From a virus: 37,637 bases of DNA. Positions 1 to 37,637 of this stretch are shown here, in pieces; positions within the stretch are counted from its first letter, which is position 1; each line of letters opens with the position of its first letter. The notes under the pieces were generated by a model. It had not been told where the DNA came from, did not search any database, and saw nothing but the letters and a program-made list of their open reading frames with translations. The translations under genes and the position numbers were made by a program. The DNA is taken from the IMG/VR virus record IMGVR_UViG_3300042691_040044, positions 1-37,637 of that record; one strand, given 5' to 3'.

Positions 1-69
1 GGTCCGGAACGCAGCGACGCCTAAACCGTGAATCGAATTTGGGGGGGCACGACACAACCGAGGGCGTGA
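1..69. repeat. Terminal direct repeat, left copy (circle overlap)
   Basis: These 69 bases are repeated without a mismatch at 37569-37637. Either the contig was assembled from a circular or circularly permuted molecule, or the virion has short direct terminal repeats; the sequence alone does not decide. Unit length after removing one copy is about 37,568 bp. The repeat falls inside non-coding DNA, so no gene is interrupted by the junction. Confidence 0.95.
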
Positions 70-427
70 TTGAACCCAGCAAGTTGGAGTCGGAAGCGAG
101 ACAGCCGGAGAGACGGCGAGGATCGTATACCACCAAGTATTACCCTTTTCACGTTTGAGTAGCGGGTGTGAACCCCGCACGGTTCTTTGACCCCTCGGGG
201 TCTCGTGAGTGGAAGTCACGTTAATCGAAACCGCGAGGCCACTGCGAAACGCAAAGTGTGGCGAGGACCGGCGGCGTGACGCGAACACGACACCGGCCCG
301 CTTGCAAGCGGTGGCTGACTTCCGTTGACTCGTAGGTTCAGCACGGCAGGTGAAAATCCTGTCCGGTCCTTTTGCCAACCCAATTCGGGGCGGCGTTTAT
401 GGGTCCTATTTTCTTGAGCACTAAATC
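70..427. other. Structured non-coding region upstream of the DUF5131 gene
   Basis: No convincing gene lies here; with the right end of the contig the gene-free stretch is about 440 bp. It is rich in inverted repeats: GCGGG/CCCGC at 162-178 (7-nt loop), GACCCC/GGGGTC at 189-202, CGTGA/TCACG at 204-220 (7-nt loop), a 9-bp bulged hairpin at 238-262, GCTGA/TCAGC at 314-342, and a perfect 7-bp pairing of 265-271 with 363-369 that encloses a 5-bp, 7-nt-loop hairpin at 346-362. Several mimic tRNA arms, but I cannot fold any full cloverleaf. It may be a structured RNA, an untranslated leader or an origin; the function is unknown. Confidence 0.5.
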
Positions 428-1540
428 ATGGCAGAAAACACAAAAATCGAGTGGGCTCATCACACCTTCAACCCCTGGATCGGTTGCACGAAAGTCAGTC
501 CGGCATGCATGAATTGCTATGCCGAGCGGGACTTTGATCATCGGCTTGGGCAGGTTCAATGGGGGCCAAACGGCACGCGAGTTCTGACCTCAAATGAGAA
601 CTGGGCAAAGCCCTTGAAATGGAACCGTGACGTACAAAAACAGTTCGAAGTAGCACAAGCCCAATGGGTGGCGGACTGCTGCGTCGGGACGAAAAGCTAT
701 CCAGAGCGAGAGCTTCATCGGTTTCGCAAGCGTGTGTTCTGTGCAAGCCTAGCCGATGTGTTCGAAGACTGGCAAGGGCCGATTGTGAACAGCAAGGGGG
801 AAAGGCTTTGGCTTGAAACTGCATCTTCGACATGGATTTTTGCAAGCAAAGAAGATTCTGAGCGATCGGAGTTGGCAAGGCAAAGAGGTGTCAGGGCCGG
901 GACAATGGCCGACGTTCGTCAGAGGTTGTTCTCTTTGATCGATGCGACGCCGAACCTGGACTGGCTGCTGCTGACTAAAAGACCGGAGAATATTCGATCG
1001 ATGTATTTATCGCAGCACCTAGACGGCGGCACGACTGGCAGAATACGCGAGTTTATGGACGAATCGGAATCCAAAGACGTTAATCCATACTTTCGACGTA
1101 ACGTTTGGCTCGGAACCTCCGTAGAGAACCAAGAATACGCCGACGAGCGGATACCGGAGCTGCTCAAGTGCCGAGACCTTTCGCCTGTGCTATTCCTGAG
1201 CTGCGAGCCATTGCTGGGGCCGGTGAATTTTCGCTGGGCAAAGTGGGATGTTTGGAACGATGCCAACGGAAAACCTCGCTTGCGCGTCGACGAGCTCGAT
1301 GGTCTGCGAATGCTGGATTGGGTTATCGCTGGCGGAGAGTCTGGGCCCGAAGCTAGGCCGACTGATCCAGATTGGTTCCGGTCGATACGCGATCAATGCC
1401 AAACTGCTGGCGTGCCGTTCTTGTTCAAGCAGTGGGGAGAGTTCGGCGAGAACCTGCAGCGCGTTGGCAAGGTTCGTGCTGGACGGTCGCTCGACGGTGT
1501 GATTCACGATGGATTTCCAGTTCCATTTCAACAGAGATAA
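428..1540 (+). CDS. DUF5131 (phage Gp37/Gp68) family protein
   Basis: A 370-aa protein with the hallmarks of the DUF5131 family, widespread in phages and of unknown biochemical role. The N-terminus reads TKIEWAHHTFNPWIGC and carries three cysteines (C20, C27, C30) in a C-x6-C-x2-C pattern. Later blocks LDWLLLTKRPENI, NVWLGTSVENQ, LFLSCEPLLGP and WVIAGGESGPEARP are also family signatures, and the C-terminus has the usual FLFKQWGE. The Cys cluster suggests metal or Fe-S binding, which is an inference. It is the first gene after the long non-coding region and is followed 4 nt later by the hydroxylase gene, so the two are probably co-transcribed. Confidence 0.9.
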   Translation: MAENTKIEWAHHTFNPWIGCTKVSPACMNCYAERDFDHRLGQVQWGPNGTRVLTSNENWAKPLKWNRDVQKQFEVAQAQWVADCCVGTKSYPERELHRFRKRVFCASLADVFEDWQGPIVNSKGERLWLETASSTWIFASKEDSERSELARQRGVRAGTMADVRQRLFSLIDATPNLDWLLLTKRPENIRSMYLSQHLDGGTTGRIREFMDESESKDVNPYFRRNVWLGTSVENQEYADERIPELLKCRDLSPVLFLSCEPLLGPVNFRWAKWDVWNDANGKPRLRVDELDGLRMLDWVIAGGESGPEARPTDPDWFRSIRDQCQTAGVPFLFKQWGEFGENLQRVGKVRAGRSLDGVIHDGFPVPFQQR

Positions 1541-1544
1541 ACCT

Positions 1545-2084
1545 ATGAAACTCCGATCCCTAATCCTTTTGTTTCTTGGCAGCCGAGGCGGTTTGATTTG
1601 GCTTTCGGCCCTTGTGGCCGTAATCGCCAGAACCGCTCTTTGGCCGCTCGAGGCAAGGGACCTGGTTATTGCTGGCCTGATCGTTGCGGCGTGGCCTACG
1701 CTGGAATACATCGCTCATAGGTGGGTGTTTCACGAGTGGAGTTGGACGCCGTTTCGCAAAACGCACGATCGGCACCACGACGAGCCAACGACAGAAACGG
1801 GATTGCCCGACGCGTGGGTGATCGCTGATTACTACCTGCTTTCGGTCGCGTTCGCGTTCACGACTCCTGGGATTTACACAGCACACGCTACGGTCCTGGT
1901 GATGCTTTCGGCTTACGAATTCATCCATTTTAGCTGTCATTGCAACTACACGCCAAAAACTTGGTGGGGCTGGTCAGTGCGAGTGAATCACTTGCAACAC
2001 CACAACCTCCAAAGCGCAGATAGGTACGCCATGTCGTTGCCCATTGTTCGAGCAAATGGAAATAGGAAGGAGGCCAACCAGTGA
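1545..2084 (+). CDS. Fatty acid hydroxylase/sterol desaturase superfamily membrane di-iron enzyme
   Basis: This 179-aa protein has the histidine clusters of the membrane fatty acid hydroxylase superfamily: HRWVFH (H58, H63), HDRHH (H74, H77, H78), HFSCH (H128, H132) and HLQHH (H149, H152, H153). In known members these bind two irons and use O2 to hydroxylate lipids, carotenoids or sterols. Hydrophobic segments at about 8-30, 40-57 and 95-125 fit an integral membrane enzyme. The ATG at 1545, just after the upstream stop, is preferred; an in-frame ATG at 1509 would overlap the DUF5131 gene. The substrate cannot be read from sequence. It overlaps the next gene by 4 nt, so it is embedded in the early operon. 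All ligands look intact. Confidence 0.85.
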   Translation: MKLRSLILLFLGSRGGLIWLSALVAVIARTALWPLEARDLVIAGLIVAAWPTLEYIAHRWVFHEWSWTPFRKTHDRHHDEPTTETGLPDAWVIADYYLLSVAFAFTTPGIYTAHATVLVMLSAYEFIHFSCHCNYTPKTWWGWSVRVNHLQHHNLQSADRYAMSLPIVRANGNRKEANQ

Positions 2085-2437
2085 GTCAAGATCCAAACAT
2101 AGGGCCTATCTACAGTGTCGCATTGCCGAAAGATCTTCCGATTCGTAACGGTTGGACTCAAGCCGTTCCAAGGAGGGACGAATTGGAGCTAGTAAGAAAC
2201 CGCGTTGGCGACCGTACCGTCGGAGCGTTAGAGGTTGCCCTCGCAACCATTAAAGCTATGTCCGACGATCTATTGAAGATCCATGCCGAAAACGCGAGTG
2301 CAATCGAGGCTCTTTTAACACGAAGTGGATACGTTTTAACTGCGTGCCCCCGGTGCGGCCAATGGGTTATCTCTATTCCTGGCCAAGCGAGGTGGTGTCA
2401 AGGGCAAACATGCGAGCCAATGAAAGGCGGAACATGA
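2081..2437 (+). CDS. Small zinc-binding hypothetical protein
   Basis: A 118-aa protein I do not recognise. It has a GTG start with a strong Shine-Dalgarno (AGGAAGGAGG at 2063-2072) and overlaps the preceding stop by 4 nt. The middle (about 31-85) is probably helical. The C-terminus carries C89-P-R-C92 and C106...C111, which looks like a zinc ribbon or knuckle. It overlaps the next gene by an ATGA junction, so translation is probably coupled. A DNA-binding or replication accessory role is possible but not shown. Confidence 0.75.
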   Translation: MSQDPNIGPIYSVALPKDLPIRNGWTQAVPRRDELELVRNRVGDRTVGALEVALATIKAMSDDLLKIHAENASAIEALLTRSGYVLTACPRCGQWVISIPGQARWCQGQTCEPMKGGT

Positions 2438-3426
2438 CACACGAACAACTTCGATTCGATTGGGGGGAATCCGCCGAGGTAGAGAGGGCAGCCGAAACGG
2501 CGATCAGGGCCCAGCGTGCCAAAGCATTCGAAGCCGCAGCCGTCGCGATCGGTGCACGACCTGGGGAGATCCTCCACCGCGTGGCTGGAACCTTAGCCGT
2601 CTTCGTCGATTCGCCGAGCCAACGCGCCAAGGGTCTGACCGGGTTGCGATGGTCCGGCACCTGGGCCGAGCTGGCCGAGCGGTGTGAATGCAATGCCGAG
2701 AGCGTTGGCCGAGCCGTGCGTCGCCTGAGAGCCGCCGGGTTGGTTGAAACGGAACTGTTGGTCGACGATCGCAACCTAGTTGTGGGCGTCGTCGTCGAGC
2801 TCCAAATGCGAGCCGTCCAAGTCGTCGAAGCCATGGCCACCCCGTTGGCTACTGGCCCCGGCGCTGGCCCCGGCGCTGGCCCCGGCGCTGGCCCCGGCGC
2901 TGGCCCCGGCGCTGGCCCCGGCGCGAAACGGCCATACTATAGCTCCGTCTTTTCCGTTAATCCGAATAATCCGCCACCCCGAGAGGCGGCGGCGGAAGAT
3001 TTGAAATTGGAAACCCAAAAGACGCCGGACCAGTGGGAAGAAGTTCGCGAAGCCCTCGAGGGTGCCGGGGTGACCCGCAGCCATGCCGCGATTCTGGCCG
3101 CCAAGGATGCCCGATACAGCCCCGCCGACGTCTTGGAGATCCTCGGGCAGTTCCAAACCCACCGTGCGCTGTTCGACGGGCCGGGGGCGTTGGTGGATCG
3201 AATACGGGCCGGGGCTTGGTGCGTCGAGTTGCCCAACCCGCAAACCGAGACACGCCGATCCGTCGCCCTCGAGGCGGCCCAGCGGCAACGACAGTTCGAA
3301 TCAGTACGCGGCCAAATCGTTTTGGACGCACGACGGCGCGGCGAAACAATCTCAGACAGCCAGGCCGACGCCATGGCAGCCGCCGCAGTGGATCGATTTT
3401 CCCAAAAGCAGAAGGTGCAAACATGA
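2434..3426 (+). CDS. Winged-helix replication-type protein with GPGA-repeat linker
   Basis: A 330-aa protein. Residues about 65-120 form a helix-turn-helix/winged-helix region (TWAELAERCECNAESVGRAV, followed by a basic recognition helix and a beta wing). A low-complexity linker of six GPGA units (about 141-164) separates it from a helical C-terminal region starting near residue 195. Phage replication initiators and DnaD/DnaT-like loaders often have this N-terminal winged helix, flexible linker and C-terminal domain. Its position in the early operon before an HNH gene supports a replication role, but no DnaA, primase or helicase motif is visible. The ATG at 2434 with AAGGCGG upstream is preferred over an earlier ATG at 2344 that would overlap the previous gene. 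Confidence 0.65.
   Translation: MTHEQLRFDWGESAEVERAAETAIRAQRAKAFEAAAVAIGARPGEILHRVAGTLAVFVDSPSQRAKGLTGLRWSGTWAELAERCECNAESVGRAVRRLRAAGLVETELLVDDRNLVVGVVVELQMRAVQVVEAMATPLATGPGAGPGAGPGAGPGAGPGAGPGAKRPYYSSVFSVNPNNPPPREAAAEDLKLETQKTPDQWEEVREALEGAGVTRSHAAILAAKDARYSPADVLEILGQFQTHRALFDGPGALVDRIRAGAWCVELPNPQTETRRSVALEAAQRQRQFESVRGQIVLDARRRGETISDSQADAMAAAAVDRFSQKQKVQT
2854..2925 (+). repeat. 12-bp minisatellite, six tandem copies
   Basis: Six head-to-tail copies of GGCCCCGGCGCT encode (GPGA)6 in the linker of the winged-helix protein. Five copies are identical and the last differs in its final base. Near identity at the DNA level points to recent expansion or slippage; the copy number keeps the frame. 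Confidence 0.95.
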
Positions 3427-3563
3427 ATTCGTTTTCGTATTGGGTAGCGTGCTATTTCAGTTTCTGCACTGGCCTAGCCGTCGGCGTTGGCGTCTTGGTT
3501 TCAATCTTGACTATCGGATCAAAGATTTTCGGAAAGGCCCGTGAAGATGAAAGTGATCAATAG
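3423..3563 (+). CDS. Small single-span membrane protein
   Basis: A 46-aa protein whose ATG overlaps the preceding stop (ATGA). Residues about 5-32 are strongly hydrophobic and make one membrane span, followed by a short charged tail (FGKAREDESDQ). The tail overlaps the start of the HNH gene. The overlap on both sides supports real translation. It could be a holin-like or exclusion protein; no family is recognised. Confidence 0.65.
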   Translation: MNSFSYWVACYFSFCTGLAVGVGVLVSILTIGSKIFGKAREDESDQ

Positions 3564-3999
3564 TCAACGCATGTCAACACACGTTCAGGTGTGTGGTTGG
3601 TTGGCCATGATGTTGCTGGGTGGAATTTCCATCGAGCATTGGGCAACCAGGATTCCGCCCGAGCCACCGGACCAACTGGCCGAGAGCGCCGACGACATGA
3701 CGTTCGGTTCGAGGTCTCCCGATTGGCCTCGGGTGCGAGCTGCGGTACTGAGGCACAACCCGACTTGTGCGGCGTGTGGATCCTTCGAAGAAATGAACGT
3801 GCACCACATTATCCCCTATCACGAAAATCCAGGATTGGAGTTGGTGACCGAAAACCTAATCCCGCTTTGCCGAACCCACCATTTTTTTATCGGGCACGAC
3901 CCAGACGGCCCAGAGGGCCCTAAAAAACCGGACTGGAAAAAATCCAATCCGTTCGTCCGGCGTGACGCAGCACGGCACTTGAGAAGGGTCAAACGGTGA
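3547..3999 (+). CDS. HNH endonuclease with N-terminal hydrophobic segment
   Basis: A 150-aa HNH nuclease. The core begins at RHNPTCAACG (C74, C77), continues with NVHHIIPYH (H86, H87) and ends ENLIPLCRTHH (C108, H111, H112). The four cysteine/histidine metal ligands and the catalytic HH are present. Unusually, residues about 13-28 are hydrophobic and could anchor or export the enzyme; an internal ATG at 3571 would still include this part. ATG 3547 lies 9 nt after GGAAAGG (3531-3537); a GTG at 3541 is in frame but too close to that site. It overlaps the small membrane protein gene. Phage HNH proteins act in packaging, recombination or homing; the role here is open. Confidence 0.85.
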   Translation: MKVINSQRMSTHVQVCGWLAMMLLGGISIEHWATRIPPEPPDQLAESADDMTFGSRSPDWPRVRAAVLRHNPTCAACGSFEEMNVHHIIPYHENPGLELVTENLIPLCRTHHFFIGHDPDGPEGPKKPDWKKSNPFVRRDAARHLRRVKR

Positions 4000-4086
4000 A
4001 ATTGTGGGCCGTTTTCTATTTGTGTGGTTTGTAAACTTTATATCTATTGCAGCCTTTTGTGCATTGGATAGCCGAGGACCAACGCT

Positions 4087-4470
4087 ATGAGGTTTGTACC
4101 ATTAAGGTTGTTTAGGTTTTTGCATGTCTCCCCAGTAGACATTGAAAAACATGTCAAGACGCATTTTGAAGAACACCTACTGGAGTTGACTAGCCAAAAC
4201 AACGAATACTATCAAGAAGTAATTCAGTTGAAGAACCAGATTATCCAAATTTCGGATGAGCTAAACAAAACGAAACAGCTATTGGATGCAAGCAAAAACA
4301 AAGCCGAATATCTTGAAGGCAAGATTTTACATTTGACAGAAAGGGGTTTTGAGAAGGACAGCGAAAGGAAGGACTTGTCCGAGAAGCTGGAAGAACACAG
4401 ATACACTTATCGCCTAGTTGTCGAAGCGTTGACCAAATTAGGGGCTAAAGACCCTAACATCAACCTTTAA
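4087..4470 (+). CDS. Coiled-coil hypothetical protein, AT-rich
   Basis: A 127-aa protein, mostly one long coiled coil (about 20-115) rich in Lys, Glu, Asn and Leu, after a short basic-hydrophobic N-terminus (MRFVPLRLFRFLHV). The gene is clearly more AT-rich than its neighbours and uses many AAA, GAA and ATT codons, suggesting separate acquisition. The 87-bp gap upstream is also AT-rich and shows no obvious gene. I do not recognise a family. Confidence 0.65.
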   Translation: MRFVPLRLFRFLHVSPVDIEKHVKTHFEEHLLELTSQNNEYYQEVIQLKNQIIQISDELNKTKQLLDASKNKAEYLEGKILHLTERGFEKDSERKDLSEKLEEHRYTYRLVVEALTKLGAKDPNINL

Positions 4471-4480
4471 TACCCAACCC

Positions 4481-4777
4481 GTGAAAGCCCACCAAAAACT
4501 GATGCAACATAAAGCGAAAATGAAACCGGCGTTGAAAAGGCTGGACACGGAAACGATTCAAGCGATTGCACGCAGCAGCCTAACTGCCCCACAATTGGCC
4601 GAATTCTACGGCGTCAGCGTGTCGACCGTGAAGCGGTGCCGAGAGCGATACCCCAAACGTCGGGCCGAATACGCCAAGCGACTCAAAGACCCTCGAAAAT
4701 GTAAAGGGTGTGGATACAAGATCGACACCAACAACTGTTTGATTTGTGCGGCACGAAGGATTCAAAGCAATGCCTAA
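4481..4777 (+). CDS. HTH protein with C-terminal zinc ribbon
   Basis: A 98-aa protein with a GTG start. Residues about 42-65 (SLTAPQLAEFYGVSVSTVKR) form a helix-turn-helix; the C-terminus has C-x2-C (CKGCG) and C-x2-C (CLICA), a likely zinc ribbon. The same architecture, HTH plus Cys cluster, recurs at 23272-23550. It probably binds DNA and may control phage transcription. No clear Shine-Dalgarno is seen. It overlaps the next gene by 8 nt. Confidence 0.7.
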   Translation: MKAHQKLMQHKAKMKPALKRLDTETIQAIARSSLTAPQLAEFYGVSVSTVKRCRERYPKRRAEYAKRLKDPRKCKGCGYKIDTNNCLICAARRIQSNA

Positions 4778-5036
4778 AGTTACCGAACAAATGTACCGTG
4801 ATGAAGTACAAAAGTACGCGATGAATTTTAGCCAATGGATAACTGCAACATCGAACTATCCAGTCAGGCCAGTCGACGACGAACCCAACCCAAAGCCCGA
4901 AACATACATTCTTTGTTTTCCAAACGGGAACATGGCAGCGATTCGCCGGGAAGCGTTTGTTGAAGCCGTCGGGCAAGTAATCGCAAGGCAAGATGAAATC
5001 GCGGCGAACTATAGAAAGTTTTTTGAGAACCTATAG
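4770..5036 (+). CDS. Hypothetical small early protein
   Basis: An 88-aa protein of unknown function. The start at 4770 is chosen because GAAGGA (4755-4760) lies 9 nt upstream. It is a mixed alpha/beta sequence with a central ILCFPNGNMAAIRREAF block and no metal or catalytic motif. It lies between the HTH-zinc gene and the ASCH-like gene in a tightly packed run. Confidence 0.6.
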   Translation: MPKVTEQMYRDEVQKYAMNFSQWITATSNYPVRPVDDEPNPKPETYILCFPNGNMAAIRREAFVEAVGQVIARQDEIAANYRKFFENL

Positions 5037-5038
5037 AA

Positions 5039-5767
5039 ATGAAAAACGCAATCGTCGAAAGGCCCATCCTTTTTTCCGGTCCCATGGTCAGGGCTATTTT
5101 GCAGGGTCGAAAGACCCAAACCCGGCGGATCGTAAAGCCACAGCCACCGCGTTGCATCGACAGTTTGCACGGGAACGAATTGCGGAAACGTGCTCCCTAT
5201 GAAATCCAAGACGCCGACGGGAACAATTGCGGTTGGGGTTTTCAGGACGAAGAGAACAACTACAAGTGCCGCTTCGGTACGACCGGAGAACGATTGTGGG
5301 TGCGTGAAAAATGTTGGTCCGATGGTTGCTATGTTTACTACCCAGCAGACTGCGGGCACAAATCATTTGTGGTCAGCGACGAATCCAACGGTCGATTGGA
5401 GCAAATGAAGGGTTATGCAGGCGGATTTCGCCGGATGGTTCCAGCGATCCACATGCCAAGATGGGCTTGCCGCATAGTTCTTGAAATCGAGAGCATTCGC
5501 GTAGAGCGATTGCACGAAATCACCAACGCCGACTGCCTAGCCGAGGGAATCGAACCGTTGGGCGCTGAACGCGTAACCGAACGGACAAGCAGCGGTTTTG
5601 AGGAACTTCCAGTCCCAATACACATTCAAGCTGGCAAGTTCGACAACCGTTATTCAACAGTGAGGGGGTTGTTTGCTGGTATCTGGCAACAGATTCACGG
5701 TGTAGAGTCGTGGATTGCCAATCCATGGGTTTGGGTGATTCAATTTCGAAAGATCGAGGAAAACTAA
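5039..5767 (+). CDS. ASCH/PUA-like phage protein
   Basis: A 242-aa protein of a type common in temperate phages. The N-terminus RPILFSGPMVRAILQGRKTQ is followed by TRRIVKPQP, then GERLWVREKCW, MPRWACRI, VERLHEI and NPWVWVIQF near the C-terminus. This order matches ASCH-like (PUA superfamily) proteins thought to bind RNA or modified nucleotides; no function is established for the phage forms. It is immediately followed (no gap) by the next gene, whose SD (GAGGAAAA) lies inside its 3' end. Confidence 0.75.
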   Translation: MKNAIVERPILFSGPMVRAILQGRKTQTRRIVKPQPPRCIDSLHGNELRKRAPYEIQDADGNNCGWGFQDEENNYKCRFGTTGERLWVREKCWSDGCYVYYPADCGHKSFVVSDESNGRLEQMKGYAGGFRRMVPAIHMPRWACRIVLEIESIRVERLHEITNADCLAEGIEPLGAERVTERTSSGFEELPVPIHIQAGKFDNRYSTVRGLFAGIWQQIHGVESWIANPWVWVIQFRKIEEN

Positions 5768-6076
5768 ATGACCGACAAGCCATTGAAGGTGATCCAATTC
5801 AAAAAACCCACCTTGGAAAGCATGCTGGGCCGGTGTGCCACTTGCCAATTTTGGATCGACGCCGAAGCCATGGAGCACGTGCCACCATTTCATCGCGATC
5901 AGGCACAGTACAACGTCTATTCCCGCGAATGCTGGGCCGAGAATCCAAACACGGTAGCGGCGGATCGACGCGTGAAAACTGGCCCATTTGATCTATGCCG
6001 CCACTGGGAATTGAAGCGGTTGCCAGCCCAAGCGACAAAACCAGGCCAGCCGAGCGACCCTGAGCCGACCGAATAG
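5768..6076 (+). CDS. Cys-rich hypothetical protein
   Basis: A 102-aa protein with a CATCQFW motif (about residues 23-29) and further cysteines in SRECWAE and FDLCRHWE. The spacing suggests a small zinc-binding domain. The C-terminus is Pro-rich and probably disordered. It is the last early-type gene before the head module; it may be a regulator but nothing proves this. The ATG follows GAGGAAAA by 5 nt. Confidence 0.65.
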   Translation: MTDKPLKVIQFKKPTLESMLGRCATCQFWIDAEAMEHVPPFHRDQAQYNVYSRECWAENPNTVAADRRVKTGPFDLCRHWELKRLPAQATKPGQPSDPEPTE

Positions 6077-6109
6077 GACAGCCGCAGCCGTGGCCGTAGA
6101 CTCGGGACC

Positions 6110-6376
6110 ATGGCCACTCTAGCAGACCTCCAGACCAAAACCGATCAAGCGATCGCCGCGTTCGAAGCGGGGAACTACCAAACCGCCTCCACGCTGGCCC
6201 AATCCGCTTTGCTGATCATCGCGACCACGCCCGATACCCAATTCGACGGCGGGGACCAGATCCGTTTCGATCGAGTTGGGGCAACGATGGCGCTCAAACA
6301 GATTGTCCAGACGTGCAGCAAGCGACAATGGGCCAAGCGCGGCCAAGACCTTCCGATCGAATACCGCAGGGGATAG
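6110..6376 (+). CDS. gpW-like head-tail joining protein (by position)
   Basis: An 88-aa helical protein (ATLADLQTKTDQAIAAFEAG near the N-terminus) directly upstream of the portal gene, where lambda-type phages place gpW. Size and composition fit a head-completion protein, but sequence similarity to gpW is not obvious by eye. It ends 1 nt before the portal ATG, so translation is probably coupled. A small terminase role is unlikely, since a better candidate lies beside the large subunit at 20554. Confidence 0.5.
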   Translation: MATLADLQTKTDQAIAAFEAGNYQTASTLAQSALLIIATTPDTQFDGGDQIRFDRVGATMALKQIVQTCSKRQWAKRGQDLPIEYRRG

Positions 6377-6377
6377 C

Positions 6378-7877
6378 ATGGCCGACCAATTACCGTGGGG
6401 CGTTTGGGACGTATCGGCAGCCGCCCCCGAGCGAAAAACCAAACGACACTGGGAAGGTGCTCAAACCGATCGGTTGAACCAAGCCCATTGGCAAAATGCC
6501 AGCGACAACACCGCCATCGAGTTTGCTGTCGACCTGCCCGAGCTCCAACGCCGAGTGCGGCACGAATCGATCAACAATTCGATTCTCGATTCAGCGATTG
6601 AAACGCAAGACACCAACGTGGTCAGCGCCCGAGGCCCAACGCTCGAGGTTTTGACCGCCGACCATGCGTTCAACGAAGAGGTTGAAGCACTGGTAAAAGA
6701 ATGGTCCAAGGAGTGCGAGTTTCAGGACAACTTGTCGTTGGTCGATTTGCTCGATGGATGGGTCGCCCAGTTTATGATTTACGGGGAAATCCTTTCCCGA
6801 GAAATCATTGGCAACAGTGTCGCAAGCTACAAAATCCTAGACATTGGCCCCGAAGCCTTGGACACCACCAAGGTTTCTAAGAACGTACACAGTGGCGTCG
6901 AAACCGACGACGATGGCCGCGTGATCAATTTCCATCTGTATGACCCGGCCAACCCAATGTCGAAGCAGACATTGCCCGCCGAGTTGGTTCTCCACTGCTA
7001 CCGTCGCCGGTTCGCGTTCCAAAGGCGGGGTTTCTCGGGGTTTGCGAGCGTCCTCCAACCCGCCGCCGATTTGCGGGACTACGACGACCAGGTGCAAGAC
7101 GCGGCCCGAGCCGCAGCCGACCACGCGGTGTTTTTCTACACGGACCACCCCGACGCGGAATTTATGGAGCCAAGGGAAAAGAACTTGCCAGTTCGGCGAC
7201 GCGTCCAGAAGTACATTTCCCCTGGGTGGAAGCCTGGCAGCGTGGCAGCGAACCAACCAGCCGCAACCTACAAAGAGTTCCGCAAGGAAAAACAAACCGA
7301 CATCGGCAACGTCTTTGAAATGCCTTGGATGATTCTGCGAAAAGACGCATCGAATCACAACATGAGTTCGGCCCGATTCGATGGTAGCCGATACGCCAAA
7401 GCCGTCGAACGAATTCAAGCCAAGATCGAGCGACGTTTTTTGACTCCGATGATCCGCCGATTGATCCGGATCGCCCAGTACACGGGAGTGTTGGGACCAA
7501 CCCCCAGAGTCACGAAGTTTGAAAAATTGGCCTTCGAATTTCCCAACGTCAATTTGCCAATGGCGTGGACCTGGCCCAAGCCTCCCCCGGTCGACTCTCT
7601 TAAGGATGCGATGGCCGAACGCATCAAAATCGAGAACGGCACCCTGGCACTTTCCGAGGCAATCGCCGCCGACGGCCGCCGACCTGAGGAAACGATTCGA
7701 ATTCGCTCGAAAGACAACGAAGCGTTGCAGGCAGCCGGGTTGCCTGTTGTTTGGGGTACTGTGCCGAGCAAGTTCACACCCGAGCAAATCGCCGCGTTAA
7801 ATGCACTCGCAGAACCGATCGACGCAAACCCAGCAACTCCAGCACTAGACACCGAAACCGAATTGGAGGCATCCTAA
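6378..7877 (+). CDS. Portal protein, lambda type
   Basis: A 499-aa protein with features of the lambda-family portal (gpB-like). It has the early block TDRLNQAHW followed by alternation of helical and beta segments, AHWQNASDNTAIE, then an Arg-rich YRRRFAFQRRGFSGFASVL, the long stem helix LRDYDDQVQDAARAAADHA, SSARFDGSRYAKAVER, and a C-terminal QAAGLPVVWGT region. Portals form the dodecameric ring at one vertex through which DNA is packed and to which the neck attaches. The ATG at 6378 follows AGGGGA by 4-5 nt. Length is normal for the family. Confidence 0.88.
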   Translation: MADQLPWGVWDVSAAAPERKTKRHWEGAQTDRLNQAHWQNASDNTAIEFAVDLPELQRRVRHESINNSILDSAIETQDTNVVSARGPTLEVLTADHAFNEEVEALVKEWSKECEFQDNLSLVDLLDGWVAQFMIYGEILSREIIGNSVASYKILDIGPEALDTTKVSKNVHSGVETDDDGRVINFHLYDPANPMSKQTLPAELVLHCYRRRFAFQRRGFSGFASVLQPAADLRDYDDQVQDAARAAADHAVFFYTDHPDAEFMEPREKNLPVRRRVQKYISPGWKPGSVAANQPAATYKEFRKEKQTDIGNVFEMPWMILRKDASNHNMSSARFDGSRYAKAVERIQAKIERRFLTPMIRRLIRIAQYTGVLGPTPRVTKFEKLAFEFPNVNLPMAWTWPKPPPVDSLKDAMAERIKIENGTLALSEAIAADGRRPEETIRIRSKDNEALQAAGLPVVWGTVPSKFTPEQIAALNALAEPIDANPATPALDTETELEAS

Positions 7878-7878
7878 A

Positions 7879-10269
7879 GTGGCAATCAAGACCGCACGCC
7901 GACGCAACAGTCGATCGACCGTCAGAGTGGCCCGCCGATCGACGGCACCCAAGGCCCCTGGGAGTCTGAACACCGAGGCCAGAACCGTTCGGGCCGTGAT
8001 CGCCACCGATGCCCCCGTGCCGATCTACGACGACCTGGGGAATGGTGAGTATGGATGGATCGATGAAGTTCTACTGCCCTCGGGGATGGTCGAACCGCCC
8101 AAGATGCCATTGCGATTGGACCACGACGTTTACCAATCGCGGGGTGTGATTGGCCGCGTGTTTGATTTCGAGGTTGGGGCCAGCGAAATTTCGGCGACGT
8201 TGAAATTTAGTGCGGCATCGGACGTCGAAATGATTTGGCAACGCGTTGCCGAGGGGCACCTTGATTCTGTGTCGATCGGTGCAACGTATCGCATGCGAGA
8301 CACGACGACTTTGCAGCCCGGCCAAACAGGTCGGTTTGGTGGTCAGAAATACACCGCCACCGACAAACCAATGCGAATCGTCCAAAAGTGGAACGGAATC
8401 GAGACCAGTGTGGTGGCCGAGGGTGCCGACCCGCGAGCGGTGATTCGCTCAAAGATTAGGACAGCGCGGAACGGTCAGCAAGAATCTGCAAAACCCGGCA
8501 AAGGTGCGGATCTACCACGGAGCGACAAGATGACCAAGAAACTGAAACCACGCGGGCAAGTTGCCCGTACCAAAGGCCCAGCCTCTACTGGTGGGAACAC
8601 GCAACGCCGAGCCGCACGTCAAGCCGTGCGAGCCGTAGTTGCGACGAACAACGTCGACGGATCGGACGATGACGACGACGACATCGACGACACCGACGCC
8701 GAGCGATCGCCACGCCGACGTCGAACGACGCGAACCACGCAACCCCGCGAAGCAGTGCGGGATGCGTTGGCCGCAGCCGATCGCCGAGCCACAGCCGCAG
8801 CCGGTACCACGGCCACGACGGACCAGATCAACGCCGCCCGACTCGAGGAACGAAGCCGAGTTGGGCGGATTCGTGAGCTTGGCCAAGGGCATCCGGAAGA
8901 GTTTGTAACCCGAGCGATCAACGAAGGTTTGAGCGTCGAGCAATTTAGCTTGGCCGCCCTCGAGCGATTGCGCGGCCAATCCGCCGGGCATCGGACGAGC
9001 CAAAGCGGCGACGGGGTAAACCGAGCTCCAGCCGTCCACAGCGTTCGTGGTGCGAGCGTTCAAGGCCTCCAGGCCGCCGTGCTCATGCGAGCCGGATTCA
9101 GCCTCCAAAACCCGAGGCTCGGAACGGAATCCGCCCGGGTTCTTCTCGAACGAGCCGGTTGCGGTTGGCTTGCTGATTTCAATTCGGAAATCGGCAGCGA
9201 TGGCAACAGCGAGCTCGAAAGATACATCGACGTCGGACGTCGGTTTTCTTCCGACAGCGCAGCCCGAACGTGCGAACGCATCCTCGATTTGAAGGGCAAG
9301 CGACACCACGACGACGTCGAAGAAATCGTGACGCGAGCTTTCTCGAGTCCCCATTTGCCCCGCGTCTTCGGTGCATTGGTTTCCGTTGGGTTGATCCAGG
9401 GTTACACCGAGTTCGCCGACTCGACCATTGGTTGGACCACCGAAGCCGATTGGGCCGACTTCCGCTTGAACCAACCCATTGGTCTCGATGCGACCCAAGG
9501 GTTGACGCGTCACACCCGTGGGACCACGGCCAAAGACGTAGACTTTGCAGATTTCGGCGAAGCATACGCAGTGTCTCGATACACGGGACGTTTCGCCCTG
9601 GATGAAATGGACATCATCGACGATACGGTTGGGGCCAACCAGGTCATGCCACGTCAGATGGGTGACATGGCCGCCCGACTTCGTCCCGATTTGGTTGTGG
9701 CCGTACTACAGGCCAACGCAAATTTGAGCGACGGTGTACCGTTGTTCCATGCAAGCCGCGGAAACCTTGTCACTGGCAACGCGTTGTCCCTCGACAACCT
9801 TTCCAACGCGGAATCGGCCATGGCGGCCCAGACTGTTAAAAACAAATCGGGAGTTCCACGACCGTTTAACATGACCGCTGGGTTTTTGATCGTCCCCCGC
9901 AAGTTGCGACCCTTGGGCAAGCAGATCGTGAATTCGACGAACGTGGTTCATGGGAACGCAACGCAAACGGGCAACGTCAATCCTCATGCAGGCGAATACC
10001 AACTGCGATCCGATGCACGTTACGACGTCGGTGTGATCGATCCGCGAACCAACACCAAGTTGAGCGGAAGCAATTCCACCTGGTACATCGCCGAGCAATC
10101 GGGGACTCAAGCCGTCCAAGTAGGTTTCCGCCGTGGTACTGGGCGTATGCCGAGCTTCCGCGTCCGACCTCTTACCGGTGCTGGGGAGTTCGGTCTCGGG
10201 TGGGACATCGCCCACGACGTCGGTGTTGGCGTTCTCAAGGCAGCCGCCTTGGTTTCTTGCCGAGCCTAA
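7879..10269 (+). CDS. Prohead protease-major capsid protein fusion
   Basis: A 796-aa fusion. Residues about 35-195 are an HK97-type (S78) prohead protease: RLDHD with the likely catalytic His82, GHLDSVSIG with the catalytic Ser, and WNGIETSVVAEGADP. Residues about 200-385 are a charged, low-complexity linker with an Asp tract (DDDDDDIDD) and Arg/Ala-rich helices, probably the scaffold. From about 390 to the end is a capsid protein of the Mu gpT/HK97 fold type, with ELERYIDVGRRFSSDS, GDMAARLRPDLVVAVLQ and HASRGNLVTGN. Self-cleavage would release the mature coat protein. GTG start, GGAGG at 7865-7869. This fused order is known in other phages. Confidence 0.9.
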   Translation: MAIKTARRRNSRSTVRVARRSTAPKAPGSLNTEARTVRAVIATDAPVPIYDDLGNGEYGWIDEVLLPSGMVEPPKMPLRLDHDVYQSRGVIGRVFDFEVGASEISATLKFSAASDVEMIWQRVAEGHLDSVSIGATYRMRDTTTLQPGQTGRFGGQKYTATDKPMRIVQKWNGIETSVVAEGADPRAVIRSKIRTARNGQQESAKPGKGADLPRSDKMTKKLKPRGQVARTKGPASTGGNTQRRAARQAVRAVVATNNVDGSDDDDDDIDDTDAERSPRRRRTTRTTQPREAVRDALAAADRRATAAAGTTATTDQINAARLEERSRVGRIRELGQGHPEEFVTRAINEGLSVEQFSLAALERLRGQSAGHRTSQSGDGVNRAPAVHSVRGASVQGLQAAVLMRAGFSLQNPRLGTESARVLLERAGCGWLADFNSEIGSDGNSELERYIDVGRRFSSDSAARTCERILDLKGKRHHDDVEEIVTRAFSSPHLPRVFGALVSVGLIQGYTEFADSTIGWTTEADWADFRLNQPIGLDATQGLTRHTRGTTAKDVDFADFGEAYAVSRYTGRFALDEMDIIDDTVGANQVMPRQMGDMAARLRPDLVVAVLQANANLSDGVPLFHASRGNLVTGNALSLDNLSNAESAMAAQTVKNKSGVPRPFNMTAGFLIVPRKLRPLGKQIVNSTNVVHGNATQTGNVNPHAGEYQLRSDARYDVGVIDPRTNTKLSGSNSTWYIAEQSGTQAVQVGFRRGTGRMPSFRVRPLTGAGEFGLGWDIAHDVGVGVLKAAALVSCRA

Positions 10270-10283
10270 ACCAATCCGTTGTG

Positions 10284-10325
10284 ACGCCGCGGTGTGGTAC
10301 CTCCAGACCCATGCCGCGGCGTTTT
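10284..10325 (+). terminator. Intrinsic terminator after the capsid gene
   Basis: ACGCCGCGG at 10284-10292 pairs with CCGCGGCGT at 10314-10322 (9 bp, 21-nt loop), followed by TTTT. It sits in the 101-bp gap between the capsid and cement genes and could reduce downstream expression or stabilise the capsid mRNA. Confidence 0.65.
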
Positions 10326-10370
10326 CTACGGTTCACAAAATCACATGTTTTTGGATAGCGAGTTTTGATC

Positions 10371-10718
10371 ATGAACAATTTGATTCGGGATTTGGGCGGG
10401 TTTTCTGGGCGTGAAGAGTTCACGGCCGTCGCAGCCGGGCGAACCGGTGACATTGTGTTCACTGGCAGCGGGAAGGCCGGCTTGGTTTGCGACACCTCCG
10501 ACTATGCGATCGGTGATTCGGTTGCAATCACGACCGACGCGTTGGTGGAAATCGATTCGGCCAGCGCGACCACGTTTGCCGTTGGCGCGACCGTGAACTA
10601 TGACGCGGCCAACAAACTAGCCGTGGCCAGCGGTACCGCTGGCACCTCGGCGATCGGCAAAGCCCAAAAGGCCAAGATCGCCAACGAAACGTCGGTGTTG
10701 ATTCGGTTGAACGGATAA
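10371..10718 (+). CDS. DUF2190-like capsid cement protein
   Basis: A 115-aa beta-rich, Ala/Thr/Gly/Val-rich protein directly after the capsid gene. Motifs such as GRTGDIVFTGSGKAGLV, SDYAIGDSVAITTDALVE and NYDAANKLAV match the DUF2190 family, whose members decorate the outside of HK97-fold heads. The ATG at 10371 is preferred over an in-frame TTG 6 nt upstream. Flanked by terminators on both sides, so it is a separate small transcript or a high-level segment. Confidence 0.75.
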   Translation: MNNLIRDLGGFSGREEFTAVAAGRTGDIVFTGSGKAGLVCDTSDYAIGDSVAITTDALVEIDSASATTFAVGATVNYDAANKLAVASGTAGTSAIGKAQKAKIANETSVLIRLNG

Positions 10719-10749
10719 CCGAATCAACCCAAAGAGGACCAATAATCGT

Positions 10750-10784
10750 ACACGGCGGCGGGGAACTGCCGCCGTGTTTTTTTT
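10750..10784 (+). terminator. Strong intrinsic terminator after the cement gene
   Basis: ACACGGCGGC (10750-10759) pairs perfectly with GCCGCCGTGT (10768-10777) around an 8-nt loop and is followed by eight T residues (10777-10784). This is a classic rho-independent terminator. The genes downstream would need read-through, antitermination or their own promoter. Confidence 0.85.
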
Positions 10785-10805
10785 CAGTAACTTAGCAACG
10801 GATGA

Positions 10806-11396
10806 GTGGTGTTAAAAATGCAGTTTGAATTGCGAGCCAAGCACGCATTGGTGATGAATGGCCAAATGATAGCAGCGGGCGGGTTGGTGGCCTTGCTGAC
10901 AACGGAACCAGGCGTGATGGTCGATAACCTTGCGTCCAGTCTGTATTTTGGCGACATCGCGGCGGTACCAACGGGCGAACTGTCCGAGGATACATCCGGA
11001 ATCAAGCAAGTGCGCCGCGACCGCCGAACCAAGAAATCAACCGAGGCGACAAACGAACGGGCCGGAACCGATTCGAACGAAGGATCGGACCTGGATCCAG
11101 ACGCATTGAACGCACAAGCCGACGACGACGAAGACATCAGCGATCAACCGGCAGGTGTCAAGGATTCCTTGACACTTCAAAGCGACTCCGACACCGAAGC
11201 CGAGCTTGGCACCGACGTCGAAACCAGTTACCCAGGCTTGGAGGGGCTTTCGCCTCGAATCGCCAAGGCCCTCGGAGACGCTGGGTTGGTTGATCGAGAA
11301 AAGGTTGCCGCCCATCACAAGACCAACGGCGGTTTTGACCTCGAGGGAATTGGCCGGGCAGCCGAACGAAAAATCGTCGCTTGGATCGAGGGCTAG
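10806..11396 (+). CDS. Head-module protein with C-terminal helix-hairpin-helix
   Basis: A 196-aa protein of unknown family. The N-terminus (about 1-55) is a compact hydrophobic segment; residues about 65-135 are acidic and probably disordered (DSNEGSDLDPDAL, QADDDEDISD). The C-terminal 55 residues look like a helix-hairpin-helix: LEGLSPRIAKALGDAGL and DLEGIGRAAERKIVAWI. In lambda-type phages gpFI-like head assembly factors occupy this place; here the HhH suggests DNA or protein contact. Starts at GTG 10806 or ATG 10818 are both possible; neither has a good SD. Confidence 0.6.
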   Translation: MVLKMQFELRAKHALVMNGQMIAAGGLVALLTTEPGVMVDNLASSLYFGDIAAVPTGELSEDTSGIKQVRRDRRTKKSTEATNERAGTDSNEGSDLDPDALNAQADDDEDISDQPAGVKDSLTLQSDSDTEAELGTDVETSYPGLEGLSPRIAKALGDAGLVDREKVAAHHKTNGGFDLEGIGRAAERKIVAWIEG

Positions 11397-11399
11397 ATT

Positions 11400-11777
11400 A
11401 TGGTTTCCCGCCACGCCGCGAATGCAGCCACCGCAGCCATCAACCACCAAATTTGGTTTGGGGAAGATGGCGTGCGTTGGCGTGCGACTCCCACGTGCGC
11501 GTGGCAGGAAATCCCCAACGCGGTGGTTCACGGGGAGATAACCCGATACGTGACACGCGGAAATCCCGCCGTGCGATCCAAGGCGATCCAACGAACTGTT
11601 TTCGTCGAAGGCCTTCAAGTTCCGACGCTGGCCCAAATCCAGGTGGGTGGATGCAAACACACCTACACGGTCGTTGAAACGCACGCAAAGGGAACCCGAT
11701 TGGGGCTTACTTGCCAGCGTGAGAACGTCGCAGAAATCACACGGCCCGATTATCGAAATCGGCCAGGAGGCCAATAA
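11400..11777 (+). CDS. Head-tail connector/neck protein (by position)
   Basis: A 125-aa protein, 3 nt after the HhH gene. The beta-rich stretch IQRTVFVEGLQVPTLAQIQV and the C-terminal GGCKHTYTVVETHAKGTRLG resemble small beta-barrel stopper or joining proteins (gpFII-like), but I cannot assign a family. Its place between the head genes and the presumed tail terminator supports a neck role. Its 3' end carries the AGGAGG used by the next gene. Confidence 0.5.
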   Translation: MVSRHAANAATAAINHQIWFGEDGVRWRATPTCAWQEIPNAVVHGEITRYVTRGNPAVRSKAIQRTVFVEGLQVPTLAQIQVGGCKHTYTVVETHAKGTRLGLTCQRENVAEITRPDYRNRPGGQ

Positions 11778-11778
11778 C

Positions 11779-12297
11779 ATGGGCGTCCTGTCCGCACCTG
11801 TTGAGGCTTTGGCCCGAATGTTTGGCGATTGCCGACCGTTCGCCGCATGGTTGGGCATTGCTTGGAACGCGACCGAAACGGCCAGGCGTATCTACGTCGA
11901 CGGGATTGGACCCGAGGGAGACGCCGAGACCCTGACCGCCGAGCAATTGGCAGCCGTGCGGCCCTTCTGTCTTCTGTACCCTGATCAACGCGGGTATCGA
12001 TTCAAACTCGATGCCATGCCCGCGTGCTACTCGGGCAACGGCCAGGTGGTAGCGGTGCTGTCTCGCAGCTACGACCCGACGAAAAGCCTCACCGATCATT
12101 GGAAGGAAGCCGCCGCAGCCGTCGAGAAGATTTTGAGCAACGATACGCCAGGCGAACCCGGGTTGATGGAAATGGCCAACACCTCTGGGTACTTAGCGTT
12201 CACCTCCCTCGAGGTAACGTTCCTGGGTCGGACACCACCCGAGAGCGTTCTGAGTTATGGCGACGCATACGACGTTCTATTGGTCTTTGAATACTAG
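11779..12297 (+). CDS. Tail terminator-like/neck protein
   Basis: A 172-aa protein. The ATG at 11779 follows AGGAGG (11765-11770) by 8 nt, so an earlier in-frame ATG at 11647, inside the preceding gene, is rejected. It has a long helix (HWKEAAAAVEKIL) and ends in DVLLVFEY, a pattern seen in tail terminator or minor tail proteins that cap the tube. The assignment rests on position and architecture only. Confidence 0.5.
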   Translation: MGVLSAPVEALARMFGDCRPFAAWLGIAWNATETARRIYVDGIGPEGDAETLTAEQLAAVRPFCLLYPDQRGYRFKLDAMPACYSGNGQVVAVLSRSYDPTKSLTDHWKEAAAAVEKILSNDTPGEPGLMEMANTSGYLAFTSLEVTFLGRTPPESVLSYGDAYDVLLVFEY

Positions 12298-12306
12298 GGG
12301 GCAACG

Positions 12307-12663
12307 ATGGATTGCGAAGAAATTGGACAGCCCCCCGCGCAGAAAGTCGCAACGATTTCCCGAGGCGACGACTTTGGGATTCTGTTTGCGTTCAAGTCCG
12401 GTGGCCAGGTGATAAACCTCACGGGTTGGAGCTTTAGCGGGATCCTCAGAAAGACCGGCCAGGCCGACGTGGCAATGACCCCGACAATAAACGCAGCCGC
12501 CGGTACCGTCGTGTTCTCACTGACCGCACAGCAAACCACCGCGATGGTTGGAGGTGCAAACGCCAACGACCTATCGGGCCGCTGGCAAATGATCATCCGT
12601 GGCACCGACAGCAACCAAAAGAGCCGCCGGTATTTGATGGCCATTGTGTACGTGTTGAACTAG
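12307..12663 (+). CDS. Beta-sandwich baseplate/fibre-type protein (BppU N-domain-like)
   Basis: A 118-aa protein. The pattern TISRGDDFGILFAFKSGGQ, LTGWSFSGILRKT, AAGTVVFSLTAQQT and WQMIIRGT resembles the small beta-sandwich found at the N-terminus of BppU-like upper baseplate or fibre proteins. SD GGGGG just upstream. It immediately precedes the collagen-like fibre gene, so it may be the adaptor that attaches that fibre to the virion. The family match is by eye. Confidence 0.5.
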   Translation: MDCEEIGQPPAQKVATISRGDDFGILFAFKSGGQVINLTGWSFSGILRKTGQADVAMTPTINAAAGTVVFSLTAQQTTAMVGGANANDLSGRWQMIIRGTDSNQKSRRYLMAIVYVLN

Positions 12664-12672
12664 GGGGAAACG

Positions 12673-13797
12673 ATGACAGAAGAAATCGACATCACACCAC
12701 CACCCCCAATTGTGGTTGAGATCGCCGCCGGCTACGGTGCGCCCAATGGTGGCGGCGGTGGCGGTGGAGGGACAGTAACCGTCAACGTCGGATCGACCAC
12801 GACGGGAGCCCCGGGATCCTCGGCCAGCGTGACCAATACCGGCACGTCTCAAGCCGTGGTTTTGGCTTTCGTGATTCCTCGAGGGGACACCGGGGCGACT
12901 GGACCACAAGGCCCAGCGGGTGCGACGGGATCCACGGGAGCGACTGGCCCCCAGGGACCAACAGGCCCGACCGGGCCGACAGGTGCAGCCGGGGCCGCGG
13001 GATCCGCCGCCACGATTACCGTGGGCACCGTATCGACCGGGGCCGCTGGTTCGAGCGCGACAATCACCAACATTGGCACCTCGAGCGCCGCCGTTTTCAA
13101 CTTCGCAATTCCTCGGGGAGACACCGGGGCGACCGGTGCAACGGGTGCAACGGGAGCCACTGGCCCACAAGGCCCAGCGGGTGCGACTGGTCCTGCAGGC
13201 GCGACAGGACCGCAGGGTCCAGCGGGTGCGACGGGATCCACTGGAGCGACTGGTCCCCAGGGGCCGACGGGTGCCGCAGGACCCAACAGCGTATCGAGCT
13301 CCACTACCACGACCTTTGCAGGGTTGTTGGCTGGCGACGGATCCGTTGTCAGTGTCGCGACTATCGGGGCGGGGTTGCAGTTCACCGCCGGGCAGTTGTC
13401 GACATCGGGCGTCGTGTTGACCACCACCGCCCAGAGCGTCGAAGGCGTCAAGACATTTACCGATGCGTTGGATCTGGCCCCCGAGGCATTGGCCGACGCG
13501 GCCACCATCACGGTCGATGCCGCAGCGGCGAACAAATTCGACGTCACTCTCGGTGGTAACCGAACCATTGCCAACCCGACAAATCCTATCGATGGCAGAG
13601 TGATCATCTTTCGTTTGCGGCAAGATGCCCAGGGGTCGCGTGTGGTGAACTGGGGAAGCGACTACCGCTTTCGAGGCGACCTTGCAGCCGCCAACGTCAC
13701 CTTGAGCACATCGCCCACAGTCGTGGACCGCGTGGCGTTCGAATACGTCGGAGCCGATTCCAAATGGGATTGCATTTCATTCATCAGAGGGAGTTAA
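12673..13797 (+). CDS. Collagen-like fibre protein
   Basis: A 374-aa protein. After a Pro- and Gly-rich N-terminus it has two near-identical modules, each a short beta segment ending in [10 protein letters not shown] followed by Gly-X-Y repeats: collagen block 1 at about 71-110 and block 2 at about 149-203. Gly-X-Y tracts form trimeric collagen-like stalks in phage fibres. Residues about 208-374 form a beta-rich C-terminal domain ([21 protein letters not shown], ending [10 protein letters not shown]), typical of phage fibre tips. SD GGGGGA upstream of ATG 12673. Confidence 0.85.
12883..13281 (+). repeat. Duplicated collagen-coding repeats
   Basis: Two DNA blocks (12883-13002 and 13117-13281) of 9-bp Gly-X-Y units, many reading GGT/GGA-GCN-ACN or GGN-CCN-CAG. 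They are joined by a repeat of the intervening beta segment, so the whole module appears duplicated. Confidence 0.85.
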
Positions 13798-13801
13798 AAT
13801 T

Positions 13802-14266
13802 GTGGACGCCGACAAACTACGCGGCATTATTCAGGCCGACGACCAAGCGTTGACGCATTACATGGCCCGCCGATTTGCGGATTGTGCAGTGCGTGTCAAT
13901 TCAATCGCACCGCCCAAGCCAACAGTGTGCCGATTAAGCCGTTTGGGAATCATTTCTCTCCATCGCGCGAATGCAAATTTAGCACAGAGCGTTTTACAAA
14001 AACTGGACGCCGCAGCTCTCGTCAATCCTTTGATTGCCGAGGTGATTGCATGGATGAAACCCGATGCGAATCAACTGCCCGATTTCGGGATTGAAGAAAT
14101 TCGGATTGCATTAACAGCCCCAACAACCTTCAACGGCGTTGGATTGAGCGCCGAGGAAGCCGCACCGATTTTGGCTGCGAGTGTGGAACCAGATAGCACG
14201 ACACCCCTAGAAATTGAGGAATTGAAGGAACGCGAACAATGGCAACCTTTATTCAGCGTCGTCTGA
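13802..14266 (+). CDS. Hypothetical structural-block protein
   Basis: A 154-aa protein I do not recognise. GTG start with AGAGGGAG (13787-13793) 8 nt upstream. It is largely helical, with LHRANANLAQSVLQKLDAA in the middle and an acidic C-terminus. It overlaps the next gene by 28 nt. It lies between the collagen fibre and another beta-rich protein and is probably a virion or assembly component; a fibre chaperone is possible. Confidence 0.6.
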   Translation: MDADKLRGIIQADDQALTHYMARRFADCAVRVNSIAPPKPTVCRLSRLGIISLHRANANLAQSVLQKLDAAALVNPLIAEVIAWMKPDANQLPDFGIEEIRIALTAPTTFNGVGLSAEEAAPILAASVEPDSTTPLEIEELKEREQWQPLFSVV

Positions 14267-14862
14267 GCGAATTTCCCGCCACTGATTTGATTGTCGGCCA
14301 GACTCTGGCCGATGGCAGCACGTTGGACGCCACAATTGACGCCCGCACCGCCGACAGCGTGGTTGTGCACGTGTGGAGTGGCCGACGGAACAACAGCGTC
14401 CCGACGCGTGAATTACGCACAATGATTCGCCGAACTCTAAATGGGGTCTTAAACACCCAGGACCGTAGATTCGACGTCACAAACCCAGCACCAACGACTG
14501 CCGCATCGCAAACGACCCTGGCCGCAGCCGCTAGTGCCGGAGCTACGTCGATTACCGTTCAAGCCGCAGGAACGCTTGCTATCGGCGACGTGATTTGCAT
14601 AAGTGCCGCAGCGGGCGGTACTGGAAACCACCAATGGGCAGAAATTGTATCAGTCACAGGTGGAACCACGTTCGGCTTAGCAGCACCCCTTAAATTCGCG
14701 ATGACCCAAGGTGACATCGTTGCAAACCTCGGATTCAATACCCAACAGGTAATTGAGGGCGGCGACCAAATCAACGTGAGAATTAACAACCGTTCTGGCC
14801 AGCCAATGGCCGTGCGAGTTGCCGTAGAAATCCGAACGGGATCCGAGGTCAGCGTTACGTGA
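14239..14862 (+). CDS. Beta-rich virion surface protein
   Basis: A 207-aa protein. The region about 90-170 is Ala/Gly/Thr/Val-rich and strand-forming (AGATSITVQAAGTLAIGDV, then AEIVSVTGGTTFGLAAPL), as in tail or head-fibre proteins. The C-terminus is INVRINNRSGQPMAVRV. GAAGGAA precedes the ATG by 8 nt. It is GTGA-coupled to the LamG-like gene. No family name is certain. Confidence 0.6.
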   Translation: MATFIQRRLSEFPATDLIVGQTLADGSTLDATIDARTADSVVVHVWSGRRNNSVPTRELRTMIRRTLNGVLNTQDRRFDVTNPAPTTAASQTTLAAAASAGATSITVQAAGTLAIGDVICISAAAGGTGNHQWAEIVSVTGGTTFGLAAPLKFAMTQGDIVANLGFNTQQVIEGGDQINVRINNRSGQPMAVRVAVEIRTGSEVSVT

Positions 14863-15629
14863 TAGCGTTTTTCGAACAAGACTGGATGCAGGACCGACTA
14901 CTCGGATTGTGGTGTGCCTCTCTTACCGGTGCCACGCAGGGGCTTTTGCCGGACCTTTCCGGAAACGATAATCACTGCAATTTGCTGAATGCCGACCGAA
15001 ACACATCATGGCAAACGAATGGGGAAAAGCTGGCCTTGTTTCACGATGGGGTGGACGACCGAGTTTTTACCAATACTTTTCGTATGGATGCAATGTCGGG
15101 TAGCGCCAACAGCTTTTCGATCTGGATCAATCCACTTACCACAAGCAGCCTGACCCGGCCATTCAGCTTAGGCCAATTCGGAACATCCTTCGGATTGCGC
15201 TTTAACTTTCAAAATCTTGAATTTACCTTCGGTGGAACCGCCGTTTTAAGCGTGATCATGATCAATGCTGCATACCAAAACCGATGGACGCACATTTGTG
15301 GGGTCACTGATGCGTCTGGGGCGAGACTGTTTTTCGACGGACGACTGGTAGGCACTCGAGCGGATACTGTCGCGATCACTAGAACCAATGGACTTGCAAT
15401 CGGTTACAGATTTGGAGTAAACGGAGATTTCTATTCGGGATTTACAGACGACTTTCGACTGTACGGCCGTACTCTCACCACCTCGGAAGTCGGTCAGCTT
15501 TACTTGTCAGGCAGAGGTGGCGGTCTTTCCAACGAACCACCAAGACGCCGTTCGTTTTTTGTGCCCACCGCGCCGACACCGTTTCCAGTCCGTCGACGTT
15601 CAAGCCGATTTCTAACGTTCCCAGGGTGA
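14859..15629 (+). CDS. LamG/concanavalin A-like lectin domain protein
   Basis: A 256-aa protein. Residues about 12-220 have the order expected for a LamG-like jelly roll: a DLSGNDNHCNL start, FHDGVDDRVFTN, SFSIWINPLT, NRWTHICGVTDASGARLFFD, GRLVGTR, and DDFRLYGRTLTTSEVGQLY. Such domains bind sugars or proteins and in phages sit in host-binding structures. The C-terminal 30 residues are basic and Pro-rich. GTG start overlapping the preceding stop. Confidence 0.8.
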   Translation: MIAFFEQDWMQDRLLGLWCASLTGATQGLLPDLSGNDNHCNLLNADRNTSWQTNGEKLALFHDGVDDRVFTNTFRMDAMSGSANSFSIWINPLTTSSLTRPFSLGQFGTSFGLRFNFQNLEFTFGGTAVLSVIMINAAYQNRWTHICGVTDASGARLFFDGRLVGTRADTVAITRTNGLAIGYRFGVNGDFYSGFTDDFRLYGRTLTTSEVGQLYLSGRGGGLSNEPPRRRSFFVPTAPTPFPVRRRSSRFLTFPG

Positions 15630-15632
15630 AAA

Positions 15633-16127
15633 ATGGAAATCCGAGCGATAAAAATCCGAGAACGCGGCAACGTGCCGAGGTCGATGGCCAAACAACACCG
15701 CCAGGCGTCGCGCGAGGCTTACCAACGGATCGCCGAAGAACATCACCGCGAGAACACCCCAAAACGGTTCACGGTCGAACACGGCCAGGCAGCCGGGTAT
15801 CAAAAGCGAAGCGGGGAAGCCTTGGCATTTGGAACCAAAGCTTTTTGGGGTTCATACACTGGCCGAAAACTGCGGAAGTACGGCCACATGTTGCCGCTAG
15901 TGTTCACTGGGGAAACCAGAAACCGGGCACGAATGGCCACCATCGTCGTGACGACCAATCGCGGGCAGCTTCGCTATCAGGTCAACGCCCTGAACTTCAA
16001 CCCCTGGACGCGAGACGAATTCACCCGGTTGACGACAGCCGAGGTGGATTCCTTGGGACAGATCTGGGAGGAAGTCTACAACAGGGTTTTGGACAAAGAT
16101 TTGGACCAGGGAATGCGGTTCGTTTAA
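15633..16127 (+). CDS. Tail completion/minor tail-type protein
   Basis: A 164-aa basic protein. It opens with a helical, charged segment (HRQASREAYQRIAEEHHREN) and then has TGETRNRARMATIVVTTNRG, a pattern seen in phage tail completion proteins. It lies 16 nt upstream of the presumed tail tube gene. AGGGTG precedes the ATG. The assignment is mostly from position. Confidence 0.5.
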   Translation: MEIRAIKIRERGNVPRSMAKQHRQASREAYQRIAEEHHRENTPKRFTVEHGQAAGYQKRSGEALAFGTKAFWGSYTGRKLRKYGHMLPLVFTGETRNRARMATIVVTTNRGQLRYQVNALNFNPWTRDEFTRLTTAEVDSLGQIWEEVYNRVLDKDLDQGMRFV

Positions 16128-16143
16128 CCACAGGGATTTTGAC

Positions 16144-17058
16144 ATGCCATACAAAGCCACAGCGTTGAAACTTGGGAACAATTGGATCGGTGGCATCGTT
16201 TCCGCCGCGTTCGCATCCACTGCGCAAATGCAGACCGCACCGACCGCTGGAAGCTTTTACCCACTCCAAACGTCGATCCAAGAAATCAAGACGGGGTTTC
16301 GGTTCACCTCGCACAACGTTGCATCCGCGTTGGGCGTGCTGGGTTTCTTGGGAATTCCCCTTTCGGCCCAAGTACCCGCCGAGCTGTTTGAAATTCTGTA
16401 CAACGACGACGGGTTCATCGCATCTGGAACAGCTCATCGAAAAGTTGCGTTCACCACGGGCCGAGCGATTTGGAGAAATCTCCAATGCAGCAACCGACAA
16501 GACGCACAAATCGAAATCGAGGTGTTTGGACTCAGTCCCGATGGGGTTCTCAACCCAGCGACTTTTTCCGAGGGCGTAGCAGCTCCCGCAGCCATCGACG
16601 ACGCACGCCACACGATCGCATCGGCACAACTTGGCGGAATCGCCATGGGTTGCGTTACGGACATCCGCTTGGAATCTGGTTTGGAGATTACCTCCGAGGG
16701 GTGCAAGTCGGACGTTTTCGATACTCGCATGGGGGTCAACGCCGTGGTCCCGAAAATCCAGGTCACCACACTCGCATCCAATTTGGTCGGATCCACTGCC
16801 GGGAAAATCAACTTGCAGGGGATCGCCGCGACGCACGCGAACACCTCGATTCGATTTCGAAAACGGATCAACAAAACCGGCACTTTTGTGCCCGATGCGA
16901 CCGCCGAACACATCGTTATAACCTCCGACGGTATGGTCGTGCCGATTCAGCCGTTCCAGGCACAGAATCAAGCCGACGGAAACACGCAGTTCGAACTCAC
17001 CGCAGCGTTCGACGGCACCAACACCCCATTCCTTATCAACGCAGCCTCTGCGCTCTAA
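16144..17058 (+). CDS. Major tail tube protein (likely)
   Basis: A 304-aa protein, beta-rich, Ala/Thr/Gly/Val-rich, without hydrophobic segments. SD AGGGA at 16132-16136. Position before the chaperone-type gene and size fit a siphophage tube protein; segments such as DIRLESGLEITSEGCKSDVF and HIVITSDGMVVPIQPFQAQ are of a type common in tube proteins. Family membership is not certain by eye. It may carry an extra immunoglobulin-like domain near the C-terminus. Confidence 0.6.
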   Translation: MPYKATALKLGNNWIGGIVSAAFASTAQMQTAPTAGSFYPLQTSIQEIKTGFRFTSHNVASALGVLGFLGIPLSAQVPAELFEILYNDDGFIASGTAHRKVAFTTGRAIWRNLQCSNRQDAQIEIEVFGLSPDGVLNPATFSEGVAAPAAIDDARHTIASAQLGGIAMGCVTDIRLESGLEITSEGCKSDVFDTRMGVNAVVPKIQVTTLASNLVGSTAGKINLQGIAATHANTSIRFRKRINKTGTFVPDATAEHIVITSDGMVVPIQPFQAQNQADGNTQFELTAAFDGTNTPFLINAASAL

Positions 17059-17061
17059 ACC

Positions 17062-17280
17062 ATGGCCGACGAAAAGAAACCAACCGCCAAGACTCAGACT
17101 CAGACTCAGACCCGCGCAGAGTTGGCCCAAAGGATCGCCAACGCTACCGGATTTGGGCCGCGATACATCGCCGACCAATTGAATCAGGCCGACGCATGGG
17201 AAGCCGCTGAGAAGCTGGCCGAGGTGCAAAAGTTCGAAGCAATTTGCGAGTTATGGAACCCGCAAAACAAAGCGGTTTAA
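17062..17280 (+). CDS. Small tail-module protein with QT repeat
   Basis: A 72-aa protein, 3 nt after the tube gene. Residues about 9-17 are KTQTQTQTR, from a GACTCA triplication at the DNA level; the remainder is helical (RAELAQRIANATGFGPRYIA, then helices to the end). No SD is visible, so it is probably translated by coupling. The role is unknown; a chaperone partner or tail assembly factor is possible. Confidence 0.55.
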   Translation: MADEKKPTAKTQTQTQTRAELAQRIANATGFGPRYIADQLNQADAWEAAEKLAEVQKFEAICELWNPQNKAV

Positions 17281-17310
17281 CCGCATCACAATCACAACGG
17301 AACCCAATTC

Positions 17311-18060
17311 ATGTTCATTTATTTCACGCCGCGCGTGGACGGTACGCCGTTCAGCGTGCCGGCGCATCTAAACTACGCAACCGACCGTGGTGCCAGTTTC
17401 CAAACTCGGGAAGTGTTAGCCGGACCCGAAGGAAGTGGCCCCGGTTGGTTGTGTCGTTTCTCAAACGTTGCCGGGGTGTATGACAATCGGGATTTGAAGC
17501 TCGACCCCAAAGCACAATCCTGGGCCAGAGTCTGGAATCCAGACGGGCCGCAAGGTTGTTGGGTGGGTCGATGGAACGACGACAAGTTAAACCCGTCGAT
17601 TCTCGAGCGCCCCAAGTTGCTTGACTCGCACCGCGTCACACTGGCCGACGGATCCGTCTGGAATGCCGCGATCGCTCGAGGGTTCGACGTCGAGTCCGAG
17701 CGCTACTACACTCCCCTGCCCCACACTTTGGCGTTCGATGGGTCGACGGGCAAATGGCGACCCGCGAGCGTTGCTCGGGAGTATCGAAAGTTTCTTGATT
17801 TAGCCCATGCCTATGCCGATGCCCACTCCGCAGCCGTGGCCGAGGAACGGCCGTCATTCGAATTTCCCGAAATCGACCACCTGGCCATCGCCGCGTTGAC
17901 TGCGAACTATCGCGTCAGTCACGCCGAGCTCGGTCTCTTCGAGGACGTCTACACGGTAACAGCCCGCGATGCGTTAGTGCATTGCGCGTTGGATTTCCCA
18001 ACGATCAAAAAGTGGGTTGAAAAAAAAACAGAACTGGCCGCCGCTGGGGCCGGTACCTAG
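17311..18060 (+). CDS. Tail assembly chaperone-like protein, zero-frame product
   Basis: A 249-aa protein after the tail tube gene, where siphophages encode the G/GT tail chaperones. The N-terminal 150 residues are beta-rich and unlike known chaperones; the last 80 are helical (HLAIAALTANYRVSHAELGL, TARDALVHCALDF) and end in a Lys-rich stretch. The 3' end has a run of nine A residues and a downstream GC stem, a likely -1 frameshift site that would extend the protein by 39 residues. The zero frame stops at TAG 18058-18060, after which it stays open for another 37 codons. Function is inferred from position and the recoding signal. Confidence 0.65.
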   Translation: MFIYFTPRVDGTPFSVPAHLNYATDRGASFQTREVLAGPEGSGPGWLCRFSNVAGVYDNRDLKLDPKAQSWARVWNPDGPQGCWVGRWNDDKLNPSILERPKLLDSHRVTLADGSVWNAAIARGFDVESERYYTPLPHTLAFDGSTGKWRPASVAREYRKFLDLAHAYADAHSAAVAEERPSFEFPEIDHLAIAALTANYRVSHAELGLFEDVYTVTARDALVHCALDFPTIKKWVEKKTELAAAGAGT

Positions 18061-18071
18061 TTTGGCGGGCC
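18020..18071 (+). promoter_or_regulatory. Candidate -1 ribosomal frameshift site
   Basis: Nine A residues (18020-18028) put zero-frame codons AAA AAA after an A, giving slippery heptamer A AAA AAA at 18021-18027. After an 8-nt spacer, GGCCGCC (18036-18042) pairs with GGCGGGCC (18064-18071) with one bulged G. Slippery site, spacer and stem have the usual arrangement of programmed -1 frameshifting. Confidence 0.65.
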
Positions 18072-18146
18072 GCGATGGATCGAGGCCAACACCCCAGGGT
18101 GGACGGTAGTTACGCCGACTTCCACGCCTGGCAGATGGGTTGGTGA
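18027..18146 (+). CDS. -1 frame extension of the tail chaperone (T-like)
   Basis: If ribosomes slip back one base at 18021-18027, translation continues in the -1 frame from AAC 18027 to TGA 18144-18146, adding 39 residues. The added tail is basic and aromatic at first, then contains a DGSYADFHAWQMGW ending. It has no start of its own and no SD, as expected for a fusion extension. Lambda-type phages make a minor GT product by slippage at the same place in the gene order, and GT chaperones load the tape measure protein during tail assembly. An alternative is amber read-through in frame zero (18061-18174). Confidence 0.5.
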   Translation, partial: NRTGRRWGRYLVWRAAMDRGQHPRVDGSYADFHAWQMGW

Positions 18147-18183
18147 GTTTAGGACAGTACCTTTAACCCCATAAAATGAAGCC

Positions 18184-19113
18184 ATGAACAGCCCTCCCGT
18201 CTATCTTCCACCGGATTTGGTTTCCGACGTTGAAACGTTCGCTTTCGCTGGCGATCCGTGGCATTTACAAAAAGCCATTTTTGAACCAATTTGGAAGCGA
18301 GTCACCGGAAAGGCCCGCATAGCGGTGCTAGATACTGGATACAGTCCGCATGATTTGCTTCCCGAGCCTGTTTATTCGAAGTCGTTCATTCGAGGCGAAA
18401 GCGTAAGAGACGGCAACGGCCACGGAAACCATGTCGCTGGCACGGCACTAGGAAGGGATGGGATTGGGGTCGCTCCTGGTGCTTCACTGTTAGTTTTCAA
18501 GGTGCTGTCCAACGATGGTCGGGGATCGTCTGATGGTATTTCGCAAGCAGTACGCGAAGCCGCAGACCAAGGAGCAGACGTTGCCAATTTGTCGCTTGGA
18601 TCAAGCAGTCCTTACGAGCCGACTCGAGAGGCACTGGAGTATGCTTGGTCAAAAGGTGTGATCGTTGTTTGCGCTGCTGGCAACTCGGGTTTTGATGGTC
18701 GAAGAAACACGATCGGGTATCCTGCGCGGTACCACAAAGAGGCTCTTGCCGTTGGTGCGTACCGGAAAGATGGTCAAAGATCTTCGTTTTCGTCTGGTGG
18801 CCGTGAGCTCGATATTTGCTGCCCAGGGCAGGACATTGTTTCGTGTTCCAACAACAGCACCAGCGGGGTTCGCAGCATGTCTGGAACGAGCATGGCGACT
18901 CCGTTCATGGCAGGCTTGCTCGCTTTAATCATTGATTTGATGCGGAGAGAAGGATACGCAGATTTTACGGGAATCGAAGCTGTCAGAGCGTTTCTCGCGA
19001 AGTACACCCAAGACAAAGGCGATCCTGGACACGATCCGTTTTGGGGTATGGGAATCCCACGGACCCAAGACATCATTGCCGCGCTCGTCAACGATCAACT
19101 CAGTTTTGTTTGA
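18184..19113 (+). CDS. Subtilisin-like serine protease (peptidase S8)
   Basis: A 309-aa protein with an intact subtilase triad: Asp50 in AVLDTGYSPH, His80 in GNGHGNHVAGT, Ser236 in SGTSMATPFMAG. The oxyanion Asn167 lies in AAGNSG. The catalytic domain fills nearly the entire chain; there is no signal peptide and only a short N-terminal extension rather than a full I9 propeptide. Phage subtilases are uncommon; a role in virion processing or host envelope lysis is possible. The next genes encode a small acidic protein, an exported protein and a holin-like protein, favouring a lysis link, which is inference. The 123-bp gap upstream is the frameshift extension and a short leader. Confidence 0.92.
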   Translation: MNSPPVYLPPDLVSDVETFAFAGDPWHLQKAIFEPIWKRVTGKARIAVLDTGYSPHDLLPEPVYSKSFIRGESVRDGNGHGNHVAGTALGRDGIGVAPGASLLVFKVLSNDGRGSSDGISQAVREAADQGADVANLSLGSSSPYEPTREALEYAWSKGVIVVCAAGNSGFDGRRNTIGYPARYHKEALAVGAYRKDGQRSSFSSGGRELDICCPGQDIVSCSNNSTSGVRSMSGTSMATPFMAGLLALIIDLMRREGYADFTGIEAVRAFLAKYTQDKGDPGHDPFWGMGIPRTQDIIAALVNDQLSFV

Positions 19114-19167
19114 GCTTGCGGAGTGTCCGTGAGCCGTTTTTTAGGTGTTTCTTAAAGAGGTTTGATT

Positions 19168-19371
19168 ATGGCTAACATTTTGGCGGGTTCAAGTGTGGAC
19201 GAACTTTGTGACGCTTTGGAAGCAAAGCTGAGTGAAAATGAGGTTTGCACGTCTGAAAGTGCTCCTGAGGTTGGAACGAAGGGATGGGAGGAACTCATTC
19301 CCCTGTTTCTTCAGTTTCTAAAGATCATCCGCGAGAACCGCAAGAAACCTGCTCCCGCTCCTGCTCCCTGA
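19168..19371 (+). CDS. Small acidic hypothetical protein
   Basis: A 67-aa protein starting at ATG 19168 after AAAGAGG. The N-terminal half is acidic (SSVDELCDALEAKLSENEV) and the C-terminal half has a helix (GWEELIPLFLQFLKIIREN) followed by a KKPAPAPAP tail. No family is recognised. It lies between the subtilase and an exported protein and might be a partner or inhibitor of the protease; no evidence beyond position. Confidence 0.6.
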   Translation: MANILAGSSVDELCDALEAKLSENEVCTSESAPEVGTKGWEELIPLFLQFLKIIRENRKKPAPAPAP

Positions 19372-19442
19372 GTAGGTTGAGAGATACGTAGAGCGATTTC
19401 GTTCACGTTCATTGCACCACATCACAAAACCAAGGTTAAACC

Positions 19443-20180
19443 ATGCGAACACTGATTGCCATTTTGTTGCTTACGATGCCAGCATTCTCGCAGGAGTTGA
19501 AGGCATCGATAAAAGGACCGGCAACGGCGCTCGCTGGCACCTTGGTTTTTCTGTCCCATGAAGAAGCCGTTGGGGATAACAAGGTCTGGATCATCCCAGA
19601 GGAATTGAAATCCGCTTCGGCATCGTGTGGTTCGAACATTTTCTTTTCAATCCCTACTCCAGGCAAATACCAGTTCGGTTTGATCGTAGCGAACAAGCAA
19701 GCCGAGATTGCGTACAGTTGGCATACGATCAACGTAACGGGCACTGTGATTGCCCCAGTGCCGACGCCGACGCCGACCCCTTCGCCAACACCCGGCCCGA
19801 ATCCATCACCGAATCCGATTCCACCGAGCCCAGGGAATCCGCCTCCCTCCCTAGAATCGATTCGCCTAACCTCCCGCGCTGCAGTCGACACACTTCAAGA
19901 CGCGGCCACAACTTCGCTGTTGGCAAGTTCGCTGATCAATCTTTTGCCGAAACTTCCCGCGTATCTTCCGGACGCCAAAGGGCTAGTGACAAGCACCATC
20001 GAAACGTGTTTCGGAATGCGTGAACCAACGAGTCGAAAAAAAGACTGGTTGAACATTTGGCGAATCCCGATCGACCAAGAGATTGGCAAGGCCAACCCGC
20101 AAACCGTTGAAGAATACAAGGAATGCCTTCGAGCGGTGATTCGAGGGCTTTGCGTGAACGGTAATTGTCCCAACCCATAA
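19443..20180 (+). CDS. Exported protein with Pro-rich linker
   Basis: A 245-aa protein with a signal peptide (MRTLIAILLLTMPAFSQ, likely cleavage after AFS). Residues about 20-100 form an immunoglobulin/PKD-like beta domain (GTLVFLSHEEAV, GKYQFGLIVANKQAE). Residues about 103-140 are a Pro/Thr/Ser-rich linker, and 140-245 are helical with cysteines (ETCFGM, YKECLRAV, LCVNGNC) that may form disulphides. There is no lipobox or transmembrane anchor, so it is not a typical spanin. An envelope-acting role next to the holin-like gene is plausible. Confidence 0.65.
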   Translation: MRTLIAILLLTMPAFSQELKASIKGPATALAGTLVFLSHEEAVGDNKVWIIPEELKSASASCGSNIFFSIPTPGKYQFGLIVANKQAEIAYSWHTINVTGTVIAPVPTPTPTPSPTPGPNPSPNPIPPSPGNPPPSLESIRLTSRAAVDTLQDAATTSLLASSLINLLPKLPAYLPDAKGLVTSTIETCFGMREPTSRKKDWLNIWRIPIDQEIGKANPQTVEEYKECLRAVIRGLCVNGNCPNP

Positions 20181-20199
20181 CTTCGCAGGACGCTGAGAA

Positions 20200-20550
20200 A
20201 TGAAAAACGTTTTCGTGTTGGCCCAAGACATTGCCCCGACCCATTTCGCCTACTGGTTCAACCAGGGTTTCGCCGTGCTTGTAGTCATAGCTTTGGGTTG
20301 GGCATTCTACGGATGGATTCGCTGGGCCGGTGTCAATTTGGGTCTTCCGTTGTTCAAAGCTCACATCAACTATTTAGACGCGTCCACCGAGGGCATAAAA
20401 CAAGCGACTGACGGCATCAAAACAGTGTTAGCCAATCAGGCAGACCACCACCGTGAACTAGGGCAAATAGCCAATACTGTTGGAACTCTCAAAACAACCG
20501 TTGAAGAAATTTCTTCGGACGTCGACATCCTCAAAAAGCGACAAGCCTAA
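20200..20550 (+). CDS. Holin-like membrane protein with coiled coil
   Basis: A 116-aa protein. One membrane segment lies at about 21-41 (GFAVLVVIALGWAFYGWIRW), and the remaining 70 residues form a coiled coil (STEGIKQATDGIKTVLANQA, ISSDVDILKKRQ). Single-span phage proteins with cytoplasmic coiled coils are often holins or holin-associated proteins, but some are virion membrane proteins. It lies between the exported protein and the terminase genes. A dedicated endolysin is not recognised anywhere in the genome. Confidence 0.55.
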   Translation: MKNVFVLAQDIAPTHFAYWFNQGFAVLVVIALGWAFYGWIRWAGVNLGLPLFKAHINYLDASTEGIKQATDGIKTVLANQADHHRELGQIANTVGTLKTTVEEISSDVDILKKRQA

Positions 20551-20553
20551 AGT

Positions 20554-21144
20554 GTGGATGCCAAAACGGAACTGGCCGGGTTGGCCGCTAGAAAAAAAGA
20601 AATCGAGGGCGGTAAGCTAACCGCCCGAGAATCCGCAGCACTTACCAAGTGGCAACGGGAATCGATTGCCGAGGTTCGCACCCAGTTGTTGCGAGAAATC
20701 CCCAAGGGCGTCTATTGCGAAATGGCAGGCCGCCAACAAAAGGTGGTCGACGAATTCGGATCGAGGTACGACATCCCCGTCGATGTTCCGACGATCAACT
20801 TATTCGCCGTGATCAAAGATTTACACACCCGAGTCTCCGAGCTTGCCGCAGCCGCCCGGCCCAACCTCGATGCCGACGAAGAGGAATTGGTAAAGGAAAA
20901 ACTGAGACAGGAGATTGGCAAGCTTCAACGCCAATCCGCCGCATTGCAAATCGACCTCGATCGCAACATGGACAAGCTTCTCAACAAAGCCGACGTCCAA
21001 GCTGGCCTCGATTGGTTGGCGTCCCGATTGCGAGCCATGGGCACGCAGCTCCACCGCAGCGTCGGCCAAGCCGGTGTTGATACCGTCAATGAATTCTTGG
21101 ACGCTCTGGCCGCCGAGGTCGAGGGCGGAGCGTTGCGGTTTTAA
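20554..21144 (+). CDS. Terminase small subunit-like protein
   Basis: A 196-aa protein directly upstream of the large terminase gene. GTG start 3 nt after the preceding stop, no SD. It opens with LTARESAALTKWQRES and has EMAGRQQKVVDEFGSRYDIP and INLFAVIKDLHTRVSELA, segments of the type found in lambda-like small subunits, then a long coiled coil to about 140. Small subunits recognise the packaging site and hand DNA to the large subunit. Position is the strongest argument. Confidence 0.75.
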   Translation: MDAKTELAGLAARKKEIEGGKLTARESAALTKWQRESIAEVRTQLLREIPKGVYCEMAGRQQKVVDEFGSRYDIPVDVPTINLFAVIKDLHTRVSELAAAARPNLDADEEELVKEKLRQEIGKLQRQSAALQIDLDRNMDKLLNKADVQAGLDWLASRLRAMGTQLHRSVGQAGVDTVNEFLDALAAEVEGGALRF

Positions 21145-21146
21145 CC

Positions 21147-23177
21147 TTGGCAACCGAAATCCAAAGCGACGACGGATTGGTCCTACTCAGGCCAGCGGAT
21201 TTTGGCCCTATGATCGCCGCCGCGATCCGTGCGGGGCGTGGAGCTCCACCGCGCACGTTTACCCAGTGGCTTGAGACCGAAGTGTACTTGCCCGCCGACG
21301 GTGGCCCTTACTCGGGCCGTCGTTTTCGATTCGAGTATCAGCCGATCGCACGATTGTGGGCCCGCGAAATCGATTCGGGGAACTGGAACGAGTTCGTCTA
21401 CACCGGCCCAAGCCAATCCGGCAAATCGTTTCTGGGCTACGTATGCCCGTTTCTGTACCACATGACCGAGCTGGGCGAATCGATTGGGTTTGGCGTCCCG
21501 ATGGAAGAAATGGCGGGGGACAAATGGCAAGCCGACATCAAGCCCGTGCTTGAAAGTTCGCATCGTTTGAAACGCATGTTGCCGCGTTCGGGTCCAGGAT
21601 CCGCAGGGGGCACAATTCGCGATCGAGTGGTATTCTCTAACGGGGCGGTGGCAAAGATCCTCACCGCAGGTGGACGCGATGCAGCCAAAGCCGGTTACAC
21701 CCTTCGGACCATTTTGGTAACCGAAGCCGCAGCGTTCAGCCGCATCTCGAGCAAATCTCCCGAAGCCGACCCGCTCGAGCAATTGCGAGCCCGTCAACGA
21801 TCGATTCAATGGGCAGACCGCGCGACTTACATCGAGGGTACCAACACAGTCCCCGAGGAACTCCCCGAGACATTGAGGCCTGTGTCGACCGACAGCCGGA
21901 TCCTAAGCCCATGCCCTCATTGCGGGGCATGGATTTGGCCGCAGCGTGACAGCCTGGTCGGATGGGAGTCCGCACGAACCGAAGTCGAGGCCAGCGAATT
22001 GGCAACATGGGTGTGCCCGGAGTGCGGGGAAGCAATCACGCCCGACGAACGCCGAGAAGCGTTGGCCGAGTCGGAATTGGTCCACTCTGGCCAAACAATC
22101 GATCGACGCGGAAACGTCTCTGGGGATCCGCCTCGGACCCGCCGTTTGTTTTTCAGATACGGTGCTTGGCACAACGCATTTCTTAACGCCGCCGACATCG
22201 CAGTCGATCTATGGGCCGCAGCTCAACACGAACCAGGCACGCGAACGCGAGACCTGGCCGAACGCAAGTTGTGCCAATTCGTTTTTGGTTTGCCGTACAA
22301 GGCCCCAGCAATCGAAGCCGGGGACGTCCTCGAGGAAGTCGACGTCGACGCACGCCGCGACGTGTTGCCCCGTGGTGTGGCCCATGCAGACACGATGCAC
22401 GTCGTCGCCGGTGTGGACGTTGGCGAGCGAGTTTGCCACTGGGTGTTTCTCGGAGTTCGACCCAATGCACAATTGCACGTGGCCGACTATGGCACGGTTG
22501 ACGTGGATAGGGCAGCCGGAACAAAAGCGGGACTGATCGCAGCGTTGGTCGAGTTGTTCGGGCACTTGGAATTTGGGATCGCCCGAGACATCGCCGTCGA
22601 ACCAGGTACGGCCGTCGCCGGTGGGCGTCACAGTTGCCGATCGATTTACGTGGACTCGGGACACATGCCCGACGTCGTGTTCGATGCAGCCAAGACCTTC
22701 AATCTGAAATCAGGGAGGCCCGATTTCGTGCTTCCGGTGCTGGGCCGGGGCGAAACCGCCATGGTGAAACGTCGGTACAGTGCCCCCACAAAAACGGGGA
22801 ACATGATCCGAAAGATCGACCCCGAGGGCCGTTGGCACTTGTCCCGAGTCCGCCGGGCCAGGATCGATCAATTGACCCTCGACGCCGACGCCTACAAACG
22901 TCTCGCAGACGGCGGGTTTCGCGTCAGTGCGGGGAATCCTGGGGCAATCACCTTGTTTTCGGGCCCAGGATCCGTCCACCGGACATTCATCCGGCATCAG
23001 ATCAACGAACAGTTTGTCACTGAGGAATTGCCCGACCAACCAACAAAAGCACGGTGGGTTTGCACAGGGGCGAACCATTACAAAGATGCTTTGGCCTACG
23101 CGATTTGTGCCGCAACCAGGTTGGGTTGGGCACCTGGCAGCATTCTGCCCAAGTCGGCGAAAAAATGGGAGGATTGA
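21147..23177 (+). CDS. Terminase large subunit, GpA type
   Basis: A 676-aa protein of the lambda GpA family. The ATPase has a Walker A-like GPSQSGKS (87-94) in VYTGPSQSGKSFLGYV. A zinc knuckle lies at about 250-295 (CPHCGAWIWP, CPECGEAI). The nuclease half contains VVAGVDVGE, the characteristic acidic motif, then the VDSGHMPDVVFDA region. It cuts concatemers and drives DNA into the prohead. It starts at TTG 21147 with no SD; ATG 21210 is an alternative that would remove 21 residues. Lambda-type phages usually place it upstream of the portal; here it is over 13 kb downstream. Confidence 0.93.
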   Translation: MATEIQSDDGLVLLRPADFGPMIAAAIRAGRGAPPRTFTQWLETEVYLPADGGPYSGRRFRFEYQPIARLWAREIDSGNWNEFVYTGPSQSGKSFLGYVCPFLYHMTELGESIGFGVPMEEMAGDKWQADIKPVLESSHRLKRMLPRSGPGSAGGTIRDRVVFSNGAVAKILTAGGRDAAKAGYTLRTILVTEAAAFSRISSKSPEADPLEQLRARQRSIQWADRATYIEGTNTVPEELPETLRPVSTDSRILSPCPHCGAWIWPQRDSLVGWESARTEVEASELATWVCPECGEAITPDERREALAESELVHSGQTIDRRGNVSGDPPRTRRLFFRYGAWHNAFLNAADIAVDLWAAAQHEPGTRTRDLAERKLCQFVFGLPYKAPAIEAGDVLEEVDVDARRDVLPRGVAHADTMHVVAGVDVGERVCHWVFLGVRPNAQLHVADYGTVDVDRAAGTKAGLIAALVELFGHLEFGIARDIAVEPGTAVAGGRHSCRSIYVDSGHMPDVVFDAAKTFNLKSGRPDFVLPVLGRGETAMVKRRYSAPTKTGNMIRKIDPEGRWHLSRVRRARIDQLTLDADAYKRLADGGFRVSAGNPGAITLFSGPGSVHRTFIRHQINEQFVTEELPDQPTKARWVCTGANHYKDALAYAICAATRLGWAPGSILPKSAKKWED

Positions 23178-23203
23178 TCGGTTTTTCTCGGACTTTAACG
23201 GGA

Positions 23204-23229
23204 TTGAACGCTATTGCAAAAACTATAAT
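23204..23229 (+). promoter_or_regulatory. Possible promoter upstream of the tape measure region
   Basis: A perfect -10 hexamer TATAAT lies at 23224-23229 in an AT-rich gap. The nearest -35-like hexamer, TTGAAC (23204-23209), is only 14 nt away, too short for a standard sigma-70 spacing. The -10 may be used with an activator or read differently. Confidence 0.35.
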
Positions 23230-23271
23230 TACCGCGTCTGTTTTTTGTGTTTGCAATGGAGAGTGCGAACA

Positions 23272-23550
23272 ATGACCAAAGCGCGACGACAATTGACGCC
23301 CAACGAAATTGCCGTGATCCAACGGTGCGAGGGTTCGCTCCGATCCGTGGCCCGTGTTCTGGGGGTTGGTAAATCGACCGTCGACTACCACCGGCAAAAA
23401 GTTTACGACGCTTGGGCCGCAGTCGAACCGGACACGCCGGACGAATGGGCTACGATCGATTTTCAGAACCTCAAAAAGCCTCGACGATGCTCCAAACATG
23501 GTTTGGTAAACGTCTGGCCTTGTGTGATTTGTAGCAGCCAAGGGAAGTGA
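23272..23550 (+). CDS. HTH protein with C-terminal Cys/His cluster
   Basis: A 92-aa protein. The ATG at 23272 has GGAGAG (23258-23263) 8 nt upstream. Residues about 15-40 (SLRSVARVLGVGKSTVDYH) form a helix-turn-helix, and the C-terminus has C-S-K-H (CSKHG) and C-V-I-C (CVICSS), a likely zinc ribbon. It resembles the protein at 4481-4777 in architecture and is followed by the tape measure gene. It is probably a DNA-binding regulator or packaging accessory located between the terminase and tail genes. Confidence 0.7.
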   Translation: MTKARRQLTPNEIAVIQRCEGSLRSVARVLGVGKSTVDYHRQKVYDAWAAVEPDTPDEWATIDFQNLKKPRRCSKHGLVNVWPCVICSSQGK

Positions 23551-23558
23551 AAAACTAG

Positions 23559-25784
23559 ATGGCCCAAACCATTGTTACCCTCTCGGGAGACGACGCCGAG
23601 CTCTACAAAGCGTTCCAACGCATCTTGGACCAACAGGCCAAAACCGATGCGGGTTACAAGAAGATAAGCAAAGCCTCTAAGGAAGCCGCCGACGCAGCCA
23701 AGGCAGCCGCTAAGGAAGCCGCCGAGGCAGAAAAAGCCGCTTCTAAAGAAGCCGCAGAGGCAGCGAAGGCAGCCGCCCGAGAATCCGCAGCCGCCGCCAA
23801 GGCCGCCGCAAAAGATCAAGCCGACGCGGCCAAAGAAATCGCGAATGCGGCAAAGGTGGCAGCGAAGGAACAAGCAGACGCGGAACACCGAAGGCAACAA
23901 CGCATCGATACCGTTTTGGGTTCGGTGATTGGTTTGGCAACCGCGTACATTAGCGTTTCAGCGGCGGTAAACACCGTTACCAAAGCGCACGAGATCTTGA
24001 TCAACAATCAGGACAAAGCTTTGGGTAAGGCCAAAGAACTAGCATCCGCCCAACAGGAAGCCGCGAAAAATCTAGCTGGGAAAACGCCGCAAGAAATCTC
24101 GGCAACTCTTCAACAGACAGTGCCACAGATTGCCAGAGACACTCAGTTTTCAGACTTGGCCAAGCTTACTACCGCTTTGGGATCCGCCGCGAGTATTGTC
24201 GGAGAAGCACAGGCGAAAAGCGTAGTCACCGAATCGGCCCGCTTGACGCGTTTCACGCCGGATCAATTGCAGACCACTGCCACGGCCACAGCCGACATCA
24301 TGGCCGCGACTGGATTAGGCGATGCCAAGGAGGCCCTTGCACTCTTGGCTAGCACGGGATCGGTGGCACGACCTGAGGAATTGGCCAAGCTGGCCCAGGG
24401 AGCCGCCGCATCGGTCAACGCGGCCATCTCTCAGGCCCCAGAACAAAACAAAGTCGACGCGGCACGCGAAGGCGTCGCACTTTTCGCAAAACTATCCAAA
24501 GTCGACCCATCGGGCCAGAGCGCCGCGACGGCGACGACTGATTTCATTCGTCAGATTTCTGCCGCGTTCGCCGATCCAAAAATCGTAAAAGAACGCACTG
24601 AACGAATCGAGACGTTGCGGTTGGGGCAGACCGATAACCAATTGGCCGTCGAGTCGGCGAGACTCAAAATTGCCGACACGGAACGCACCGCTGGGTTTTT
24701 CAAGCCGACCGATCAAACACCCGAGGCCAACACCGCACGATTGCGAGCCGACCAGGCGAAACAAGACCTAGCTCAAGCGGAACTGAAAGCCCGTCGCGAT
24801 GCCAAAGAACTCGATACCCTTTCCGTGATTCAACGCGTCACCACTGGCCAAGGTCCTAGCGATCCAAAACGAGAAGCGTTGACAGCACAGTTGGACGATT
24901 TGAAGACCCTGGCCAAAACACAGGCTTCGGCCCTAGATCCAAAAAAGGGTGCTCTAGCTAGTGTCAGCAAGGAAACCGCACAGGCCATTTCCCTTGTTGA
25001 AAAACAATTGGCCGAGCTTCCAGCTACTCAAGCGACGGCTAAGGCACCTACGACCTTTTCGGAGAGGTTAGAGGCCGTCCGAGCCAACCCCGAGCTGCGA
25101 GCGAGCGTTTCCGAAAGCCTCACAGGGGAGGCCAAGTTCCGACCATTGTTCGCCGAGCTGCTAAACGCGAACAGCCAAATCTCTCAGGAACTAAAAACCG
25201 CCAACAGCACGATAACGACCGACGTTAAGGCCTTCGAACAAGTCGCAGCGTCCACGGTCGAGACACCACAGGCCAGGGTGGTGGCCGCAGCAAACGAATT
25301 TGAGACCGCGAGGAACATCCAGCAATCCGGAGACACAGAAGGCCAGGTGCGTGCGGCCGTGTCGTCGATTTTCCGCGATGCGATGAGCTCCACGTCGGTC
25401 GACATGCTAAGTGCAACAGGTAGCGTTGGGGCAAATGCCATTGAATACTTTTCGCGAGGATCCGAGGGCCCCAGCGGGGTGGGTGGAGCCGAAATTGCCC
25501 AATTACAAGAGCGAATCGATTATTTACAAAACGTCGGTGCCGACCCAAAAAAGATTGAAACCTCGGCAGCGGCAATCGAAGCAATCAACAAATTGTTGAT
25601 ACTCCCAGAGCGTTTGGAGCAAATGCGGCGACAGGGAGAAAACACAAACAATTTTTTGGCCAGGCAGTTGGAAACGATGGAAGCGACGCGTCGACTACTC
25701 GAAACCGGCCAGAACACACCGAACCAAAACAACTTGCGGGGCATGTTAATGGCCCCGGGAGCTAACGCAGGAGCCGCACCGTGA
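23559..25784 (+). CDS. Tape measure protein
   Basis: A 741-aa protein, by far the longest helical protein in the tail region. Residues about 30-112 are a repetitive Ala/Lys/Glu coiled coil (AKAAAKEAAEAEKAASKEAA); a hydrophobic stretch (LGSVIGLATAYISVSAAVNT) follows at about 118-140; the rest is Ala- and Gln-rich helix. This pattern fits a siphophage tape measure, which sets tail length and is delivered into the host. By the usual 1.5 angstrom per residue, 741 residues would give a tail of about 110 nm. AAGGGAAG precedes the ATG. Confidence 0.85.
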   Translation: MAQTIVTLSGDDAELYKAFQRILDQQAKTDAGYKKISKASKEAADAAKAAAKEAAEAEKAASKEAAEAAKAAARESAAAAKAAAKDQADAAKEIANAAKVAAKEQADAEHRRQQRIDTVLGSVIGLATAYISVSAAVNTVTKAHEILINNQDKALGKAKELASAQQEAAKNLAGKTPQEISATLQQTVPQIARDTQFSDLAKLTTALGSAASIVGEAQAKSVVTESARLTRFTPDQLQTTATATADIMAATGLGDAKEALALLASTGSVARPEELAKLAQGAAASVNAAISQAPEQNKVDAAREGVALFAKLSKVDPSGQSAATATTDFIRQISAAFADPKIVKERTERIETLRLGQTDNQLAVESARLKIADTERTAGFFKPTDQTPEANTARLRADQAKQDLAQAELKARRDAKELDTLSVIQRVTTGQGPSDPKREALTAQLDDLKTLAKTQASALDPKKGALASVSKETAQAISLVEKQLAELPATQATAKAPTTFSERLEAVRANPELRASVSESLTGEAKFRPLFAELLNANSQISQELKTANSTITTDVKAFEQVAASTVETPQARVVAAANEFETARNIQQSGDTEGQVRAAVSSIFRDAMSSTSVDMLSATGSVGANAIEYFSRGSEGPSGVGGAEIAQLQERIDYLQNVGADPKKIETSAAAIEAINKLLILPERLEQMRRQGENTNNFLARQLETMEATRRLLETGQNTPNQNNLRGMLMAPGANAGAAP

Positions 25785-26194
25785 GCAATTCGATTGGCAG
25801 CCTGAGTTTCGATAATCTGATTGGCAATGTCGATTTGCCACAGATGCGGCGTGAAGTCGAAAACAAATCAGGCGACGACGGTGTTTCCGTGTTTAACACT
25901 GGCCGACGTGGTAATGCGTTCGAGCTTGTGGGTGAGTATGCGTTCGCAAGCTACGACCTTGCACGCACCGCTGAGTTCATTTGGCGAAACACATTTACCG
26001 CCGCACCTCAAAATCTGATTATGGGTGGTGTCGATTTCGCCGGTGACGGTATCACTTTCATTGTGGTCGAGGTTGTTAGCTCAGAAATCAAGCCCATGCC
26101 GTTCTATCAATGCCCGAGGGGCAATGTCAGGGTTGTTGTCAGCCCGGCGTTTGTGTTGCGTTGTACGTTTCGTTTGCAACCCGTCGAGGTTTAA
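25781..26194 (+). CDS. Distal tail-type protein
   Basis: A 137-aa protein whose GTG overlaps the tape measure stop. It is beta-rich, starting SNSIGSLSFDNLIGNVDLP, with FELVGEYAFASYDLARTAEF and VRVVVSPAFVLRCTFRL. It occupies the place of distal tail (Dit) or gpM/gpL-type proteins. Similarity to any family is not certain by eye. Confidence 0.5.
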   Translation: MSNSIGSLSFDNLIGNVDLPQMRREVENKSGDDGVSVFNTGRRGNAFELVGEYAFASYDLARTAEFIWRNTFTAAPQNLIMGGVDFAGDGITFIVVEVVSSEIKPMPFYQCPRGNVRVVVSPAFVLRCTFRLQPVEV

Positions 26195-26196
26195 CT

Positions 26197-28623
26197 GTGA
26201 CCGCGTTTCCTTACCCGTTTCCACAGCCGACGAACAACCTTTTGACCTTTGGCGATGCGATTGCCAACGACGTCTCGGTCGTTATCCACACCAAGCAACG
26301 GTGGGCCGACAACTGGGTGGTCGATGACAAGTTGGATTTGCTTTCCGTAAGCTGGAACGCAGCCCCAAACATACCAACGGCGACGATTCGGTACCGCTAT
26401 GGCCGAACGGTCGAGAACAGTTCCAACGTCGAAACAACACGTAACAAAAAAACATGGTTGGGGCACTATGTCAAAATCGTAGTCACGTGTTCCGATGGCA
26501 CTCGGATTTGGCATGGATTTGTCGACGACCTGGCCGACGAACAGGGTGGCATCGTCGCCCGAGTTGTGCCAGGCAGCCCGCCGACGTTTGTGAATGAAGC
26601 GACGGGGGTACAGACCCTAAGTTGTGTCGGCATGATCGCCGCACTGGACCGGGCACCGATCGAACGCACTTACCAAAAAGTGGGTGCCAACTTTGGGTTT
26701 GTTAGTGCGTTCGAACCAAATCCAACGACCAGGGCCGGATGGGCAGCCCCACAATTCAACGTGTCCGACTCCAAGGCCGACGATTCACCTAACCGGTTTG
26801 GTGGAATCCAGATCGTAAAGAGCCGCACCGCAGCCAAAGAATCAGCACCAATATTTGGATTGGCTAATCAACAGAGTCGACAGGTCTACCAGCATTCCTT
26901 CGCTGGGTTGTATGGGATCGCTCAGGCACAAGCATTGGACGCATGGCAATTGGGAGACGTGCTCGAGAACCTAGTCGCCTACAATCCGCCCCGCGTAGGA
27001 GTGACGACAGAGTTCAGCCCTTTGGCCGACGTACAAAACGGCGACGAAACGAAGACGCTCTTTGTGCCCGTGTGGATCTTCGACCACGACATTTTGACCC
27101 CGCCAAACACATCTACTCAATTTGCAGATTGGTTTCTCCCTCGGCTAGATTGCGATGGGTTGACCTTGAAAGGGGCCCTCGATCGACTGTTGGCACCGCA
27201 GAGCGGTCACGGTTATTGGGTGTGGGTAGACGAATCGGTTACCCCCCACCGAGTCATGGTTGAACCATTCACGACCATTACCACGGCGGCCACCATTCAG
27301 GACGAAACAGGGGCCAATCAAACATTTCCAGCCAACACTCGAGTTGTAAACTTGCAGACCGCGACAGACTCAGCAACGGCGGTGAGTGTACAAACAAATG
27401 GTGCCCAACAGTACACCGCTTTGGTCGTCGAAGGTGCCCCCAAATTGGTAGTGTTTACGATAGACACGACAAACCAATTGGAACCAGCATGGCCGACAGC
27501 GCTCGAGGATGCTTACAACGCTGAGATCGCAGCGTTGAACCCGGCTATCATGCGTCAGTTGCAGCGGATGCGAGATCTTAGAGAGTCTCCGAGATACCAG
27601 CCAATTGGCCGACATTGGAGAATCAAACACACCTACGATTGGAAAGACAGCAACCCCGCAGTCGACGTGTTCGAGTACGAGCAGCCCAACCGCCCATTGG
27701 GAACATCGACACGCTATTTGCCGACGGCATTGCGTTTGCGTTTTCTCTCGGATCTACCATTCCGCGAGGGCGTAGACTATTCCGCCGCTTCCACTTCCGA
27801 CGTCAAGACCGCCCACGAAGCCGCTCGAACGCCATGGCGTAGATGCGAGGTCTACGCCAAAACGCACGAATCCGATGGAACTCTAACCGGCAAATGGAAC
27901 TGTTGGTCCACCAAGGCGGTGCGGGACGTTCTGTACGATCCGAACGACCCAACGTATGAAATCCAAGCCCGAGAACTTAACAACCAAATGGCCGTCGGTT
28001 TGGAAATCGAGGTAACCGGTGGGTATCAGGGAGCATTGGCCGCTGGAGGTGGGAGAGTCGCCCCGCACGTGCCAAAGATCGACCCCGCCGAGTTGCGGGT
28101 GACCGTGGCGGCCCAATCAGACCAATTGGCTCAAGTGATCGAACGAAATCCGGCAACGTTTTCAGCGCCTGCAGGCGCGACCCCGGGCACGGTGAACATC
28201 GATGCCGACCGAATCAAAACCATCCGTTTGGGCGATCGCTTTCAAAACGTCGTCGTAATGAAAGACACTATCGTCGGCGTGAACGATGCGGGGCCGGTGA
28301 CGGTGCCAGCTAGATTTGTCCTCCGAGACGATGCCCCATTGGCAACACAGTTCGCGAAGTTCGCAGCCCAATACTATTTCCAGCCTCGATCGATTGTCAG
28401 AGTCGTAAGCCGCAGAGCAACAGCGAAGTTGTGGCCGGGGCAAATGATCGGCACGGTCAACGCGAACACACCTCACGCGGCGACATGCAACGCGCAGGTC
28501 TCCGAAGTGTCGTTGACCATGGGTGTTGGGTTGAACGGGAATTATGTTGCCCCAACGTTTACAGTGCAAACGTCATTTGGCGAACTCGATCCGTTGCAGT
28601 TCTTTCCGAAGTTGCGAGGATAA
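26197..28623 (+). CDS. Tail tip/baseplate hub protein
   Basis: An 808-aa protein. The GTG at 26197 is chosen because the frame upstream lies inside the previous gene; GAGG precedes it. The N-terminal part (about 25-190) is beta-rich with KLDLLSVSWN, IRYRYGRTVE, WLGHYVKIVVT and RIWHGFVDDL, as in hub proteins of the gp27/gpJ-like group; the middle and C-terminal parts are large and mixed. It is the largest protein in the tail tip region and likely organises the adsorption apparatus. Confidence 0.6.
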   Translation: MTAFPYPFPQPTNNLLTFGDAIANDVSVVIHTKQRWADNWVVDDKLDLLSVSWNAAPNIPTATIRYRYGRTVENSSNVETTRNKKTWLGHYVKIVVTCSDGTRIWHGFVDDLADEQGGIVARVVPGSPPTFVNEATGVQTLSCVGMIAALDRAPIERTYQKVGANFGFVSAFEPNPTTRAGWAAPQFNVSDSKADDSPNRFGGIQIVKSRTAAKESAPIFGLANQQSRQVYQHSFAGLYGIAQAQALDAWQLGDVLENLVAYNPPRVGVTTEFSPLADVQNGDETKTLFVPVWIFDHDILTPPNTSTQFADWFLPRLDCDGLTLKGALDRLLAPQSGHGYWVWVDESVTPHRVMVEPFTTITTAATIQDETGANQTFPANTRVVNLQTATDSATAVSVQTNGAQQYTALVVEGAPKLVVFTIDTTNQLEPAWPTALEDAYNAEIAALNPAIMRQLQRMRDLRESPRYQPIGRHWRIKHTYDWKDSNPAVDVFEYEQPNRPLGTSTRYLPTALRLRFLSDLPFREGVDYSAASTSDVKTAHEAARTPWRRCEVYAKTHESDGTLTGKWNCWSTKAVRDVLYDPNDPTYEIQARELNNQMAVGLEIEVTGGYQGALAAGGGRVAPHVPKIDPAELRVTVAAQSDQLAQVIERNPATFSAPAGATPGTVNIDADRIKTIRLGDRFQNVVVMKDTIVGVNDAGPVTVPARFVLRDDAPLATQFAKFAAQYYFQPRSIVRVVSRRATAKLWPGQMIGTVNANTPHAATCNAQVSEVSLTMGVGLNGNYVAPTFTVQTSFGELDPLQFFPKLRG

Positions 28624-28628
28624 ACACG

Positions 28629-29564
28629 ATGCACGGTCTCCCGTTGGCATGGGCTAAGTTCGAAAGAAAAAACGTGCCAGGTCTCGGTTGGCGACTCGCC
28701 GTGACAGGACAAAATGAAATCGTTCGTGCGACCTACGCCGAAAACGCAAACCGCAGCCAATTGACGTTTGCCGAGCCTGGTTTCTATCTGGTGGTGGTTC
28801 AGACCGATACAGCCCAAGCCCAAACGGAACTTGAGCTCGAGACGCCGACCGACTTGGCTTTGAACACTTTAGGCCGCTGGATTGTTGGTTCGATCGTGCA
28901 ACCGATTAGCGTGGTACCCGCCGGAAATGGATTGGCCGACCCGACAGTCCAAACATTGAACCGTGTTTGGATGCCGTTCGAGCGGGTCTCGATGGCTTGG
29001 CCGATCCAAACAACAACAGCCGACCAACCCGTTCGATGGCGATGGGCCAGCGGCCAGAGCTCGGGGCAGCATACGCCGACGATCTACGCGTGGCGATTGT
29101 TCAACTACGCGGGAGGGATCGGCAAAACCCAAGACGCTAACCGGATTTGGGAATTGCCAACCATCACAGGCCCCGCAGCGGCCGTTCGATTGGATCCGCC
29201 GTCGAATCCTTGGTATGACCCGACCAAGCTAGATTGGTACCGCGTTACCGCCTCGGCGACGCAGGCAGGCACAAAGCTACGTTGGGAAGTCGAAACGCTT
29301 CACGATTATGAACACCTTTGGGAAGTGGCGGTAAGATCGACGCCAGGCACTCAGGCCAGCGGGTCCATTGGTTTTCGCGTCTTAGATGCGATGGGGGCGA
29401 CGATTGCAAGTACAACGCTCAGCTACCAACCGCCGAACGAAACATTCCATTCCCAAAAAGTGGATCGCCGAAGCTCAAATCAACGCGTTTCCGCCGTTGA
29501 AGTTTTCGACATTGATCAGACCGATGCGTGCGACGTAAGGGTGGTGTTAAATGTCAACGACTAG
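28629..29564 (+). CDS. Tail tip-associated protein
   Basis: A 311-aa protein. ATG at 28629 after GAGGA. N-terminal about 95 residues are an immunoglobulin-like beta domain (YLVVVQTDTAQAQTELE); the remainder is rich in Trp, Tyr, Gly and Thr, as in host-contacting tail proteins. It overlaps the next gene by 14 nt. No family is recognised. Confidence 0.55.
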   Translation: MHGLPLAWAKFERKNVPGLGWRLAVTGQNEIVRATYAENANRSQLTFAEPGFYLVVVQTDTAQAQTELELETPTDLALNTLGRWIVGSIVQPISVVPAGNGLADPTVQTLNRVWMPFERVSMAWPIQTTTADQPVRWRWASGQSSGQHTPTIYAWRLFNYAGGIGKTQDANRIWELPTITGPAAAVRLDPPSNPWYDPTKLDWYRVTASATQAGTKLRWEVETLHDYEHLWEVAVRSTPGTQASGSIGFRVLDAMGATIASTTLSYQPPNETFHSQKVDRRSSNQRVSAVEVFDIDQTDACDVRVVLNVND

Positions 29565-30135
29565 TCGACCGACGGAACAATACGCTGGACAGGGTTGGGC
29601 GCTTTTCGATTGGGATCATCACGCGAGCCGTCCCCAGCTAACTTTCCGAGCTGGGAACATGGATGCAACTCGGATGCAGTTCGACGCGTACCGAAGATTT
29701 GTCCACATTCCACAGTGGGCAGCACAGGTCCAATTGTGGTGCTGGAGCCAAAACGATTTTCGAATCCAGGAAATCAAACGAACAGGATCGAATCCGGTAT
29801 TGGTATCCACTCGGTATCCGCAGGCCTGGCCTGATTCGGTGCAAACGGTGGCCGGAGCGGCCGTCAGAGAGTACCGGTTTCCAGGCTTGCAGACTTGGAC
29901 GCAAGGGAGCTACCAGAACAACTACACTTCCACTGCCAAACAAATGACGATTGCGGGACGTTGGTTTGGTGTGTTTGACTTTGCGACCACCACCCAACAG
30001 ACGTTTCAGGGCCCCGACGCTTTCGACCCATACGGGATCCGGTTGGATTTCGAGCAACCAGGAACCAAATCAACGATTCGAGTTTTGGCAATCGGGCACC
30101 ACAACCACGTTTGGCAGACTGGAGGTATAGCATGA
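29551..30135 (+). CDS. Tail tip/receptor-binding region protein
   Basis: A 194-aa Trp/Gln-rich beta protein (AQVQLWCWSQNDFRIQEIKR, YRFPGLQTWTQGSY) ending HHNHVWQTGGIA. Position between two tail-tip-type genes and aromatic content suggest a receptor-binding or tip component. It overlaps both neighbours (14 and 4 nt), so all three are probably translated together. Confidence 0.5.
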   Translation: MSTTSRPTEQYAGQGWALFDWDHHASRPQLTFRAGNMDATRMQFDAYRRFVHIPQWAAQVQLWCWSQNDFRIQEIKRTGSNPVLVSTRYPQAWPDSVQTVAGAAVREYRFPGLQTWTQGSYQNNYTSTAKQMTIAGRWFGVFDFATTTQQTFQGPDAFDPYGIRLDFEQPGTKSTIRVLAIGHHNHVWQTGGIA

Positions 30136-30941
30136 TCGGTTTGGCTAACATCTACAGACAGAGCCGCTACGATTTCTCGACCCTAACAAGCAATACCATT
30201 GACCTAAAACCACCGGGCGATTTGCCTGGACTTTACTGGGGTGCGTTTCGCGTTTCGCTATCTGGTTCGGGCGACTACAGCAAGCCTCAAGACAACCCAA
30301 ACAACTACGCGAACAGCTATCTGTTTACCGTTGAGGTCAACGGGTTGGTGGTGTTCCAGCATAGGCACGTGAACCGCAATTGGTGGAGGCCAAGGCAGCT
30401 CTACCAAAACGGTGTGTGGAACGGGTCGATCTTCACCAACTTTAATTGGGCCGAAACATCATCCAACGATTCCACGGCCAATCCATCCGGTGGGTTGATC
30501 GGTGCATTCACTGGCCTCAGCAACGGCGCACCTCTTCGATCGTATCAGGACGCATACTTTGAGCCGCAGGCACAGGGGCCAGCAGCAACCCCATTGGCCT
30601 TTACCGTCGGCACGGTGCCAACTAAGCCGACGCGTCACTACTGGTGCAACTGCGAGCCGGTGTTCTTCACCGCAACCGTGTTGCCAGGGCAGTCGTTTGT
30701 CTTGCGCTCGAGGCGGTTTCGCGAGGTGCCGAACTCCACTCTTAATCCTCCGATCAGCGACGCAGCGCCGCAAGCTGGCCAAGCAGCCGAACCAGACGAA
30801 CTTGAATCCCAGCAATCCGATGGCACTTGGGGAAACACTCCACAGAACATCGAGGGGTGGGTGATCAGAGTGGGACCAGACGTCGAAACCCTCCAGCAAA
30901 TCGCCACGATCGCCCCGAATCCGGGTGAAATCGACCTGTAA
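30132..30941 (+). CDS. Terminal tail/receptor-binding region protein
   Basis: A 269-aa protein, the last rightward late gene. ATG at 30132 after GGAGGT. It is beta-rich and aromatic (LYWGAFRVSLSGSGDYSK, VEVNGLVVFQHRHVNRNW), with a C-terminal LESQQSDGTWGNTPQNIEGW. Probably part of the tip or a receptor-binding protein by position. The late transcript stops in the following 310-bp gap. Confidence 0.5.
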   Translation: MIGLANIYRQSRYDFSTLTSNTIDLKPPGDLPGLYWGAFRVSLSGSGDYSKPQDNPNNYANSYLFTVEVNGLVVFQHRHVNRNWWRPRQLYQNGVWNGSIFTNFNWAETSSNDSTANPSGGLIGAFTGLSNGAPLRSYQDAYFEPQAQGPAATPLAFTVGTVPTKPTRHYWCNCEPVFFTATVLPGQSFVLRSRRFREVPNSTLNPPISDAAPQAGQAAEPDELESQQSDGTWGNTPQNIEGWVIRVGPDVETLQQIATIAPNPGEIDL

Positions 30942-31251
30942 CGCATCGAAACACCCTTCAAAAACCTAGGGTATTTGGTGCAAACAGGGCCAAAAACACG
31001 TTGTAGAAACCTCAAAAACACAGCGTTTTTGCATGTTTTCCGCGTGACCACTGGGCAGCTATGGGGGCTATTCCCCCCTTTCCAAAGGTTCTCCCTGGGG
31101 GGGTGGAGGCGTCCGCCGCGAAGCGGAACTATCTGACGGTTTTTTTGCGCACGCTACCCCCATTTATGGGAGGTAAGTAAGTTTTTACGTTCTGGACTTC
31201 CCGGTTTTTCAAACAGCCGCCCCGGTTTCTGAAACGGATTACCCGATTTGT
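30942..31251. other. Convergent gap between late operon and methylase cassette
   Basis: No gene. The late operon and the leftward methylase operon converge here. Besides the hairpin at 31110-31146, it has AAAAAC/GTTTTT around 31014-31030 (a possible bidirectional stop), GGGGG/CCCCC near 31064-31078, and a palindrome-like TACCCCCAT...ATGGGAGGTA around 31155-31176 that could be an operator. Confidence 0.6.
31110..31146 (+). terminator. Terminator of the late operon
   Basis: Hairpin: CGTC (31110-31113) with GACG just before the T run, enclosing CCGC (31114-31117) paired with GCGG, followed by seven T residues (31140-31146). It lies beyond the last tail gene and is the best candidate for the end of the rightward late transcript. 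Confidence 0.6.
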
Positions 31252-32142
31252 TTAAGAATTGAGGGCTTCGAGCATTGCCAACCGCTCCTGCTCGGACATT
31301 TGCCGAAGCTGCTCTTGCCAATTTTTTTGGCGTCGGCGGATCCGTTCGCGACTTCGGCGACCGTCTCCAATGTACTGGTAATCATGCAAGAGCACTGGTT
31401 TCTGGTAGTTCATCCAAATCCGCTCATCCTGCAAGCCTCCGCGCGTTGGAACGCGATGGTCGATCGAGGACCAGGTCTGCAGCGACGCGTAAAGCTGGCA
31501 CGAGTACCCACAGACCATCAAACGGTACCGGGACGCGTTAATCGCCGTCACGACCTCGAGAAATCTTCGATGATCTTCGTCGCTCAACTCGCATTCGTAG
31601 ATTTTTCCGCTCGCTCGCTCGCTGAGGACGTAGGGCGGATCGCAGAAAACGAAGGCCTGCGCCGCTGTTTCTTCCGTCGCTCGAGAGCCGCTGATTTGTG
31701 CGTCGCGGTACCCAGACGTGGAATCACGCGTCATGCGATCGCAATCTATCCGCCGTTTGTGGCTGCCGGTGACGCTCGATCGACCGTCGGTGGATCCAGC
31801 GTCGCAGCTCGGTGCGGCGGAGTACTCCGTACACCCGAGAGAAAACCGCATCCATTCTATGCCGTCGCAATTGTGGATTGCGATCGCACGACCTTTCTTA
31901 GTGCGACTCCAATCCCACCACCACTGGCAAACACCTGGGTTTTGATCAATGACGATGGTGTGTTCCGCTGGCCGGATGTTTCGTACCACACCGCAATGCC
32001 CAGCAAATGGAACAATCAGGATCCGGTGGGGGGGAATCAGATTAATCAATCGCTGAAAGATTCCAGCCCCAGATTTGCCGCCGGGGTAGCTGCTTTTGAC
32101 GCACTCTACCGCGGCGGATAGATCGTTGTTTTGCGTGATCAT
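31252..32142 (-). CDS. DNA adenine N6-methyltransferase, D12 class
   Basis: A 296-aa protein with D12-class Dam signatures: SYPGGKSGAG (18-27) near the N-terminus, PFAGHCGV (45-52, SAM-binding motif I), and the catalytic DPPY (168-171). Residues about 100-160, between motif I and DPPY, are Ser/Arg/Asp-rich and look low-complexity, where the target-recognition region normally lies. Function: methylation of adenine in a specific DNA site, perhaps to hide phage DNA from restriction. No restriction endonuclease is recognised beside it, so it may act as an orphan methylase. Last gene of a leftward four-gene cassette. Confidence 0.9.
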   Translation of the reverse strand: MITQNNDLSAAVECVKSSYPGGKSGAGIFQRLINLIPPHRILIVPFAGHCGVVRNIRPAEHTIVIDQNPGVCQWWWDWSRTKKGRAIAIHNCDGIEWMRFSLGCTEYSAAPSCDAGSTDGRSSVTGSHKRRIDCDRMTRDSTSGYRDAQISGSRATEETAAQAFVFCDPPYVLSERASGKIYECELSDEDHRRFLEVVTAINASRYRLMVCGYSCQLYASLQTWSSIDHRVPTRGGLQDERIWMNYQKPVLLHDYQYIGDGRRSRERIRRRQKNWQEQLRQMSEQERLAMLEALNS

Positions 32143-32144
32143 TC

Positions 32145-32615
32145 TTAGGGAGTTGAATTCCTGGGTGGTGTTGGTTTGGCTGGCGGGTTGCCGATTCCTG
32201 GCATGTTTGAGCTTACATTGTTGGTGTATGCCGTCGCGTCATTGAAGTGGTAAGTACCTAGCTCGCGCGCAGTTTTCTCGGCGGCGCGCAGTTTCCAAAT
32301 TCCGATCTGCAAATTCAAAAGGAGGTGCCCATCAACCCAATCGCCGGTAACGCTTGTCAGATCGCAACGGAGACTAAAGTTGTACAGATACCTTTTAAAC
32401 CGGAATTCGACCTGTAATCTCTCTTTGATTTCAAAACTTGCTTCTATTCCCTCGCAATACGATTTCTTGAAATCAGTCCACCAAGCAGCAAATTGGGCCA
32501 GGCCAAAGAGGGCGTTTGCGCACTCGTAGGCTTGGTCGTGTTCCTTCGCGAGTGCTCCTGCAAACCTTGCGTGATCCTGTCTCGGTCGTTCCTCTGGTTG
32601 TCTGCTTGTGTCCAT
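32145..32615 (-). CDS. Hypothetical protein in methylase cassette
   Basis: A 156-aa protein, 2 nt upstream of the methylase start. It has a helical centre (ECANALFGLAQFAAWWTDF), an aromatic and charged middle part (RFKRYLYNFSLRCDL) and a Pro-rich tail. No signal peptide or recognisable domain. Tight spacing to both neighbours suggests one operon and perhaps a shared function with the methylase. Confidence 0.6.
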   Translation of the reverse strand: MDTSRQPEERPRQDHARFAGALAKEHDQAYECANALFGLAQFAAWWTDFKKSYCEGIEASFEIKERLQVEFRFKRYLYNFSLRCDLTSVTGDWVDGHLLLNLQIGIWKLRAAEKTARELGTYHFNDATAYTNNVSSNMPGIGNPPAKPTPPRNSTP

Positions 32616-32618
32616 TGC

Positions 32619-32975
32619 TTAGCCTTTCTTTCGTGGTGGTGGGGGTGAGGTTGGCGGAGAATTGGATCTAATGTCCATCAACTCAATGTCTCCGTGACAC
32701 CAATACAATCCAGGCTCTAAACCTGCCAGCAAATCCATGATCGACTCCGATGCTGGCGACGTTTTTTCAAATACTATTGCCTTTGCCTCTCCGCCGATGC
32801 GATTCGGGTAAGGAGCGTTTGACCATCCTGCTACTTGCCATCCGGATTCGCAGCAAAAGGCGTCTCGCGTTCCCTTCACTGGGTATACGAGGCAGTGGTT
32901 TTCGTGATTTAGCTTCGCCGAACTAACTTTGGGCCAAGTATGCGGCGGTGGTGGAATTGGTTGCTTGGTTGGCAT
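32619..32975 (-). CDS. Hypothetical protein with Pro-rich ends
   Basis: A 118-aa protein. The ATG at 32975 is preferred because AAGGAAA lies just upstream; a longer reading to 33044 lacks this. Both ends are Pro-rich (QPIPPPPHTWP; SPPTSPPPPRKKG) around a compact core with CLVYPVKGTRDAFCCESGWQ and GLYWCHGDIE. The four cysteines may bind metal. Family unknown. Confidence 0.6.
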   Translation of the reverse strand: MPTKQPIPPPPHTWPKVSSAKLNHENHCLVYPVKGTRDAFCCESGWQVAGWSNAPYPNRIGGEAKAIVFEKTSPASESIMDLLAGLEPGLYWCHGDIELMDIRSNSPPTSPPPPRKKG

Positions 32976-32989
32976 TTTGGTTTCCTTGG

Positions 32990-33199
32990 TCAGCCTTTGT
33001 TGCTTCGGATGCAAATGTCGACCGAGACGGGTTGCACCAAGCAACGTCGGTCAAAATTTATTTTCGTGCCAGTCTGAAGGTCGATAACCAAGTCGTCGCT
33101 AGCCTTGAGGTACAAATTTCCACGGGACAAGAAAAAGTCGCCTGAAAGCAGGCGTTCTATTTTTGTTCCGGTTTGAGGTCGGTCGTCGATGATTGCCAT
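32990..33199 (-). CDS. Small hypothetical protein, first gene of methylase cassette
   Basis: A 69-aa protein. The start at 33199 (MAIIDDRPQTG) has GGAG about 10 nt upstream. It is beta-rich (GDFFLSRGNLYLKASDDLV, then IDLQTGTKINFD) and ends basic. No family is recognised. It is the gene of this operon closest to the probable attP. Confidence 0.55.
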   Translation of the reverse strand: MAIIDDRPQTGTKIERLLSGDFFLSRGNLYLKASDDLVIDLQTGTKINFDRRCLVQPVSVDICIRSNKG

Positions 33200-33222
33200 A
33201 GTCAATTGCTCCAGAAAATAGG

Positions 33223-33428
33223 ACCCGTGCGCCGCCCCGTACACAGGGGCGAAATCGCCGAGAAAAGTTCGGTTTGTTGGACCCCTTGCAGGGGTACTTC
33301 CCATCTTTTTTCAACGCGGCCATTTCCACATGGACCGCGTTTTTTATTGGTTTTGTGCCACCACAGACCACCGTCCATACATGTTGTCCCCGTGCGCAGC
33401 CCCGTGCGCTAGGTTGCGCCCCGTGCGC
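33223..33428. other. Probable attP region
   Basis: The region at the 3' end of the integrase gene has CCCGTGCGC-type direct repeats in two clusters: 33224-33232 with a variant CCCCGTACAC at 33235-33244, and CCCCGTGCGC at 33388-33397, 33400-33409 and 33419-33428. Between them are ACCCC/GGGGT at 33281-33295 (5-nt spacer), and overlapping the left cluster GCCCC/GGGGC at 33234-33250 (7-nt spacer), either of which could be a core crossover site. Clusters of arm-type sites flanking a core are the layout of phage attP. The host attB is unknown. Confidence 0.5.
33314..33346 (+). terminator. Rightward terminator-like hairpin inside the att region
   Basis: ACGCGGCCAT (33314-33323) pairs with ATGG-A-CCGCGT (33330-33340, one bulged A), followed by TTTTTTT. 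It would stop rightward transcription only. No rightward gene lies nearby, so it may insulate the integrase operon from antisense transcription. Confidence 0.6.
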
Positions 33429-34548
33429 GGGTTGGTTCGTTTTTCGGTGGTTCTTGGACGGTCCCGCAAGCAGCCGCCCAGTGGTCGGGAGTCACGCGTA
33501 AATAGTGGTCCTTGGCCACGCGTTCGGAGTGTCCGAGCCAACTGTCGCAGACGTGCCCGGGAAACCGTTCCTCGAGATCCGTGCGACAAGCAGCCCGCAG
33601 ATTGTGCCAGAGTTTTGGCCATGGTTGCACGCCCGCAGTGCGACAGGCCGTCAGTGCCCAGGTTCGCCACTGAGTCGCCGCCGACGCACGGCACTGGTTG
33701 AACACCCACGGCGTAGCCGGTGCCGAGTCGAACAAGGCGGCCATGGCCGTGCGTGCCGTATCGAACAGGGGAACCACTCGCAAGCCGGTTTTTGTACCGC
33801 TCGGGACAGTAAGCCGGTTTTCGTGCCAGTCAATGTTTGCCCAGGTCAGGGCCAAAGGTTCGTGTGGGACTCGCAGACCGCACCACCGGGCCAGTGCGAA
33901 CAACGCACGCCCCTCGAGGGTAGCGAAGCCATCCAGGACACGCCGAGCCGTTTCCGCGTCGACATAGATTTGCCGCGTGTTGTCGACCCCACGCCCGAGC
34001 TTGATTCCAGAAAACGGATTGGCGGTGATCAACTTGGCGTCGATCGCCGCCGCGAAAACCTGGGAACACCGCCCGATGATCTTGGCCGCGTGAGACGTCG
34101 ACACCGCGAGCCCCAAATCTCGAGAGAATGTCTTCGCATCCAAGGCCGTGATTTCATTCAACGTTTGAGTCGGCCAACGTTGCGACACATGGAGCAATGC
34201 GGTTTGCCAGCCCTTGCGAGTCGAAACCGAAAAATCCGATCGGGATCCAACGTACTGAGCCCACCAATCGAGCAACGCAGGCGTCGTGTTTGACTTCCAC
34301 GAACTGAGCAAACCAGCCCCACGCAGAGCCTCCAAAAACGATGGAGAGCACGCGGCCAACCACGCGGCCAATTCCGGCGTTGGCGGTTCGCCGATTCGGG
34401 CCAGGCGTCCGAGCTGCTCGGCGCGCAGCCGCACCGACTGGGCCGCGCTCGAGGGGATCTTGCCCAGATAGATCTTCCTCGCAGGGCCAACGGGCATGGC
34501 GATTTCTAAATACCAACCGCCCCGGGCATGCTTCCAAACGCTAGCCAT
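33409..34548 (-). CDS. int: Tyrosine integrase
   Basis: A 379-aa tyrosine recombinase. Residues about 1-55 form an arm-binding-type N-terminal region, 90-185 the core-binding domain and 195-355 the catalytic domain. Likely catalytic residues are R226 (CGLRVPHEPLAL), K253 (GTKTG), H315 and R318 (WHNLR), H340 (WLGH) and Y349 (KDHYLRV). It catalyses integration at attP/attB and, with the excisionase, excision. It overlaps the excisionase-like gene by 8 nt, and its 3' end lies inside the cluster of direct repeats of the probable attP. Full length for the family. Confidence 0.93.
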   Translation of the reverse strand: MASVWKHARGGWYLEIAMPVGPARKIYLGKIPSSAAQSVRLRAEQLGRLARIGEPPTPELAAWLAACSPSFLEALRGAGLLSSWKSNTTPALLDWWAQYVGSRSDFSVSTRKGWQTALLHVSQRWPTQTLNEITALDAKTFSRDLGLAVSTSHAAKIIGRCSQVFAAAIDAKLITANPFSGIKLGRGVDNTRQIYVDAETARRVLDGFATLEGRALFALARWCGLRVPHEPLALTWANIDWHENRLTVPSGTKTGLRVVPLFDTARTAMAALFDSAPATPWVFNQCRASAATQWRTWALTACRTAGVQPWPKLWHNLRAACRTDLEERFPGHVCDSWLGHSERVAKDHYLRVTPDHWAAACGTVQEPPKNEPTRARGAT

Positions 34549-34789
34549 GGAGCCACCGTTCGATTGCCCGGTGTGTGATCAATAGCGATTTGCCGGCGCG
34601 TTTGGTGGGAAGTTGCCCACCGTTGACCAAGCCTTCGACGACGCGCTTCGAGACACCGAGCATGGTCGCCGTTTCGGCCAACGTATAAGCGACGCGGGGC
34701 AGGGCGGGGCGCGTGCGCTCGAGTTGATCGGCAAGGCCTCTGGCCAATTCCGCCAAGAGGGCGGGTTGCGTTTCGGTTTCGGTTTCCAT
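34541..34789 (-). CDS. Excisionase/MerR-type HTH protein
   Basis: An 82-aa protein. Residues about 35-82 form a DNA-binding winged helix of the excisionase (helix_turn_helix_17) type: YTLAETATMLGVSKRVVEGL followed by a GQLPTKRAGKSLLIT wing and a C-terminal AIERWLHG. Overlap with the integrase start supports the excisionase role. The start at 34789 (METETETQ) is preferred over one at 34843 that would add 18 residues through a strong hairpin. Confidence 0.75.
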   Translation of the reverse strand: METETETQPALLAELARGLADQLERTRPALPRVAYTLAETATMLGVSKRVVEGLVNGGQLPTKRAGKSLLITHRAIERWLHG

Positions 34790-34792
34790 CGA

Positions 34793-34813
34793 GGCCCCAA
34801 AAAAGCTGGGGCC
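34793..34813 (-). promoter_or_regulatory. Hairpin in the leader of the excisionase-like gene
   Basis: On the leftward RNA, GGCCCCA and TGGGGCC make a perfect 7-bp stem with a 7-nt loop, ending 3 nt before the ATG at 34789. The only SD-like GGGG is inside the stem, so translation may be regulated by opening the hairpin. Confidence 0.5.
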
Positions 34814-34839
34814 GTGTTGCAAGCACAGCAACATGATAA

Positions 34840-35061
34840 TCAACCGTCAAACCGAATCAAGTATTTCAAGGCAGCCAAAGCGATTATGCCGAGCAAAAAA
34901 ACAGCCCATCCGTTTGGGATCGCTAAGTTCAGGCCGATGAACGCAAAGAACGCCGAGTACAAAACCACATACAAAATCCAGAGCCAATCAATCCCGTAGT
35001 TGCCCTCATTTGGCGTTTGGTTTTCTTGGCGTTCCGGTTCATTGTTCGGTTGGTTTGTCAT
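34840..35061 (-). CDS. Two-span membrane protein
   Basis: A 73-aa protein with a hydrophilic, Asn/Gln/Glu-rich N-terminus and two hydrophobic segments (about 26-46 and 51-69). Overlaps the upstream gene by 23 nt, so it is translationally linked. Small membrane proteins expressed with lysogeny genes are often superinfection-exclusion proteins; this is an inference only. Confidence 0.6.
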   Translation of the reverse strand: MTNQPNNEPERQENQTPNEGNYGIDWLWILYVVLYSAFFAFIGLNLAIPNGWAVFLLGIIALAALKYLIRFDG

Positions 35062-35353
35062 TTTCTGGATTTCTCAATGGGGAACGTGGTTTGAGTTGGC
35101 CTGGTTCGAGTGGCGTACCGGCCCGATGCAACCAAATCGCTTTTTGAATTGCAGCGACGGTGGATTCCAACGCACCTAGGGCACGTTCTAGCGTCAGCCG
35201 GTTGTGGGCCGCAATGGTTTTTGACTCTGTGGCTTCTGCAAGCGTGCGAAACTCCGCGAAAATTTCCCCCGCTAGCTGGAGTTGCCGTTCTACCGACGCA
35301 ATTTCATCGATCGTGAAAACGTGAGCGCGATCTACTGATTTTTTCTTTGCCAT
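35039..35353 (-). CDS. Helical hypothetical protein, first gene of the leftward operon
   Basis: A 104-aa protein starting at ATG 35353 with an excellent SD (GGAGGAAAA). An upstream in-frame ATG at 35374 is less likely. Residues about 15-85 are helical (ASVERQLQLAGEIFAEFRTL), with a basic N-terminus and a Pro/Arg C-terminus. It does not look like a classical CI repressor. It is the first product from the presumed leftward promoter. Confidence 0.6.
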   Translation of the reverse strand: MAKKKSVDRAHVFTIDEIASVERQLQLAGEIFAEFRTLAEATESKTIAAHNRLTLERALGALESTVAAIQKAIWLHRAGTPLEPGQLKPRSPLRNPENDKPTEQ

Positions 35354-35369
35354 GCTTTTCCTCCAGTCA

Positions 35370-35397
35370 ATCATAACACGCCTAGAGAATTTTGCAA
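35370..35397 (-). promoter_or_regulatory. Leftward promoter of the lysogeny operon
   Basis: On the minus strand, TTGCAA (35392-35397) and TATGAT (35370-35375) are separated by 16 nt, close to the sigma-70 consensus. The predicted start lies at about 35363, so the RNA would begin at or within the GGAGG of the first gene. Confidence 0.6.
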
Positions 35398-35421
35398 GTT
35401 TTTTGTGGAACGCAAGTGACT

Positions 35422-35434
35422 ATCGGATAACGAT
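35422..35434. promoter_or_regulatory. Possible operator in the divergent switch region
   Basis: ATCG-GATAA-CGAT is a short inverted repeat halfway between the two promoters. A second palindrome, TTTTTGCAAAAA (35489-35500), lies within the rightward promoter. Either may bind a regulator. Confidence 0.35.
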
Positions 35435-35483
35435 TTAGAAAAAACTAGAAACTAAACAGTGTGCAGAAATGATTTTCGCGCCG

Positions 35484-35510
35484 TTGCATTTTTGCAAAAA
35501 CGTGTATGCT
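35484..35510 (+). promoter_or_regulatory. Rightward early promoter, possibly for a leaderless mRNA
   Basis: TTGCAT (35484-35489) and TATGCT (35505-35510) are 15 nt apart, slightly short. A start about 7-10 nt downstream would fall at or just before the ATG at 35520. The ATG has no SD, which fits a leaderless transcript. Confidence 0.5.
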
Positions 35511-35519
35511 TACCTAACC

Positions 35520-35735
35520 ATGCCACGCAACAAAAAACAAAAACGCACTATTTCACGCGGTTTGACCGCAGCGGATTACCACCGTTTACGCCGTCGCATC
35601 ATTGCGGGGGAGTTGACGTGGGAGCTGGCCGTTCAGTGCGGCTTGTGTTTGCCGCAGCGTGGAGCCCGCAAGCCCTTAGGACGCCCTCAGAAAAAGACAG
35701 GCCGTGTTGCAAGCACGCCTAAGGGGGAGTCGTGA
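35520..35735 (+). CDS. Small basic HTH-like protein, first early gene
   Basis: A 71-aa basic protein (MPRNKKQKRTISRGLTAADY). The central part RLRRRIIAGELTWELAVQCG looks like a short helix-turn-helix; the C-terminus is basic. A longer reading from ATG 35469 would cross the probable promoter and is rejected. It may be the Cro/CII-type regulator of the switch, but no family is recognised. The next gene is GTGA-coupled. Confidence 0.6.
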   Translation: MPRNKKQKRTISRGLTAADYHRLRRRIIAGELTWELAVQCGLCLPQRGARKPLGRPQKKTGRVASTPKGES

Positions 35736-36028
35736 GTATCGAAAGCGAAACCAATCGCGACCGTGTCTATCACGCGTTGCAGGATTTGCCCGACGTAAAG
35801 CAGCGGATTGTGCGACTACTGGAACGCAAACCAAACGGTTTAACTCGGCATGAAATAGCCGCCGAGTTAGGTCTGCCGTTGAGTTCCGTGTGTGGCAGGG
35901 TAAAGGAATTAGAGTCCGACGGATGGGTCCATTCCACCGGAGAAACCCGAGAGACCCAGTATGGGAAACCGGCCACGGTGGTGTGCATGACGCATCGAAA
36001 CCGACCGGTTCAGTTGGAATTGTTTTGA
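35732..36028 (+). CDS. Winged-helix regulator
   Basis: A 98-aa protein with a clear winged helix: VKQRIVRLLERKPNGLTRHE, IAAELGLPLSSVCGRVKEL (recognition helix), and a wing (DGWVHSTGETRETQYGKPA). GTG start with GGGGGAG upstream. It resembles small MarR/IclR-type or phage early regulators. A strong terminator immediately follows. Confidence 0.75.
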   Translation: MSIESETNRDRVYHALQDLPDVKQRIVRLLERKPNGLTRHEIAAELGLPLSSVCGRVKELESDGWVHSTGETRETQYGKPATVVCMTHRNRPVQLELF

Positions 36029-36038
36029 GCAACAACGG

Positions 36039-36093
36039 GCACGCCCCGGGGCCGAAGATTGCGCGGCGTCACCAACCCGGGGCGTGCTTTTTT
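36039..36093 (+). terminator. Strong intrinsic terminator within the early operon
   Basis: GCACGCCCCGGG (36039-36050) pairs perfectly over 12 bp with CCCGGGGCGTGC (36076-36087), with a 25-nt loop and six T residues (36088-36093). It lies between two early genes and 10 nt before the SD of the second. Downstream early expression would need read-through or antitermination. Confidence 0.88.
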
Positions 36094-36108
36094 GAAATGG
36101 AGGTAAAA

Positions 36109-36675
36109 ATGGTGAAGCGTCTTAAGAATTACTTGGTCGACCAGTTCGACGAACAGCTACGGATTGGGCAGTGTTATGGGGTCCATCTCAATGGGGACCA
36201 AACACGGGCAACGGTTTGGATGGTTGTTGATTTCGTTCGTGGTACCGCCTACATGGCGGAAGTCGACACGACTAAACCACGGGTGATGGACCCAAAGAAC
36301 CCGAGACCCGATGGGTGGCCGTCTATGACCGGCAAGGCGACCCGGTACACGAATCTCACCGCTGGGTTGTTGTCTTTCGTGCGGTTGGACTCGGAGTACC
36401 GCGAAGTCGCCCAGCTTGCACAACCAGCCAAGGCCGAACGTGCAAAGAATTTGCGTCGGGGCTTGGCCGCTATCGCCAAGGAAGCCAGCGCACTGCGATC
36501 CAAGCAGCGGCGGTTGATGCAGGAAGTGGCCTTGGCCCTCGAGGGATCTGTCGATCCAACCGACTTGGGCGACATGGTGGCGACGTTCATTCGCGACGAT
36601 TCCAGCCACGTGACGGTCGACGAGTTCGTTCGCGTCTACTCCGAATCGCTAGAGCGAAGCGAAGTAGAGGAATAG
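36109..36675 (+). CDS. Hypothetical early protein
   Basis: A 188-aa protein. ATG 36109 with GGAGG at 36099-36103. The N-terminal half is beta-rich (IGQCYGVHLNGDQTRATVWM), the C-terminal half a coiled coil (AKEASALRSKQRRLMQEVAL). No family is recognised. It precedes the DUF1064 gene by 2 nt, so both are probably in one operon for recombination or replication. Confidence 0.65.
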   Translation: MVKRLKNYLVDQFDEQLRIGQCYGVHLNGDQTRATVWMVVDFVRGTAYMAEVDTTKPRVMDPKNPRPDGWPSMTGKATRYTNLTAGLLSFVRLDSEYREVAQLAQPAKAERAKNLRRGLAAIAKEASALRSKQRRLMQEVALALEGSVDPTDLGDMVATFIRDDSSHVTVDEFVRVYSESLERSEVEE

Positions 36676-36677
36676 CG

Positions 36678-37040
36678 ATGCCCAAGCGAAGCCGACCGAC
36701 GACCAGCACCAAACGGTTGATGGCAGCCCTCACCGGCAAGACCGGGCACAAATACGGGGCCAAGCCGACGACCGTGGACGGCAAACGGTTTGCTTCGAAA
36801 CGCGAGGCGCGTCGGTACGCCGAATTGAAGCTGCTCGAGCAAGCCGGAAAGATCGCCGCGTTGCGATGCCAAGTTCGGTACCGCCTAGTTCAGGTGGTCC
36901 ACTACGTTGCCGATTTCGTCTACACCGAAAACGGCCAACAGATTGTCGAAGACGTAAAGGGTTTCAAAACCCGCGAATACAAGGCCAAAAAGAAAATGAT
37001 GGCCGCACAACACGACATTGAAATCAGGGAGACGCGATAG
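36678..37040 (+). CDS. DUF1064 protein, putative phage nuclease
   Basis: A 120-aa protein matching DUF1064: HKYGAKPTTVDGKRFASKRE, ARRYAELKLLEQAGKIAALR, YVADFVYTE, VEDVKGFKTREYKAKKKMM. The E..D..EVK-like arrangement (E in SKREARRY, D in VADFVY, ED and K in VEDVKG) is the PD-(D/E)XK nuclease pattern, and this family is linked to resolvase-like enzymes in phages. The ATG at 36678 follows AGAGGA by about 7 nt. The stop shares a base with the next start. Confidence 0.85.
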   Translation: MPKRSRPTTSTKRLMAALTGKTGHKYGAKPTTVDGKRFASKREARRYAELKLLEQAGKIAALRCQVRYRLVQVVHYVADFVYTENGQQIVEDVKGFKTREYKAKKKMMAAQHDIEIRETR

Positions 37041-37291
37041 TGACGATAGTTATAGTGACGACAGTTAAGCAGCCGGACAAAGAAATAGCGATGACCTTCG
37101 ATCGCCGCCGAGTCGAGTTCGATGGACCTTGGTTAAGGAAAAACGCGGATCTTTTTGGGTACACGCAAGCGAAGGATGGCGTATGGGTCCCAAAGAGCGA
37201 TTTGGAAGCATACGAAAACGGAACGCGGTTGTTCGAGCACGGTGAGCCTGTAGTTGAGCCGCCGGAACCAACCATTCCGCCCGCTATCTAG
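37040..37291 (+). CDS. Small hypothetical early protein
   Basis: An 83-aa protein. GTG start supported by AGGGAG (37026-37031) 8 nt upstream and sharing a base with the previous stop. It is acidic with a Pro-rich end (PVVEPPEPTIPPAI). Unknown family. Confidence 0.6.
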   Translation: MTIVIVTTVKQPDKEIAMTFDRRRVEFDGPWLRKNADLFGYTQAKDGVWVPKSDLEAYENGTRLFEHGEPVVEPPEPTIPPAI

Positions 37292-37366
37292 GCGATTGGA
37301 ATTAAGGAGTTTTCTGTAACGGAGATAGTTTAAATAAAACTCCCGGTTTTAATTAGCGTTCTTGGC

Positions 37367-37552
37367 GTGTTGATCGAGGCCATTTCCAAGGAATACCCAA
37401 AGGCCACATTCAGGCAAGATGGGTACCATTTGGTTATTGAGCAAATTGATTTCCTGGGCGACGAATTGGTCGGAGAAAAACTACTCAGTGTTGTGGAAGA
37501 GGCCAAAGGTGAGCCCCTCGGGGAAGGCCAGCTTGCAAGCGAAACCCAATAA
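37367..37552 (+). CDS. Small hypothetical protein at the end of the early operon
   Basis: A 61-aa protein (GTG 37367). Alpha/beta pattern with YHLVIEQIDFLGDELVGEKL and an acidic C-terminus (VVEEAKGEPLGEG). No SD is seen near the GTG; an AAGGAG at 37305-37310 is not linked to a usable start. The 75-nt gap upstream holds nothing recognisable. Confidence 0.45.
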   Translation: MLIEAISKEYPKATFRQDGYHLVIEQIDFLGDELVGEKLLSVVEEAKGEPLGEGQLASETQ

Positions 37553-37596
37553 GTTGCAAGCGGTTTCAGGTCCGGAACGCAGCGACGCCTAAACCG
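37531..37596. other. Hairpin cluster at the circle junction
   Basis: CGGTTT-c-AGG (37561-37570) pairs with CCT-AAACCG (37588-37596), a 9-bp bulged stem whose apical sequence begins TCCGGAA. An alternative stem pairs GAAACC (37541-37546) with GGTTTC (37562-37567), so the two are mutually exclusive. TTGCAAGCG occurs three times nearby (37533, 37554, 302). Confidence 0.45.
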
Positions 37597-37637
37597 TGAA
37601 TCGAATTTGGGGGGGCACGACACAACCGAGGGCGTGA
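37569..37637. repeat. Terminal direct repeat, right copy
   Basis: Identical to bases 1-69; closes the circle. See the left copy. Confidence 0.95.

Follow-up and report, generated by a model that had tools for sequence, protein, structure and literature searches.

An exchangeable protease cassette as a candidate lysis module in a complete temperate phage genome with no recognisable endolysin

The genes between positions 18184 and 20550 of the virus record IMGVR_UViG_3300042691_040044 form an exchangeable, presumably late module centred on a subtilisin-like protease, and our leaning, a modest one, is that this module is most likely a host-lysis cassette in which a protease takes the place of the peptidoglycan hydrolase. 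The genes are intact and conserved, the protease keeps the same partners, it is swapped for another protease at defined breakpoints, the two protease types are mutually exclusive, and no canonical endolysin is detectable. The wider proposal, that widespread environmental phages of at least three lineages lyse their hosts by a protease alone (a subtilisin or an interchangeable papain-like enzyme) that targets envelope protein, with no peptidoglycan hydrolase involved, is put forward tentatively.

The window, i.e. the whole stretch of 37,637 nucleotides that was analysed, carries an exact terminal direct repeat of 69 bp and is therefore complete; with one copy of the repeat left out its length is 37,568 bp, and it represents the genome of a temperate phage. 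Searches against PHROGs and Pfam also revealed a lambda-type portal, a gpA-type terminase and collagen/LamG fibre proteins. The features referred to below are as follows.

1..69, no strand: terminal direct repeat, identical to 37569-37637
7879..10269, + strand: major capsid protein fused to a head maturation protease (PHROG 4523, 5.3e-62; PHROG 133, 9.8e-37)
17311..18060, + strand: g25, conserved left flank of the slot, 249 aa, no assigned function
18150..20245, + strand: exchanged segment, from blastn of the window against L013, L014 and L016
18184..19113, + strand: subtilase (S8), 309 aa, proposed endolysin equivalent
19114..19134, + strand: terminator-like hairpin with a T-rich tail, directly 3' of the subtilase stop, a consensus match only
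19168..19371, + strand: small acidic protein (g27), 67 aa from ATG, between the subtilase and the signal-peptide protein
19443..20180, + strand: exported partner (SP protein) with a signal peptide, a PKD/Ig-like domain, a Pro-rich linker and an all-helical C-terminal domain
20200..20550, + strand: membrane protein (TM protein), 116 aa, holin candidate, ending 3 bp before TerS
20554..21144, + strand: putative small terminase subunit (TerS), right flank, named from its position, 76-99% identical in sister phages
21147..23177, + strand: large terminase subunit (TerL; PHROG 15, 3e-32), bait for the sister phages
33409-34548: integrase, a temperate-phage gene

Elsewhere in the window, 1545-2084 encodes a fatty acid hydroxylase/sterol desaturase-like membrane protein (PF04116, 1.2e-10), possibly acting in membrane-lipid modification, of which L036 has a 60% homologue shortly upstream of its own subtilase, and 2362-3426 encodes a protein that resembles replication initiators and carries an array of GPGA repeats (GPGAGPGAGPGA...) at about residues 166-188.

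The sequence-only reading had described a complete subtilisin-like protease, and this was fully borne out. The protein matched PF00082 with 160.9 bits (E 5.6e-47; cut-off 21.8), and the Asp-His-Ser triad (D50, H80, S236) and the oxyanion Asn (N167) were unchanged in 13/13 subtilase homologues. Its dN/dS of 0.05-0.09, taken from comparisons with unsaturated synonymous sites, indicates that the gene is under selection. It is a real, intact gene of peptidase family S8, and its product is predicted to be proteolytically active. With regard to known enzymes, the best PDB matches were KerA/subtilisin Carlsberg (E 7e-44); the structure model (pLDDT 68.6), whose best BFVD match was a phage subtilisin, added nothing to what the sequence had given. 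The catalytic domain and triad are those of the intracellular and extracellular subtilisins (MEROPS S8A), but unlike these the phage protein has no recognised signal peptide or I9 pro-domain, and its N-terminal ~45 residues are particular to this phage-specific family. Filing it as a phage endolysin was rejected because it has no peptidoglycan-hydrolase domain. The hairpin behind its stop codon is weakly supported, since ten terminator-like sites were found versus 6.3 ± 2.3 in shuffled sequences, and a promoter scan of the block's + strand gave no sigma-70-like site.

The partners named in the same reading were a small acidic protein, a signal-peptide protein with a Pro-rich linker and a holin-like membrane protein. 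The first of these is indeed acidic (net charge -4, with an alternative TTG start upstream at 19162) and consists of a hydrophobic/amphipathic segment, WEELIPLFLQFLKIIRENRKK, followed by a Pro-rich tail; 11 homologues, drawn from three lineages, could be aligned with it, and homologues elsewhere are longer (125-205 aa). A 149-aa protein of L233 is similar in architecture only, its homology to g27 being unconfirmed. The second protein was likewise confirmed, and its PKD/Ig-like domain (about residues 18-100) can be added in front of the disordered linker (101-135) and the helical domain (136-238). The signal peptide is retained in an alignment of 14 divergent homologues, dN/dS is 0.04-0.12, and the AlphaFold2 model (pLDDT 78.5) gave the PKD domain of ColG collagenase as top Foldseek match (E 1.3e-5). 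This protein stands beside the subtilase in every cassette that could be read to its end. Its sequence has no lipobox, and neither of the arrangements that mark spanins, a lipoprotein/i-spanin pair or a unimolecular protein with lipobox and TM segment, applies to it. For the third protein, the holin-like description holds in part: as expected of a holin it is small and has a TM segment, with one predicted helix at about residues 22-40 and a C-terminal coiled coil, while searches of PHROGs, Pfam and NCBIfam gave no match to a holin family, so that "holin-like" is used here as an architectural label. A protein of similar build adjoins the protease in most cassettes.

The missing signal peptide of the subtilase, together with the hydrophobic or amphipathic segments in the small proteins next to it, would also suit a protease that works in the cytoplasm, for example by cleavage-activating a pore-forming partner (as in gasdermin systems) or by degrading host regulators. 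We regard this as very improbable, as the most conserved companion is exported and hence resides in another compartment, and as neither a cleavage site nor a gasdermin-like fold was found.

To examine the surroundings of the block, sister phages were collected by TerL similarity, with the protease never used as bait. The gene order g23-g24-g25-slot-TM-TerS-TerL is kept, with g25 showing 64-98% identity across phages of both protease types. In the window and in L012 the slot holds the subtilase, g27 and the SP protein. L013, L014, L016, L017, L018 and L022, and partly L015, have a protease of the papain family (C1) there instead, together with a membrane protein of several helices, a second one that is TM/thioredoxin-like(?), a protein of ~100 aa and an exported protein with a coiled coil. 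The papain-type sisters, whose TerL proteins are 81-88% identical, cease to be homologous to the window at the nucleotide level at about 18146-18157; homology restarts at about 20241-20251, just inside the TM gene, so that the breakpoints enclose the protease block. A protease occupies the slot of every TerL relative with a readable slot. As judged by profile and active site, the papain-type protein belongs to peptidase family C1: the PF00112 profile matched at 1.7e-5 in L022 (above cut-off), 4e-10 in L021 and 0.0019 in L013 (below cut-off), ficin was matched in the PDB (2e-7), and the Gln-Cys-His-Asn tetrad (Q91, C97, H213, N234) was unchanged in 6/6 C1 slot proteins. L021, a complete record (114-bp repeat), has its C1-like protease in the slot, and so has L019, there assigned from motifs only. 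The C1-type L019 also encodes a protein with a lipobox (LVGC) at 6858-7667. In L092, a C1-type relative, a signal-peptide trypsin/HtrA-like protease (4175-4969; Do family, 4e-7) lies shortly before the papain-like protease, giving two proteases in one cassette.

Moreover, the subtilase, g27 and the SP protein travel as a unit in two further lineages. Lineage b, collected by its capsid protein alone and unrelated to the TerL lineage of the window, contains both subtilase cassettes (for example L184, L193, L206 and L223) and C1 cassettes (L188, L190, L191, L196, L197, L202 and L216) behind the same preceding gene; the S8-or-C1 alternation thus recurs in this capsid-defined lineage. In three further records of lineage b (L209, L217 and L219) the slot has only the holin-like gene or neither, and the C1 protease lies elsewhere in the genome, adjoining a signal-peptide, Pro-linker protein. 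In G029-G031 the C1 gene found outside the slot lies among nuclease genes and away from the holin-like gene. G033 was negative with both Pfam models; its C1 homologue, again outside the slot, has as neighbours a protease of metzincin-like type and a signal-peptide protein with a Pro-linker. Homology between the SP protein and these signal-peptide/Pro-linker proteins of G029-G031 and G033 was unconfirmed (profile comparison E 0.02 over 15 columns), and only the architecture is similar. In lineage c the subtilase cassette comes after the genes for primase and DNA polymerase A, and small beta-rich proteins are interspersed in it.

Among about 30 larger records, S8 and C1 occurred together in none and exactly one protease in 30; among records of more than 20 kb tested for both, only the fragments G034 and G035 (25 and 21 kb) had neither. 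It should be stressed that these counts are descriptive, as the records are akin to one another and a protease served as bait for some of them; expressing the exclusivity as a probability was dropped because kinship and bait choice inflate the figure.

The relatives of this phage group are rich in proteases. Metzincin-like metalloproteases (HEFGHNCNLSH, HEIGHVLGGRTH) lie near C1 or fibre genes at L234 14174-15061 and L060 10400-10975. A recurring kind of protein beside C1 proteases, encoded at L013 3629-4114, L231 3786-4493 and L234 13504-14220, is exported or anchored in the membrane and combines a Pro-rich linker with a C-terminal domain that is thioredoxin-like(?), and the C1 proteins of G029-G031 have a C-terminal Cys-x-x-Cys stretch (FCSWCK).

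These genomic contexts bear on the possibility that the protease processes virion proteins, which the sequence-only reading had offered as its alternative, or that the virion carries it and uses it to get through surface protein when a cell is infected. The cassette adjoins structural genes in two lineages, the beta-rich proteins interleaved with it in lineage c look structure-like, and some relatives have further proteases near fibre genes, as in L060. We nevertheless hold a virion role to be unlikely. With a capsid-fused head protease of its own, the genome has no need of the subtilase for maturation, and the subtilase was not classed as a prohead or virion maturation protease; the signal peptide of its partner is hard to reconcile with cytoplasmic assembly; the neighbours of the cassette differ completely from lineage to lineage; and the protease showed no recognisable virion-binding domain.

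The claim that the whole genome is without a muramidase, amidase or glucosaminidase stood up in the now demonstrably complete sequence. No peptidoglycan hydrolase was found when all predicted proteins of the window were compared with PHROGs and Pfam. Amidase_2 was absent from 37 whole records (the window and 36 related ones), and SLT, M23, Phage_lysozyme, CHAP, NLPC_P60 and M15_4 were each absent from 29 (the window and 28 related ones), control genomes being positive in each of the seven family-specific searches. Likewise, when six related records were sampled by about 130 representative proteins with a length of 130 aa or more, the families listed, which in each of two listings were all but five weaker ones (worse than about 1e-4), included no peptidoglycan hydrolase, and a profile search of the PDB with the flanking g25, considered as a cryptic hydrolase, came back empty. 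On this sequence evidence the genome has no recognisable endolysin, although a highly divergent one is conceivable among its many proteins that match no family.

That last point also feeds the main rival to the lysis reading, ahead of a virion role, namely an exchangeable accessory module for superinfection exclusion, envelope remodelling or host takeover that needs some protease, with the true endolysin going unrecognised. It would account for a genome context that varies by lineage, including positions beside replication or nuclease genes, and for slot genes that diverge more than their flanks: between the window and L012 the subtilase is 73% and the TM protein 65% identical, versus 98-99% for g25 and TerL. 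An accessory gene should, however, sometimes be missing, whereas one protease is present in all readable slots of TerL relatives and in all but two fragmentary records, and all seven hydrolase families are absent from every record tested. We therefore see the accessory module as a possible but less favoured explanation.

Under the favoured lysis reading, the cassette would be expressed late and the subtilase, having no signal peptide, would accumulate in the cytoplasm. The one-helix membrane protein would then open the inner membrane and release the subtilase, which would join the PKD/Pro-linker protein that had been exported earlier and cleave structural proteins of the envelope, perhaps a surface layer, lipoproteins or restrainers of host cell-wall hydrolases, with lysis of the host as the presumed outcome. 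In the sister phages the papain-family protease would play the same role with its own membrane and exported partners. Subtilases cleave bonds between L-amino acids, and the peptidoglycan sacculus should therefore stay intact, which counts against lysis. Since the stem peptides should not be cut, either envelope protein of the host would have to be load-bearing or proteolysis would have to unleash the host's wall hydrolases. Also to be counted against lysis are the lack of a holin-family match for the TM protein, the C1 gene among nuclease genes in G029-G031, the position of the lineage c cassette behind primase and DNA polymerase, and the peptidoglycan in typical Gram-negative and planctomycete walls (PMC4432640). 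The earlier suggestion that the protease replaces an endolysin thus retains the exchangeable cassette, the lack of a canonical endolysin and the second, unrelated protease family in the sister slot in its favour, but its rationale of a planctomycete envelope dependent on protein is weak, as Planctomycetes possess lysozyme-sensitive peptidoglycan sacculi (PMC4432640).

Searches for a host gave little and lend no support to a planctomycete. Profile scans of GTDB contigs with TerL and the SP protein found no match, nor did plasmid searches with the SP protein, C1, the TM/Trx-like protein and the integrase; the fatty-acid-hydroxylase-like protein had a single plasmid match, at 31%, on an Acidisoma plasmid. 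The phage-plasmid pPLIM01 of Planctopirus limnophila (NC_014149.1, L065) was rejected as a relative, with only four weak protein matches and no protease evident among the proteins read; having terminase, portal, capsid and tail genes, it has the appearance of a whole phage, and its annotation includes no endolysin.

In phage lambda the lysis genes sit directly before the terminase genes. The present slot resembles such a lambda-type cassette (holin, endolysin, spanins) in its location directly upstream of the terminase genes, its small TM protein, an enzyme without signal peptide, an exported companion and modular exchange among relatives. It differs in having a subtilase or papain-like protease as its enzyme and in lacking a peptidoglycan hydrolase, and no spanin pair was recognised with the subtilase type. 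Phage-encoded S8 proteases are known from large Bacillus/Moorella phages, for example Moorella phage MTATph1 and vB_BcoS-136 (35-36% identical to the window subtilase), but in the two genomes read their genes are surrounded by ones for DNA metabolism, and nothing annotated as holin or lysis gene adjoins them; subtilases of named phages reached at most about 38% identity, and about 36% over most of their length, among the matches listed. Papain-superfamily cysteine peptidases do occur in lysis genes or modules, as the N5 domain of mycobacteriophage LysA endolysins (PMC3314691) and as a cysteine protease that accompanies holin/antiholin in prophages of Leptospira (PMC8705779), but unlike these the sister-phage enzymes are of the C1 family and a subtilase can stand in their place. 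The open-access literature searched contained no description of a subtilase as part of a phage lysis module, and what is new here is the subtilase/papain swap at defined breakpoints, recurring in an unrelated capsid-defined lineage.

Lysis by dsDNA phages is taken to require an enzyme that cuts peptidoglycan. Two unrelated, mutually exclusive proteases in phages of several lineages with no recognisable wall hydrolase would point to a different principle of lysis, or to hosts whose envelope integrity depends on protein. The lysis question becomes directly testable by expression of the small cassette, and the combination of an S8 or C1 gene with a signal-peptide/PKD/Pro-linker protein and a small TM protein may serve as a rule for finding lysis modules in phages whose hosts are uncultured.
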